Shown here piece by piece: positions 1-48,520 of a DNA stretch of 48,520 nucleotides; the stretch's first letter is position 1; each line of letters begins with the position of its first letter. The position numbers and the translations under genes were made by a program. This DNA comes from Halobacteriales archaeon QS_9_67_17. GTDB lineage: Archaea > Halobacteriota > Halobacteria > Halobacteriales > Haloarculaceae. The stretch is from positions 7,401 to 55,920 of the forward strand of contig PXSB01000088.1 in the NCBI GenBank assembly GCA_003023185.1, read 5' to 3'. The notes under the pieces were generated by a model. The model had not been told where the DNA came from. It worked only from the letters and a program-made list of their open reading frames with translations, and did no database searches.

Positions 1-978
1 TCGAGTACGACGGGGCGACGGCGCTCGCGTACGCCATCTACCACCTGCCAGATAACTACGCCGTCGTCCAGTACGTCCTCGCGCGACTCGCTCGTCGGAA
101 CCTCGTCCCGAAGCAGTTGCGCGTGCTCGATGTCGGTGCCGGCGTCGGCGGGCCGATGCTCGGGGTCCACGACCTGCTCCCCGACGAGAGCGTGGTCGAG
201 TACCACGCCGTCGAGCCGTCGGCCGCCGCGGATGTGTTCGCGGTGCTTGCCGAGGAGACGCGACCCGGCTTCCGGACGGATCTCCACCGCGAGACGGCCC
301 AAGCCCACGACCCGGACGGTACCTTCGACATCGTGTTGTTCGCGAACGTGCTCTCGGAACTTGACGACCCGCGTGCGGTCGCGGCCGACTACGTGGACGC
401 GGTTGCGCCCGACGGCTCGTTCGTCGCCGTTGCGCCGGCCGACCGGGAGGCAGCCATCGGACTGCGGGAAGTCGAGCGCGCACTGGAGTCAGACGGCCAC
501 GGCGTCTGGGGTCCGCAGGTGCGGCTGTGGCCCGACTGCCGGCCGGACGACTGGGGGTGGACCTTCGACGTGCAGCCGGACCTCGCGGTGCCGGCGTTCC
601 AGCGCGCGCTCGATCGCGTTCAGCGTGCTCCGACGCGACGACGCGCAGATGGTCGCGATAGAGCCGGACCCCTCACGGTTCGCGCGCTTCGCCGACAGCG
701 AGGACCACGTCTCCAAGCGCGTCGACTGTCTCGCGCTGAAGCTCTCAACCGATCTCGCCGACGAGGGCAACCCGCTGTACAAGATGAGCGACGGCTCCGA
801 AGCCGTCGACCACTACGCCGTCCTCACGCGCGAATCGGCGCTCAACGCCGACCTCGCCCGCGCCGACTACGGCGACCCGCTCGTCTTCGAGAACGTCCTG
901 GTGTTGTGGAACGACGACGAGGCGTCGTACAATCTGGTCGTCGACGACGAGACGGTCGTCGACCGGGTGGCCGGGTAG
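1..978 (+). pseudogene. Rsm22-type rRNA methyltransferase, 5'-partial and frameshifted
   Basis: The gene enters from the left edge already open. The first reading frame carries a class I SAM-methyltransferase core: the motif VLDVGAGVGG lies at about 123-152 and an acidic strand follows. This resembles the archaeal relatives of mitochondrial Rsm22, thought to act on small-subunit rRNA. Near position 618 the homologous frame changes: the text before it ends in AFQRALDR and the rest (FSVLRRDD to the stop at 978) continues in the next frame. One extra base, or a deletion of non-triplet length, would explain it. I recall about 15-20 more residues at this point in relatives, so a small deletion is possible. 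Sequencing error and true inactivation cannot be separated here. surE follows 35 bp downstream on the same strand. Confidence 0.65.
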
Positions 979-1013
979 CCCAGACTTTTGGCCGGCCCGC
1001 ACCTGTCGACCGT

Positions 1014-1796
1014 ATGGACGTACTGCTCACCAACGACGACGGCATCGAGGCGGACGGGCTGGGCGTGCTCTACGAGTCGCTCTCTGCCGTCGACTCGCTC
1101 GACGTGACGGCCGTCGCTCCCGCGGACGACCAGTCGGCGGTCGGGCGCGCCCTGAGCCATGAGGCCGACGTCGAACCACACGAGTTCGGCTACGCCGTCT
1201 ACGGAACGCCGGCGGACTGCGTCGTCGCGGCCGTCGGCGCGCTCGACATGTCGCCCGACCTCGTCGTCTCCGGCTGTAACCGCGGCGCGAACCTCGGCGA
1301 GTACGTGCTCGGTCGCTCCGGCACCGTCTCCGCGGCCGTCGAAGCCGCCTTCTTCGAGATTCCTGCCGTCGCAGTCTCCCTGTACGTGCCTGCCGCGGAG
1401 GATCTGAACTTCGCCGAGTTCGAACCCGACCACGGTGCCTACGGGGAGGCCGCCCGCGCCGCTCGCTATCTCACCCGTCACGCCGTCGAGGCGGGCCTCT
1501 TCGACACCGCCGACTATCTCAACGTCAACTGTCCGGTGCCGGGCGACGAGCCGGCTCCGATGGCTGTGACCCGTCCGAGCCACGTCTACGACATGGACGC
1601 CGAGCGCGACGGCGACACGGTCCACATCAGGGATCACATCTGGGAGCGGATGGCCGCGGGCGACGTACCTGACCCGGCGGGAACCGACCGCCGCGCAGTC
1701 ATGGACGGACGCATCTCCGTCTCGCCGCTGACGGCCCCACACACCACCGAACACCACGAAGCACTTGACGGGCTCGCGGAAGGCTACCGGGACTGA
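1014..1796 (+). CDS. surE: 5'/3'-nucleotidase SurE
   Basis: The 260-residue protein starts MDVLLTNDDG, the SurE signature in which the two Asp residues (8 and 9) bind the divalent metal. A second conserved block, SGCNRGANLGEYV, followed by SGTVSAA, matches the SurE active-site loops. The family removes phosphate from 5' and 3' nucleoside monophosphates in the cytoplasm. The ATG at 1014 is chosen because the family begins exactly at this motif. The same frame stays open upstream only because it runs through the frameshifted neighbour. Length is normal for the family. The carbonic anhydrase gene starts 57 bp further on. Confidence 0.93.
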   Translation: MDVLLTNDDGIEADGLGVLYESLSAVDSLDVTAVAPADDQSAVGRALSHEADVEPHEFGYAVYGTPADCVVAAVGALDMSPDLVVSGCNRGANLGEYVLGRSGTVSAAVEAAFFEIPAVAVSLYVPAAEDLNFAEFEPDHGAYGEAARAARYLTRHAVEAGLFDTADYLNVNCPVPGDEPAPMAVTRPSHVYDMDAERDGDTVHIRDHIWERMAAGDVPDPAGTDRRAVMDGRISVSPLTAPHTTEHHEALDGLAEGYRD

Positions 1797-1853
1797 GCCG
1801 ACAGGTCTTGCCGCTAATTCAGTCCTCTTGAGTCGCCTCCGACACGCTGAGGT

Positions 1854-2531
1854 ATGGACACGCTCGCTAACCTGCTCGCCGGCAACGCCAAGCACGCGGC
1901 CGCCTTCGACGACCGGTTCGACGACGTGCAGGACGCCCAACACCCGGAGGCCGTCACGGTCTGCTGTTCCGACTCGCGGGTGTTGCAGGACGCGATGTGG
2001 GACAACGCCGACCCCGGCCGGCTGTTCACCTGCGGCAACATCGGCAACCGCGTGGTGCAACGCACCGCGGCCGGCGAGGCCGTCTCCGGCGACGTGCTCT
2101 ACCCGATTGCCCACACCGATACCGAGACGGCAATCGTCGTCGGCCACACCGGCTGTGGCGCGGTCACCGCGACCTACGACGCGCTCACCGGTGAACTGTC
2201 CGACGCCGCCGGCATCGAACACTGTATCGACCTGCTGAAGCCACATCTCGAATCCGGCGTCGAACGACTCCCGGCCGACACCGACCGCGCAGCGGCGATC
2301 AACCGCCTCGTCGAGTACAACGTCGACCGACAGGTGGAGTTCCTCGCGGCGAGCGACGACGTGCCGGCGTCCGTCGAACTCGTCGGTGCCGTCTACGACT
2401 TTCAGGACGCGTACGGCGGCGACCGCGGAGAAGTCCACGTCGTCAACGTCGACGGCGAAACCGACCCCACGACGCTCCGGGACGACAATCCGGAGATCGC
2501 AGACCGGATCGACCGGCTCTGGACGTACTGA
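1854..2531 (+). CDS. beta-class carbonic anhydrase
   Basis: The 225-residue protein has the beta-carbonic-anhydrase zinc set: Cys38 in CCSDSR (with the Asp40/Arg42 dyad), then His98 and Cys101 in GHTGCGA. CGNIGNRV at about 60-67 is another family block. The enzyme interconverts CO2 and bicarbonate in the cytoplasm, feeding carboxylases and pH balance. Start and length fit the family. It stands between surE and the convergent thiC gene, whose stop lies 3 bp beyond this one, so the two transcripts meet tail to tail. Confidence 0.92.
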   Translation: MDTLANLLAGNAKHAAAFDDRFDDVQDAQHPEAVTVCCSDSRVLQDAMWDNADPGRLFTCGNIGNRVVQRTAAGEAVSGDVLYPIAHTDTETAIVVGHTGCGAVTATYDALTGELSDAAGIEHCIDLLKPHLESGVERLPADTDRAAAINRLVEYNVDRQVEFLAASDDVPASVELVGAVYDFQDAYGGDRGEVHVVNVDGETDPTTLRDDNPEIADRIDRLWTY

Positions 2532-2534
2532 CGG

Positions 2535-3983
2535 TCAGTCGTCGGCGTGTGACTCCTCGGGCGTGAACGTGACGCCGTCGATCTCGACCTTCTCGGGGAC
2601 GCCGCTGGTGTCGTGGCTACCAACCGGCGGGAGATTCACCTCCGCGGCCGCCGAGGCCCTGAGGTCGGTTTCGTCGTCGATGGCCGACATCTCGCCGTCC
2701 GCGTCACGCGCGTCCTGATCGATTCGCATCGAGCAGAACTCGACACCGCACATCGAGCAGAACCGCGCTTCCTTGTAGTTGTCACCGGGGAGCGTCTGGT
2801 CGTGGTACGTCTGTGCGCGCTCGGGATCGAGCGCGAGGTCGAACTGCCGCCGCCAGTCGAACTCGTATCTGGCCTCCGAGAGCGCGTCGTCCCAGTCACG
2901 CGCGCCGGGGTGGTCGTTGGCAACGTCGGCGGCGTGGGCCGCGATCCGGTAGGCCGCGAGGCCGTCCCGAACGTCTTCCTCCTCGGGCAGTCCAAGATGT
3001 TCCTTTGGCGTCACGTAACAGAGCATGGCCGCGCCGGCCCGGGCCGCCTCGGTCGCGCCGATGGCGCTGGTGATGTGGTCGTACCCCGGCGCGACATCGG
3101 TGACGAGCGGGCCCAGCACGTAGAAGGGTGCGCCGTCACAGACCGACTGCTGACGTTCGACGTTGTCGGCGACTTGGTCCATCGGCACGTGGCCCGGCCC
3201 CTCGACCATCACCTGCACGCTGTGGTCCCACGCGGTGCGCGTGAGCTCGCCCAGCGTGTCGAGTTCGGCGAACTGCGCCTCGTCGCTCGCGTCGGCGATG
3301 CTGCCGGGGCGGAGGCCGTCACCCAACGAGAACGTCACGTCGTGTTCTGCGAATATCTCACAGATGGCGTCGAACTTCGCGTACAGCGGGTTCTGCATCC
3401 CGTTCTCCTCCATCCACTGTGCGAGGATGGAACCGCCACGCGAGACGATGCCCGTCTTGCGGCCGTCGGTCAGCGGGAGATGCTCCATCAGGATGCCGGC
3501 GTGGATCGTCATGTAGTCGACGCCCTGCTCGGCCTGCTTCTCGATGGTGTCGAGTAGCAGTTCGTGTGTCAGGTCCGCCGGGTCGTCGACGTGCTTGATT
3601 GCCTCGTAGATCGGGACGGTCCCGACCGGCACCGGCGCGTGGTCGACGTTCGCTTCGCGTATCTCGTTGAGGTTGCCGCCCGTCGAGAGATCCATCACCG
3701 TGTCCGCGCCGTAGTGGACCGCCGTGTGGAGCTTTCGCAGTTCACCTTCGATGTCGCTCGTCGTCTCACTGTTGCCGATGTTCGCGTTCACCTTCGTCGC
3801 GAACTCCCGGCCGATGATCATCGGGTCGAGCGAGTCGTGCGCGTGGTTGTTTGGGATCACCGCCTGTCCGTCGGCGACCTGCTCACGGACGAACTCCGGG
3901 TCGCGGTTCTCTCGCTCCGCGACCCGCTCCATCGCGGGCGTCACCTCGCCGGCCCGCGCTCGCTGAATCTGTGTTCGCTTCAT
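2535..3983 (-). CDS. thiC: phosphomethylpyrimidine synthase ThiC
   Basis: ThiC is a radical-SAM enzyme that converts aminoimidazole ribotide to the pyrimidine (HMP-phosphate) of thiamine. The 482-residue protein has the family body and, near residues 409-417, the CSMCGVEFC iron-sulfur motif (CX2CX4C) that binds the 4Fe-4S cluster. Upstream blocks such as [12 protein letters not shown] and [10 protein letters not shown] are typical. The ATG at 3983 (MKRTQIQ) is preferred to an upstream TTG because a TATA-like element sits about 26-30 bp before it, as for leaderless haloarchaeal genes. I see no TPP riboswitch in front of it. Confidence 0.95.
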
Positions 3984-4007
3984 ACACAACTAGGTAATAC
4001 CACTGCG

Positions 4008-4018
4008 TCATATATTCT
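4008..4018 (-). promoter_or_regulatory. TATA-like element of thiC
   Basis: On the minus strand an AT-rich block reading gaatatatga lies about 26-34 bp upstream of the thiC ATG. This is the spacing expected for a TATA box driving a leaderless transcript that starts at or next to the start codon. Identification rests on composition and spacing only. Confidence 0.55.
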
Positions 4019-4071
4019 CTGGTCACCCGCCACTGGTCGAGTTGCCCGGCGAGGGCGCGTTCGTCGCTGCG

Positions 4072-5094
4072 CTACAGGATTACGCGCTGCACGTCCTGAG
4101 CGCTCGCCCGACGAACAATCGCAGCAATCGGATCGTCGAATCCGGCGAGGTTGTCCGAATCACCGTCGAGCACGAGCAGTTTCGCGTCCCGTCCGGGTTC
4201 GATGACGCCGCAGTTCAGGTCGGCGACGGTCGCGCCTGCTTTCGTCGCCATTTCGAGCACCTCGCGGGGCGTGACATCGAACGCCTTCGAGGTGTACGCC
4301 ATCTCGCGGAACATCGACGGGGCGTTCAGCATGACGTTGTCCGTTCCGAGCGCGACGGTGGTGTGGTCCAGTAGCTCTCGAAGCGGCGGCGAGCCCACGC
4401 CGAGCACGAGGTTCGCACGAGGACAGACGGCGATGGGGACATCCCCCTCTGCGACCCGTGAGAGGTGCTCCGACTCCGCGTGAACCATGTGGACGAGCAG
4501 GTCGGGATCGAGGTCCAGCGCGGGGTGGATGTCCGTCGCGTCGGGTTCGCCGGCGTGGATGGCGAACGGCTTCCCTGCGGCCCGCGTGGCCTCGCGATGC
4601 CGGGTGAAGTCGGAGTCGTTGGCACCGCTCGCACCGTAGCCGTCTGCCACGTCCAGCACGTCCGGGTCGTCGCTGCCGAACACGAACGGGCGGACAGTCT
4701 GTTCGGTCGCGGCGTCTCGAAGCGCGAGCGCCCCCTCAGTGCCGAACTCTCGGAAGTCCAGAAACGCGGCGGTTCCTGTCGTCTCCATGAACGCCATCGT
4801 TCGCCGCATCGCCGTGACCAACTCCTGTCGCGAGGCCGCCTGCAGGCGGCGGTGTTTTCGGCTAGTCGGCGGGACGACGGCCTCTTCCAAGGACAGACCG
4901 ACCGCGGCCTCTTTGGCTACCGAGTCACCGATGTGGGTGTGCGCGTTGACGAACGCTGAGAGGATCATGTCCGTGGAGTCGGTGGCGCATTCCTCGACTG
5001 CCCGGATACGTCCCTCCTCGACGACGACCCGGCCCCGGATCGGTTCTAAGCTGTCCCCAGCGATGATCGTCCCCTCAAGCTGCACGGTGACCAC
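4072..5094 (-). CDS. amidohydrolase-superfamily protein
   Basis: The 340-residue protein follows the metal-dependent amidohydrolase plan: an N-terminal beta strand segment, NAHTHIGDS with His52 and His54, AIHAGE with His180, VHAES with His205, and GTDN with Asp252, which together form the mononuclear metal site. Such enzymes (guanine deaminase, SAH deaminase, chlorohydrolase relatives) hydrolytically deaminate or dechlorinate cyclic substrates; the substrate here cannot be read from sequence. The start is a GTG at 5094. It is on the same strand as thiC, 88 bp away, with a separate thiC promoter between them. Confidence 0.82.
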   Translation of the reverse strand: MVTVQLEGTIIAGDSLEPIRGRVVVEEGRIRAVEECATDSTDMILSAFVNAHTHIGDSVAKEAAVGLSLEEAVVPPTSRKHRRLQAASRQELVTAMRRTMAFMETTGTAAFLDFREFGTEGALALRDAATEQTVRPFVFGSDDPDVLDVADGYGASGANDSDFTRHREATRAAGKPFAIHAGEPDATDIHPALDLDPDLLVHMVHAESEHLSRVAEGDVPIAVCPRANLVLGVGSPPLRELLDHTTVALGTDNVMLNAPSMFREMAYTSKAFDVTPREVLEMATKAGATVADLNCGVIEPGRDAKLLVLDGDSDNLAGFDDPIAAIVRRASAQDVQRVIL

Positions 5095-5426
5095 TCACGG
5101 GGGAGAGACGGATATCGACCTTCCCGAACGTCTCGTTCGATAGCGTCATTATCAGTATGAGACCGTTCCATTTGAGAGAGGTTATATCCATCCCGTTTCG
5201 ACGCGGCAGAGACGGGCCTCATCGAACCCGGAATCGAGTCTACGAGGAACACGGTTTCAGAGTTCCTTTCACGACCGTGTCGGCAACGCCTCGTTCGTCG
5301 TCGGTCCACGCGAGTTAACGGGAGGAGAACTGCTCGACGGCCGCACGTTCCCATATTTCTACCACGGATGCACCGACCCGACGGGCGAGTTATAGATACT
5401 GTTTGTGTGTCTCTGGTCAATGTCGA
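5095..5426. other. Intergenic stretch without a supported gene
   Basis: About 330 bp between the amidohydrolase start and the GNAT stop. I see no protein with recognisable composition, no tRNA fold and no clear repeat. The only open frames overlap the amidohydrolase out of phase and have arginine-rich antisense-like composition. It may be decayed DNA at the edge of the accessory island. Confidence 0.4.
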
Positions 5427-5876
5427 CTACTCCCGCAAGTCGAACACGAACCCGGTTTTCTCATATCTATCGAACCCACAATCTTCGTAGAATTCGTGTT
5501 TCCACTCCTTGTCGGACCCTGTTGACAGCATGATCTTGTAGCAGTCTCTTTTTTCCGCTATCTCGATTGCTCTCTCCAGACAGCGCTTGCCGAATCCTCG
5601 TCCCCTGTGTTCTTCATGAGTTATGACGTTCTCTATCACGCCGAACGGTCTCGCGTTTCTGGTCAGGTTTTCCGTGATCGAAAGCACACACGACGAGACG
5701 AGTTGGTCGTCGTCTTCGATGGCGATAATTTTGAGCGACTCGTCGCGGAGCATATTCTGCCACTGTTCGTGGAGTCGTTCGGTTTGCTCCAATGGTGGGT
5801 CGTTTGGGTTGAGCATCTGATACAGTTTCAAAAGTCCATCCAATTCGTCCGCTTGGACCGTCCTCTCGGTTGCCAT
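5427..5876 (-). CDS. GNAT-family N-acetyltransferase
   Basis: The 149-residue protein has the GNAT fold signature: motif A, HRGRGFGKRCLE, at about residues 91-102, which forms the acetyl-CoA pyrophosphate loop, and the motif B region FYEDCGFDRYEKTGF near the end. GNATs move an acetyl group from acetyl-CoA to an amine of a protein or small molecule; the acceptor is not predictable. Codon use is clearly less GC-rich than in the flanking core genes (many AT-ending codons), in line with acquisition as part of the 5.1-8.9 kb island. Confidence 0.88.
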   Translation of the reverse strand: MATERTVQADELDGLLKLYQMLNPNDPPLEQTERLHEQWQNMLRDESLKIIAIEDDDQLVSSCVLSITENLTRNARPFGVIENVITHEEHRGRGFGKRCLERAIEIAEKRDCYKIMLSTGSDKEWKHEFYEDCGFDRYEKTGFVFDLRE

Positions 5877-5914
5877 AGCTTCCCGTGAGCGGATGGTGAC
5901 TTGGCCGACACTAA

Positions 5915-6034
5915 TGACTTTCCAGCAGTGTCGATGATCTGCCGGCGCTCAAAGACCTGCTGGAAGGCACACGCCAGTTCGAGGAGGAGGAGGTGAGCGC
6001 GAAGAAACCCCGCGAGCGCTTCGGCACCAGATGA
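5915..6034 (+). CDS. small acidic ORF, 39 aa, unrecognised
   Basis: An ATG at 5915 opens a 39-codon frame with the look of a real haloarchaeal protein: Ser/Asp start, LPALKDLLEGT helix, a Glu run (FEEEEV) and a basic tail KKPRERFGTR. It overlaps by ATGA a 12-codon frame at 6031-6069 (MSDDEPTINLSL). Overlapping ATGA starts are usual for operonic pairs, so this may be the remains of a two-gene module whose second gene is truncated. No family was recognised. It lies in the gap between divergent GNAT and PPOX genes. Confidence 0.35.
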
Positions 6035-6077
6035 GTGACGACGAACCCACTATCAACCTCAGCCTGTAATATCGCCT

Positions 6078-6545
6078 ATGGATGTCGTCGAGAACACGCT
6101 CAATACGGATATAGATACGTTCCTCAATCGTCCACTGTTTTGCTTTCTTGCGACAATAGAGGATAATTTGCCCCGAATTTCGCCACTTTGGTTCCTCTGG
6201 GAAGACGACGTTATCTGGATTATTGCAGACGCAGAGAAGACGTATCCCAGTCGCGTAGAGCAGAATCCTGAGACGGCACTCGCTATTGTGGACTTCGACT
6301 GGACAACCGGAACCGTCCAGCACGCAGGTATGCGTGGTCATGCGACCGTCGAACCACACGACCCATCCCGAGCCGAACGCCTCCTCGCTCGCTACCTCGG
6401 CCCGGATAAGACCGAATGGGACGTATCACGCTTTCCCGACCCGTGCGAGTGGGGCGATGAGATGGTCATGATTCGGTTCGACCCCGAGACGGTCGTCGCA
6501 CGTGACCAGTCGTACGTTCCATCTCCGAGTGTCAGAGATCAGTGA
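6078..6545 (+). CDS. pyridoxamine 5'-phosphate oxidase-family protein
   Basis: The 155-residue protein has the split-barrel flavin-binding plan: an N-terminal helix, then FCFLATIEDNLPRISPLWF, WIIADAEKTYPSR and NPETALAIVDFD, the usual strand order of PPOX-class proteins. The family binds FMN, F420 or haem and includes oxidases and reductases; cofactor and substrate cannot be assigned. The length is normal. Base composition is slightly lower in GC than the core genes. No operon partner is evident: the following toxin-antitoxin pair has its own AT-rich promoter region. Confidence 0.82.
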   Translation: MDVVENTLNTDIDTFLNRPLFCFLATIEDNLPRISPLWFLWEDDVIWIIADAEKTYPSRVEQNPETALAIVDFDWTTGTVQHAGMRGHATVEPHDPSRAERLLARYLGPDKTEWDVSRFPDPCEWGDEMVMIRFDPETVVARDQSYVPSPSVRDQ

Positions 6546-6713
6546 TTATCTTTTCACACACTCTGGGTCAAGACCGACTACCGTTGTGTGACTTAGCTTC
6601 ATGTTCCGAACTCTATCCAACGAGGTGTATGCTACCGAAACTCACTTTATTCTGCTTTATTTTTCAATTAAATGAAATATATGACAGATTCACACGAAGA
6701 TGCTCCATGGGCA

Positions 6714-6752
6714 ATAGTGGGCAAAGATTATTCAGAAGTGGGTCATAGTGGG
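6714..6752 (+). promoter_or_regulatory. repeated atagtggg motif before the MazEF-like pair
   Basis: The 8-base word atagtggg occurs at 6714-6721 and 6745-6752, 31 bp apart, and the shorter agtggg appears again between them at 6737-6742. The region sits between an AT-rich promoter-like stretch (about 6655-6685) and the antitoxin start. Autoregulatory binding by the antitoxin is a reasonable guess; nothing in the sequence proves it. Confidence 0.35.
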
Positions 6753-6756
6753 TAGC

Positions 6757-6996
6757 ATGCCGAAAGTAAACGCTCGCGACCTGCAAACCAACGAGACCGA
6801 CGACCGAGGCCGAATCTATCTCGGGACGGAGTACGCCAACAAGCGCGTGACCGTCGCCGTCGTCGAAGTCGAGTCCGACCGCCCCGACGAGGACGAATTG
6901 GCCGCCGCATACCGCGAGGCTTCCGAGAGTGCCGACCAGCTCGCTGAGGAGTGGCAGGGCACATCCCACGAGGCGTGGGACGGACTCGATGAATGA
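6757..6996 (+). CDS. MazE-like antitoxin
   Basis: The 79-residue acidic protein (MPKVNARDLQ start) precedes and overlaps by ATGA a MazF/PemK toxin, which identifies it by context as the antitoxin. The N-terminal part, RGRIYLGTEYANKRVTVAVVEVE, looks like a short DNA-binding beta segment, followed by an acidic alpha-helical tail (DEDELAAAYREA, LAEEW) of the type that wraps and blocks a MazF dimer. I prefer the ATG at 6757 over a GTG nine bases upstream because the upstream codons look non-coding. It lies in the accessory island. Confidence 0.68.
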   Translation: MPKVNARDLQTNETDDRGRIYLGTEYANKRVTVAVVEVESDRPDEDELAAAYREASESADQLAEEWQGTSHEAWDGLDE

Positions 6997-7346
6997 GCGA
7001 TGATACCGAGGTTCGGCGTGGTGATGTCGTAATCGTTCGTCTCGACCCTGCCGAAGGCCACGAAATGAAAAAGACTCGACCTGCGGTGATCGTACAGAAC
7101 GATATCGGAAATCGCAACTCGGGTACGACAATCGTTGCTCCGGCAACAAGTACGCATCGCGGATACCCGTTCGAGGTGCTGGTCGAAGCGAATGGGCCAC
7201 CGTTCGAGAAGGACTCCTCAGTTCGTCTCGATCAGATTCGTGTCGTCTCTGTCGAAAAGCGGATTCACTCGGTTCTTGGGAGCCTGAGTGAGCCAACGAT
7301 GGCCGAGGTGGACGAGGCACTGAAACTGAGTCTCGGGCTGGATTGA
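6993..7346 (+). CDS. MazF/PemK-family endoribonuclease toxin
   Basis: The 117-residue protein has the MazF barrel features: RRGDVVIVRLDP at the N-terminus, KKTRPAVIVQND (residues about 26-37) and the later SSVRLDQIRVVSVEKR block containing the conserved SxxxxDQIRxV. MazF toxins cut RNA at short sequences and are held inactive by their antitoxin. The start overlaps the antitoxin stop by four bases, so the pair is translationally coupled. One of three toxin-antitoxin pairs in this window. Confidence 0.88.
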   Translation: MSDDTEVRRGDVVIVRLDPAEGHEMKKTRPAVIVQNDIGNRNSGTTIVAPATSTHRGYPFEVLVEANGPPFEKDSSVRLDQIRVVSVEKRIHSVLGSLSEPTMAEVDEALKLSLGLD

Positions 7347-7454
7347 GTCACCGACCTCCGGCTACTTGTCGATCTGATTGGACGCGTCGAAATCCGCAGA
7401 CCGATATTCGAATGCTAATCGGGGGTAAAGGCACTAAAACTCGACTTGAGGTCG

Positions 7455-7494
7455 CTACCGACTCTCCCGCTGTTCTACTTGTTCAACCCGATGA
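7455..7494 (-). repeat. displaced copy of the chorismate mutase 3' end
   Basis: On the minus strand these 40 bases align to the last 41 bases of the chorismate mutase gene (8867-8907), including its stop codon, with 36 identities and one missing base. The copy has no upstream gene and would read a premature stop. The two copies are in the same orientation and bracket a 1.4-kb segment that holds the HTH regulator and membrane protein genes, so they look like the two ends of an insertion. Confidence 0.65.
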
Positions 7495-7560
7495 AATCCA
7501 CCATGGATGCTCCTGAAAGTAGAGAGTGTGATCGGTCAGTCAGAGTGGTCGAAAATCTAC

Positions 7561-7568
7561 GTTTTATA
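7561..7568 (+). promoter_or_regulatory. TATA-like element of the HTH regulator gene
   Basis: The block gttttata at 7561-7568 lies 25-32 bp before a GTG at 7593. That spacing is what a leaderless haloarchaeal transcript beginning at the GTG would have. This decides the start used for the regulator. Confidence 0.5.
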
Positions 7569-7592
7569 CTGGCTCGAATCAACAGATATGGT

Positions 7593-8114
7593 GTGTCACT
7601 ACTCCCTTCCAGTGATGACGTGACAGGTGAGCAGGAAGGCGAGATTCAGGTTCTTGGTATTAATGAAGATGACTCAGCTAACGTGTTTGAGGCTCTTTCA
7701 TCAGATACGGCCCGGCGTGTCCTGACTGCGATTTACAACGAGCCGGCTCCTCCATCCGGGCTTGCTGATCGACTCGACATGTCGCTTCAGAACGTGTCCT
7801 ACCATCTTGACAACCTCGAAGAAGCCGGCGTTGTTCGGGTGGCTGATACACGGTACTCCGAGAAGGGAAGAGAGATGAGTGTGTACGCGCCTGCCGACGA
7901 TCCCGTTGTCGTGTTCGTCGGAACCGAAGAGCGCAAGACTGGCTTCCTTGCCCTTCTCAAATTCCTGTTCGGCTTCCAAGCGTTTGGCCGCCCCGGTGGT
8001 GCAGGCGACGAACTGACAATTCTGGAACTACTGTCATTTCCCGGATTGGAATTTCTCCTCGGTGGATTATTCGTCCTCGGACTGGTCGTCCTGCTGTGGG
8101 TCTGGAACAGATAG
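7593..8114 (+). CDS. membrane-anchored winged-helix regulator
   Basis: Using the GTG at 7593 the protein is 173 residues. Residues of about 30-95 form an ArsR/MarR-like winged helix: LSSDTARRVLTAIYNEP, then SGLADRLDMSLQNVSYHLDNLEEAGVV, with recognition helix SLQNVSYHLDNL and a wing ending at YAPADDP. The last 20 residues (LEFLLGGLFVLGLVVLLWVW) are one transmembrane segment, so the DNA-binding domain would be tethered to the membrane. Haloarchaea carry many such proteins of unknown signal. The downstream membrane protein gene is on the same strand 83 bp away. The frame is open further upstream, but that part runs through the chorismate-mutase tail copy and is not expected to be translated. Confidence 0.72.
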   Translation: MSLLPSSDDVTGEQEGEIQVLGINEDDSANVFEALSSDTARRVLTAIYNEPAPPSGLADRLDMSLQNVSYHLDNLEEAGVVRVADTRYSEKGREMSVYAPADDPVVVFVGTEERKTGFLALLKFLFGFQAFGRPGGAGDELTILELLSFPGLEFLLGGLFVLGLVVLLWVWNR

Positions 8115-8197
8115 ATGCTCGACACCCTTGTCTGTCAAAACCAATTTTGACTCAAGCGTCGTGTTAAGCGCTTCTGTGGTTAACTGACGAGTATAAC

Positions 8198-8608
8198 ATG
8201 TCTTCAAATCAGCCGATTGTAACGAGAACCTCAGTTATCGGCAGCTCGGTCGGTGGACTGGCCCACATGGTTTTAGCTGTGTTACTGTGGAATAATTGGT
8301 TCGATGACTTGTGGGGAATGCTCGTAACCAAACCACTCAACGGAGCGTATATCCTTCTCGGGATGTTTCTCCTCGGATTCATTCCAGTCTTGTTTTACGT
8401 TGGTGAGGAAATCGTCTCCCCCGCTATCATTATTACTGCCTTCCTACTCGTTTCAACGCTCGGCTCGTGGCTGATGGGCCCAGTTCGTCCACCATCTGCT
8501 GTTCCGACACTATTCGGTCTGTATATTCTATTCTGGGTCGGCGTAGTCGCCCTTGTGGGTGTGGTAGGTGGATTTGAATATCGTCGTAAGCAGCGAACCA
8601 CAGACTGA
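8198..8608 (+). CDS. small membrane protein, four predicted helices
   Basis: The 136-residue protein is mostly hydrophobic. Predicted membrane spans lie at about 12-32, 47-67, 71-92 and 103-126, with a basic C-terminal tail (EYRRKQRTTD) that should be cytoplasmic. Codon use is AT-richer than in core genes. It follows a membrane-anchored winged-helix regulator on the same strand and inside the same apparent insertion, so the two may act together. I do not recognise a family. The 258 bp that follow (8609-8866) hold nothing I can identify. Confidence 0.65.
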   Translation: MSSNQPIVTRTSVIGSSVGGLAHMVLAVLLWNNWFDDLWGMLVTKPLNGAYILLGMFLLGFIPVLFYVGEEIVSPAIIITAFLLVSTLGSWLMGPVRPPSAVPTLFGLYILFWVGVVALVGVVGGFEYRRKQRTTD

Positions 8609-8866
8609 CTCAACACGTCCTACTGTCAGAAAGACACTCCCGGAGGCTGTTCCTCAAGTACGAACGTAGCCTGTACTTAACGATAATCGGCCATCGTGTA
8701 ACGAACTTGTTTACAAGACGAAGTGGTCGTCGTGGCCGCCTGTGCAACGGTTTTGGGTCGGAGCTTCCGGCTGCTCACCGAGCCTGAAAATTCGCATGGT
8801 GGCGTCGAGAACCGCCGTCGCTATCACTAATACGTAGTTAGAGGTTCTGAATATGCTGTCCTTCCA

Positions 8867-9187
8867 CTACCGACTCTCGCGCTGCTCCACCTTGTTCAAC
8901 TCGATGAGCAGCCGAAACACCGCCTTCACGAGATTCGAGTCAACATCGAACTGCTCGGCGTTCTCACCCGCCCGGTCCATCACCTCTTGTTCCTGTCCCT
9001 CGTCGGTCGTCGGAATGCCCTGATCGCGCTTCACCGCGGCGATGGACTCCGCGACGTAGGTCCGTTGGGCGATGAGTTCGACAATCTCGTGGTCGATGGT
9101 CCGTATCTCCTCGCGCAACTGGTCGAGTTCCATCTCCTCGACGTTCACGTCGGTCGTGCTCCGTCCGTCTGTGTCGTGGTCTGCCAT
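8867..9187 (-). CDS. chorismate mutase, AroQ type
   Basis: The 106-residue protein is all-helical and fits the AroQ mutase: a disordered acidic N-terminus, then LREEIRTIDHEIVELIAQRTYVAESIAAVK (shown here as the blocks LREEIRTID and LIAQRTYVAESIA), with the conserved Arg in helix 1 and Lys in KRDQGIP, and a C-terminal helix LVKAVFRLLIELN. It converts chorismate to prephenate for Phe and Tyr synthesis. It starts 43 bases inside the end of the shikimate kinase gene in another frame, so both come from one transcript. Its 3' end is duplicated at 7455-7494. Confidence 0.9.
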   Translation of the reverse strand: MADHDTDGRSTTDVNVEEMELDQLREEIRTIDHEIVELIAQRTYVAESIAAVKRDQGIPTTDEGQEQEVMDRAGENAEQFDVDSNLVKAVFRLLIELNKVEQRESR

Positions 9188-9993
9188 GTAGTACCCTCGT
9201 AGTCGCTCCAGCGGTCGCGGGTCCGTTCGACGGCCGCTCTGTCGCCGACGGCGACGTAACTCGGTCCGGTGCCCGACAGCGAGACGCCCGCAACGTCCGG
9301 CAGGGCCGCGACCATCGGCTCCGTGTCGAAGCCGAGCGCGGCACAGAAGGCGAAGCCGTTGACGGTCATCGCCTCCCCGTAGCGTCCGTCGAGCGCCAGT
9401 TCCTCAACGACGCGGGCGGTCGGGGCCACCCGCTCGCAACGGTCGACGTCGGCGTCGGCGGAGTAAGCGCGCTCCTCGGGGACGAACACGGCCACGTCCC
9501 AGTCGCGCTCCGTGCGGTCGAGTAGCGCGTCATCGGTGTTGTCGGTGACCGTGACGCCGCCGAGCATCGACGCGCTGGCGTCGTCGAACGCGCCGGTGAC
9601 CGTGACGCCAGCCCGTCGGGCCGCGTCGACGCCGAGCCGACACGCCGCCTCCCGGTCGATGTCGGCGTCGAGCGCGTCGAGCGTCGCGAGCACCGTCGCG
9701 TTCGCGGCGGCGGAGGAGGATTTCAGCCCGCCGGCCATCGGTATCTCCGTCTCCGTGCGGACGTGGCCGCCTTCGCCGCCACCGTGTTCCCGAACGACTG
9801 CGCGGACGCAGGCTTCGATCAGCGTCGTGTCGGCGTCCGGGGCCCCCGCGACCGTGCCGGTCACCTCACCGGTGTCGTCGAGGTCGACGCTCGCGTGGAC
9901 GTACTCGTCTATCGCGAACGCGCTGCCCGTGCCGGTGGCGAGCGCGTTGAGCACCGTGCCGGCCGCGGGCGCTCGCGCGGACCCGTCCATCAT
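9145..9993 (-). CDS. aroK: archaeal shikimate kinase (GHMP type)
   Basis: The protein (about 282 residues) belongs to the GHMP kinase superfamily, the archaeal replacement for bacterial AroK. It phosphorylates shikimate in the chorismate pathway. Visible motifs are APAAGTVLNALATG near the N-terminus, the ATP-loop PMAGGLKSSSAAANA at about residues 85-99, and the C-terminal GVSLSGTGPSYVAVG glycine loop. Two adjacent ATGs (9993 and 9990) are possible; the family starts just before ARAPAAG, so the further-upstream in-frame codons are not used. It overlaps the downstream chorismate mutase gene by 43 bases, a two-gene aromatic amino acid operon. Confidence 0.92.
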   Translation of the reverse strand: MMDGSARAPAAGTVLNALATGTGSAFAIDEYVHASVDLDDTGEVTGTVAGAPDADTTLIEACVRAVVREHGGGEGGHVRTETEIPMAGGLKSSSAAANATVLATLDALDADIDREAACRLGVDAARRAGVTVTGAFDDASASMLGGVTVTDNTDDALLDRTERDWDVAVFVPEERAYSADADVDRCERVAPTARVVEELALDGRYGEAMTVNGFAFCAALGFDTEPMVAALPDVAGVSLSGTGPSYVAVGDRAAVERTRDRWSDYEGTTWQTTTQTDGARPT

Positions 9994-10096
9994 CGACCTC
10001 TCCCCGCCGGCCACCTAAAGCCGTGGCGGTCGGGGCGAAACCCGGCAGCCCATCGCGTCCCGAGCGGTTTTTGCGGAGTCGCACCGAACGTCGCGC

Positions 10097-10525
10097 ATGG
10101 AGTTTCGCAGTGATGTCGCCCCGGACACGATACCGATCTCGCTCGAACGGGAAGGGGTCGAGGTCACCTACACGGACGGCCGCAGCGTCCTCTACCGCGG
10201 CGTACCGACGAAGAAGGAGGGCAGCGTCACCACCGCGCCGGGCAAGGATGTCCACGTGCTCGTCACCGATCCGACCGAGGAGGAGGGCGTCCTCGTCTAC
10301 GTCAACGACCGGGCGACCGACGACGAGATACTCCGGTCGACCGGCGTCGGCCGCGTCACCGTCGACCCTGACGAGACGGCCTCGCTGTTCCCGGGCGTGG
10401 AGGCCGAGAACAGCGGCCACCGGGTGACGGTGCGTGCCGATCCCGAGGCGGCCCGCGGTCGCGTCTTCGTCTTCGCCGAGGACGAACTGGGCGAACAGAG
10501 CTACGAGATCGTGCGTGAAGACTGA
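10097..10525 (+). CDS. DUF5796-family protein
   Basis: The 142-residue acidic protein matches my recollection of a haloarchaeal family of unknown function (DUF5796): VEVTYTDGRSVLYRGVP, then SVTTAPGKDVHVLVTDP, VYVNDRATDDEILRSTGVGR and a GRVFVFAEDE tail. No catalytic motif is evident and the beta-rich pattern has no membrane segment, so it is a cytoplasmic protein of unknown role. Its stop overlaps the start of the next gene (TGATG), showing translational coupling. Confidence 0.8.
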   Translation: MEFRSDVAPDTIPISLEREGVEVTYTDGRSVLYRGVPTKKEGSVTTAPGKDVHVLVTDPTEEEGVLVYVNDRATDDEILRSTGVGRVTVDPDETASLFPGVEAENSGHRVTVRADPEAARGRVFVFAEDELGEQSYEIVRED

Positions 10526-10764
10526 TGCCGTTGTCCAAACGCTGGCGCGATCTCGACCGCGACGCCGTCGGTGCGACGCCGAACCGGTACGGCGTCGTCG
10601 AGTTCGGCACGGACGGCGAGGTCGAGTCAATCGAGGTCGGTGTCGTCCGAGACACAGTCAAGGACGCCGTGGCGTACGGCGACCACGAACAGGTCCGGTG
10701 GGAGGCGGCGCAGAACCGCGACCACGCCGAGCGGCTGGCCGCCGACCACCGCGACCGTCACTGA
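10525..10764 (+). CDS. conserved haloarchaeal small protein, 79 aa
   Basis: The protein begins MPLSKRWRDLDRDAV and contains NRYGVVEFGTDGEVESIEVG, a pattern that recalls the first strands of GIY-YIG nuclease folds (PGVYxL...GxxLYVG), followed by VRDTVKDAVAYGDHEQVRWE and a His/Arg-rich helix. The nuclease catalytic residues are not evident, so only a structural resemblance is suggested. It is coupled to the DUF5796 gene by a one-base stop/start overlap. I recall similar short haloarchaeal proteins but no function. Confidence 0.7.
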   Translation: MPLSKRWRDLDRDAVGATPNRYGVVEFGTDGEVESIEVGVVRDTVKDAVAYGDHEQVRWEAAQNRDHAERLAADHRDRH

Positions 10765-10766
10765 AT

Positions 10767-10890
10767 CTAACTGGGTTCCTCGCCGTCGCAGTCCGTCTGT
10801 GCCGTTCTGCGTTTTCGCGAGCGCCGAACGGCATCTCGCATCCGTCGCAGGCGAACCACGTCCCGTTCCCCGCTCCGTCTGGGTGACCAT
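10767..10890 (-). pseudogene. DUF7128-like zinc-finger protein, two frameshifts
   Basis: No single frame encodes it, but three frame segments in order give a small haloarchaeal zinc-finger protein: MVTQTERGTG from the ATG at 10890, then TWFACDGCEMPFGAREN and AERH in a second frame, then TDCDGEEPS and a stop at 10767 in a third. Together these make CxxC...HxxxC, the expected metal site of this roughly 40-residue family. Two missing bases (about 10861 and 10796) would restore it. Either the gene is dead or the sequence has two one-base errors. It converges with the gene ending at 10764. Confidence 0.5.
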
Positions 10891-10973
10891 ACCGGGTGTC
10901 GTCCGGCCCCGGACAAACGTGTCACGACGAGACACACCGCGGGGTTGAAGCGACCCGGCAACGAGATGTATGT

Positions 10974-13100
10974 ATGAACGAGGAGATCGTCCGGCTGCCG
11001 GTCGAGCCAGCCGAAAAACGCGATGCAGGTCGGGGCGTCGCCCGACTTCCCGAGGCGGCCCGCGCCACGCTGGGCGTGCTGTCGGGCGACACGGTCGTCG
11101 TCGAGGGCGAGCGACAGGCGGTGGCAAAGGTGTGGCCGGGCACCGAACCGGGCGTCGTCCGCATCGACGCCGACACGCGGGGCAACGCCGGGGTCACAGT
11201 CGGCGACGAGGTGACCGTCCGACCCGTCTCCGTCACGGAGGCGCGCCGCGTCACCCTCTCACTGGAAGGTGAAGCGCCGGAGAACGCCGAGGAACTGCTG
11301 CGGCGGGCGCTGCTCGACCGGCCCCTGCGCGCCGGTGACGCGATCCGCGTCGAGCGCGCCGGTCTGCGCGCCGAGGTGGTCGACACCGACCCCGACGGTG
11401 TCGTGAAGGCGACGGAGGGAACGACCGTTACGCTCCGGCGCTCTGGCGGGGCCAGCGGCGCGCCGATCCTCGACACCGAGACGTCTCCGAGCGACGAGAG
11501 TCCGCCTGCCGGCGGAACCGAGGAGGCCGCCGGCGGCGTCACCTACGAGGACATCGGCGGACTGGACGACGAACTCGACCTCGTCCGCGAAACGATAGAA
11601 CTGCCGCTGACCCGACCGGAACTGTTCCGCGAGGTGGGCGTCGACCCGCCGAAGGGCGTCCTGCTGCACGGGCCGCCGGGCACGGGCAAAACGCTCATCG
11701 CCAAGGCCGTCGCCAACGAGGTGGACGCCGCCTTCCGGGTCATCAACGGCCCGGAGGTCGTCTCGAAGTACAAGGGCGACAGCGAGGAGCGACTCCGCTC
11801 CGTGTTCGAGGACGCCGCGGAGAACCAGCCCGCGGTGGTCTTCATCGACGAGCTGGACGCCATCGCCGGCGAGCGCGACGAGGAAGCCGACATGGAGAAC
11901 CGGCTCGTCGCGCAGTTGCTCACGCTGCTCGACGGACTCGAGGAGCGCGGACAGGTCGTCGTCGTCGGCGCGACCAACCGCGTGGACGCCGTCGACCCTG
12001 CACTCCGTCGCGGCGGTCGCTTCGACCGCGAGATCGAGATTGGCGCGCCCGGCGAGGCCGGCCGCCGGGAGATACTCGACGTCCACACCCGCGACATCCC
12101 GCTCGCCGAGGGCGTCGACCTCGACCGGCTGGCGGCGCGCACGCACGGCTTCGTCGGCGCGGACGTGCGCACACTGACACAGGAGGCGGCGATGGCGGCG
12201 CTACGCGACCGGGAGAACCGCGACGAACTCACGGTGACGCGGTCCGATGTCGAGACGGCACTCTCGTCCGTGGAGCCGTCGGCGATGCGCGAGTACGTCG
12301 CCGAGGCACCGGCCGTCGACTTCGCCGATGTCGGTGGACTCGACGATGCGAAGGCGACGCTCCGAGAGGCCGTCGAGTGGCCCGCGCTGTACGCGCCGCT
12401 GTTCGAGGCCGCAGAGACGGAACCCGCCTCGGGCGTCCTGTTGCACGGGCCACCCGGCACCGGCAAGACACTGCTCGCTCGGGCCGTCGCGGGCGAGACG
12501 GAGGTGAACTTCATTCACGTCGCCGGCCCGGAACTGCTCGACCGGTACGTCGGCGAGTCGGAGAAGGCCGTCCGCGAGGTGTTCGACCGCGCGCGACAGG
12601 CGGCCCCGGCCATCGTCTTCCTCGACGAGATCGACGCTGTAGCGGGCGTTCGTGGCACCGGCACGGACTCGGATGTGACCGAACGCGTCGTCTCGCAGCT
12701 GCTCACCGAACTCGACAACGCCGCTTCCAACCCCCGACTCGTCGTGCTCGCGGCGACGAACCGCCGTGACGACCTCGACCCCGCGCTGTTACGTCCCGGC
12801 CGTCTGGAGACCCACGTCGAGGTGCCCGAGCCGGACGAGACGGCCCGGCGGGACATCCTCGACGTGCACACCGCGGGCAAGCCGCTCGGCGACGACGTGA
12901 ATCTCGACGAACTGGCCGCGCGGGCGGACGGCTACTCGGGTGCGGACCTGTCCTCGCTCGTCCGCGAGGCGTCGATGCACGCGATCCGAGCGGTCGCCGA
13001 GGGCCGCGACCCCGAGACAGCAAACGCCCACGCCGACGAACTGACGTTGACCGCCGACGGCTTCGAGCAGGCGCTCGAGCGACTGGACGACGGCCCGTAG
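10974..13100 (+). CDS. CDC48/VCP-type AAA+ ATPase
   Basis: The 708-residue protein has a CDC48 N-domain (double-psi barrel, about 1-170) followed by two AAA modules. D1 has Walker A GPPGTGKT near residue 233, Walker B FIDELDAIAG and a sensor/arginine-finger region; D2 has GPPGTGKT near 492 and Walker B FLDEIDAVAG. Archaeal CDC48 unfolds or extracts protein substrates, often feeding the proteasome. The ATG at 10974 is used because N-domain homology begins with MNEEIVRLPV. It is shorter than the main haloarchaeal CdcH, so it is likely one of several paralogues. Confidence 0.92.
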   Translation: MNEEIVRLPVEPAEKRDAGRGVARLPEAARATLGVLSGDTVVVEGERQAVAKVWPGTEPGVVRIDADTRGNAGVTVGDEVTVRPVSVTEARRVTLSLEGEAPENAEELLRRALLDRPLRAGDAIRVERAGLRAEVVDTDPDGVVKATEGTTVTLRRSGGASGAPILDTETSPSDESPPAGGTEEAAGGVTYEDIGGLDDELDLVRETIELPLTRPELFREVGVDPPKGVLLHGPPGTGKTLIAKAVANEVDAAFRVINGPEVVSKYKGDSEERLRSVFEDAAENQPAVVFIDELDAIAGERDEEADMENRLVAQLLTLLDGLEERGQVVVVGATNRVDAVDPALRRGGRFDREIEIGAPGEAGRREILDVHTRDIPLAEGVDLDRLAARTHGFVGADVRTLTQEAAMAALRDRENRDELTVTRSDVETALSSVEPSAMREYVAEAPAVDFADVGGLDDAKATLREAVEWPALYAPLFEAAETEPASGVLLHGPPGTGKTLLARAVAGETEVNFIHVAGPELLDRYVGESEKAVREVFDRARQAAPAIVFLDEIDAVAGVRGTGTDSDVTERVVSQLLTELDNAASNPRLVVLAATNRRDDLDPALLRPGRLETHVEVPEPDETARRDILDVHTAGKPLGDDVNLDELAARADGYSGADLSSLVREASMHAIRAVAEGRDPETANAHADELTLTADGFEQALERLDDGP

Positions 13101-13169
13101 GCCCGGTCGCTCACGCGCGCTCAGCCGCCTCGTCGTACGTTTTATACGCGGCGCTGGCAAACGCACGGT

Positions 13170-13703
13170 ATGGTCCAATGCGAGATGTGCGGCACCGCGG
13201 TCGCGGACCCGAAGACGGTGAAGGTCGAGGGGGCCGAACTCGACGTGTGCGGCGACTGCGCCGAGTTCGGGACCGAGGTGCGGCAGGACACCTCATCGTC
13301 GGCCTCAACGAAGTACTCTACTTCTTCGTCGGACACCTCCTCGTCGTCCGGGTCGTCAGCGTCGGCTTCCTCCGGATCGTCCGGCGGCGGCCGTCGCCGC
13401 GACATGTTCGACGAGATGGACGAGGTGGCGACGGATTACGACGACCGGATCCGAAACGCCCGCGAAGCCGAAGGCCTCTCACAGGAGGAGTTGGCCGACC
13501 AACTCAACGAGAAGGTCGGCGTGATCCGGAAGTTGGAGCGCGGCGACACACTTCCCACGGACGAGGTGCAGCGCGAACTGGAGAGCGCGCTCGGCGTCTC
13601 GCTCTCGGAGGGTGGCGGCGACGAGGAGTACGAGTTCGACAGCGACGATGGCTCCGCGACCGGGTCGTACACGCTCGGCGACGTGGTCAAGCGGAAAGAC
13701 TGA
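13170..13703 (+). CDS. archaeal multiprotein bridging factor 1 (aMBF1)
   Basis: The 177-residue protein has a zinc ribbon at the N-terminus (CEMCGTAV, then CGDCAEFG), a long Ser-rich linker at about 41-70, and a Cro/C1-type helix-turn-helix (IRNAREAEGLSQEELADQL ... VIRKLERGDTLP at about 95-135). That order is diagnostic of archaeal MBF1, which contacts basal transcription or ribosome components. A TATA-like ttttata lies about 28-30 bp upstream of the ATG. Its last codons and stop belong to a direct repeat that recurs at 14314-14354, next to tpiA. Confidence 0.92.
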   Translation: MVQCEMCGTAVADPKTVKVEGAELDVCGDCAEFGTEVRQDTSSSASTKYSTSSSDTSSSSGSSASASSGSSGGGRRRDMFDEMDEVATDYDDRIRNAREAEGLSQEELADQLNEKVGVIRKLERGDTLPTDEVQRELESALGVSLSEGGGDEEYEFDSDDGSATGSYTLGDVVKRKD

Positions 13704-13732
13704 ACGGACAGCTATTTGCTCGCGGCGGGTCG
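13692..13732 (+). repeat. direct repeat at the mbf1 3' end, left copy
   Basis: This 41-base block covers the last three mbf1 codons, its stop and the following spacer. It recurs at 14314-14354 with a single difference (a synonymous AAA/AAG change). The pair brackets about 580 bp holding two small membrane protein genes. Confidence 0.85.
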
Positions 13733-13747
13733 GTCCCTCAGTCTGAG

Positions 13748-13954
13748 CTACGCCCGTATGCGACGAATGTCGTTACTGAGTGCCCAGAGGAGGGGCAGGA
13801 CCGTGAGGGCATAGATCGCGAGGGCAACGACACCGTAGCCGGAGGATTGCAGCCACGGCTCGACCACCATCGCGGTTGCGAGCACGACAACAACGGCGAC
13901 TCGTCCGACGGTGCGCGTGAACCTCCGACCGTCGTCGCGATTTGTGTTCGTCAT
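13748..13954 (-). CDS. small membrane protein, two helices
   Basis: The 68-residue protein has a charged N-terminus (TNTNRDDGRRFTR), a first membrane helix at about 16-34 (VGRVAVVVVLATAMVV), a second at about 40-58 (YGVVALAIYALTVLPLLWAL) and a basic end (NDIRRIRA). Composition is that of a real haloarchaeal membrane protein. It lies inside the segment bounded by the mbf1-tail direct repeats and runs convergent to mbf1. No family recognised. Confidence 0.6.
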   Translation of the reverse strand: MTNTNRDDGRRFTRTVGRVAVVVVLATAMVVEPWLQSSGYGVVALAIYALTVLPLLWALSNDIRRIRA

Positions 13955-14011
13955 GTGTATCGAACGTTATCCACCGTGCATGTGAGAGTTCGGGCCGCCG
14001 ACCAGCCCGAC

Positions 14012-14122
14012 CTATGCAACGGCCCGAAGGATTTGGAACAGGACGTAGACCACCGCGGTCAACTCTGCGGCGACCACGGCCCATTCCTTTAGCCATTCGG
14101 GTGGTGGATTGGGTGAGGCCAT
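14012..14122 (-). CDS. 36-residue single-pass membrane peptide
   Basis: The protein MASPNPPPEW... has a Pro-rich start and one membrane helix (AVVAAELTAVVYVLFQILRAV). The frame extends upstream, but the ATG at 14122 fits best because its first 18 coding bases are repeated at 14271-14288. Very small and unrecognised, yet its composition and hydrophobicity are consistent with translation. It lies within the mbf1-tpiA insertion, on the same strand as the other small membrane gene. Confidence 0.5.
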   Translation of the reverse strand: MASPNPPPEWLKEWAVVAAELTAVVYVLFQILRAVA

Positions 14123-14270
14123 GTTTGGCCTCACGTATAAACACGAGCTACCGCCACATAAAGCTGTCGTCAAATTGTTACTATACCCACTAAGAATACC
14201 GAACCCTCCGAAACGTCGCAAAGGTCAAAAAGTCCCAAAAGCCTATATCGCTGAGCGACGTACATTAAGA

Positions 14271-14288
14271 TGGATTGGGTGAGGCCAT
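14271..14288 (-). repeat. second copy of the 36-aa gene's start
   Basis: The 18 bases tggattgggtgaggccat occur at 14105-14122, where they are the first six codons of the small membrane gene (minus strand), and again here. In this copy the frame reads only MASPNPS and stops at 14265, so it is a truncated duplicate of the gene's beginning. Confidence 0.7.
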
Positions 14289-14313
14289 TTCTCACCTTTC
14301 ACTACTTGACGAA

Positions 14314-14354
14314 CGGAAGGACTGAACGGACAGCTATTTGCTCGCGGCGGGTCG
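14314..14354 (+). repeat. direct repeat at the mbf1 3' end, right copy
   Basis: This second copy of the 41-base mbf1 tail and spacer ends 9 bases before the tpiA start. The left copy is attached to mbf1 and this one to tpiA, so the original order was probably mbf1 followed closely by tpiA, with the small-membrane-protein segment inserted between them. Confidence 0.85.
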
Positions 14355-14363
14355 TCGGTCCGT

Positions 14364-15008
14364 ATGTTCGTCCTCGTCAATTTGAAGGCGTACGACTGTG
14401 ATGCGACCGCCATCGCCCGCGCCGCGGCGGACGTGGCCGACGACTCGGGCGTGCGCGTCGCGGTCGCCCCGCAGACGGCCGACCTCCCACCCGTCGCGGA
14501 GACGGGCGTCGAGACGTTCGCGCAACACGTCTCTCCGGTCGACCACGGCAGTCACACTGGCTCGACACTTGCCGAGGCCGTCGCCAACTACGCCGACGGC
14601 ACGCTGCTCAACCACTCGGAGCGACGGCTCACGCTCGCGGACATCGACGCCGCGCTCGGAGCCGCCGACCGCGCCGGCCTGGAAACGGTCGTCTGCGCGA
14701 ACGATCCCGAACAGATCGCCGCCGTCACCGCGCTCGGTCCCGACGCCGTCGCCGTCGAGCCGCCGGCGCTCATCGGCACCGGCACGCCGGTGTCCTCGGC
14801 CGACCCGGCGGTCGTCGAGGGTGCGGTCGCGGCCGCCGAATTCGACCCGTCCGTCGACGTGTACTGTGGTGCCGGTATCTCCACGGGTGAGGACGTGCTC
14901 GCGGCCCGCGAGTTGGGCGCGTCCGGAGTGCTGCTCGCGTCGGGCGTCGCCAAGGCAGACGACCCCCGCGCCGCGCTCGAAGATCTCGTCTCCGGGCTTA
15001 GCTCTTGA
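14364..15008 (+). CDS. tpiA: triose-phosphate isomerase, archaeal type
   Basis: The 214-residue protein has the short archaeal TIM form: NLKAYD with the substrate Lys at residue 8, [21 protein letters not shown], the catalytic Glu in [10 protein letters not shown] at about 134-143, and the phosphate loop CGAGIS near 172. It interconverts dihydroxyacetone phosphate and glyceraldehyde 3-phosphate in central metabolism. The end overlaps the convergent HerA-type gene by 11 bases. Confidence 0.95.
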
Positions 15009-18000
15009 GTTCGTGCGCGTCGGAGCCGTCCACCGGATCGAGCGAGCGCGCCGACGGGAGCAGTTCGATGACGCGTGAGAGCGCGGCTTCGAGGTTTGCC
15101 TTCGCCAGCCGGTCGTCGTGTGCCTCCCGTATCGACGCGCGGAGCCGCGACTGGTACTCGCCGCGGCCGGCGTGCTCGATGAGTCCGTGCTCGCGGAGTT
15201 GGCCGTTCCGGCGGTACGCCTCCGTCCGCTCGCCGTCGCCGCCGGCGGCGACGTGAGCATCGAGCGGCGACACCGGGCCGTGCTCGCGGTAGTGCGCGAG
15301 CATGCCACGCGTCACGTCGTCGAGCGACGCAATCGCCCCGCGCAACTCGGCGACGACCGGTCGGTTCGCGTCGCCGGTGGTTTCGGGGGCGTCGAAGGCC
15401 GGCTCAACGTCGCCGTGCGCGTCCCGAACGTCGTCTCCGACCGCCGTCGCTCCTGCGTCCTGCTTGAACGCCGTCGCGCTGTCGCCTTCTGTCTCGTCCG
15501 TCGTGGTGTCGCCGTCTTCCCTCTCCACCGTCGACTCGCTCGTCTGCGCCGCCATCCGACTGGCACCGAAATCGTCGGCACGCAGCGGATCGTCGTCTGC
15601 GTCGTCCACCCTGTCGAAGTCGTCCGTAGCTGTGTCTCCCGTCTCGCGCTCCCACTCGTCTCGGTTCTCCTCGGTCTGCGTGACGATGGTCCCACCGGAG
15701 GGTCTGTCCTCGTGTTCGGTGAGTTCCGACTGGCGACCGGTGATGTCGTCGCGGAACGCCCGCCCGGTCGCGTGGGCCATCATCGCCCGCGAGAACTGCT
15801 CGGCCATCTCCGAGAGGTCCCGCGCTTCCTCTAATTCCGCTTCGAGTTCCTTGATGCGCTCCTCCCTGTCCTTCAGTTCGCGTTCCAACTCCTGCACCCG
15901 AGACTTGCGCTGTTGCTCCTGTTCGGTGATGGATTCGAGTTCGCCCACGAGGTCCGCGGAGACGGACTTGAGTTCGGGCCGCTCGAAGTCGTCCAGTCCG
16001 GGCGTCGCGCCGGCGTCGAAGGTCCGCTTTCGCTCCATCTGCACGCGCCGGAGCGACTCGCCGAAGTCGCTCATCATGAAACACTCGCCGTCGGCCAGCT
16101 CCTCCACCTCTGTGCGGTAGTCGCTGCCGAGGATGCGCCCGGCCACCTTCGTGTCGTTCGACCACGTGAGCCGGTGCCACAGCAGCCAGTCACACTGCGT
16201 GATGAAGTCCTTCTTCACGTCGGCGGGCCGCTGTGAGATGCCGACGACGCCGAGTCCGTGTTTCCGCCCGCGCTTGCCGACCTTCACCAGCATCCGGCCA
16301 CACTCGTCCATCCCACCGCCCTCCGGGATGTACTCGTGTATCTCCTCGACGAGCATCAGGAACGGCTGTTTCTGCTTTTTTTCCTTCGCGAACAGGTGTT
16401 TGGCCACCTCCTTCAGCAGTTCGCGGGCGTCGCTCTCGTCGAGAAACGAGGACACGTCGAGGATGATCGGCACGCCCTGTTCGAGCGCGAGCGACGCCAG
16501 CTTCTCGGCGTGCTCGACGGACACCTGGAGGTCACACTCCTCGTCGGCCCCGACGTGGAGTATCTCGTACTCCTCCTTCAGCCCGTAGTACTCGCCGTCG
16601 ATGTCGACGCACAACAGGGAGTAGCCTCGGTCGAGCAGTTTCTCGGCGATCACCGACGCGGAGTTGGAGTTGTGGACGAACACCCCGTTCGCGATGAAGT
16701 TGTCGTGGCGTTTTACATCGAGATCATAAACCGTTCTGGACGCGTCAAGCGGTTCGACCGACACGACTCGCTTCCACTGAACGTCCGACTCCGCGAACTG
16801 CCTGATTCGCCCCCCAGTACCGAGATCGTCGAGCACGGACTGAAGCTGCCGACGCCCTACCTTCTGCTTCCGTGTAAACTGATGTATGGAGGCAGCGTCG
16901 GTTCGTTCGTCGCTGTCTCGTGTCGTCCAGCCGCGCTCGCGTGCCGCAGTGTTGAGCACGTCACCGAACTCGGGTATCATGTCTTTGCTATCGTACTGAT
17001 CTCCAGTCGTTAACTCTTCAACGAGGGCCCCGAGGCGCTCTCGTTTCGAGTCGATCAGTAGCTCTACGCTGTCGGCGAACGCCGGAATCGAGAACGCGTC
17101 CACAGCTAGCCGACGAAACTGACGTCGTTCATCTCCGTACAGCGTCAATCGATTTTTTCTGGTGGTCGACACCTCGAACTGTCGGAGGAGTTCTGCGATT
17201 CCCCGTATCAGCTCCGGTGATTTCGAGACCACGGTGACTCTGTTCTTTTCGACGCTCCCGTCGCCGTCGAAGTATCCCCCGAGGAGCCCGGCACGGAACG
17301 GCTCGGGCGCGTCGTACACCCATTCCGGGATTACCTTGCCGCCCGCTCCAGTTCCGAACTCCGATGCGACGAACTCGGTGAAGGGCTTGAACCCGCGATT
17401 ACAGGTCCGCTCGTAGACGTTGAACCCGTTGTCGTCGAGAAACGAACGGATCGACGGGTTCGTCGCCGAGATCTGCATCGTCATCCCCGAGTCGAACGAG
17501 CCCTCCGCGAGATACAATCCCAGTACTCGTCCGGTCGCGGCGTCGAGGTCGAGATATCGCTCGCCCGTCACGCCGGCGCTTCGTATGGAGTCCGCGTTGA
17601 CCACGGTGTTGTTCGCCGGTTCGAAGTGGTCGACGAGGTCGAATCGTGTCCGCGTTTCCGGCCCGGGGAGCCGTCGAGCGAGCGGCAACCAGGTTCCCCC
17701 GGAGACATCGCTTCCGCGGATCGGAACAATTTCCATCTCATCGACGGTCAGGAAACTGTGATCTTCTGTCCCTATCAGTTCCGTCCCGTCTTCCAGCTCG
17801 ATCCGGAGCAAGTCATCGGCTTCGTGTTGGATGGTCGCCTGAACGGGCTGAAACTCCTGTTCGTACGTTTCCTTGTTCAGCGACAGAACCTGTTCCCCTT
17901 CGTCGACACGCTCTATGGGTTTCCGACCGTCCTCAGTATACACCGGCGTCCCTTCGAGGATACTCTTGCCACCGCCACTCTTCCCGGTGATGAAGCCGCG

Positions 18001-18093
18001 ACCGGTGAGGATGTCGACGATGGGTACCTCGACCGGCGCGCCGACAGCCTCTCCGGCACTCACCTCCCCGATAGTGATGTGCTCCTCGCTCAT
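14998..18093 (-). CDS. HerA-type ATPase interrupted by an intein
   Basis: The precursor has 1031 residues; without the intein it has 599. The host part begins [10 protein letters not shown] with a HerA-like beta barrel region, then a P-loop [10 protein letters not shown] that is interrupted after Lys43 and resumes with SNSASV. It continues with Walker B-like [14 protein letters not shown], a SQRPADV sensor region, a long coiled coil ([13 protein letters not shown] onward) and a C-terminal winged-helix-like domain ending [14 protein letters not shown]. HerA/FtsK relatives pump DNA, often with the NurA nuclease in end resection; NurA is not adjacent here. The ATG at 18093 is supported by a TATA-like element about 26-34 bp upstream. 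It converges on tpiA. Confidence 0.88.
16669..17964 (-). mobile_element. 432-aa intein with LAGLIDADG endonuclease in the HerA P-loop
   Basis: The intein starts with Ser1 ([10 protein letters not shown], block A), has TEDH (block B) at about 66-69, two LAGLIDADG motifs, VLGLYLAEG at 147-155 and [10 protein letters not shown] at 227-236, each with its acidic residue, block [14 protein letters not shown], and ends ANGVFVHN with the penultimate His and terminal Asn (431-432). The +1 residue is the host Ser of the P-loop (GK followed by S). All splicing residues are present with Ser as nucleophile at both ends, and the homing domain looks intact. The insertion interrupts the nucleotide-binding loop between Lys and Ser, a favoured intein site, so the ATPase is inactive until splicing. 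Confidence 0.93.
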
Positions 18094-18118
18094 TACGCGG
18101 AGGGTGCGCTCCCCGGCC

Positions 18119-18126
18119 GATAAATC
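18119..18126 (-). promoter_or_regulatory. TATA-like element of the HerA-type gene
   Basis: On the minus strand the block gatttatc lies 26-33 bp before the ATG at 18093, the spacing of a leaderless haloarchaeal promoter. Assigned by spacing and composition only. Confidence 0.45.
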
Positions 18127-18169
18127 CGCGTCAGACGCGCGGCATACCGGCATCCACGATGGCGATGCC

Positions 18170-18460
18170 CTATCCGTCGACCGCCCGGATCACGTAGTGG
18201 TCCGTCCCCTCGCCGGCCTGTCGGATCAGCTCCGCGTCCTCGCGCAGCTTGACAACGTAGCCCGTCGCGCCGTACTCCTGCGTGTGTTCGGCGTCGACGC
18301 GGACGAGATGGCCGAGGATCTGCGCGCGAGGCGGGGCCTGTGCCGCGCCGCAGTCGTAGATGGTGAGCAACTCGCCACCGTCCTCGGCCTCGTAGACGAT
18401 GACGTGCGCGTGGGGCGCGAGTTCCCACCGCTCGTCGCCGGCCGGCGCGAGCTTGTTCAT
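18170..18460 (-). CDS. unrecognised haloarchaeal protein, 96 aa
   Basis: The protein starts MNKLAPAGDERWELAPHAHVIVYEAEDG; an in-frame upstream extension is Arg-rich and unlikely. It is acidic, with alternating strand-like segments (HAHVIVYEA, ILGHLVRVDAEH, TGYVVKLRED, DHYVIRAVD) and no membrane segment or obvious catalytic motif. It follows dinB on the same strand with a gap of 37 bp, so the two may be cotranscribed. I know no function. Confidence 0.65.
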   Translation of the reverse strand: MNKLAPAGDERWELAPHAHVIVYEAEDGGELLTIYDCGAAQAPPRAQILGHLVRVDAEHTQEYGATGYVVKLREDAELIRQAGEGTDHYVIRAVDG

Positions 18461-18497
18461 ACCGCTCGTCTGGTCGCTGCCCACATATGGGCGGCGG

Positions 18498-19691
18498 TCA
18501 GGCGTCGAAGTCGCCGAACGTCGTCTGCCCGCGCGTGTCACGACCGGCCTCGCCGCGGGTGTGTTCGCTCACCGTCTGCTCCGTCTCCTCGTCGCGTTCC
18601 CAACTCGCCAGCGACGGCTGGTCGGCCGCGGCGAAGTCCAGATTCGAGACGCGGACGCCGAGCTTGCGGACCCGGTCGTCGTCGAACTCCGCGAGCAGAT
18701 CGCGCGCTACCTCTTCGACGAGGTCGGGGTCGTCGACCGGCCCGGGGAGCGACCGCGCGCGGGTGTGAACGTCGAACGGCGGTGTGACGACCTTCACGCC
18801 GATAGTCTTGTACAGCGCGCCCTTCGAGCGGGCGCGGTCGGCCACCTCGACCGCCAGTCGCTCGACGAGTTCGCGCTTCGTCACGCCCTCGTCGGTCGTG
18901 GACAGCGCCTTCTCCGAGGAGAGCGACTTCGGCTTGCCGACCGGCTCCACCTCGCGGTCATCGACGCCACGGGCGTGTCGGTAGATTGCGCGACCGCGCG
19001 ACCTGAGTTCCGCTTCCGTCACCGGGCCGACGCCGTGGAGTTCGTCGACCGGAAGCGGCGCGAGGAACGCCCGCACCTCGTCGGGCCGGACGACGACGAG
19101 GCCGTCCGGCTTGTCGTGGTCGGAGGCGACCTTCGCGGTCGACATGTTCGACGCGACGCCGACGCTGGCGGTGACGCCGGCCGACGCCTCGATCCGCTCG
19201 CGGAGGTCGGCGGCGAACGCCCTCGCGTCCGTCCACCCGACTGCCGACACGTCCAGATACGCCTCGTCGATGGAAACCTCCCGAACCGTCCCGTCCGGGT
19301 CGGCCGTCTCGACGGCGTCGTGGAGGAGTCCGCGAACGTCGTGGCTCACCGACTCGTAAAAATCCATATCGACGGGGCGGTAGAAACCGGCGTCGGCGAC
19401 GGAGAGGTCGTCGTCGCGGGCGGCGTCGACCTTCCGCGGGAGCAGTTCCAGCGCCTCGGAGATGGGCATCGCGCTCTCGACGCCGTACTCGCGGGCCTCG
19501 TAGGATGCGGTCGCGACGGCGCCGATATCCTCGCTGGGTTCGTACCCCATGCCGACGACGAGCGGCTCGTCCGTCAGCGCGGGTTCGCGCAGTCGCTCGC
19601 AGGCGGCGTAAAAACAGTCCATATCGACGTGACACACCACCCGTCGGTCGTCGGGCTCGGGGTCGCGGTCCGGCGAGAGCGGCCCCTCCAT
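18498..19691 (-). CDS. dinB: Y-family DNA polymerase IV (DinB)
   Basis: The 397-residue protein has the Y-family palm: VCHVDMDCFYAACE with the first catalytic Asp, and VSIDEAYLDVS with the Asp-Glu pair, followed by ASVGVASNMSTAKVASDHDKPDG. A helix-hairpin-helix (ELHGVGPVTEAEL) and little-finger region follow. The C-terminus QTTFGDFDA looks like a PCNA-binding PIP box. It performs translesion synthesis. Odd point: between VTEAELRS and RGRAIYRHARG about 25 residues that I recall in relatives are missing, without a frame change, at about 18990-19003. Confidence 0.92.
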   Translation of the reverse strand: MEGPLSPDRDPEPDDRRVVCHVDMDCFYAACERLREPALTDEPLVVGMGYEPSEDIGAVATASYEAREYGVESAMPISEALELLPRKVDAARDDDLSVADAGFYRPVDMDFYESVSHDVRGLLHDAVETADPDGTVREVSIDEAYLDVSAVGWTDARAFAADLRERIEASAGVTASVGVASNMSTAKVASDHDKPDGLVVVRPDEVRAFLAPLPVDELHGVGPVTEAELRSRGRAIYRHARGVDDREVEPVGKPKSLSSEKALSTTDEGVTKRELVERLAVEVADRARSKGALYKTIGVKVVTPPFDVHTRARSLPGPVDDPDLVEEVARDLLAEFDDDRVRKLGVRVSNLDFAAADQPSLASWERDEETEQTVSEHTRGEAGRDTRGQTTFGDFDA

Positions 19692-19752
19692 ACCCCTACG
19701 TACACCACACGGGGATTTGGAGGTTGGTAAACCGCGGCGGAAGTGGTCCGCG

Positions 19753-20247
19753 TCAGCCGGCGTCGAGGACGACGGCGTCCAGTCGTGCGAGGTTGTCGGC
19801 CACGGCGTCGACGACCGGCCGACCGGGCGCGTAGACGGCGAGGGCGACGGCCCCGTCGAGCGGGTGCGCTTCGAGCTGTGACCGCGCCTCGAAGTGGCGA
19901 CCGAAGCCGTCAGAGCCCCACGCCACGTCGGAGTCGAACGCCTTCTCGCGGAACCCGACGCCGTAGTTGGCTCGCGCCTTCGTGTCCAGCGTCTCGATCC
20001 GCTCGGCGATGCTCGACAGCTGCGGCGCGAGCGCGAGCAGGAGGTCAGTCACCGGGTAGGGCGGATCCGCGTCGGTGTCCGGGGCGTAGACGCCGGGGAC
20101 GCGCTCGAACACCCCCGACTCGTCGACGACGTAGCCGAGAAATCGGGGAATCGAGTCGGCGTAGCAGTGCGCGAGCGCGGTCGGCTCGATGCCGCCGCCG
20201 ACGGCTGGCTCCCGACCGAAGGTCAGCGTCGCGACCAGCCGGCTCAT
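19753..20247 (-). CDS. unrecognised haloarchaeal protein, 164 aa
   Basis: The protein begins MSRLVATLTFGREP and has a mixed alpha/beta pattern with blocks FLGYVVDESGVFERVPGVYAP, LLLALAPQLSSIAERIETLDTK and ARANYGVGFREKAFDSDVAWG. There is no signal peptide or membrane segment. Composition is normal core-genome haloarchaeal. It lies divergently to the downstream secreted protein gene. I recognise no family. Confidence 0.65.
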   Translation of the reverse strand: MSRLVATLTFGREPAVGGGIEPTALAHCYADSIPRFLGYVVDESGVFERVPGVYAPDTDADPPYPVTDLLLALAPQLSSIAERIETLDTKARANYGVGFREKAFDSDVAWGSDGFGRHFEARSQLEAHPLDGAVALAVYAPGRPVVDAVADNLARLDAVVLDAG

Positions 20248-20345
20248 ACCGCTACTGTGTCGCGGAGTCTCCTAAGTGGGTCGGTGGCCGAAATGTCGCG
20301 ACAGCGGCAGGAGTACTTAACTACCTGTGGCTTCCCCAGTCGATA

Positions 20346-22148
20346 ATGACTGCCCCCCGAACCCGCCGGTGGTATCGCGGGACATCGATAGCACTGGCGC
20401 TGCTACTGCTCGTCGGCGTCGCCGCGCCGGGCGCGGCCGCGAAGCCGACAGACGAGCCTGCCTCGTCACCGACTCCGGTCGTCACCGAGCGCGCGGCGAC
20501 GAACACCTCCGCACAGCCGACGATACGCGAGACGCAGACCATGACGCTCACGCCCAAAGCGGGGAGCGTGCTGATAACGTTCCGCTACGAGATTCCGGAC
20601 TCGGTGACGGAACTCGAGATTCAGGGACTCACCAGCAGCGACGTGACCGCCATCTCGACGGACGGCTTCGCCCGTGACGGCGAGCGATACGTCTGGGACG
20701 GAGAGACGACACCGCCCACGATCACCGCCGTGGTGTCGGTTCCCGACGGGAGTTCGCGGCTCCCGTTCGGGCAGTCGAGCGTCGACACCGGATCGTGGGC
20801 CGTCGTCGAGCGCCACTCGACGGGGATCAGTGGCCGGTTCCGCGGCACCGAGCCGACAATCGAACGAGAGACGGCGGTCGCTGGCTCCGGCGTCGCCGGC
20901 GACCGGTTGGCGTATCTCGGTGCCTACGAGACCGAGAGCCAGGTCGTTGACGGCCAGCGAATCCGGCTCGTCCTCCCGGCGGCGACGAGTGACGTGCGGA
21001 GCGACCGCGCGCTACAGCGTCTCACGAGCGCACGGAAGCGGTTCGACGGTGAGACGGCGTCGGACACCGTCTACGCCATCCCGCTTCCGGCATCGGTCGA
21101 CACGGCGGCCGGCGGCCACGCGGCGGGGAACGCCTTCTGGATCGCCGAGAACGGCCGCAACGCGGGCACGACGACGTGGGTGCACGAGTACATCCACACG
21201 CAACAGCAGTTCGCTCCGTTCGACTCGACCATCTGGTTCACCGAAGGGACGGCGGACTACTACGGGAACCTGTACGGCTACTACGACGGCCGGATCTCGT
21301 TCGACCAGTTCCGCGGCGAGGTCGCCACGACCGACGACGCCGAGGTCGTGTTGGCCGACGTCTCGGCGCCACGACAGGGCGCGTACACGAAGGGCGAACG
21401 CGTCGCCGCCGCGCTCGATCTGCGGATCCGCGCGGCGACGGACGACGAACGGACGCTCCGTGCGGTGATCCAGCGGCTCAACGCCCAAGGCGGACAGGTC
21501 ACGAACGCCGACATCGAGCAGGCCGCCGAGGCGGTGTCGGGCGAGCAGTTGGACGGCTGGTTCGACCGCTACGTCACCGGCGTCGCTACCCCCGAGGTGC
21601 CCGAGGACCGCGACGCGTACGCCCCCGTCACGACCGTCGACACGGACGGCGACGGGATCCGAAACGTCCGCGAGGTCGAACTCGGGACGGACCCGGCGGC
21701 CGCCGACACGGACGGCGACGGCCTCGACGACGGCCCCGAGGTGGAGGGTCGAACTGATCCCGTTGTCGCCGACACTGACAGGGACGGACTCGTCGACGGC
21801 CGCGAGGTCGACATCGGGACCAATCCGATTGCCACGGACACGGACGGCGACAGGCTCGGCGACGGGACCGAACTCGACCGAGGCACGGACCCGACCGTCG
21901 CCGACACGGACGGCGACGGCCTCATCGACGGCCGCGAGGTCGAAATCGGCTCCGACCCGCTCGTGACCGACACGGACGACGACGGCGTGTCGGACCCGCG
22001 CGAGGTCAACCTCGGGACGGACCCGACCGTCGCCGACACGGACGGCGACAGCTACCCGGACGACCGGGAGCTGACGGTCGGCACCGACCCGACCACACCG
22101 ACCAGCACGCTCGGCTTCTGGATCACGCGGGCGCTGAACGTCCTCTGA
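20346..22148 (+). CDS. secreted zinc-metalloprotease-like protein with calcium-binding repeats
   Basis: The 600-residue protein starts with a signal peptide (basic TRRWYRG, hydrophobic IALALLLLVGVAAPGAAA). The middle has HEYIH at residues 280-284 and, 16 residues later, WFTEG with Glu300: a gluzincin-like metal site. Residues of about 430-580 hold seven thrombospondin-type-3-like repeats built on DTDGDG, which bind calcium. The end, TLGFWITRALNVL, is short and hydrophobic and lacks the PGF motif for archaeosortase processing, so the mode of cell attachment is unclear. A larger upstream extension of the frame is rejected because the signal peptide fits only the ATG at 20346. Confidence 0.82.
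   Translation: MTAPRTRRWYRGTSIALALLLLVGVAAPGAAAKPTDEPASSPTPVVTERAATNTSAQPTIRETQTMTLTPKAGSVLITFRYEIPDSVTELEIQGLTSSDVTAISTDGFARDGERYVWDGETTPPTITAVVSVPDGSSRLPFGQSSVDTGSWAVVERHSTGISGRFRGTEPTIERETAVAGSGVAGDRLAYLGAYETESQVVDGQRIRLVLPAATSDVRSDRALQRLTSARKRFDGETASDTVYAIPLPASVDTAAGGHAAGNAFWIAENGRNAGTTTWVHEYIHTQQQFAPFDSTIWFTEGTADYYGNLYGYYDGRISFDQFRGEVATTDDAEVVLADVSAPRQGAYTKGERVAAALDLRIRAATDDERTLRAVIQRLNAQGGQVTNADIEQAAEAVSGEQLDGWFDRYVTGVATPEVPEDRDAYAPVTTVDTDGDGIRNVREVELGTDPAAADTDGDGLDDGPEVEGRTDPVVADTDRDGLVDGREVDIGTNPIATDTDGDRLGDGTELDRGTDPTVADTDGDGLIDGREVEIGSDPLVTDTDDDGVSDPREVNLGTDPTVADTDGDSYPDDRELTVGTDPTTPTSTLGFWITRALNVL
21638..22101 (+). repeat. seven DTDGDG-type repeats within the protease gene
   Basis: A tandem coding repeat of roughly 66 bp encodes units such as VDTDGDGIRNVREVELGTDP, with sequence variation in each unit. 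The conserved Asp residues form EF-like calcium sites as in thrombospondin type 3 repeats. This is a protein repeat, not a CRISPR or satellite. Confidence 0.85.
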
Positions 22149-22221
22149 CGAACGCCGCCGAGGAACACCGGCTGACGAGGTGTAGTTTCTGCCTCGCCTC
22201 ACCGGATGATATTCAATTAAC

Positions 22222-22378
22222 AGTGACTCTGGAGGCTAAGAGGGCAACGAGGTGTCGAAAGCCCCCGGTCGCTGCGGTCGCGCGGCTCGTTGCGCGCTTC
22301 GCCCTCCCGTCGGTCGGGCTGCAGTGCTTACGTCGCCGTGCTTCCCGCAGCGACCAGCCCCTTTCAGTCCCACCCACC
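22222..22378 (+). repeat. dispersed haloarchaeal repeat, copy A
   Basis: About 155 bp without a gene, in the spacer between the protease and the alcohol dehydrogenase. It shares long blocks with the inverted copy at 36212-36366: agtgactc, aacgaggtgt, gaaagcccccgg, cggtcgcgcggctcg, tgcttacgtcgccgtgcttc, and cccctttcagtccc. The remainder of this 345-bp gap holds nothing else I recognise. Similar blocks recur in haloarchaeal genomes from memory; the function is unknown. Confidence 0.7.
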
Positions 22379-22494
22379 GCAGTTGCGCGGTCAAGCGACG
22401 ACCCGCGTATCTGAACAGCACCCCACACCGTAGCGTCCAACGGCCGTGAGGTGGGCGACGGTGGTTTAATCACGAGTAGCGACGATCCCCTCGC

Positions 22495-23601
22495 ATGGCA
22501 CATCGTCCCACCGGAAAGCTGGTGTATCTCGACGAGCCCGAGGAGATCCAGATCGAGGAACACGAGGTGCCGGAGCCGGGACCGGACGGGATACTCACCG
22601 AGGTCGTCCGCGCCAACGTCTGCGGTTCGGAGCTCCACATCTGGAAGGGACACCACCCGGAGGTCAAGGAGGGCGTGCTCGGCCACGAGGCGCTCTGTCG
22701 GGTGTCCGAACTCGGGGCGAACGTCGACACCGACTACGCCGGCCAGCCGGTCGCGGAAGGCGACCTGATCGCCCCGGCGTACTTCATCACGTGCCGGAAG
22801 TGCGCGGCGTGTCAGCGCGGACAGTTCAACCTCTGTGAGAACGCCTACGAGAACTGGTCGAAGCCGCCCGAGGAGCCGCCCCACTTCCACGGCACCTTCG
22901 GCACCCACTACTTCGTCCACCCGGACCAGTACTTCTACAAGGTGCCCGAGGGGCTGGATCCCGGCATCGCGGCCGGGGCGAACTGCGCCCTCTCGCAGGT
23001 GCTGTACGGCATCGACGAGATCGGCGTCGGCAGCGACGACACCGTCGTCGTGCAGGGTGCAGGCGGGCTCGGGCTGAACGCCATCGCCGTCGCGAACGAA
23101 CGCGGTGCCGAGACCATCGTCGTCGAGGGCGTCGACCGCCGGCTCGACCGGGCCGAGGCGTTCGGCGTCGACCACACCGTCGACTTCCGGGAGTACGACA
23201 CCGTCGAGGCGCGCGCCGAGCGGGTCGCAGACCTGACCGGCGGCGTCGGTGCCGACGTGGGTATCGAGGTGGCCGGCGTTCCGGCCGCGTTCGCGGAGGG
23301 CATCCACCTCGTTCGGAAGGGTGGCCGCTACCTCGAGATGGGGAACGTCAGTCCCGGGCAGATGGCCGATTTCGACCCCGGCCTGCTGACCCGCCGGTCG
23401 ATCCGGATCGAGTCGGCCGTTCGTTACGACCCGTGGTATCTGCGCAAGGCGCTCGCCTTCCTCGACGACCACGCCGACGACTACCCGTACGACCGGCTCA
23501 TCGACACGGAGTTCGACCTGCTTGACGTCGGTGAGGCGCTCGAACGCTCCGAGAGCAGGGACGTGACCCGCGCCACACTGGTCCCCGAACACGCCGACTG
23601 A
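22495..23601 (+). CDS. zinc-dependent alcohol dehydrogenase-type oxidoreductase (MDR)
   Basis: The 368-residue protein fits medium-chain dehydrogenases. Catalytic zinc ligands are Cys43 (NVCGSE) and His64/Glu65 (GHE); the structural zinc has Cys100, 103, 106 and 114 (CRKCAACQRGQFNLC). The Rossmann GAGGLGL lies at about 190, followed by VVEGVDRRLDRAEAFG. It oxidises an alcohol or polyol with NAD(P); the substrate is not predictable. A TATA-like region may lie in the preceding gap, since the ATG is only 70 bp after copy A of the dispersed repeat. Confidence 0.88.
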   Translation: MAHRPTGKLVYLDEPEEIQIEEHEVPEPGPDGILTEVVRANVCGSELHIWKGHHPEVKEGVLGHEALCRVSELGANVDTDYAGQPVAEGDLIAPAYFITCRKCAACQRGQFNLCENAYENWSKPPEEPPHFHGTFGTHYFVHPDQYFYKVPEGLDPGIAAGANCALSQVLYGIDEIGVGSDDTVVVQGAGGLGLNAIAVANERGAETIVVEGVDRRLDRAEAFGVDHTVDFREYDTVEARAERVADLTGGVGADVGIEVAGVPAAFAEGIHLVRKGGRYLEMGNVSPGQMADFDPGLLTRRSIRIESAVRYDPWYLRKALAFLDDHADDYPYDRLIDTEFDLLDVGEALERSESRDVTRATLVPEHAD

Positions 23602-23679
23602 GCCGATAGCCTCGACGGTCGCTCGGCAGCGTCGCGGAGAAGTATGAATCTTTTTTGACGGTCGCCCGTGCCCACGAGA

Positions 23680-23691
23680 ATGAGTGCCTGA
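23680..23691 (+). promoter_or_regulatory. three-codon upstream ORF abutting trkH
   Basis: An ATG at 23680 starts MSA and stops with TGA at 23689-23691, and the trkH ATG follows at once (TGAATG). An AT-rich promoter-like block (aatctttttt) lies about 27-33 bp before the first ATG, so a leaderless transcript would start with this tiny ORF. It could couple trkH translation by reinitiation. Inference from layout only. Confidence 0.4.
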
Positions 23692-25245
23692 ATGGTGGGG
23701 TTCGATCTCGGCTGGGAGAGCTACGTCGACTGGCGGTCGGGCTTCAGCTACGTCGGAACGATTCTGAAGTGGCTGTCGGCCGCGCCGCTGCTCCCGGCTC
23801 TCGTCGCGGTGTACTACGGCGAGAGCCTCTTCCCGTTTCTCCTCGCGACGGCAGCCATGGTGGGGGTCGGGCTCGGCCTCGAACGGCTCCCCGAGAACAG
23901 GTCGCTGGGGAACCGCGAAGCGCTGCTGATGGTGAGTGCGACGTGGCTGGTCGTCCCAATCTTCGGGACCATTCCGTATCTGATCGCGGGTCAGGGCACG
24001 GTCGCTCACCCGGTGAACGCGCTGTTCGAGAGCATGAGCGGCTTCACGACGACCGGCTCGACCGTCCTGCAGGAGATCTCCTTCGAGCGACACTCGCGGT
24101 CGATACTGCTGTTGCGACAGCTGACGCAGTGGATCGGCGGGATGGGGATCGTCGTCCTCATGGTGGCGATCCTCTCTGAACTCTCCGTCGCCGGCGCGCA
24201 GATCATCAACGAGGAAGCGCCCGGCTTCTCCCTCGAAAAGCTGACCCCCGGAATCCAAGAGACCGCCCGTGCGCTCTGGAAGATATACATCGGGCTGACG
24301 CTGGCCGCAATCGCGCTCTTTTACAGCCTGCACCTCGCCGGGGTCGCCCCGAACATGGGGCTGTACAACGCCGTCGCCCACGCGCTCACGACGATGCCGA
24401 CCGGCGGCTTCTCGCCCGAAGCCCGGAGCATCGAAGCGTTCGCCCCGGTCGTCCAGTGGGCGATCATGCCGTTCATGATCGTCGCCGGCGCGAACTTCGG
24501 GCTGCTGTGGTACGTGTTCGACGGCGACCCGGAGCGGCTCACGGGGAACGCGGAGTTCCGCTCGTATCTGATCACCATCGTCGTCGTCGGTGCCCTGCTA
24601 GCCGGCCTGCTCGCGACCGGCCTCGGACTGGCGGTGCTGCCGGAGAACGTCGGCGTGATCCCCGGCAATCCGGAGGACGCACTCCGACAGGGGCTCTTCC
24701 AGACGGCCTCTATCGTCACCACGACCGGCTACGCCAGCATGGACTTCAACACGTGGAGCGAGCCCGCGCAGATCGTCCTCATGTTCGCGATGTTTCTCGG
24801 CGGGTCTGCCGGCTCGGCCGCCGGCTCTATCAAGATCATCCGCTGGTACATCGCCGTCCGGGCCATGGGGAGACAGCTGTTCACGACGGTCCACCCCGCG
24901 GCGATTCGCCCCATCCACATCTCGGACGGGGCAATCGACGAGTCCACGATCAGGGACATCTTCGTGTTCATCCTGCTTTTCCTCCTGCTGTTCGTGATGT
25001 CTACAGTCCTGATCTACCTCGACGCGCTCCGAACCGGGCTCGACATCTCCACGCTGGAGGCGATGAGCGTCGCCATCGCGACGCTCGGTAACATCGGACC
25101 GGGGTTCGGGATCGTCGGGCCGATGAACTCGTTCCTCCCGTTTTCCGCACCCGCAAAGCTGTACATGGTGTTCCTGATGTGGATCGGTCGGCTGGAGATC
25201 GTCTCCGTCCTCGTCATCCTCACGCCGAGCTACTGGCGACGGTAG
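23692..25245 (+). CDS. trkH: TrkH-type potassium uptake channel subunit
   Basis: The 517-residue protein has the four-fold K+-channel-like membrane plan. The selectivity-loop segments are visible in order: GFTTTGSTV, TTMPTGGFSPE, VTTTGYASMD and TLGNIGPGFG. It moves K+ into the cell, essential for salt-in halophiles, gated by the cytoplasmic TrkA subunit encoded downstream. Length is normal. The start follows directly on a three-codon upstream ORF. Confidence 0.95.
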   Translation: MVGFDLGWESYVDWRSGFSYVGTILKWLSAAPLLPALVAVYYGESLFPFLLATAAMVGVGLGLERLPENRSLGNREALLMVSATWLVVPIFGTIPYLIAGQGTVAHPVNALFESMSGFTTTGSTVLQEISFERHSRSILLLRQLTQWIGGMGIVVLMVAILSELSVAGAQIINEEAPGFSLEKLTPGIQETARALWKIYIGLTLAAIALFYSLHLAGVAPNMGLYNAVAHALTTMPTGGFSPEARSIEAFAPVVQWAIMPFMIVAGANFGLLWYVFDGDPERLTGNAEFRSYLITIVVVGALLAGLLATGLGLAVLPENVGVIPGNPEDALRQGLFQTASIVTTTGYASMDFNTWSEPAQIVLMFAMFLGGSAGSAAGSIKIIRWYIAVRAMGRQLFTTVHPAAIRPIHISDGAIDESTIRDIFVFILLFLLLFVMSTVLIYLDALRTGLDISTLEAMSVAIATLGNIGPGFGIVGPMNSFLPFSAPAKLYMVFLMWIGRLEIVSVLVILTPSYWRR

Positions 25246-25422
25246 CCCGGGTAAGAGCGGCGACTGATAACAGACGTGGCTCGCGACGTACGACCGACAG
25301 CGAGCCGTCGGTTCGGACTGTGGAACTGATTCGTCGGCGTTGCTACCCCGAGTTACCTGCGTCGCGTGAAGCCGCCGCCGAGAGACAGGGTTTTTAATCG
25401 GTCTCACTCGTTACTCGTGGGC

Positions 25423-25455
25423 ATGACCCGGCTGGGTGGGCAGAGATGCGGATAG
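25423..25455 (+). promoter_or_regulatory. ten-codon upstream ORF overlapping the trkA start
   Basis: An ATG at 25423 lies about 28 bp after a TATA-like tttttaatc block and starts MTRLGGQRCG, stopping at 25453-25455, ten bases past the first base of the trkA ATG (25446) in another frame. The arrangement resembles that of trkH next door. It may set trkA translation by termination-reinitiation. Inference from spacing. Confidence 0.35.
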
Positions 25456-26733
25456 TCGTCGTCGGTGCGGGTGAGGTCGGATCGAACATCGCCGCCAGCC
25501 TCGCTGACGACCACGAAGTGATCGTGATCGACGTCGACCCCGAGAAGGTAGAGGAGCTCACCTATTCGAACGACATCCTGGCTATCGAGGGCGACGGCAC
25601 CTCCTTGGAGACGCTCAGGGAGGCGAGCATCGGCGAGGCGGACATGCTCATCGCGAGCACGGACGACGACGAGACGAATCTCGTCACCTGCGGGACGGCG
25701 AAGACCGTCCGCGACGTGTTCACCATCGCTCGGGTTCGGAACGCGAACTTCCACGACACGTGGAAGCAGTCTGAGGGCGGATTCGGCGTCGAGTTCATGG
25801 TGTCGACGAATCTCCTCACGGCCGCCGACATCGTCCGGGTGGTGGCGCTCCCCGCAGCGGTCGACGTTGACCCGTTCGCCGGTGGGCTCGTCCAGATGGC
25901 CGAGTTCGGGGTGACGGCCGAAAGCGAGATCGCGAGCCAGACGGTGGAACAGGCGGACAAGTTCGAGGCGCTGACGTTCGCCGCGCTGGTGAAAGACGGC
26001 GAGGTGACGGTCGCCGGCGGGCAGACGCGGATCGAAGCCGGAGACAGAGTGATCGTCATCGGGACGCCGAGCAGCGCACAGTCCTTCTCCCGGACGGTCG
26101 CGCCGGCAGAGATGGGCGACAGCGCGCGCGACATCGTCATCATCGGCGGAAGCGACATCGGCTATCACACGGCGAAGGAGCTGGAAGAGGCTCGCCGAAG
26201 ACCTCCCGGAGACGGTCGTGCTGGAACACGATGCGACCGACGTGGACTTCCTCGTCGGCGAACACGTCGACCGCGCCGACGCAGTCATCGCAGCGACGGA
26301 CAGCGACGAGAAGAACCTCCTTATCTCGCTGCTCGCGAAGAACATCGGCGTCCAGCGAACGGTCGCCGTGGTCGAACAGGGCGACTACGCCGACCTGTTC
26401 GAGACCGTCGGTATCGACGCGGCGGTCAGTCCGCGCGAAATCACGGCAGAGGAGATCGTCCGCTTCACGCAGGGTGGCCAGATTCAGAACCTCTCGCTCA
26501 TCGAAGGCCGACAGGCGGAAGTACTGGAGATCAGGGTCGACAAGGCGAGCGTGCTCAGCGGCCGACCCATCCGCGAGAGCGCGGCCGACCTCCCCGGCGA
26601 CGCCGTCATCGGGGCGATCACCCGGAATCAGCAGTTCGTCGTGCCGCGCGGCGACACCGTGATCGAAGCCGGCGACCACGTCGTCGTCTTCGCCGCGGCC
26701 GACATCATCTCGGCCGTCACGGACGTGGTGTGA
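25446..26733 (+). pseudogene. trkA: TrkA potassium uptake regulatory subunit, internal deletion and frameshift
   Basis: The first frame gives the N-terminal RCK module: MRIVVVGAGEVGSNIA (Rossmann GxGxxG), a regulatory C-domain, and the start of a second Rossmann module VIIGGSDIGYHTAKELEE. At about 26188-26192 the frame changes and the second module continues (LAEDLPETVVLEHDATD to VVFAAADIISAVTDVV, stop at 26733). About 17 residues that link these parts in relatives are missing, so the defect is a deletion of about 50 bases, not divisible by three, rather than one base. As sequenced, TrkA is truncated in the second half. TrkA binds NAD(H)/ATP and gates TrkH. Confidence 0.82.
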
Positions 26734-26929
26734 GCGCTCTCTCCCGACCGACGCCCCCGGAATGAGCATCGGTGACGCCGACAACACCGAGTGAGTGCGG
26801 CTGCTACCAGTGTGTCCTGTTCAACGAGACACCGCCGTCACCGAGATTTGACGGCAAAGAACCCGGCTCGTTTTATTCCTGCTCTTGAAGTGATTCCAGT
26901 CGGTAGCCTCACTACACAAGCACCCCCCA

Positions 26930-27307
26930 ATGTCAACCACTGACCCCGAGCGGTTCGTGGAGTTCGTCGGCCGAGAGGCCGGGCCCGCGCTCCGGATGGT
27001 GTTGGTTTGCGAGCCCGAGTCGCACCGCGTCGCCTACGCCCGTGACGATCTCCAAGAGCGGTATCGCACCGCAGAGATCGCCGATCTCGCCGCGTACATC
27101 CGCGAGGCCACGGCAGCCGAGATACCGGACAGTATCAGCGCAGTCATCGGCGACCTCGATGCCGTGGTGTTGTGCTACGAGTCGGCGGTCGGCGTCCTGT
27201 TCCCGGTCGGCGACGCCCAAGTGCTCGCCTCGCTGGACCCGACGGCTGCGAGTCAGCTCCACGAGTTTGCCCACTCGTGTCAGGCGTTCCTCGACGAGAT
27301 GCCCTGA
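26930..27307 (+). CDS. conserved haloarchaeal protein, 125 aa, unknown role
   Basis: The protein has an acidic, mixed alpha/beta pattern: VGREAGPALRMVLVCEPESHRVAYARDDL at the N-terminus (given in part as LRMVLVCEPES), DLDAVVLCYESAVGVLFPVG in the middle, and a C-terminal HEFAHSCQAFLDEMP. I recall similar proteins throughout haloarchaea without assigned function. No membrane segment is visible. Its 3' end faces a convergent vapC gene 79 bp away. Confidence 0.7.
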   Translation: MSTTDPERFVEFVGREAGPALRMVLVCEPESHRVAYARDDLQERYRTAEIADLAAYIREATAAEIPDSISAVIGDLDAVVLCYESAVGVLFPVGDAQVLASLDPTAASQLHEFAHSCQAFLDEMP

Positions 27308-27385
27308 GTGCTGTCGCCGCGCTCACGAACGATGCGGTCGTAGATCGCGGGGGCACGACTGTTCACGGCGGAGAGAATGCCACAC

Positions 27386-27781
27386 TCAGTAGGTCTCGAC
27401 CGGTACCCCCAGCGCTTCGAAGTCTTCGACGTTGTCTGTCAGGACCGCGTCGCCGAGGGCGTCGGCCATCGCAGCGATGTATCCGTCGTTTGCCCCGACG
27501 CCGGCGTTTCCCCCGACTTGCTCGTCTGCCGCCGCGAGTAGCTCGCCGGCTGTCCGCGCGATCTCTTCGTCGACGTCGATGCGGGGGTACCCGAGGATGC
27601 GATTTCGCACCTCCTGCTCGGTGGTGTCGCTGCGAGCGGTGGCGATGCCGTAATACGCCTCAGCGACCACTGGCGTCGGCAACCACTGCATCTCGCCGTC
27701 CTCGACGAGTTCCGCGCCCTTCGAGAACGCGCCGGGGTCATCCGCCATCAGATCGAATAGGTACGAGGAGTCGATGATCAT
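27386..27781 (-). CDS. VapC-type PIN ribonuclease toxin
   Basis: The 131-residue protein is a PIN domain: MIIDSSYLFDL with the first catalytic Asp (residue 4), VVAEAYYG with a conserved Glu, and two further acidic sites, GANDGYIAAMA and LTDNVEDF. VapC toxins cut RNA in cells and are neutralised by VapB, encoded just upstream with ATGA overlap. It lies immediately convergent to the 125-aa gene. Confidence 0.9.
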   Translation of the reverse strand: MIIDSSYLFDLMADDPGAFSKGAELVEDGEMQWLPTPVVAEAYYGIATARSDTTEQEVRNRILGYPRIDVDEEIARTAGELLAAADEQVGGNAGVGANDGYIAAMADALGDAVLTDNVEDFEALGVPVETY

Positions 27782-28026
27782 TCGTCTGAATCCTTCCTTT
27801 CGAAGGCGTTGCGAGCGGCATTGAGACGGTCACGGTCGCCTGCCCGGAGCCCTTCGACTGCTTCCTTGGCGTCCTTGGCTTCCTCCTCGGTCAGAAGGCC
27901 CGCAACGTCGCTCGGGTGAGGCCCGCGCGTCATCCGACGCAGCGTCTCCTCCATCGTCTCGTCGTCCTTCTTGTGGGCGTGCAACCACTCGTGATACTCC
28001 TCCGAGACGCGAATGGTTTTGACCAT
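27778..28026 (-). CDS. VapB-type ribbon-helix-helix antitoxin
   Basis: The 82-residue protein starts MVKTIRVSEEYHEWLHAHKK, a ribbon-helix-helix start, then MEETLRRMTRG, and a charged helical tail (LTEEEAKDAKEAVEGLRAGD) typical of toxin-binding segments. Start and stop overlap VapC by four bases. A palindrome-like AT-rich operator sits just before the ATG. Confidence 0.87.
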   Translation of the reverse strand: MVKTIRVSEEYHEWLHAHKKDDETMEETLRRMTRGPHPSDVAGLLTEEEAKDAKEAVEGLRAGDRDRLNAARNAFERKDSDE

Positions 28027-28029
28027 GTG

Positions 28030-28045
28030 ATATACTCGGATATAT
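28030..28045 (-). promoter_or_regulatory. imperfect palindrome/TATA upstream of vapBC
   Basis: The 16 bases atatactcggatatat form an imperfect inverted repeat centred on tcgg, beginning four bases before the vapB start and overlapping the AT-rich promoter region. This is a plausible autoregulatory operator for the VapBC complex; function is inferred from position. Confidence 0.4.
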
Positions 28046-28046
28046 G

Positions 28047-28392
28047 CGATTAAGAGTGTTGTGCCGCCAATTTTCCGATTCGTTGCGGACGCGCGTCTAG
28101 CAGGGACATGTGATCGCACAGATCGTTCAGACTTCTTGGAAGCCGTGACGTGACGGAGGAGAACGGGGCGAGCGTTGACGAGTGAGTTCCGATGTCGACG
28201 TGAAAGCGCGCTGGGTGAGTGCAGCAACTTGACGATCTCACGCTCACGAGGCGTAAGTGAGGGAGGCCGATGCTGGTCCCATACTCTTGGAGCCGTGATT
28301 GCTCCTCAGATACGGGGGACCCCCCGGCTGCCACGGCACGAGCCGGATTTACCTGAGGTTGGTGGTTGTTCAGAGATTCGCTATGTCCGCGA
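28047..28392. other. Intergenic stretch without a supported gene
   Basis: About 345 bp between vapB and the tRNA-derived repeat. Several short frames are open on both strands but none has haloarchaeal acidic composition or a recognisable motif. I looked for a second copy of the 125-aa gene's tail here, by analogy with other insertions in the window, and found no convincing match. Confidence 0.4.
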
Positions 28393-28456
28393 TGGGGCCG
28401 GAGGGATTTTCACCACGGTCGCTCGCTCCACTCGCTCTCTGATTCAAATCCCCCGG
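28393..28456. repeat. tRNA-Trp 3'-end-like palindromic repeat
   Basis: The 17 bases tggggccggagggattt at 28393-28409 are identical to the 3' end region of the tRNA-Trp gene (28496-28512), in the same orientation. A second arm, attcaaatcccccgg (to 28456), is its rough inverted copy, resembling a T-stem and loop. The element lies just downstream of the tRNA. It may be an integration scar or a short mobile palindrome. Confidence 0.6.
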
Positions 28457-28495
28457 ACGCTTCGAACACCGCTCGCGGTGCTCGCGGGTTCTCAG

Positions 28496-28674
28496 TGGGG
28501 CCGGAGGGATTTGAACCCCCGATCGACTGATATCTCCGGTGTGCGCCTCGGGTCTCCAGAGGGTCGTCAACGCGGGCGGTGATCAGCCGGCCGCTCGGTA
28601 TATCAGTCTGGAGTCTCGTCACCGGGCGCGTGGCCTCTGGAGTCAGTCGCCATGCCTGGCTTGGCCACAGCCCC
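28496..28674 (-). tRNA. tRNA-Trp (CCA) with a 105-nt intron
   Basis: Exon 1 (28674-28637) starts GGGGCTGTGGCCAAGCC and ends ACTGACTCCAG with the CCA anticodon; exon 2 (28531-28496) starts ATCAGTCGATCGGGGG, carries TTCAAATCC in the T-arm and closes the acceptor with CGGCCCC and discriminator A. The acceptor, anticodon (ACTGA/TCAGT) and T stems pair. The intron (28636-28532) sits at the canonical 37/38 position. It contains box C-like GTGACGA, internal box D-like CTGA and box C-like TTGACGA, and the segment CCTCTGGAG, complementary to CTCCAGAGG at the anticodon and exon-intron boundary. That is the layout known in Haloferax, where the intron guides 2'-O-methylation of the tRNA. Confidence 0.93.
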
Positions 28675-28760
28675 TCGCTCCTCCGTATGCCGATTCAGGG
28701 TAAAGGGGTTTCGATTCACCCGATCCTGACCGTTATGCAGGCCACTCCCGATACCACGGT

Positions 28761-29105
28761 ATGGCCGAGGAAGTGCCCGTGACGGTCCGCGACGGCGACC
28801 GCGAGGAGACGCTCTCCGTCGAGCGCGGCACGACCCTGCGCCGGGCGCTCCGGGACGCCGACTTCGAGGTGTACGCACCGGCGGCGAAGGTGGCCAACTG
28901 CAGCGGGCGCGGCATCTGTGCGACCTGTGGCGTCCGGGTGTGGGACGGCGCGGGTGAGGAACCCGACGCCGACCACTGGCACGACGCGTTGGCCGCCCGG
29001 TACGGCTACCCGCGGCTGTCGTGTCAGTTGACGGTCGACCAACCGCTGACGGTTGAGCTCATCGAGAAACGCTACTGGGGACAGCTACTGCCGCGCCGGG
29101 AGTGA
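28761..29105 (+). CDS. [2Fe-2S] plant-type ferredoxin
   Basis: The 114-residue protein has a ferredoxin ubiquitin-like fold: VPVTVRDGDREETLSVERGTTLRRALRD, then the cluster loop NCSGRGICATC with three Cys and a late LSCQ Cys (about 47, 53, 56 and 90). It carries single electrons in the cytoplasm. The short acidic sequence and C-terminal YWGQLLPRRE suit a haloarchaeal ferredoxin-like protein, though it is not the main ferredoxin with the long N-terminal extension. It ends just before the left end of the integrated element. Confidence 0.87.
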   Translation: MAEEVPVTVRDGDREETLSVERGTTLRRALRDADFEVYAPAAKVANCSGRGICATCGVRVWDGAGEEPDADHWHDALAARYGYPRLSCQLTVDQPLTVELIEKRYWGQLLPRRE

Positions 29106-29201
29106 TTAGGATTCGGCGTCGCTCCACGAACAGTCCTGACATTTGTAGCCGGTGACGCTCGGCATGTAGCCGACGGCGAGGACGCTGCCGTCACACTCCG
29201 G
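29106..29201 (-). repeat. displaced 3' end of the DUF5795 gene (left element boundary)
   Basis: On the minus strand this piece encodes CPECDGSVLAVGYMPSVT, then GYKCQDCSWSDAES and a stop, the C-terminal half of the DUF5795 protein at 33144-33368. DNA of 29119-29201 matches 33157-33251 apart from one base and a 12-base deletion in the tandem ggtgac region. It has no start of its own. It marks the far end of a 4-kb inserted element and probably is the original gene tail. Confidence 0.85.
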
Positions 29202-29351
29202 GCAGTCGCTCCGCGCAGCATTCGATTGCGGGAGCACGCAGATCTCCAATTCGGGCTTGAGCGGGCTGCTCGCCCACTGAATCGGGGGGATACGTTTGTC
29301 GGGAATCCGACGATTCGAGTTCATCAGCGGTTCGTCATGTAATTCGATAAA

Positions 29352-30175
29352 ATGAAGACTTTCCCGAAGTCGCAGATTCTCCGGTTTACTGAGAAGGCCA
29401 TCCATTTGGCACGCCGAGCTGTCTCTCAATACTCCTCGAAGTTCTCCAAACACCGCTATACACTCCCGCAGCACGTAGCTCTGCTGTATCTCAAAGTTCG
29501 GAAGAACACGACCTATCGTGGTCTGCCCGATGAGTTGATTGAGATGCCACACATCCGTCATGTTCTTGTGTTAACAAACTTCCTACGGCATCAATACTCT
29601 GTAAGGCGCTTAATCGGCTTAATATGGCTGTATGGCGTGTCATATTGACTCTCTCAGCGACGCTACTCCCGACGAGTGAGATTGTTGGAGTTGATGCGTC
29701 AGGGTTCAACCGGAGTCACGCTTCAAAACATTACACGAAACGAGCTGAAGTCACGATTCAGCAGCTCAAGGTGACACTGTTGGTCAATACGAAAGTGAAC
29801 GCCATCCTTAATTTACACACGACGGCGACACGAAAACACGATAGCCAGATTGCGCCGTCGTTGATCAACCGCAACCCCGAGAATATCGACATCCCGCTCG
29901 GTAACAAAGGGTACGACGACCAGAAAATCAGACGGCCTGCCCGTCACCACGAGATTCGCCTACTGATCAAGTACCGTGAGTTCACATCGCTCCACAAGAC
30001 ATGGAACGTACGCTTAGACCCTGATCTCTACGGCCAGCGGAGTCAATCCGAGACTGTGAACTCAACACTCAATCGGAAGTACGGTGCGTTCGTCCGGTCA
30101 TGACGCCGGTGGAAACAGTTCCGTGAACTTACCATCGCCTGTCTCGTTCATAATATCGACCGCTACTCTGAGCGG
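29352..30175 (+). pseudogene. IS5-type (ISH) transposase remnant
   Basis: Two frames join to a haloarchaeal IS5-family transposase: MKTFPKSQILRFTEKAIHLARRA and KVRKNTTYRGLPDELIEMP from the first, then MAVWRVILTLSATLLPT, VGVDASGFNRSHASKHYTKRAE (DDE first Asp), GNKGYDDQKIRR (second Asp) and GQRSQSETVNST (the Glu region) from the second. The frame breaks near 29585-29625, where expected residues are missing, and a TGA at 30101-30103 cuts the end (RS then RRWKQF). Inactive. It lies in the decayed element, and no clean terminal inverted repeats were found. Confidence 0.85.
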
Positions 30176-30377
30176 TTAATGCAACTGCTTCGACTCAGAA
30201 CTCAGACCGCAGAAACAGCTAGCCGAGGATGCTTTGTGAGGTACAGAATGCGAAGTTACCGCCTCTGTTTTATCAACTCTCATAAAGTTTGAGACCACCG
30301 TGCAAGACATAGAGGCTGTACGCAGCACTGTCAACGAGGGTTCACCGACGGTAACTACAGCACGACAGAGCATGTCT

Positions 30378-31034
30378 TCAAATGCTTTCGCGGACACCGT
30401 ATTCCTGTAGTATATTGATTTCGTCGCGGAGATACGATTGGAAGATGTTACCTATTAACACACTGGCTCCGAGATAGGCGATGATGCACATGATCTTGTA
30501 TAAGACAGCATACCCAGTCATGTCCACATATGACAGCACAAGCGACGGTATACAGAGGATCGCGGTCGCAATCATGTGAAACGAAAGTGAATAGAGCGGA
30601 TCGTCCGGTCCGAAATGCTGCATCATCAGATCGTACTCGTTGACCTCTAAAATCGGCAATACCATCCAGAACACGCTGATGACGACTGCCAAGATGACGC
30701 CCGAAAGACTGCTCTCGGATAGCACGGTTAGTACGAGTACCAATCCAAGCAGCAGGGAATTGAACGCGTGGATATGATTGAAGCGACCGAACCTCGGCTC
30801 GGCACCACCATTGACTTCGGTTCCCTTCTGCTGAGAGGCTTTCTCACCCGGCGACAGAGAAAGGTCAAAGAGTGGTCGTAGGACCGCTTCAACAGGGCCA
30901 CCTTGGAGTAGGTACACCTCCGAATGGACCTCGTTCGATACTTCGACAATCTTGATTTGCCGCGATACGTCAGTCATTGTTATAGTCACCAGCAATAGCA
31001 ATGGCACTAACAGGGAGATATTAATGTCAACCAT
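30378..31034 (-). CDS. multi-spanning membrane protein, 218 aa, unrecognised
   Basis: The protein is hydrophobic with a first span at about 4-20 (ISLLVPLLLLVTITM), a cytoplasmic or external region with acidic and polar residues at about 21-90, and four more spans at about 92-110, 113-130, 150-170 and 178-200. Codon use is AT-rich compared with the core genome, in keeping with a foreign element. No family is recognised. It lies between the transposase remnant and other decayed genes. The preceding 200 bp (30176-30377) hold nothing I can place beyond an extension of the transposase frame. Confidence 0.6.
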   Translation of the reverse strand: MVDINISLLVPLLLLVTITMTDVSRQIKIVEVSNEVHSEVYLLQGGPVEAVLRPLFDLSLSPGEKASQQKGTEVNGGAEPRFGRFNHIHAFNSLLLGLVLVLTVLSESSLSGVILAVVISVFWMVLPILEVNEYDLMMQHFGPDDPLYSLSFHMIATAILCIPSLVLSYVDMTGYAVLYKIMCIIAYLGASVLIGNIFQSYLRDEINILQEYGVRESI

Positions 31035-31097
31035 ACCCGGTTATCAGAAGCGAATGTAATAAATTTCGGTCAATCGCTGAATCAGAAGCTCGACGAG

Positions 31098-31211
31098 ATG
31101 GATGCCGACGAGTCCGAGCATCACGAGATCGTGATGGAACGGCTCGACGAACTCATTCTTTACCTCGACGACGAAGACGCCCTCAAGTTCGAGTGGGACG
31201 ATCTCGAGTAG
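31098..31211 (+). pseudogene. truncated small acidic ORF in the element
   Basis: From the ATG at 31098 the frame reads MDADESEHHEIVMERLDELIL, then LYLDDEDALKFEWDDLE and a stop. It is very acidic and helical, as haloarchaeal proteins are. The frame stays open upstream (LNQKLDE) without a clear start, so this is probably the 3' end of a longer gene cut off when the neighbouring membrane gene was brought in. Unrecognised. Confidence 0.4.
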
Positions 31212-31398
31212 TTCACGAGTCCCCGATGAGACTGCCCATGGCCGGGTGGACGAGGGTGCCGATAGGCTCAGGATCAGATGGACGATGCTTGTCCCCATCG
31301 TACGCACCGCTTCCCCCTTCCTCGGTTGGCACAGTGGAGGGGAGGCGCGAGCACCGCTCGCGCCACCGCGCCCGCAGTACCGTTCCTGTCGCAGCGAT

Positions 31399-31752
31399 TC
31401 ACTCCTCTGTCTCAAACGAGTCCAAGACATCGACAGCGTCGAGCATCGCGACGATCACGTCGGCGTTCATGTGTTGGAGTTGCTGGGCGCCCAGGTAGAG
31501 ACACAGTGGCTATACGTGGCGGTTCTTCTCGACATTGAGCTTCTCGTCGCGGTTGAAGTGAAGCTCAGTTTCAACGTGCATGCGCACGTCGCCGAGCATT
31601 TCACGGCGATCCTCGCGCAGATAGAACGTTTTATGATTCCTATCTGTCACTGGCCCATCATAGTTGGATGACGCATCTGACTCATCATCGTCGAATGACT
31701 CTTCCGACTCCTGATTCGGCGGTGGCGTCTCTGAATTATGATTCCCACTCAT
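31399..31752 (-). pseudogene. plasmid-type acidic protein with a stop codon (DUF8160-like)
   Basis: In one frame the sequence reads MSGNHNSETPPPNQ, an acidic DESEESFDD-type linker, HKTFYLREDRREMLGDVRMHVE, then KLNVEKNRHV, a TAG, and PLCLYLGAQQLQHMNADVIVAMLDAVDVLD to the end at 31399. Similar haloarchaeal plasmid proteins (near parA, from memory) have KNRHxYP at this point, so the TAG (about 31510) replaces a Tyr codon. The gene is dead or has one substitution. It suggests the element was once plasmid-derived. Confidence 0.55.
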
Positions 31753-31887
31753 GCTTTCACGATGAGGTACAGCACCGGGGGAAAATTTAAGACATTATTA
31801 GTATATATCGATATCGTTAATTATTCCCAAAACGCGTTCTCGTTAGCATCGCCCGACTGTGGTAGGAGGCGAAGGGAGGCCGGCCCC

Positions 31888-32994
31888 CTACTTGAGGTTC
31901 TCGAGAGTCTCCCGCCGTCGTTCCGGTAGCGACTGATCGTAGCGAGCTGTCGTCTCGATGTTCTTGTGTCGCAGTTGCTCGCGCGCAGTACTGAGATTCG
32001 CCTCGTCGATGAGCCCAGTCGCCAATCCCCGTCGGATCGAATACTACGTCACCTGTCGGTTTGCCGTGTCGATCCCAGCGATCTCACAGAGCTGATTCAT
32101 GAGATACGAGAGCGAGCGACTGGTGTAGGGGTTCCCTTTGGTAGTGATCCACAGGGTGTCAGTGCTGTCGTAGGCTTCTATGGCTTCGCGCTGTGCCAGC
32201 CACCGTTCCAGAAGTTCAGCTATCCGCGCGCTGATTACGGGCGCCCACGCGTCGTTCCCCTTCGATGATTGCTCGCGTGCGATGCGTAGCACGCAGGCGT
32301 TGGTATCTACCCAGTTGACGACTGCGCGCTCAACCTCGATAGGCCTGAGGCCGGTATCCAGCGAGGTTGCGACGAGCGAGGGAATCTTCCAGCCGTTCGC
32401 GCGCTCCCGGTGCTCCAGCCCGACGGCGTCCTTTGGGATAGTGAATCGGCTCGCGAGATACGCTTTGTACCGATCTCGCTCTGCAGGCGTGTAGCTGTTG
32501 TAGTTCGGGATCGTCCCGTACTCGAGACTCGCCTCTCGGATGTCCCGCCGCTCCTGCTTCGTCAGATAGTCGCCATCGCTGGCTTCCCCACCGCTGGCGG
32601 TGAAGGTGAGCTCTGGCTTCCAGGCCGACTCGTCGTGCCTGTGCTCACGCCAGCGATACAGCGTATGGAGCGCCTTCTGGATGTGCGCCTTCGTACTCTG
32701 TGCGTATTCGGCGAGCGCGACTTCCCGCGTGTAGTCGTCTGCGTCATCGTGAGAGACGGAGAGGGTGTATCCTCGTTGCTCTCACACCCACTCGTAGAAG
32801 TCGTTGACTCGGTAGTGCCGGACGTTCATCGTCGATTCCGAGTACCCAGTGCCCGTCTGCGGAGACTTCCCCTGAGTGAGGCACCACGTTAGCCACTCCC
32901 GTCGGTGATGTTTGTAGTCCTCGTGCTGTCGTTGGTTAAGATACGTTTCCGTGCCGTGTGGAATCAGTCGAATTCCCTTGATCTGATCGGACAT
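31888..32994 (-). pseudogene. tyrosine recombinase (integrase) with two in-frame stops
   Basis: A single 369-codon frame encodes an integrase, broken only by two stops: TGA (32782-32784) after NDFYEWV and TAG after TANRQVT (about 32046). The intact stretches show the core-binding domain and the catalytic domain: LDTGLRPIEVERA with the first Arg, YSIRRGLATG in the HxxR region, LRHKNIETTARYDQ with the R-H-K block and nucleophile Tyr. In related integrases both stop positions are Trp, so TGG became TGA and TAG. It ends about 150 bp from the intact DUF5795 tail, as an integrase beside its att site would. Confidence 0.88.
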
Positions 32995-33143
32995 TGTGTC
33001 ACTGTCGCGTAGAACAGCCGTAATCGCCCGACAATGCGGTATTCTCGGGAGTACAGTGTTCGTGGCTGGCTCTACACGCTTTCTTGCAGTGACACCGCCA
33101 GATAGACACAAATCGTCGGTACGAGGGCTTGAAAGCTCGATTT

Positions 33144-33368
33144 CTAGTCCTCTCGTTCGCTCCACGAACAGTCCTGACACTTGTAGCCGGTGACGAACGC
33201 GGTGACGCTCGGCATGTAGCCGACGGCGAGGACGCTGCCGTCACACTCCGGACACGTGCGGTCGGCGTCCTCGATAGGTTCGGCGTCCATCACGCTCTCG
33301 CCTTCGATCAGCTCGGCGAGCTTCTTCGGCGTCACCATCCGCCCCTCGACGACGCGATTGTCGGCCAT
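33144..33368 (-). CDS. DUF5795-family zinc-ribbon protein
   Basis: The 74-residue protein starts MADNRVVEGRMVTPKKLAELIEGE and ends with a zinc ribbon: CPECDGSVLAVGYMPSV, then GYKCQDCSW (CxxC and CxxC). I know the family only from haloarchaea, without a function; the ribbon suggests nucleic-acid or protein binding. Its C-terminal half is duplicated at 29106-29201, so the 3' end here (SWSERED) came with the inserted element while the original tail was pushed 4 kb away. It neighbours DUF5794 as in other haloarchaea. Confidence 0.85.
   Translation of the reverse strand: MADNRVVEGRMVTPKKLAELIEGESVMDAEPIEDADRTCPECDGSVLAVGYMPSVTAFVTGYKCQDCSWSERED
33157..33251 (-). repeat. DUF5795 3'-end repeat (right element boundary)
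   Basis: This 95-base block inside the DUF5795 gene is repeated at 29119-29201 with a 12-base deletion and one mismatch. Both copies are in the same orientation. The two bracket the element that carries the integrase and transposase remnants, and fit attL and attR of an integration into the gene's 3' end. Confidence 0.8.
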
Positions 33369-33451
33369 GTGCGTAGCGGGTGAGCGACGCCCCTAAGCGT
33401 TGCCGTCGCGCGACGAGCGACGGGCCGAAGTCCCCGGCGCGAGGCGACCTG

Positions 33452-34354
33452 TCACAGCCACGGGGCGCGGTCGGGGTCAGTCGAGCGGTCGGAGTCGCTG
33501 GATTCGCCGTCCGACCCCGGCGGCTCCGCCTCCTCGTCGCCGCCGTCGGCCAGTGCCCCGTCGACCGGGTCGGTGCCGGGCGTCGTCTCCCGATCCGGGT
33601 GGTCGACCGGCACCGTCCCCGCGTCGTCGCCCGGGTCGAGCGAGAGCAGCGACGTGACGCCGAAGACGGCGAGCGCGAGCGGGACGTTCGCCTCGATGAC
33701 CCCGAGGATCGACAGCGGGAGCACGCCCAGCGCGACCGCACTGCCGAACCGGAAGCGGTCGAGGTCGACGTTGCCGCGGAGCCACGGGCCGAAGACTGCC
33801 GCACCGAGTGCGAAGACGACCCCCATACCCGCCGCGGCCACACCTCGAACCACGTCCATCGGGTCGGCGACGAGGACGAACTCGAAGCCGGCCGGCTGGA
33901 GCGAGGCGATCAGGCCCAAGCCGACGATGACGCCGGGCGAGGGGAGATACTCGCCGACGGTCGCCGAGGCCGTCTTCGCGGCGATGGCGAGGATCACCAG
34001 CGCGGCGAACCGCTCGAAGATGGCGATGTTCAGCATCGTTGCGATAGTGGGCGCGAGCGCCGCCTCGACGGCCGCGATGACCACCACCACCGCGCCCACG
34101 GCGAGGACGGAGGTCACCTGCTCGCGGCGAGTGCCCTCCATCTCAGCCAGCACGACCGCGAGGGTGGCCGACCCGCCGAACACGAGCAGGCCGACCTCGA
34201 TGATACCGAGCGGTGACGCGAGCGCGCCAGCGAGGATGAGGGCCGGGAAGATGCCGTCGACGAGCGGCAGCGCCATGACGGTAGCGAGGAGCCGCGTCCC
34301 CTCGCCCACCTGCTGCTCAAGGCGGACGGCAACCGGATGTTGCGAGACGCTCAT
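33452..34354 (-). CDS. DUF5794-family membrane protein
   Basis: The 300-residue protein has about seven predicted membrane segments between residues 25 and 245 (LLATVMALPLVDGIFPALIL, IIEVGLLVFGGSATLAVVLA, SVLAVGAVVVVIAAVEAA and so on), then a Pro/Asp-rich acidic tail. I recall it as the haloarchaeal DUF5794 family, of unknown role, found next to DUF5795. The stop of a small upstream ORF touches its start (TGAATG), suggesting coupling. It lies divergent to guaB. Confidence 0.82.
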   Translation of the reverse strand: MSVSQHPVAVRLEQQVGEGTRLLATVMALPLVDGIFPALILAGALASPLGIIEVGLLVFGGSATLAVVLAEMEGTRREQVTSVLAVGAVVVVIAAVEAALAPTIATMLNIAIFERFAALVILAIAAKTASATVGEYLPSPGVIVGLGLIASLQPAGFEFVLVADPMDVVRGVAAAGMGVVFALGAAVFGPWLRGNVDLDRFRFGSAVALGVLPLSILGVIEANVPLALAVFGVTSLLSLDPGDDAGTVPVDHPDRETTPGTDPVDGALADGGDEEAEPPGSDGESSDSDRSTDPDRAPWL

Positions 34355-34540
34355 TCAGGGGGAGTGGCGATACCCCGTCGCCTGTGGGTGGTTTGCGTCA
34401 CGATGGCCCCGTGGGTGTTCCCCGTTGAACTTGAGCCAATCGAACGCGAACCAAGCCGCAAAGTTCCATGTTTTCGAGTTGCCGGAGGCGGTGCTCGGCT
34501 GGCCGGCAATGCGCGATGCGATGGAACCTGCGGCGTCCAT
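34355..34540 (-). CDS. small ORF directly upstream of the DUF5794 gene, 61 aa
   Basis: The ATG at 34540 is followed by MDAAGSIASRIAGQPST, then TWNFAAWFAFDWLKFNGEHP and a His-rich end, and its TGA is immediately followed by the DUF5794 ATG. A TATA-like block (minus strand, about 34559-34571) lies 19-31 bp before the start. Promoter spacing and stop/start contact favour translation, but the composition is unusual and I know no relative. The rest of the 34541-34751 gap holds only the guaB promoter region. Confidence 0.45.
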   Translation of the reverse strand: MDAAGSIASRIAGQPSTASGNSKTWNFAAWFAFDWLKFNGEHPRGHRDANHPQATGYRHSP

Positions 34541-34751
34541 ACCCGTATTGACTGTTGGATTTATCATAAACGTTGCGTGGGAGGCCGGCACAGACCGCCG
34601 CGAAACGACCGCGTAACCGCTGTCCGGGCACTAAACTCGCACTGTGCTGTACGAACGTACAGATCGCCGACGAAAAGCTGTTCCCACGACGCATTCCGGC
34701 CGGTCGCGCGTCACTCGGAACGCTTTTGATTCGGGCGATTACACCGTTTAT

Positions 34752-36166
34752 ATGGTAGACGACCGATTCTCGCGGAAGCTCGACGTGCCGGAGGCGCTGA
34801 CGTTCGACGACGTACTGCTTCGCCCAAAGGAGTCGCGCGTGGAGCCCGACGAGGCGGACACCGCGACGCGCGTGTCGCGCAACGTCGAACTGAACGTCCC
34901 CGTACTCTCGGCGGCGATGGACACCGTCACCGAGGCGGGGCTGGCAATCGAGATGGCTCGACAGGGCGGTCTCGGCGTCATCCACCGGAACATGGACGTA
35001 GCGGAGACGGCCGCGAACGTCGAGGAAGTGAAACGCGCGGACGAACTCATCATCCGCGACGTGGTGACGGCCTCTCCCGAGATGACCGTCGAGGAGGTCG
35101 ACCGCGTGATGGGGCGGTCGGGTGTCTCCGGCGCACCGGTCGTCGACGAGGACGACGAGGTACTCGGTATCATCTCCGGTACCGACATCCGGCCGTACAT
35201 CGGCATCGGCGAGGACGACCCCGTGCGCGAGGCGATGACCGACGAGGTCGTCACCGCGACGGAGGACATCACCGCTCGCGAGGCGCTCGAACTGATGTAC
35301 GAACACAAGATCGAGCGCGTCCCGATTGTCGACAGCGCGAACCGGCTCACCGGGCTCCTCACGATGCGGGGCATCCTGTCGTCGGTCCGTTCGAGACTGA
35401 TCGCGCTCGGGCGGCCGACGAGGCCGGCGCGGACATCGTCTTCATCGACTGTGCACACGCGCACAATCTGGACGTGCTCGACGCCGCCCGCGAGATCAAG
35501 GCGGAGGTGGCCGCGGACGTGGTCGTGGGCAACGTCGGCACCCGCGAGGCCGCGGAGGCCGCCGTCGACTTCGCCGACGGGCTGAAGGTCGGTATCGGCC
35601 CGGGGTCCATCTGTACCACGCGCGTCGTCTCTGGGGCCGGCATGCCCCAGATCACGGCCGTCTCTGAGGTGGCCGACGTGGCCGCGCCCGAGGACGTGCC
35701 CGTCATCGCCGACGGCGGTATCCGCTATTCGGGCGACGCGATCAAGGCCATCGCGGCGGGCGCGGACGCGGTCATGCTCGGCTCCTACTTCGCCGGCACC
35801 GACGAGGCCCCCGGCCGCGTCATCACCATGCAGGGCAAGAAGTACAAGCAGTACCGCGGCATGGGTTCCGTCGGCGCGATGAGCGAGGGCGGCGGCGACC
35901 GCTACCTCAAGGACACCGAGGAGGACGAGGAGTTCGTCCCCGAAGGCGTCGAGGCCGCTACCCCGTACAAGGGGTCGCTCGAAAGTGAACTCCACCAACT
36001 CGTCGGCGGAATGCGCTCCGGCATGGGCTACGTCGGGGCTGCGTCGATCCCCGAGTTCAAGCAGCGCGCCGAGTTCGTCCGCATCTCGCAGGCCGGCCAG
36101 TCGGAGGGCCACCCGCACGACGTGATGATCACCGACGAAGCGCCGAACTACTCGCCCAACGAGTAA
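34752..36166 (+). pseudogene. guaB: IMP dehydrogenase GuaB, internal deletion and frameshift
   Basis: The first frame (from MVDDRFSRKLDVPEALTFDDVLL) gives the N-terminal catalytic strand and two CBS domains (VDEVMGRSGVSGAPVV-like and REALELMYEHKIERVPIVD). At about 35380-35386, after LLTMRGIL, the frame changes and the catalytic barrel continues: [50 protein letters not shown] with the catalytic Cys, then the flap and tail to 36166. About 25-30 residues between are missing, not a multiple of three bases. The enzyme oxidises IMP to XMP for GTP synthesis and is normally essential, so assembly error is likely unless another copy exists. Confidence 0.9.
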
Positions 36167-36211
36167 GTCCAGAGGTTCGCCAATCCTCGGGTCGTCGGTC
36201 GGTCAAAAAGT

Positions 36212-36366
36212 CGCGGTGGGAGGGACTGAAAGGGGCCGGGCGGTACGGGAAGCACGGCGACGTAAGCACCACAGCGAACGTAGTGAGCGAGAAGCGCAGC
36301 GAGCCGCGCGACCGTAGCGCCCGGGGGCTTTCTACACCTCGTTATCCTCCTAATCCCCGGAGTCAC
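36212..36366 (-). repeat. dispersed haloarchaeal repeat, copy B (inverted)
   Basis: On the minus strand this matches copy A at 22222-22378 in ordered blocks: agtgactc, aacgaggtgt, gaaagcccccgg, cggtcgcgcggctcg, tgcttacgtcgccgtgcttc and cccctttcagtccc, with variable spacers. It fills the gap between guaB and the metalloprotease gene and holds no gene. Function unknown. Confidence 0.7.
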
Positions 36367-36431
36367 TTCTAGCTGAACACTACCTGTCGGCTGGGGAGAA
36401 GGCATATGCGAGCCGGATTCCAACCGATCAT

Positions 36432-37385
36432 ATGACGCTGTTTCGTGCGGTCCGGGCGGTTGCGGAGAGTTCCGGCGACGGCCCTATCGACTGGGACGCC
36501 GCCGCGGAGGTCGCGAAGGCCTCCGTCCAGCCCGGTGACCTGACGCTGTCCGAACGCGAGCGCGACGGCTATGCCGCCGACGTGCGCGACGCCCGTGACC
36601 GGGTTCGTGAGGTCGCTGGCATCGACTTCGACCTGCCCGAGACCGTCGAGGTCCAGCACCGCCACCACTGGATCGACGCAAACGTCGATACGTTCCGGCG
36701 TGTCATGGCCCCCGTCGCCGAGGAACTCGATGGCCCGGCTCCCGGCATTGCGCGCTCGGTCAACACGGGTACGACGGGTGCGATGCTCGCGTTCCTCGGC
36801 GGCAACGTGCTCGGGCAGTACGACCCGCTCCTCCTCGCGGACGAGTCGGACCACGCACTCTACTTCCTCCACCCGAACATCGGCAGGGTGGCCGCGACGC
36901 TGAACGTGGAGCCGTCGCGGTTCCGCCGCTGGATCGCGTTCCACGAAGTAGCACACGCTGCGGAGTTCGGCACCGCACCGTGGCTCTCGGAGCTACTCGA
37001 AGAGCGGATGCAGGCGGGCGTCGAGGGACTCACCGAGGGCAGGTTCGAGCGCGACGCGCTCCGCGAGGTGAACGTCGTCATGACGGCCGTCGAGGGGTAC
37101 GCGGAGCTGGTGATGGACCGCGCGTTCGACGACGAGTACGACGACCTGCGCCGGAAGCTCGACGAGCGACGTGGCGGCACCACGCCCGTCGGCAAGCTCG
37201 TCCGTCGGCTGCTCGGCTTCGGGATGAAGCGCGACCAGTACGAGCGCGGCAAGGCGTTCTTCGATGCCGTCGCGGACGACCGAGGCGTCCACGGCGCGAG
37301 CGCCGTCTGGGAGTCGCCCGACCACCTGCCCAGCGACGCGGAACTGGACGACCCCGCGAAGTGGCTAGCGCGCGTCCCGGCCTAG
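36432..37385 (+). CDS. zinc-dependent metalloprotease-like protein (DUF2342 type)
   Basis: The 317-residue protein has the HExxH motif in [21 protein letters not shown] (about residues 175-185) and the flanking pattern of the zincin_2/DUF2342 family often annotated coenzyme F420 biosynthesis-associated. The target is not known. There is no signal peptide or membrane segment, so it should act in the cytoplasm. The start follows a copy of the dispersed repeat. The stop overlaps the convergent gene by three to four bases. Confidence 0.8.
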
Positions 37386-39550
37386 GGCTCCCAGTCGAGC
37401 GCCGCCGTGAGGTCGTGTCGCGGCGGCGAGCAGGCGCGAGCGCGGCAGGCGTAGACGGTCGGCTCCGCGCCCGTCACGTCGGCATCCTCCCCACCGCGCG
37501 CCTCTCGTCCCGCCCAGATCGGTGGAGCCTCCGCCGCTCCGAGGGTGTCGAGCCACGACCGTAGCCCCTCGTCGGTCGGCGGTCGCACCGAGAGGAGTCG
37601 CAGTGGGAGATAGCGGTCCCCGAGCGTCTCCCGCCACGCGTCCGGGAGGCCGTCGGCGGCGACGGTCAACTCGCGGCGACCGACCGCGAGTCCGTCCGCC
37701 GCGAGCACGAACGCGGCGTGTTCCAGCGGACTCGATTCGAGCGTGCTCGCGTGCGTCTCCGTCACCGTCTCCGCGACCGTGGCGAACTCGTCGTCCGGCG
37801 TGAAATGTGACAGCGCGTCGAGCGTCTCGACGGCAACCCCGGTGCTCGACGGCGTCGACGAGTCGTCGAGTTCCTGTGGCCGCGCGACCAGCGACTCGCC
37901 GTCCGCGGGCGTGAAGTAGAGCGTCCCCTGCTTCTCGTCGTAGAAGTCACGCACCAGCGCGCGCCCGAGCGACAGCGCGAACGCGAGATGTTCGACCTCG
38001 CCCGTGGCCTCGTAGGTATTCAACGCCCCGCGCGCGAGGAAGGCGTAATCCTCCAGATAGCCGTCACCTTGGGCGTTGCCGCCGGACCCGCCGTCACCCT
38101 TCCAGAGCCGGGCCAGCGACTCGTCGTCCCACAGCCGTTCCCGAACAAAATCGAGCGCGTCGGCCGCCACGTCGGCGTACCGCTCGTCGAGCACCAGTCC
38201 TGCCTCTGCGAACGCGGAAATCATCAGTCCGTTCCAGCCCGCGAGCACCTTCTCGTCGCGGCCGGGGCGAGGCCGCTCGGCGCGGGCGGAGCGTGCCTGC
38301 TCCTCGGCGTGGGCGAGCCGTTCCTCGACTGCCGACTCGTCGAGGTCGAACTCGGCTGCGAGATCGGGGATCGACGCCTGTTCGGTCAGCACGTTCCACC
38401 CCGTCACCGACGCGTCGAGTTCCTGCTCGGGGTCGAAGTTGCCAGCGTCGCTCACGCCGTAGCGGGCACAGAACAGGTCGGCAGCGTCGACGGCGGCCGC
38501 CACGTCCTCCGGCGTCCAGACGTAGTACGCGCCCTCGACCTGTTCGCCGTCGTACTCCGAGCGGGCGTCGAGCGTCGCGTAGAAGCCACCGTCGGGGTGC
38601 TGGAGTTCCCGCTCGACGAACCCGAGCGTCTCGGCCGCCACCTCGGCGTATCGCTTCGTGCCGAACAGCTGGTAGCCAGCGAGGAACGTCCGGACAAGAC
38701 CCGCCTGATCGTACAGCATCTTCTCGAAGTGCGGGACGACCCATTTGCGGTCGGTGCAGTAGCGGTGGAAGCCGCCGCCGAGGTGGTCGTAGAGCCCGCC
38801 CGAGGCCATCGCGTCGAGCGTCTCGCGGGCGACGGTGCGGTAGGTGTCCGTGTCCTCGCGGGCCGCGGCGCGGAGAAGTAGGTCGACGCGCGGCGGGTTG
38901 GGGAACTTCTGTCCCCGGCCGAAGCCGCCGTACTCGCGGTCGGCCCGTCGCACCGCGTCGCTGGCGGCGCTGTCGAGGAACGCGGCGTCCGGGGCCGTGC
39001 CAGGGTCGTCGGGCACCTCCTCCAGTTCCCCCTTTGCCGCCGCGGTCCACTGTTCGGCCCGCTCCTCCATATCCGCGCGCTCTTCGGGGTCGCTCCACGC
39101 GTCGGCGATCCGGTCGACCAACTGACGGAAGCCGGGTTGGTTCCGCTTCGACTCCTTCGGGAAGTAGGTGCCGACGAAGAACGGCTTGCCGTCGGGCGTA
39201 CAGAAGACGCTGAGCGGCCAGCCGGCCTGTCCGCGGACGAGCTGACAGACGGTGATGTACAACGAGTCGAGGTCCGGTCGCTCCTCGCGGTCCACCTTGA
39301 TGGGCACGAACGACTCGTTGAGCCGGTCGGCGATAGCGGCGTCCTCGAAGCTCTCCTCGGCCATCACGTGACACCAGTGACACGACGAGTAGCCGACCGA
39401 GAGGAAGAGCGGCTTGTCCTCCCGCTCGGCGGCCGCGAGGGCGTCGTCGTCCCACGGCTGCCAGTGGACCGGATTGTCGGCGTGCTGTCGGAGATACGGC
39501 GACGCCGCTCCCCCGAGGCGGTTCCGCGCGAGTGGGTCCGTGTCGCTCAT
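37382..39550 (-). CDS. thioredoxin-domain protein (YyaL/SPATA20 family)
   Basis: The 722-residue protein begins [30 protein letters not shown] (in part) and has a thioredoxin-like domain with the CHWCH motif at about 53-57, followed by a (alpha/alpha)6 barrel resembling glycosidase or cellobiose-epimerase folds (blocks [43 protein letters not shown]). The family is conserved from bacteria to mammals without a firm function. The in-frame upstream extension is rejected since homology begins at this ATG. It converges on the metalloprotease gene. Confidence 0.88.
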
Positions 39551-39658
39551 ACGACTGCTTGGACGGCCTGCCTCAAGAAGGCCCGTCCGCCCGAGGCGTG
39601 CTACCGCCCTGTTCGCAGGAAGCGAAGCCTTGTTAGTCATTCCTTGTCACGGTGAGAT

Positions 39659-41311
39659 ATGGCACCGACGAGACGGCTCGACGCCTACCGGTTCCACGAG
39701 CGGGCGTGGGAGAGCTACGACGAGTTGCGGGAGGACTTCGAGTGGGTCGTCCCGGAGCGGTTCAACATGGCCGCATACGTCTGTGACCGGTGGGCCGCCG
39801 AGCGACCGGACGTGCCGGCCCTGCTGGTCGACGGGGCACGCCGCGAGACGCTGACGTACGCCGACCTCGACGCGGCCGCGAGTCGCCTCGCTCGCTATCT
39901 CCGCGCGTCCGGCGTCGAGCGGGGGGACCGCGTGGGCGTCAACGCGCCACAGTGTCCGGAAACCGCCGTCGCCCACCTCGCCTGCTGGAAGCTCGGCGCC
40001 GTCTCGGTGCCGCTGTCGACGCTGTTCGGTCCCGACGCGCTCGAATACCGCCTCGACGACGCCGACGCGGTCGCCGCTGTGGTCCACGACGACAGCGTCG
40101 AGGCGTTCCGCGAGGGGACGACCGACCTCGATTTCGGCACGGTCGCGCTCGTGGGGGAGACAGAGCCAGCCCGCGCGAACGAGGTCGACTTCGACGCCGC
40201 GCTCGCAGGCCACGACCCGGCGTTCGAGGCGGTCGACACCGCCGCCGAGGACGACGCGCTGCTCATCTACACCTCCGGCACGACGGGCGACCCGAAGGGG
40301 GTGCGACACGCCCACCGGATGTTGCTCGGCCATCTCCCGCTGTTTCTCACGTCGTTTTGCAACCTCGATTTACGCGACGGCGACGCGTTCTGGACGCCCT
40401 CGGAGTGGGCGTGGATCGCCTCGCTGTTCGACGTGGTCGTGCCGGCGCTCTACTACGGCCGGTCCGTGGTCGTCCACGAGTCGGCGGGATCGTTCGACCC
40501 CGGGGCCGCCTTCGACGTACTCGACCGCAACGGCGTGACGAACTTCTTCGCGCCGCCGACCGCGCTCCGCATGATGATGACCGTCGATGCGGACCCCGTC
40601 GAGAGCGTCCGTGTCGTCGCTTCCGGCGGCGAGTCGCTCGGCGAGAGCGTGGTCTCGTGGGCCGACGGCGTCTTCGACGGCGCGGCCGTCCACGAAGGAT
40701 ACGGACAGACGGAGGCCAACATGCTCGTGGGCGACTGCACCGCGCTCGCAGAGTCACGGGAGGGGTACATCGGCCTTCCCGGGCCGGGCCACGAGGTCGC
40801 GGTCGTCGACCCCGACACGGCAGAGCCGACCGTCGAGCCGGGAGAGGTGGGCGAAATCGCCGTCCGCTACGCGGACAATCCGGTCTGCTTCGTCGAGTAC
40901 TGGAACAAGCCGGCGACGACGGCCGAGAAGGTCACGGACGGCTGGCTCCGCACCGAGGATCTGGGCCGGATGGACGCCGACGGCTACGTCGCCTTCGAGG
41001 CGCGCAAGGACAACGTGATCATCTCAGCCGGCTACCGTATCGGTCCCGTCGAAATTGAGGAGTCGCTGGCCGACCACGAGGCGGTCGCGGACGCGGCCGT
41101 CGTCGGCGTTCCCGACGAGGAGCGCGGCGAGGTGCCGAAGGCGTTCGTCGTGCTCGACGGCTCCGAGCCGAGCGACGAGATGCGCGACCGCCTCCGCTCG
41201 CACGTCCGTGACCGCCTCGCGAAGTACGAGTACCCCCGCGACATCGTCTTCCGCGAGTCGCTCCCCAAGACCGAGACCGGCAAACTGCGGCGAGCGTCGC
41301 TGAAGGAGTGA
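39659..41311 (+). CDS. acyl-CoA synthetase (AMP-forming)
   Basis: The 550-residue protein has the adenylate-forming motifs in order: YTSGTTGDPKGV (A3, about 204-215), GYGQTE (A5, about 346), WLRTEDLGRMDADGY (A7-A8), FEARKDNVIISAGYRIGP (hinge) and LPKTETGKLRR with the catalytic Lys near the end (A10). It activates a carboxylic acid to acyl-AMP and acyl-CoA; the resemblance to medium-chain ligases is a guess. It is followed directly by the convergent histidine kinase stop, with no gap between the two stop codons. Confidence 0.9.
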   Translation: MAPTRRLDAYRFHERAWESYDELREDFEWVVPERFNMAAYVCDRWAAERPDVPALLVDGARRETLTYADLDAAASRLARYLRASGVERGDRVGVNAPQCPETAVAHLACWKLGAVSVPLSTLFGPDALEYRLDDADAVAAVVHDDSVEAFREGTTDLDFGTVALVGETEPARANEVDFDAALAGHDPAFEAVDTAAEDDALLIYTSGTTGDPKGVRHAHRMLLGHLPLFLTSFCNLDLRDGDAFWTPSEWAWIASLFDVVVPALYYGRSVVVHESAGSFDPGAAFDVLDRNGVTNFFAPPTALRMMMTVDADPVESVRVVASGGESLGESVVSWADGVFDGAAVHEGYGQTEANMLVGDCTALAESREGYIGLPGPGHEVAVVDPDTAEPTVEPGEVGEIAVRYADNPVCFVEYWNKPATTAEKVTDGWLRTEDLGRMDADGYVAFEARKDNVIISAGYRIGPVEIEESLADHEAVADAAVVGVPDEERGEVPKAFVVLDGSEPSDEMRDRLRSHVRDRLAKYEYPRDIVFRESLPKTETGKLRRASLKE

Positions 41312-43232
41312 TCAGACGGTCGGCACTTCGACGACGATCCGGCTCCCCGACGGGCCGGTCTCGACCACGTCGACGGAGCCGTCCAGATCCCGCACGACCC
41401 ACCGAACGAGCCAGAGGCCGAGCCCCTGTCCGTGTGAGACGGGCGTCTCCTCGCCGGTCTGGAACACCGTCTGCTCCATCTCGGGGAGTCCCGGTCCGTC
41501 GTCGGTGACGACGAATCGGACGCCGTCGTCGGTCGGCGTCGCGGTCACGCGGACGTGCGGGTCGGAGTCGGCGTGGGCGACGGCGTTCTCACACAGCTCG
41601 CGGAGCGCGGAGTAGAGGTCGCCGTCGACCGACCGCTCCATCTCTGCCGGGTCGACGTCCACGTCGACGCCGTGGCTGCGAGACACATCCGCGGCGACCC
41701 GTTCGAGCAGGTTCGCAGGTCGGTACTGGTCGCCCGCGAGGCCGTCGACGGTGCGGTCCTGTATCCGCCGGGCCTTCTCGCTCAGCGACCGCAGCGTCTC
41801 TGCCCGGGTCTCGATGGTGTCGAGCGCCGCTCCCACCGTCTCGTCGTCGGTCGCGTCCGCGGCGATGCTGGCGTGTCCCGAGACGATGTTCACCTCGTTG
41901 CGGACGTTGTGCCGGAGGACGCGGTTCATCACGGCGTTGAGCCGTTCGCGCCGCTTCTGCTCGCTCACGTCGCGTATCTTCACCAACAGCAGCGTCCGCC
42001 CCTCGATGTCCACCCGCGAGAACCGCGCCTCGGCCGGGAGAGTCTGGCCGTCGGCCGTCGTGTAGGTGATGTCTTCCGCGCGGGCGTCGCCGGTTTCGAA
42101 CGCCTCCGTGGCGACCGCGCGAACCCGCCCGGCCTCGCCGGGGTGGAGCAGTTCCAGCGGGGCACCGATCAGCTCCTCGCGCTCGTAGCCGAGCAGTTCC
42201 GTCGCCCGCTCGTTGCAGTCCACAATCTCGTCGGCGGTGGTGACGAACGCCGCGTCGTTGTCCGCCTCGAAGAACGCGCGAAACCGGTCACGGGCCGCCT
42301 GTAGCGACTGTGCTCTCTCCGCCTGCTCCAGCGCGGCGGTCGTGTTCTCGGCCAGCAACTCCGCGTGTTTGAGCGTCGTCTCGTCGAAACTTCCCGGCTC
42401 GGAGTCGCCGCTGTTGACGACGCCGTGCTCGCCCAGTGGGACGATGAGTTCACTCCGGATCTCGGTGTCGTCGTTGTGGACGGCGGAAATCGCGCTCACG
42501 TCGTCGTGGCTGCGTGTCTCGCCGTCCTGAAACGCGCGCCACGAGATGCTGCCCGAGCCGTCGAACGTCGGCGGGTCGCCGACCAGCGTCTCCGACTCCT
42601 CGGTCCACGCGACCGGTTCCAGCACGTCTCGGTCCTCGTCGTACAGCCAGACGCCGGTCACCGGGAGGTTGAGCGTCTCCGCGAACGCCTCTACTGCCCG
42701 CTCCGCGACCGTCTCGCGGCTGTCGGCGGCCATCAACTATCAACGTCTCGGCGTACCGCGCGAGATGGCGGAGAAACAGCCGGTCGTCGGCGTCGAACTC
42801 GCGGTCGGTCGGCGTCGGCTGGACGAAGAACAGCGACCCGTACTCCGCGCCGTTGACGACGAGCCGAGCGCCGACGTAACAGCCGACCGAGTCGTCCGGG
42901 GCACCGTTCGGCGTAGAGGCCGCGCCGGTGTCCGAGATGAACACCGTCTCCTGTTCCGGGCTGAGGAGACCACAGTAACTGTCCTCGATGGGGGGCTGGA
43001 TGTCGTCGTCGAACGCGGATTGGCCGACGCTGCACCGGGGCTTCCACGCTTCGTCTTCGAACACCGAGAGGTAGGCTTCCTCGGCATCGAACCGGTCGAT
43101 CCCGAGCAAGAGGAGCCGCTCGATCCGCGACTCGACCGTGGCGCCTCGGTCAGCGATGGCGTCGCTCGCCGCCTCCTGATACGCTTCGAGCGATGTCAGA
43201 CCGTCGGCGACCGGCTCCCCCTCGTCTATCAT
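41312..43232 (-). pseudogene. GAF-GAF-PAS sensor histidine kinase, internal deletion and frameshift
   Basis: From the ATG at 43232 the first frame gives a GAF-type sensor domain (LERLLLLGIDRFDAEEAYLSV, ADDRLFLRHLARYAETLI). At about 42734-42742 the frame changes and a second GAF (ETVAERAVEAFAETLNLPVTG), a PAS domain (ATELLGYEREELIGAP), a HisKA-like helix with RHNVRNEV and the phosphoacceptor His, and a HATPase (ENAVAHA, DDGPGLP, GQGLGLWLV) follow to 41312. About 20 linker residues are absent. No response regulator is adjacent. As sequenced, the sensor would be separated from the kinase; an error or a decayed gene are both possible. Confidence 0.85.
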
Positions 43233-43357
43233 CGGGCCTTGCAATCACGAGTCCGACGGGGGACTTGAGTCTGGTGGCACCGGGCATCCGCGTGCGTGAA
43301 GGCACGCGGTCTGCGGGGAAACCAACCTTTACACGCGACTGTGCCGGTAGCCCGCGT

Positions 43358-44656
43358 ATGCACGAGGACGAACGGGTGTTGCTCGTCGGCGGCGGGGGCC
43401 GTGAACACGCCATCGCTCGCGCCGTCGCGCGCTCGGACGCGACTCTGTACGCCTGCGCGTCAAACCGGAACCCCGGCATCGCGTCGCTCGCGGCCGAGGT
43501 CGAGACGCTCGACGAGACGGACCCCGAGGCGGTCGTCGCCTACGCCCGCGAGGTGGACGCCACCGTCGCCGTCGTCGGGCCGGAAGCGCCCCTCGCCGCG
43601 GGCGTGAGCGACGCGCTCGACGACGCCGGCGTCTACGCGTTCGCACCCAACGCCGCCGAGGCGCGCATCGAGACGGACAAGCAGTTCCAGCGAACCTTCC
43701 TCGACGAGCACGACATCGCGGGCAACCCCGACTACGCGACGTTCGAGGACACCGAGGCCGCGTGCGCGTACATCGACGAGTACGACGGCGACCTCGCGGT
43801 GAAACCCGCCGGCCTGACGGGCGGGAAGGGCGTCCGCGTCATCGGCGATCAGGTGACGGCCGACGAGGCGAAGGCGTACCTCCGCGACAGCGACTACGAC
43901 CGCGTCGTGCTGGAGGAGCGACTGGTCGGCGAGGAGTTCACCGTGCAAGCACTGGTAGCCGACGGCGACCTCCGCGTTACCCCCGCCGTACAGGACCACA
44001 AGCGCGCCTACGAGGGCGACGAGGGACCGAACACCGGCGGCATGGGGAGCTACTCCGCCGCGACGCGTGAACTCCCGTTCATGGAACGCGACGAGTACGA
44101 CGCTGCCGTCGACATCATGGAATCGGTGGTCGATGCGCTCTCGGGCTACAAGGGAATCCTCTACGGCCAGTTCATGCTCACCGCCGACGGCCCGAAGATT
44201 GTGGAGTTCAACGCCCGCTTCGGCGACCCGGAGGCGACGAACACGTTGCCCGTCCTCGAAACGTCGTTCCTCGACGTGCTCGTGGCCGCCCGCGAGGGTG
44301 ACCCGCTCCCCGAGCTGTCGTTCAGCGAGGAGGCCACCGTCTGCAAGTATGCGGTTCCCGCGGGCTATCCGACGGACCCCGACGGCGGGACGCGCGTGAG
44401 CATCGACGCCGACTCGGCGGGCGACGCACGCCTCTACTACGCCAGCGTCGACGCCCGCGAGGACGGCATCTACACGACCACCTCCCGGTCCTTTGCCGTC
44501 GTCGGCGTCGCGGACACCATCGCCGACGCCGAATCTATCACCGACGACGCGCTCGCCGAGGCCGGCGACGACGGGCTTCGCTCTCGCCGCGACATCGGCA
44601 AGGCCGACCTCGTCCAGCAGCGAATCGACCACATGAACGAACTGCGTAACAACTAG
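43358..44656 (+). CDS. purD: phosphoribosylamine-glycine ligase PurD
   Basis: The 432-residue ATP-grasp enzyme joins glycine to phosphoribosylamine in purine synthesis. Motifs: LLVGGGGREHAIA at the start, VVGPEAPLAAGV, KPAGLTGGKGVRVIG (ATP-grasp), RAYEGDEGPNTGGMGSYS and IVEFNARFGDPE. The ATG at 43358 is chosen because homology begins MHEDERVLL, excluding a long upstream frame extension. Its last codons (RRDIGKADLVQQRIDHMNELR) recur in diverged form 1.25 kb downstream. The stop overlaps the convergent PIN gene by three bases. Confidence 0.95.
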   Translation: MHEDERVLLVGGGGREHAIARAVARSDATLYACASNRNPGIASLAAEVETLDETDPEAVVAYAREVDATVAVVGPEAPLAAGVSDALDDAGVYAFAPNAAEARIETDKQFQRTFLDEHDIAGNPDYATFEDTEAACAYIDEYDGDLAVKPAGLTGGKGVRVIGDQVTADEAKAYLRDSDYDRVVLEERLVGEEFTVQALVADGDLRVTPAVQDHKRAYEGDEGPNTGGMGSYSAATRELPFMERDEYDAAVDIMESVVDALSGYKGILYGQFMLTADGPKIVEFNARFGDPEATNTLPVLETSFLDVLVAAREGDPLPELSFSEEATVCKYAVPAGYPTDPDGGTRVSIDADSAGDARLYYASVDAREDGIYTTTSRSFAVVGVADTIADAESITDDALAEAGDDGLRSRRDIGKADLVQQRIDHMNELRNN

Positions 44657-45135
44657 TCGGTTAGTGCTCGTATCTCCACCTCGAAGTAGTCACGAAAGAA
44701 CCCGGCGTCAAACGTAACGAGTGCGTCGGCCTCCTGTTCTGCGTGCGCGCCGATGACGAAATCGGAGGGTACGTGCCGTCGCGCGCTGACTGGAGAGCCA
44801 CAATCCGGACAGTCAAAGACGGTCTCGGTTCCACAGACCGAACACTGGAGCGCGTCGCCGCGACGGTCGAGATACCGACGGAACGCCTGTCCGGCGGTGT
44901 AGCGCGTCTCGGTAGTGGGTACACTCAACTCTATGCCTGTTTCGTCGAGAAACTCGTCGAGACTATCCTGTGACCCGAATCCGGAGTCGGCTGCTAACTC
45001 GGTGTACACCGGCGGCGTAATCACTACTGCACCACTCCTCGCCGCCGTGCCGAGCAGTTCCTTGGCACGCTCGTTGTGCGTGTCACTCGGATAGAGCAGC
45101 GCAAACAGCGCGCTCGTGTCTATCGCTGTCCGCAT
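44653..45135 (-). CDS. PIN-domain toxin with an internal zinc ribbon
   Basis: The 160-residue protein starts MRTAIDTSALFALLYP with the PIN catalytic Asp, has VYTELAAD with a Glu, and ends with ALVTFDAGFFRDYF, the last acidic site. Between them at about 96-117 is CSVCGTETVFDCPDCG, a four-Cys zinc ribbon not found in ordinary VapC toxins, followed by ARRHVPSDFVIGAHA. It probably cuts RNA and is blocked by the AbrB-type protein encoded four bases upstream. It lies in the segment bounded by two purD tails and runs convergent to purD. Confidence 0.82.
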   Translation of the reverse strand: MRTAIDTSALFALLYPSDTHNERAKELLGTAARSGAVVITPPVYTELAADSGFGSQDSLDEFLDETGIELSVPTTETRYTAGQAFRRYLDRRGDALQCSVCGTETVFDCPDCGSPVSARRHVPSDFVIGAHAEQEADALVTFDAGFFRDYFEVEIRALTD

Positions 45136-45139
45136 ATGG

Positions 45140-45706
45140 CTACCGGAGCCCGTGGTCCGACCCAGCGTCGGGGCCAATGAATCTGGATTGCTGTGCGGTC
45201 AAATACTCATTCTCCGACAGTATCGTGTTTGTTTCATCGATTTCGTCCCACCACTCCTCGGGAGTACGTCGGGGATTGAACTGATTTAGCCTCGCCCCTT
45301 CGACCCGCTCGTATGCCTGACGCCGCTGTGGTGTCGGGAACCGCTCGTTGAGCGCGTCGTCATCGATTCCCGGCCGGTCCTGCGCCGAGAATTTGGTCGG
45401 TGGAGCCGCACTCTCCGTACTCGCTTCCGACATAGCCCCGTCCTTCGACTCCGTACTCGCATCGTCGTGTCCGTCCTCTTGACAGTGCTGTGCCCGGTGG
45501 CTGTGAAGCTCTCGCATCCGATTCTTGAACGTCGTCTTCTCGTCTCCGAAGACTCCAGTCCATCGCTCGAAGGGGTTCTCGGTCACCTTCTTAATTACGT
45601 ACCCATCTTCCGTCTCGTCGAACTCCACCTCGTCACCCGGTTGGATATTCAACGCCTCGCGGACCGGCTTCGGGATCGTCACCTGCCCTTTGGTCGATAC
45701 TTTCAT
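45140..45706 (-). CDS. AbrB-type antitoxin with a long C-terminal extension
   Basis: The first 45 residues are a swapped-hairpin AbrB domain: MKVSTKGQVTIPKPVREALN, then GDEVEFDETEDGYVIKKV. A normal antitoxin ends near residue 85; this one has 188, with an acidic low-complexity linker (GHDDASTESKDGAMSEASTES) and a folded-looking end PTPQRRQAYERVEGARLNQFNPRRTPEEWWDEIDE in part. It is coupled to the PIN gene (four-base gap). A palindrome just upstream of the start is a likely operator. Confidence 0.8.
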   Translation of the reverse strand: MKVSTKGQVTIPKPVREALNIQPGDEVEFDETEDGYVIKKVTENPFERWTGVFGDEKTTFKNRMRELHSHRAQHCQEDGHDDASTESKDGAMSEASTESAAPPTKFSAQDRPGIDDDALNERFPTPQRRQAYERVEGARLNQFNPRRTPEEWWDEIDETNTILSENEYLTAQQSRFIGPDAGSDHGLR

Positions 45707-45712
45707 ACTATT

Positions 45713-45723
45713 GTGTAATACAC
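45713..45723 (-). promoter_or_regulatory. gtgtaatacac palindrome before the AbrB gene
   Basis: An 11-base perfect inverted repeat (gtgta, a, tacac) lies 7 bp upstream of the ATG and would overlap the transcription start. AbrB antitoxins usually repress their own promoter, so this is a plausible operator. Inference from position. Confidence 0.5.
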
Positions 45724-45835
45724 TCCCGGGTAAAAGTTTTACTTCGGTTCTAAGCGACTTACTTGACGACGCGGGATAGTCTTAGTCAAACACCCGCTGC
45801 CAGTTAGTCTGCCGGCTCCGAGAAATCTCCCTGCG

Positions 45836-45937
45836 ATGAACAAAGGTGGATTGCATGGCCGCCACGACATCAGGAAGGTGGATCTCGCCCAGCAGCGAAT
45901 CGACCAGATGAACAATCTGCGCGGGCCGGGCAAGTGA
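45836..45937 (+). repeat. displaced, diverged purD 3' end
   Basis: The frame MNKGGLHGRHDIRKVDLAQQ and RIDQMNNLRGPGK, stopping at 45935-45937, aligns with the PurD tail GLRSRRDIGKADLVQQRIDHMNELR. An 18-base core, ccagcagcgaatcgacca, is identical at 44614-44631 and 45889-45906. No other purD part is present here. The two tails bracket the PIN/AbrB module, so this is probably the old end of purD moved away by the insertion. Confidence 0.75.
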
Positions 45938-45997
45938 AGATCACATACCCTCGGTGACGCGCGCTGCTTTTGTCCGTCGGCGCGCTACCGTCCGGTA

Positions 45998-47857
45998 GTG
46001 ACTGATTCGGAGGACGCCGACGTACCCGACCTCACCCTCGACGCGTTCTACGACGCGCTCGAAGCGGCGGGGCGGCCGCTGCTCACCGCCACCGAACTCG
46101 CCCGCGAACTCGACTGCACGCAGACCGAGGCACTGGCCGCGCTGGAAGCACTCCCGGAGGAGCAGGTCGCGTCCACGAGCGTCGAGTCGGCCCCGACCGT
46201 GTGGTTCCCCCGCGACTACAAGCAGACGGCCGACCGCGAGCGGGTCGTCGTCTTCCCGTCACAGCGGCGGGTCGTCGTCGACGAACCCTCGCAGTTCACC
46301 CGCGCGCAGCTGTCGCAGTTCGCCCATCTTGAAGACGCCAACCGCGAGGGCGGTTACGTGTACGCGGTGCGGCAGGAAGACGTGTGGAGCGCGCCGTACG
46401 ACGACTTCTCCGCGCTCCGGCAGACGATGCGGCAGGCGCTCGGCGCGCGAAACGACGACCTCGAAGAGTGGGTCCACGCACAGTGGGAGCGGGCCCGGAA
46501 GTTCCGGCTGTACACCCACGACGACGGCTACACCGTGCTGGAGGCCAGCAGCGCCGACCTGATGGGCAACATCGCGGAGCGCGAACTGGAGGAGGGTCAG
46601 ATCCGCGCGCTCATCTCCGACACCGAGGCGTGGATCGCCGACGACGCAGTGGCGGCGGTGAAGCGCGCGCTCTACGAGGCCGGCTATCCGGTGCTCGACA
46701 CCCGACATCTCGACACCGGCGAGGACCTGCCGGTCAACCTCCGGGTTGACCTCCGCGACTACCAACACGAGTGGGTGAACCGTTTCGTCGAGAAGCAGTC
46801 CGGCATCCTCGTCGGACCGCCTGGCTCCGGGAAGACGGTCGCCACGATGGGGATCATGAGCGCCATCGAGGGCGAGACGCTCGTGCTCGTTCCCAGTCGG
46901 GAACTCGCCGCGCAGTGGCGCGAGACGATACTCGAACACACCTCGCTCACCGACGCACAGGTCGGCGAGTACCACGGCGGGCAAAAGGAGATCCGTCCCG
47001 TCACCATCGCGACCTACCAGACCGCCGGGATGGACCGGCACCGTCACCTGTTCGACGACCGGAAGTGGGGGCTCATCGTCTACGACGAGGTCCATCACAT
47101 CAGCGCGCCGGTGTTCCGCCGAACCGCAGACCTACAGGCGAAGGGGCGACTCGGTCTGTCGGCCACCCCGGTCCGAGAAGACGACAAACAGAAAGACATC
47201 TACACGCTCATCGGCCCGCCAATCGGCACGAACTGGTCGGCGCTGTTCGACGCCGGCTACGTCGCGGAGCCGGAAATCGAGATCCGACTCGTCCCGTGGG
47301 CCGACGAGGAGGCCGCGGCCGCCTACGACGACGCCGTCGGCCACGAGAAGCGAGCGGCGGCCGCCGAGAACCCAGCCAAGATACGCGAAATCGAGGCCAT
47401 CCGGCGCGACCACCCCGGCGCGAAGACGCTCGTCTTCGTCGAGTACATCGATCAGGGCGACGCCATCGCCGAGGCGCTCGGCGTGCCGTTCGTCTCCGGC
47501 GAGATGCCCCACGCCCGCCGGCGCAAACTGTTCGACGAGTTCCGCCACGGCCCGCGCGACACGCTGGTCGTCTCTCGGGTCGGCGACGAGGGAATCGACC
47601 TGCCGGGCGCGGAGATAGCCATCGCCGCGTCGGGTCTCGGTGGGAGTCGTCGACAGGGGTCACAGCGTGCTGGCCGGACGATGCGCCCGGTCGGGAAGGC
47701 CCGGATGTACGTCCTCGCCACGCGCGCTAGCAAGGAAGAGGAGTTCGCCCGCTCGCGGACGCGGCATCTACAGGGAAAGGGTATCCGGGTCCGGGAACGG
47801 CCGGCCGAGAGCTTCGACCCCGACGACCGGGCGAGTGGTGACCGGCGCGAACTGTAG
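45998..47857 (+). CDS. XPB/Rad25-type DNA helicase
   Basis: The 619-residue protein has an N-terminal damage-recognition-like region, then helicase motifs: Walker A GPPGSGKT at about 275-282, motif II DEVHH, SATPVREDDK (motif III), and motif VI QRAGRTMRP with the Arg finger. This is the archaeal XPB family, which unwinds DNA in repair and possibly transcription. The start is a GTG at 45998 (MTDSEDADVPDLTL). It lies downstream of the displaced purD tail, 60 bp away. Confidence 0.9.
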   Translation: MTDSEDADVPDLTLDAFYDALEAAGRPLLTATELARELDCTQTEALAALEALPEEQVASTSVESAPTVWFPRDYKQTADRERVVVFPSQRRVVVDEPSQFTRAQLSQFAHLEDANREGGYVYAVRQEDVWSAPYDDFSALRQTMRQALGARNDDLEEWVHAQWERARKFRLYTHDDGYTVLEASSADLMGNIAERELEEGQIRALISDTEAWIADDAVAAVKRALYEAGYPVLDTRHLDTGEDLPVNLRVDLRDYQHEWVNRFVEKQSGILVGPPGSGKTVATMGIMSAIEGETLVLVPSRELAAQWRETILEHTSLTDAQVGEYHGGQKEIRPVTIATYQTAGMDRHRHLFDDRKWGLIVYDEVHHISAPVFRRTADLQAKGRLGLSATPVREDDKQKDIYTLIGPPIGTNWSALFDAGYVAEPEIEIRLVPWADEEAAAAYDDAVGHEKRAAAAENPAKIREIEAIRRDHPGAKTLVFVEYIDQGDAIAEALGVPFVSGEMPHARRRKLFDEFRHGPRDTLVVSRVGDEGIDLPGAEIAIAASGLGGSRRQGSQRAGRTMRPVGKARMYVLATRASKEEEFARSRTRHLQGKGIRVRERPAESFDPDDRASGDRREL

Positions 47858-47927
47858 CCACGCTCAGAGACGGCGACACGCGGGTCGGGGGGAGTAGCTT
47901 CAAAGCCGGCGGCGTCGTACAGCCAGC

Positions 47928-48306
47928 GTGAGCGATTCGGGGACGCGGTTCGACCGACTGGAGCGACATCCGACCGCCGGCTCGCGCAACTCGCTGTGGT
48001 CGTGGACCGACGAGAAGTCCGTCCTGCGAGTCGTCTACAACTACCTGTTCGTGCTCGTCGCGCGACTCCTACGACGCCGTCTTACTGTGTCACGAGTTCC
48101 TGCAGGACGAGTACCGACTCGGGGACGTGGTGGTCGGCGAGCGGGCGATGGTGGGGGCGAAGGCGGTCGTGCTCCCGGGCGTCGAGATCGGGCCGGACGC
48201 ACAGGTCGCGGCCGGCTCGCTCGTCACGGAGGACGTGCCGGCGGGCGTGACGGTAGCGGGCGTCCCGGCGACGCCGGCCGATGAAGAGAGCGACAGGGAC
48301 GAGTGA
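47928..48306 (+). pseudogene. left-handed beta-helix acetyltransferase, internal deletion and frameshift
   Basis: From the GTG at 47928 the frame gives MSDSGTRFDRLERHPTAGSR and NSLWSWTDEKSVLRVVYNYL. At about 48062-48068 a different frame continues with SYDAVLLCHEFLQDEYRLGDVV, GERAMVGAKAVVLPGVEIG and AGSLVTEDVPAGVTVAGVP, the hexapeptide repeats of the acetyltransferase fold, stopping at 48304-48306. About 50-55 residues known between these parts are missing. The acceptor substrate is unknown. Confidence 0.75.
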
Positions 48307-48312
48307 ACGGGG

Positions 48313-48520
48313 TTACTCGCGGACGATGATGACGCCTCGGCGAAACACGCGGTCGTTGGGGACGACGTACTCCTCGCCCTCCGCTTCGATGTGGGTGACG
48401 AACGTGTCCACCTCCTGGACGATGCCGCGGTGGCCGTCGAGTTTCACCTCGTCGCCGATGGCGTACGGCTCCGTCAACAGCAGATACACCCCGGCCGCGG
48501 CGGCCGCGAGCAGGTCCTTC
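48313..48520 (-). CDS. MscS-type mechanosensitive channel, 3' end of gene
   Basis: The minus strand carries the C-terminal part of a gene that runs off the window: KDLLAAAAAGVYLLLTEPYA, then IGDEVKLDGHRGIVQEVDTF, VTHIEAEGEEYVVPNDRVFR and RGVIIVRE, stop at 48313-48315. This is the beta domain that follows the pore helix in MscS proteins, with the conserved GxxGxV-like and PN motifs. MscS channels release solutes under membrane tension. It faces the acetyltransferase gene tail to tail. Confidence 0.82.
   Translation of the reverse strand, partial: KDLLAAAAAGVYLLLTEPYAIGDEVKLDGHRGIVQEVDTFVTHIEAEGEEYVVPNDRVFRRGVIIVRE

Follow-up and report, generated by a model that had tools for sequence, protein, structure and literature searches.

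A mobile haloarchaeal cassette of two small membrane-protein genes as a candidate type I toxin-antitoxin module

In the par (fst) locus of plasmid pAD1, which serves plasmid maintenance, the toxin mRNA and the antitoxin RNA have direct repeats in common at the translation start, and the two RNAs are transcribed convergently with a shared terminator. A different arrangement is given in the available portion of PMC3919570 for OrzO, a divergently transcribed small RNA with 18 nt of complementarity that pairs by its 5′ end. As far as the accessible parts of two sources go (PMC12390103, PMC8309996), type I systems are restricted to bacteria, and according to the former they were known from no more than three phyla of bacteria before a candidate from cyanobacteria was put forward in 2025 (PMC12390103). 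With respect to archaea, antisense RNAs to type II systems have been described (PMC6523106, in the portion at hand), a survey of marine genomes that counts orphan toxins of type I does not name archaeal ones in the accessible text of PMC12654330, and TADB 3.0 includes type I predictions on 532 archaeal genomes, the archaeal count not being given in the part of its description that is available. Within our literature searches on the topic, no archaeal type I system was found in print. The RNA-based module CreTA of Haloarcula hispanica has, according to the available excerpt of its description, an RNA as toxin and an antitoxin that works together with Cascade. Finally, for the insertion sequences IS1549 and IS1634, target duplications of 8-514 bp are reported without a mechanistic model in the accessible part of PMC2266710.

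A recent insertion with target duplication between mbf1 and tpiA

The window analysed here is a stretch of 48,520 nt from Halobacteriales archaeon QS_9_67_17, in which an earlier note had pointed to an insertion between mbf1 and tpiA flanked by long direct repeats (Table 1). The two repeat copies are identical at 40 of 41 positions with a spacing of 622 bp, and their local-alignment score of 38.5 compares with a maximum of 17.5 over 200 shuffles. In line with the note, the repeat lies over the mbf1 stop and contains a single synonymous difference (A at 13697, G at 14319, changing AAA to AAG, both Lys); the A is found in the left copy as well as in the congener G005, and the G in the right copy. 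The insert, for which a size of 580 bp had been given, measures 581 bp and indeed contains two ORFs for small membrane proteins, with helices predicted from hydropathy. After the insertion mbf1 is still complete and tpiA still has a promoter region. As also stated in the note, the ORF list holds no integrase- or transposase-sized frame within the 581 bp, and terminal inverted repeats were not found at the insert ends (p = 0.78 in the window, p = 0.048 for L093, the Haloarcula pellucida cassette). Elsewhere in the window, a 1051-aa ORF (14998-18153, minus strand) has by eye the look of a HerA-type ATPase with an intein-like insertion after the motif GKSGGGKS.

Table 1. Positions of genes, repeats and predicted elements at the mbf1-tpiA locus of the window
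Feature	Coordinates	Strand	Remarks
mbf1	13170-13703		helix-turn-helix protein by Pfam; gene name taken from the earlier note
Left 41-bp copy	13692..13732		last mbf1 codons and a copy of the tpiA promoter joint; single in G005
Inserted cassette, 581 bp	13733..14313		G + C content 0.563 (whole window 0.651); missing from G005
68-aa protein, two predicted membrane helices	13748..13954	-	ORF, hydropathy; homologues always adjoin the 36-aa gene
36-aa peptide, one predicted membrane helix; proposed toxin	14012..14122	-	ORF, hydropathy, alignment
U2, codons 1-6 of the 36-aa gene	14105..14122	-	proposed antisense target
Start-codon hairpin GTGAGGCC-AAACAT-GGCCTCAC	14113..14134	-	predicted mRNA 5′ end
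TATA-like box of the mRNA	14158..14163	-	centre 26.5 nt before first hairpin base
TATA-like box of the antisense RNA, CCTATA	14242..14247	+	centre 26.5 nt before 14271
U1, complement of the 36-aa start	14271..14288	+	predicted first 18 nt of antisense RNA
Hairpin GGTGAG/CTCACC followed by TTT	14278..14299	+	overlaps U1; proposed antisense terminator; weak here (z -0.84)
Right 41-bp copy (AAG variant)	14314..14354		tpiA-side promoter region; similar sequence 5′ of tpiA in relatives
tpiA	14364-15008		supported by Pfam

The history of the site was read from the mbf1-tpiA spacers that the note had proposed to compare. Among the five congeners returned by the relatives search (G001-G005), an empty site with a single repeat copy is present in G005, where 38 bp separate the mbf1 stop from the tpiA ATG and which is closely similar to the window (TpiA 96% identical, flanks 94-95% identical). 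In G001-G004 the spacers are 767-1692 bp long and contain each half of the repeat once, the sequence between mbf1 and tpiA being otherwise different. The joint, present with one copy in G005 and absent from G001-G004, therefore formed in the lineage to which G005 and the window belong, and the cassette was added to it later. In a profile search of the 146 family genomes, strong matches to the 36-aa peptide were obtained only in three, i.e., the window genome, G309 and G331, one further match was weak, and apart from the window genome none has the insert at the mbf1-tpiA site. The recent insertion with duplication of its target that had been claimed thus stands: as judged from the 40/41 repeats and the empty single-copy site, these comparisons show that the cassette entered recently and that 41 bp of the target were duplicated. 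Across 17 relatives (L033-L051 without L042 and L044) the mbf1-tpiA spacer ranges from 35 to 4307 bp, and the place seems to gain and lose genes often.

Distribution of the cassette and other insertion sites

Single-sequence and profile searches for the unit and its peptides, as the note had suggested, were run on 392 genomes drawn from the order and gave clear matches in nine, including the window genome, all of which have the 36-aa gene and the 68-aa gene as a pair; a tenth match, in G325, is weak and lies in a 126-aa frame. Within the Natrialba family, 4 of 125 genomes have strong matches to the 36-aa peptide and three more have weak ones. Among the carriers are Natrialba aegyptia, N. taiwanensis, N. 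asiatica, Halobacterium sp. TGN-42-S1 and Haloarcula pellucida. The only other copy found in the window genome, which is 67.5% complete, is a decayed 68-aa gene on contig C47 (L052 5210-5410, minus strand; G000:C47:13209-13409) that was left out of the 68-aa alignment A2; it has an internal stop, lies near a transposase-like ORF and lacks the 18-bp repeat of the window. Plasmid and phage collections yielded no relative, and none was found among viral contigs.

In two further genomes the boundaries of the cassette can be compared with those in the window. In H. pellucida (L093) an insert of 600 bp is flanked by 131-bp repeats, which occur as a single copy in another Haloarcula, G362; that single copy speaks against an old native duplication, which had been considered for this repeat. 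The case for a target duplication is nevertheless weaker at L093 than in the window, the repeat sequence being aged and structured. In G364 (L098) a cassette of ~599 bp sits at a conserved chromosomal place: among 28 other genomes of the genus, the match to the left flank reaches q1385-1406 in 24 and q1531 in G232, stops earlier in G410 and G409 and is lacking in G417, and several genomes resume at q1982-2005; in G230 the two flanks are found 99 bp apart. A long flanking repeat was not found in seven of the nine loci, including L098, with L095 and L097 lying near contig ends. The distance from the 68-aa stop to the insert end is 15 bp in the window (581-bp insert), 37 bp in the 600-bp insert and ~19 bp in the ~599-bp insert, and these similar sizes together with the short 3′ ends point to a discrete unit. 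The insertion targets differ among the window, L093 and L098, with no fixed attachment site in common.

How the cassette enters such sites may be explained in several ways. That plasmid DNA was captured by chance during the repair of a staggered break, 41-nt overhangs being filled in without any mobility specific to the element, has in our view somewhat less than an even chance; the insert has neither a recombinase nor inverted repeats and seven of nine copies lack flanking repeats, but in three insertions that arose independently the inserted DNA corresponds almost exactly to the cassette (581, 600 and ~599 bp). Many integrase sites overlap the 3′ end of a gene and leave that gene intact. A 622-bp circle carrying a 41-bp site could likewise have been integrated at the mbf1 3′ end by an integrase acting in trans, and the repeat does overlap the end of mbf1, keeps it intact and has its single mismatch near one edge; however, the 41 bp span a joint that is limited to this lineage and differs in G001-G004, and the 131-bp repeat of H. 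pellucida is unrelated, which makes this route quite unlikely. The cassette may have been inserted by a recombinase that acts in trans and produces long duplications of variable length, or it may have been captured in the repair of a break. Irrespective of the route, the comparison of genomes shows that the two genes for small membrane proteins form a unit that has spread horizontally.

The genes next to the cassette fit a role in plasmid maintenance: parA lies beside it in H. pellucida and N. aegyptia, and its neighbourhood contains a serine resolvase gene in the latter and an adenine methyltransferase gene in the former. The accessory regions around L094 (G331:C5) and L100 (G101:C5) have many similar 40-80-bp units spread along them. 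A tandem 76-bp copy in G262:C49 coincides with an N in the assembly and was disregarded, as it probably arose during assembly.

The peptides of 36-37 aa have a best 19-residue hydropathy of 1.19-1.95 in eight loci, and their alignment contains eight invariant columns, including PP, W and EWA. Differences in the 36-aa gene are distributed over the three codon positions as 99/81/157, and there are 97 synonymous and 121 nonsynonymous changes in 360 codon comparisons (15 pairs from six loci, L100 and L097 left out). Because third positions vary most, selection at the protein level is visible in these alignments, albeit not extreme. The 36-aa protein has no family in Pfam or NCBIfam and the 68-aa protein none in Pfam or PHROGs; up to E = 0.1, the 68-aa alignment had weak matches only, and no family, in Pfam and PADLOC, and an Rfam search gave a single sub-threshold chance match. 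The 68-aa protein might act as a second toxin, confer immunity or be a partner in assembly. Between the two genes, a conserved double hairpin, often with GNRA-like loops, was seen by eye in L093-L098 and L100; the window has kept just one of these two inter-ORF hairpins.

The 18-bp repeat and a predicted antisense RNA

The internal 18-bp duplication described in the note is exact in the window (U1 and U2 in Table 1), and two such matches arise in 0 of 100 window shuffles. Its interpretation as the start of a second, truncated copy of the 36-aa gene was not upheld, however: the alleged copy amounts to ATG, six codons and a stop, and U1 is more probably an antisense segment, fixed in eight of nine loci and coevolving with the start of the 36-aa gene. 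The exception is L099 (G313), where the gene pair is present but no U1 was found, and which is left out of the following counts. The distance between U1 and U2 is 124-127 bp in seven loci and 166 bp in the window. Within the eight loci, U1 and U2 agree at 18, 17, 18, 18, 18, 18, 17 and 15 of 18 positions, as opposed to 8-17 of 18 (mean 11.5) between loci (42 ordered pairs, seven loci without L097). In the permutation and promoter tests, L097 was left out as a near duplicate of L096. Of 5040 permutations of the seven loci, the true pairing is the best with 121 of 126 positions, followed by one with 119, a thin margin that is due to the similarity of L095 and L098. Accordingly, predicted duplexes within a locus have -28.8 to -36.2 kcal/mol and those with other loci -12.4 to -27.7 kcal/mol, the near-identical L096 and L097 aside. 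At the level of sequence, these comparisons show an 18-bp copy of the first six codons upstream of the gene that is matched within loci while the loci themselves differ. On its opposite strand, U1 is complementary to the 36-aa mRNA where translation starts, at 15-18 of 18 positions in eight loci and specifically for the own locus. The duplication is most plausibly the antisense part of a putative RNA transcribed in the divergent direction. A tRNA-like or C/D-box element in U1, a guide-RNA insertion mechanism and IS200/IS605-like ends were considered and dropped.

Archaeal TATA boxes lie ~26 nt upstream of the transcription start. In a scan with a home-made matrix summed over seven loci, with shuffles that treat the related loci as independent, a TATA-like peak on the mRNA strand is centred 26.5 nt ahead of the base at which the start-codon hairpin begins (equalled in 0 of 2000 shuffles), and within 60 nt of the start of the U1 complement an antisense peak also occurs at 26.5 nt (2 of 5000 shuffles; L100 shifted by 3 nt, its repeat extending 3 nt further). 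When the antisense scan is widened to 75 nt, the score at 26.5 nt is exceeded by one at 71.5 nt, presumably the mRNA box read backwards. Individually the antisense boxes are weak (p 0.19-0.69), their significance coming only from the constant position. The start-codon hairpin has the stem TGGGTC/GACCCA in seven loci as opposed to GTGAGGCC/GGCCTCAC in the window, where three of the six pairs from the loop have changed on both sides (alignment A3, by eye, in one lineage). On the antisense strand, a hairpin at or after U1 has z-values of -2.6 to -4.5 in six of seven loci; that of the window is the exception. A U-run follows it in L093-L097 and, in short form, in the window, and is not clear in L098 and L100.

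Direct repeats near promoters are commonly operators. U1 and U2 could therefore be two operators of a locus-specific DNA-binding protein, the peptides then being an ordinary regulated plasmid trait and no toxin, and the site at the start codon is in fact a perfect inverted repeat. This is unlikely, however: the cassette has no regulator gene, U1 contains just half of the inverted repeat, the identity coincides with codons 1-6, and the opposite strand has both a TATA-like box 26.5 nt from the base at which this identity ends and a hairpin after U1. In addition, relatives devoid of the toxin retain U1 together with hairpin and box. At four such sites (site B of L163, L160 at C21 and the second site of L159, C49-2, all from Natrialba, and L182 in G232), U1 and the hairpin are kept, a TATA-like box lies at the usual distance or close to it, and the downstream 36-aa start is missing; the three Natrialba sites are paralogues and thus not independent. 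A fifth site, C49-1, has kept U1 with an interruption near an assembly gap. A reading of those Natrialba sites that lack the gene pair as unoccupied targets, in which the cassette had been inserted next to U1, was rejected, as hairpin and U1 are retained there; they are more probably toxin-less derivatives, and such solitary antitoxins fit a toxin-antitoxin reading.

The exact direct repeats with their near-constant spacing (124-127 bp in seven loci, 166 bp in the window) might alternatively be a recombination pair, with expression switched on or off as the promoter in the spacer is inserted or excised, or else a small target duplication. Either would call for a separate event in every locus, each time at the same codon, and U1 is fused to the 36-aa gene in none of the toxin-less relatives; we regard this as very unlikely. 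Hardly credible, finally, is a CreTA-like module with U1 as a degenerate CRISPR spacer guiding Cascade to the toxin promoter: an RNA-based module is known from Haloarcula hispanica, as far as the available part of its description goes, but flanks resembling CRISPR repeats are absent from U1 (best 13-16 of 30 against a shuffle 95% value of 17 in seven loci).

The insert is thus, with fair probability, a mobile self-contained cassette that would work like a bacterial type I toxin-antitoxin module in the layout of zorO-orzO, as its sequence suggests. The mRNA would start ~8-12 nt before the ATG, inside a 5′ hairpin hiding the start codon. A second promoter in the spacer, pointing in the opposite direction, would give rise to a short antisense RNA reaching from the complement of codon 6 through the start codon to a hairpin at which it ends, and this RNA might pair in trans with codons 1-6 of the mRNA and block translation. 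Upon loss of the RNA along with the plasmid or locus, the 36-aa peptide, perhaps together with the 68-aa protein, would harm the cell, rendering the cassette addictive.

Comparison with known systems

More tentatively, and with a probability clearly short of even, the cassettes might constitute the first archaeal type I family, a selfish unit of ~0.6 kb that settles in intergenic regions, occasionally with target duplications of 41-131 bp produced by recombination, and leaves antidote-only remnants. A type I module would, if true, be new for archaea, and a haloarchaeal family with cassettes, empty sites and antidote-only loci would make archaeal antisense control of the translation start directly testable. 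In turn, insertions for which empty-site relatives exist offer a way to study how a short cassette devoid of a recombinase spreads, and to study long target duplications, which so far lack a model.

With respect to the insertion, IS1549 and IS1634, in the accessible part of their description, likewise produce long and variable duplications, but they have a transposase; because the cassette has no transposase and no inverted repeats, this likeness is an analogy only. CreTA, according to the available excerpt, is also a haloarchaeal addiction module controlled by RNA, in contrast to which the cassette is without CRISPR-like repeats. The par (fst) locus of pAD1 shares with the cassette the repeats at the translation start; it is convergent, whereas the cassette is divergent. 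When compared to the type I loci of E. coli, the cassette is archaeal, has predicted promoters of archaeal type, and is expected to pair across the start codon and codons 1-6; its second membrane gene, coding for the 68-aa protein, has no counterpart in zorO-orzO, and the toxicity of the cassette is a prediction. In their overall layout, however, zorO-orzO, shoB-ohsC and tisB-istR of E. coli are alike to it, as they combine, in the available portion of PMC3919570, a small hydrophobic peptide with a divergently transcribed small RNA that pairs over 18-19 nt by its 5′ end.

Follow-up and report, generated by a model that had tools for sequence, protein, structure and literature searches.

A decayed integrative element in the 3' end of a haloarchaeal DUF5795 gene, and a probable change of attachment-site class in its integrase lineage

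We asked how a haloarchaeal gene encoding a DUF5795 protein came to have two 3' ends, separated by a stretch that holds an integrase. The locus belongs to a window of 48,520 nucleotides from Halobacteriales archaeon QS_9_67_17 (contig PXSB01000088.1), and all positions given below are counted within this window. An initial annotation, made from the letters alone, read the locus as a decayed integrative element inserted in the 3' end of the DUF5795 gene. The tail repeat, the empty sites in congeners and the presence of sister integrases at the same gene bear this reading out. We consider it very probable that these 4 kb are what remains, after decay, of a DUF5795-targeting integrative element, whose integrase belongs to a clade descended from tRNA-gene users.

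The last 111 nt of the minus-strand DUF5795 gene are repeated at 29106-29204. Ungapped comparison divides the repeat into two pieces, 29119-29157 against 33157-33195 (97% identical) and 29150-29204 against 33200-33254 (98% identical), with a 12-base slip between them. These values agree with the two copies described earlier as 98% alike apart from such a slip, whereas the end coordinate then proposed for the element, 33251, falls inside the integrase-proximal copy, as the repeat extends to about 33254. Since attR and attL differ by the slip and by two substitutions, the identity of the att core in the window is inexact. Strong matches to the tail occur in only two places in the whole 2-Mb assembly (E 2.6e-46 and 7.5e-29), and DUF5795 orthologues are present in 76 of 97 relatives. 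The C-terminal ends differ, the intact protein ending in SWSERED and the displaced tail in SWSDAES. The GC content between the tail copies is 54% over about 4 kb, compared with 65-68% outside. Coordinates of all features are collected in Table 1.

We looked for an uninterrupted DUF5795-ferredoxin arrangement and found it in all five same-genus genomes examined (G001-G005), where DUF5795 and the ferredoxin gene are immediate neighbours and no integrase is present, so that an empty site exists. In the closest congener, G005, DUF5795 is 96% identical, and about 10 bp separate its end from the ferredoxin gene. One contiguous stretch of G005 aligns to both 28496-29204 and 33157-35381, with a 98-bp overlap that corresponds to the duplicated tail. 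The uninterrupted DUF5795 of G005 ends in SWSDTES, resembling SWSDAES, indicating that the copy on the ferredoxin side is the old tail and that SWSERED came with the element, just as the initial annotation had assigned them. Thus direct repeats of the target's 3' end bound the element and its attB is uninterrupted in relatives, as in a site-specific integrative element.

Table 1. Features of the inserted element and its host flanks, in window coordinates.
Feature	Position	Strand	Basis
2Fe-2S ferredoxin gene, host flank at attR side	28761..29105	+	PF00111, E 7.7e-7; adjoins DUF5795 in G001-G005
attR: displaced old DUF5795 3' end, tail SWSDAES, adjoining ferredoxin gene	29106..29204	-	Repeat; tail SWSDTES in G005
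Body of decayed integrative element, 54% GC against 65-68% in flanks	29205..33156	.	Absent from G001-G005; GC
IS5-type transposase remnant (ISHla2-like), DDE, in two frames	29352..30103	+	PF01609; 85-86% identity to plasmid IS5 transposases
Membrane-protein-like orphan ORF, 218 aa	30378..31034	-	Without database relatives
Frame-broken small ORF	31510..31752	-	Weak matches (33-38%) to hypothetical proteins on haloarchaeal plasmids
HSTV2-type tyrosine integrase pseudogene	about 31891..32994	-	PF00589, E 1.2e-16; 71% identical to intact Halorubrum cibi integrase
attL: DUF5795 3' end, integrase-proximal copy	33144..33254	-	Direct repeat with 29106-29204
DUF5795, attB host gene, now with element-supplied tail SWSERED	33144..33368	-	PF19108, E 5.6e-44
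Conserved DUF5795 neighbour (which we take to be DUF5794), host flank at attL side	33452..34354	-	Found upstream of DUF5795 in the majority of relatives examined

The contents proposed for the roughly 4 kb between the copies, an integrase, a transposase remnant and a membrane protein, were recovered as matches to PF00589 and PF01609 and as a membrane-like ORF. The plasmid-type remnants that had also been proposed stand in part: plasmid relatives do exist, but the matches are weak (33-38%). In a search for virion genes, the two window ORFs scanned gave no PHROG match, in a remnant that is heavily decayed. The integrase pseudogene is co-directional with DUF5795 and transcribed away from it. It is open over 368 codons apart from two in-frame stops, a TGA and a TAG, both of which align with tryptophan codons (TGG) of the intact relatives and require one G-to-A change each. 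The second stop presumably precedes the catalytic YSIR and Tyr motifs as we read them. With two in-frame stops at Trp codons the window copy would not encode a functional integrase, whereas its Halorubrum relatives are intact. Sequence errors could in principle account for both stops, the assembly being 67.5% complete; decay fits the lost cargo and the broken transposase.

The HSTV2 integrase family has been defined by at least 30% identity to its members over 60% of the protein, by PF00589 as the only Pfam domain and by an occurrence limited to Halobacteria and the elements they carry (Badel et al. 2021, PMC8371274). An intact relative (P0001) shares 42.0% identity with the HSTV-2 integrase across 99% of its length and carries PF00589 as its single Pfam domain, while the window integrase matches PF02899 below the cut-off (16.1 vs 22.3 bits). 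All integrase matches are haloarchaeal, the genome searches being confined to the order and the plasmid and phage matches being haloarchaeal too. The integrase thus resembles the HSTV2 type in identity and domain content. In contrast, the HSTV2-type relatives examined lie at tRNA genes, and the DUF5795 clade lies at a protein gene.

We searched 392 genomes of the order for related integrases, and fuller searches of both families added no closer one. Only two integrases exceed 53% identity to the window copy, those of Halorubrum cibi DSM 19504 (71%) and Halorubrum sp. GN11_10-6_MGM (70%), and both are intact. A search for such relatives beside DUF5795, as the initial annotation had suggested, thus succeeded in both cases: each integrase lies immediately downstream of the DUF5795 3' end, in the same direction, and each genome carries a second DUF5795 tail. 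These closest relatives give no sign of another attB. In H. cibi the tail copies bound a 17.9-kb element of 48% GC and have a single mismatch in their 67-bp core; the second tail of GN11 is on another contig. Furthermore, the attR flanks of these Halorubrum genomes align with sequence downstream of DUF5795 in G059, another Halorubrum, where this region is uninterrupted. Among the longer proteins of the H. cibi element, Pfam and PADLOC recognise a type IIG restriction-methylation enzyme, a GmrSD-type protein and an NrS-1 polymerase HBD-domain protein, together with weak matches to SLATT and HEPN proteins. Its gene content suggests an integrative defence island.

A DUF5795 tail is present in 350 of the 392 genomes, and more than one tail match occurs in five only: the window organism, H. 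cibi and GN11, which carry integrases of the clade, and two others, G259 and G024. In G259, a Halorubrum, DUF5795 is intact and also bears an element-type tail (SWKTTDRDE); about 3.7 kb follow, and then a second tail. This insertion (L139 84-3821, contig C68) holds two CDSs, whose products are 323 aa and 822 aa long, the longer being a repeat protein; at the att copy the ends of the contig share an overlap of 55 bases. No integrase of the DUF5795 clade was found in G259, and the insertion is a candidate deletion derivative or non-autonomous element. The extra tail of G024 was dropped as an insertion. There the copies are found close to opposite ends of a single contig, and the neighbour genes are duplicated with them; we therefore read the duplication as an apparent assembly overlap of the contig ends. 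The known set comprises three DUF5795-clade integrases and four insertions.

A partial gene duplication or an IS-mediated rearrangement, with the integrase as a passenger, might also leave a second tail, and the IS5-type transposase remnant between the copies would suit such an origin. We regard it as very unlikely, since the Halorubrum insertions are independent and differently filled, yet are bounded by the same tail and have the same integrase clade beside the intact gene; moreover, among the 350 genomes no tail is duplicated without an element tail, bar the one apparent assembly overlap. Least likely of all is that integration used the nearby intron-containing tRNA (28496-28674), or some other site, as its true attB, with the DUF5795 tail an incidental homology: relatives of the integrase do lie at tRNA genes and a tRNA is present beyond the ferredoxin gene, but the bounding repeats are DUF5795 sequence, the alignment to the empty site of G005 breaks exactly inside DUF5795, the second copy in H. 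cibi is again DUF5795, and no bounded element of the DUF5795 clade with flanking tRNA repeats was found.

Integration into DUF5795 itself would have proceeded as follows. An HSTV2-type integrase would have recombined the chromosomal DUF5795 with an attP in which about 90 nt of the gene's 3' end were present. The element's own last codons (SWSERED) would thereby have been joined to DUF5795, restoring a full-length frame beside the integrase gene, and the old tail SWSDAES would have been pushed to the far end, next to the ferredoxin gene. Later decay may have turned two Trp codons of the integrase into stops, an insertion sequence may have entered and itself decayed, and most of the cargo was probably lost. 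We infer that the integrase performed the recombination and that the element formerly moved from cell to cell; the crossover can be placed no more narrowly than within the shared core. Bacterial elements, such as e14 in icd, likewise restore the 3' end of a protein gene. In both cases the element supplies a replacement C-terminus and the gene stays intact, although e14 differs in its bacterial host, its integrase family and its target gene.

Of the 34 other family members placed in the tree, the next relatives of the DUF5795 integrases, 33 lie beside tRNA genes or fragments. A tRNA gene lies within the roughly 4-kb locus of 30 of the 34 (23 Glu, 5 Arg, 1 Met and 1 Pro), and three further relatives (L082, L107 and L108) have a partial tRNA sequence. 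No tRNA was recognised in the locus of L073, the sole such relative among the 34. By eye, an ORF upstream of that integrase is TFB-like and may be a further protein gene that serves as target. The DUF5795 integrases group in a single clade (support 100/99-100), sister to the integrase of G386, a tRNA-Glu user (100/100), and this grouping is fully supported in both trees. With HSTV-2 as outgroup, the DUF5795 clade and G386 nest inside tRNA-adjacent relatives; HSTV-2 forms a long branch, and some intermediate nodes are weak. In G386 an exact 55-bp copy of the 3' part of tRNA-Glu lies 10 kb away, indicating that tRNA-Glu is the actual att site there; for the other tRNA-side relatives the criterion is tRNA adjacency, not a repeat.

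Given this nesting and the tRNA-Glu-using sister, the most economical reading, judged from the sequences, is that in one HSTV2-type integrase lineage the protein gene DUF5795 replaced a tRNA gene as attB; a small clade would now use DUF5795, while its ancestors used tRNA genes. Four things can be read directly from the sequences: duplication of the tail, empty sites in congeners, repeated juxtaposition of DUF5795 and integrase, and the nested position of the clade. Such a change of target class, as opposed to a move from one tRNA to another, giving rise to elements with defence genes and to the integrase-less derivative in G259, maybe moved in trans, is in our judgement probable. We also considered similarity between the tRNA-Glu and DUF5795 cores as a cause of the switch. 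Shuffled sequences scored as well in 204/500 and 186/500 cases for H. cibi and GN11, respectively, and in 33/500 for the window; because the best local scores in H. cibi and GN11 are no better than many shuffles, we rejected this similarity as evidence. Dyad symmetry was likewise discarded as a common feature: a 5-bp stem with a 7-base spacer (GTCAC/GTGAC) occurs in both Halorubrum cores and is absent from the window core.

The initial annotation called a protein-coding attB unusual. This is fair, but precedent exists in archaea, including the haloarchaeal Halorubrum virus BJ1, which uses the HMG-CoA reductase gene, as well as Msmi-Pro1 and NitGar-E6 (PMC8371274), so the kind of site is not new. 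These elements share integration inside a protein-coding gene with those described here, and their target genes differ. For pT26-2 integrases, target switching has been described as restricted within tRNA gene classes (PMC8371274). No mention of DUF5795 was found in the literature searched, and the DUF5795 attachment site and the switch of target class appear not to have been reported previously. Searches of viral contigs with integrase patterns found no relative, and the DUF5795-tail pattern matched 12 viral contigs, none encoding DUF5795 or this integrase. Plasmids and phages gave integrase relatives of less than 60% identity only, and no free circular or viral form with a DUF5795 attP was found among viral contigs, plasmids and phages.

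These integrases offer a clean natural case in which closely related archaeal enzymes, about 50% identical, have a tRNA gene as one target and a protein gene as the other, and intact elements are available in a culturable species, H. cibi DSM 19504. As of 2021, recombination at inter- and intragenic sites was untested in vivo or in vitro, and dyad symmetry was posed as a question (PMC8371274); the pair of tRNA-site and DUF5795-site integrases makes both questions testable. DUF5795 is a recurrent landing site, useful for the annotation of haloarchaeal islands and possibly as a site for integration vectors.

The surroundings of the locus showed some further features. The intron-containing tRNA gene on the minus strand beyond the ferredoxin gene is apparently tRNA-Trp by sequence (Rfam 43.3 bits, missed by ARAGORN). 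A 22-nt near-copy (91%) of its 3' end lies at 28393-28414, possibly a trace of another integration. Beyond the tRNA, two adjacent minus-strand ORFs (27386-28000) resemble, by eye, a VapC (PIN) toxin and a VapB antitoxin. In GN11, a 986-aa ORF that is HsdR-like by eye (L133 5482-8442, contig C152) lies just past the tRNA-Trp-like region, suggesting that the DUF5795/tRNA neighbourhood may collect several insertions.
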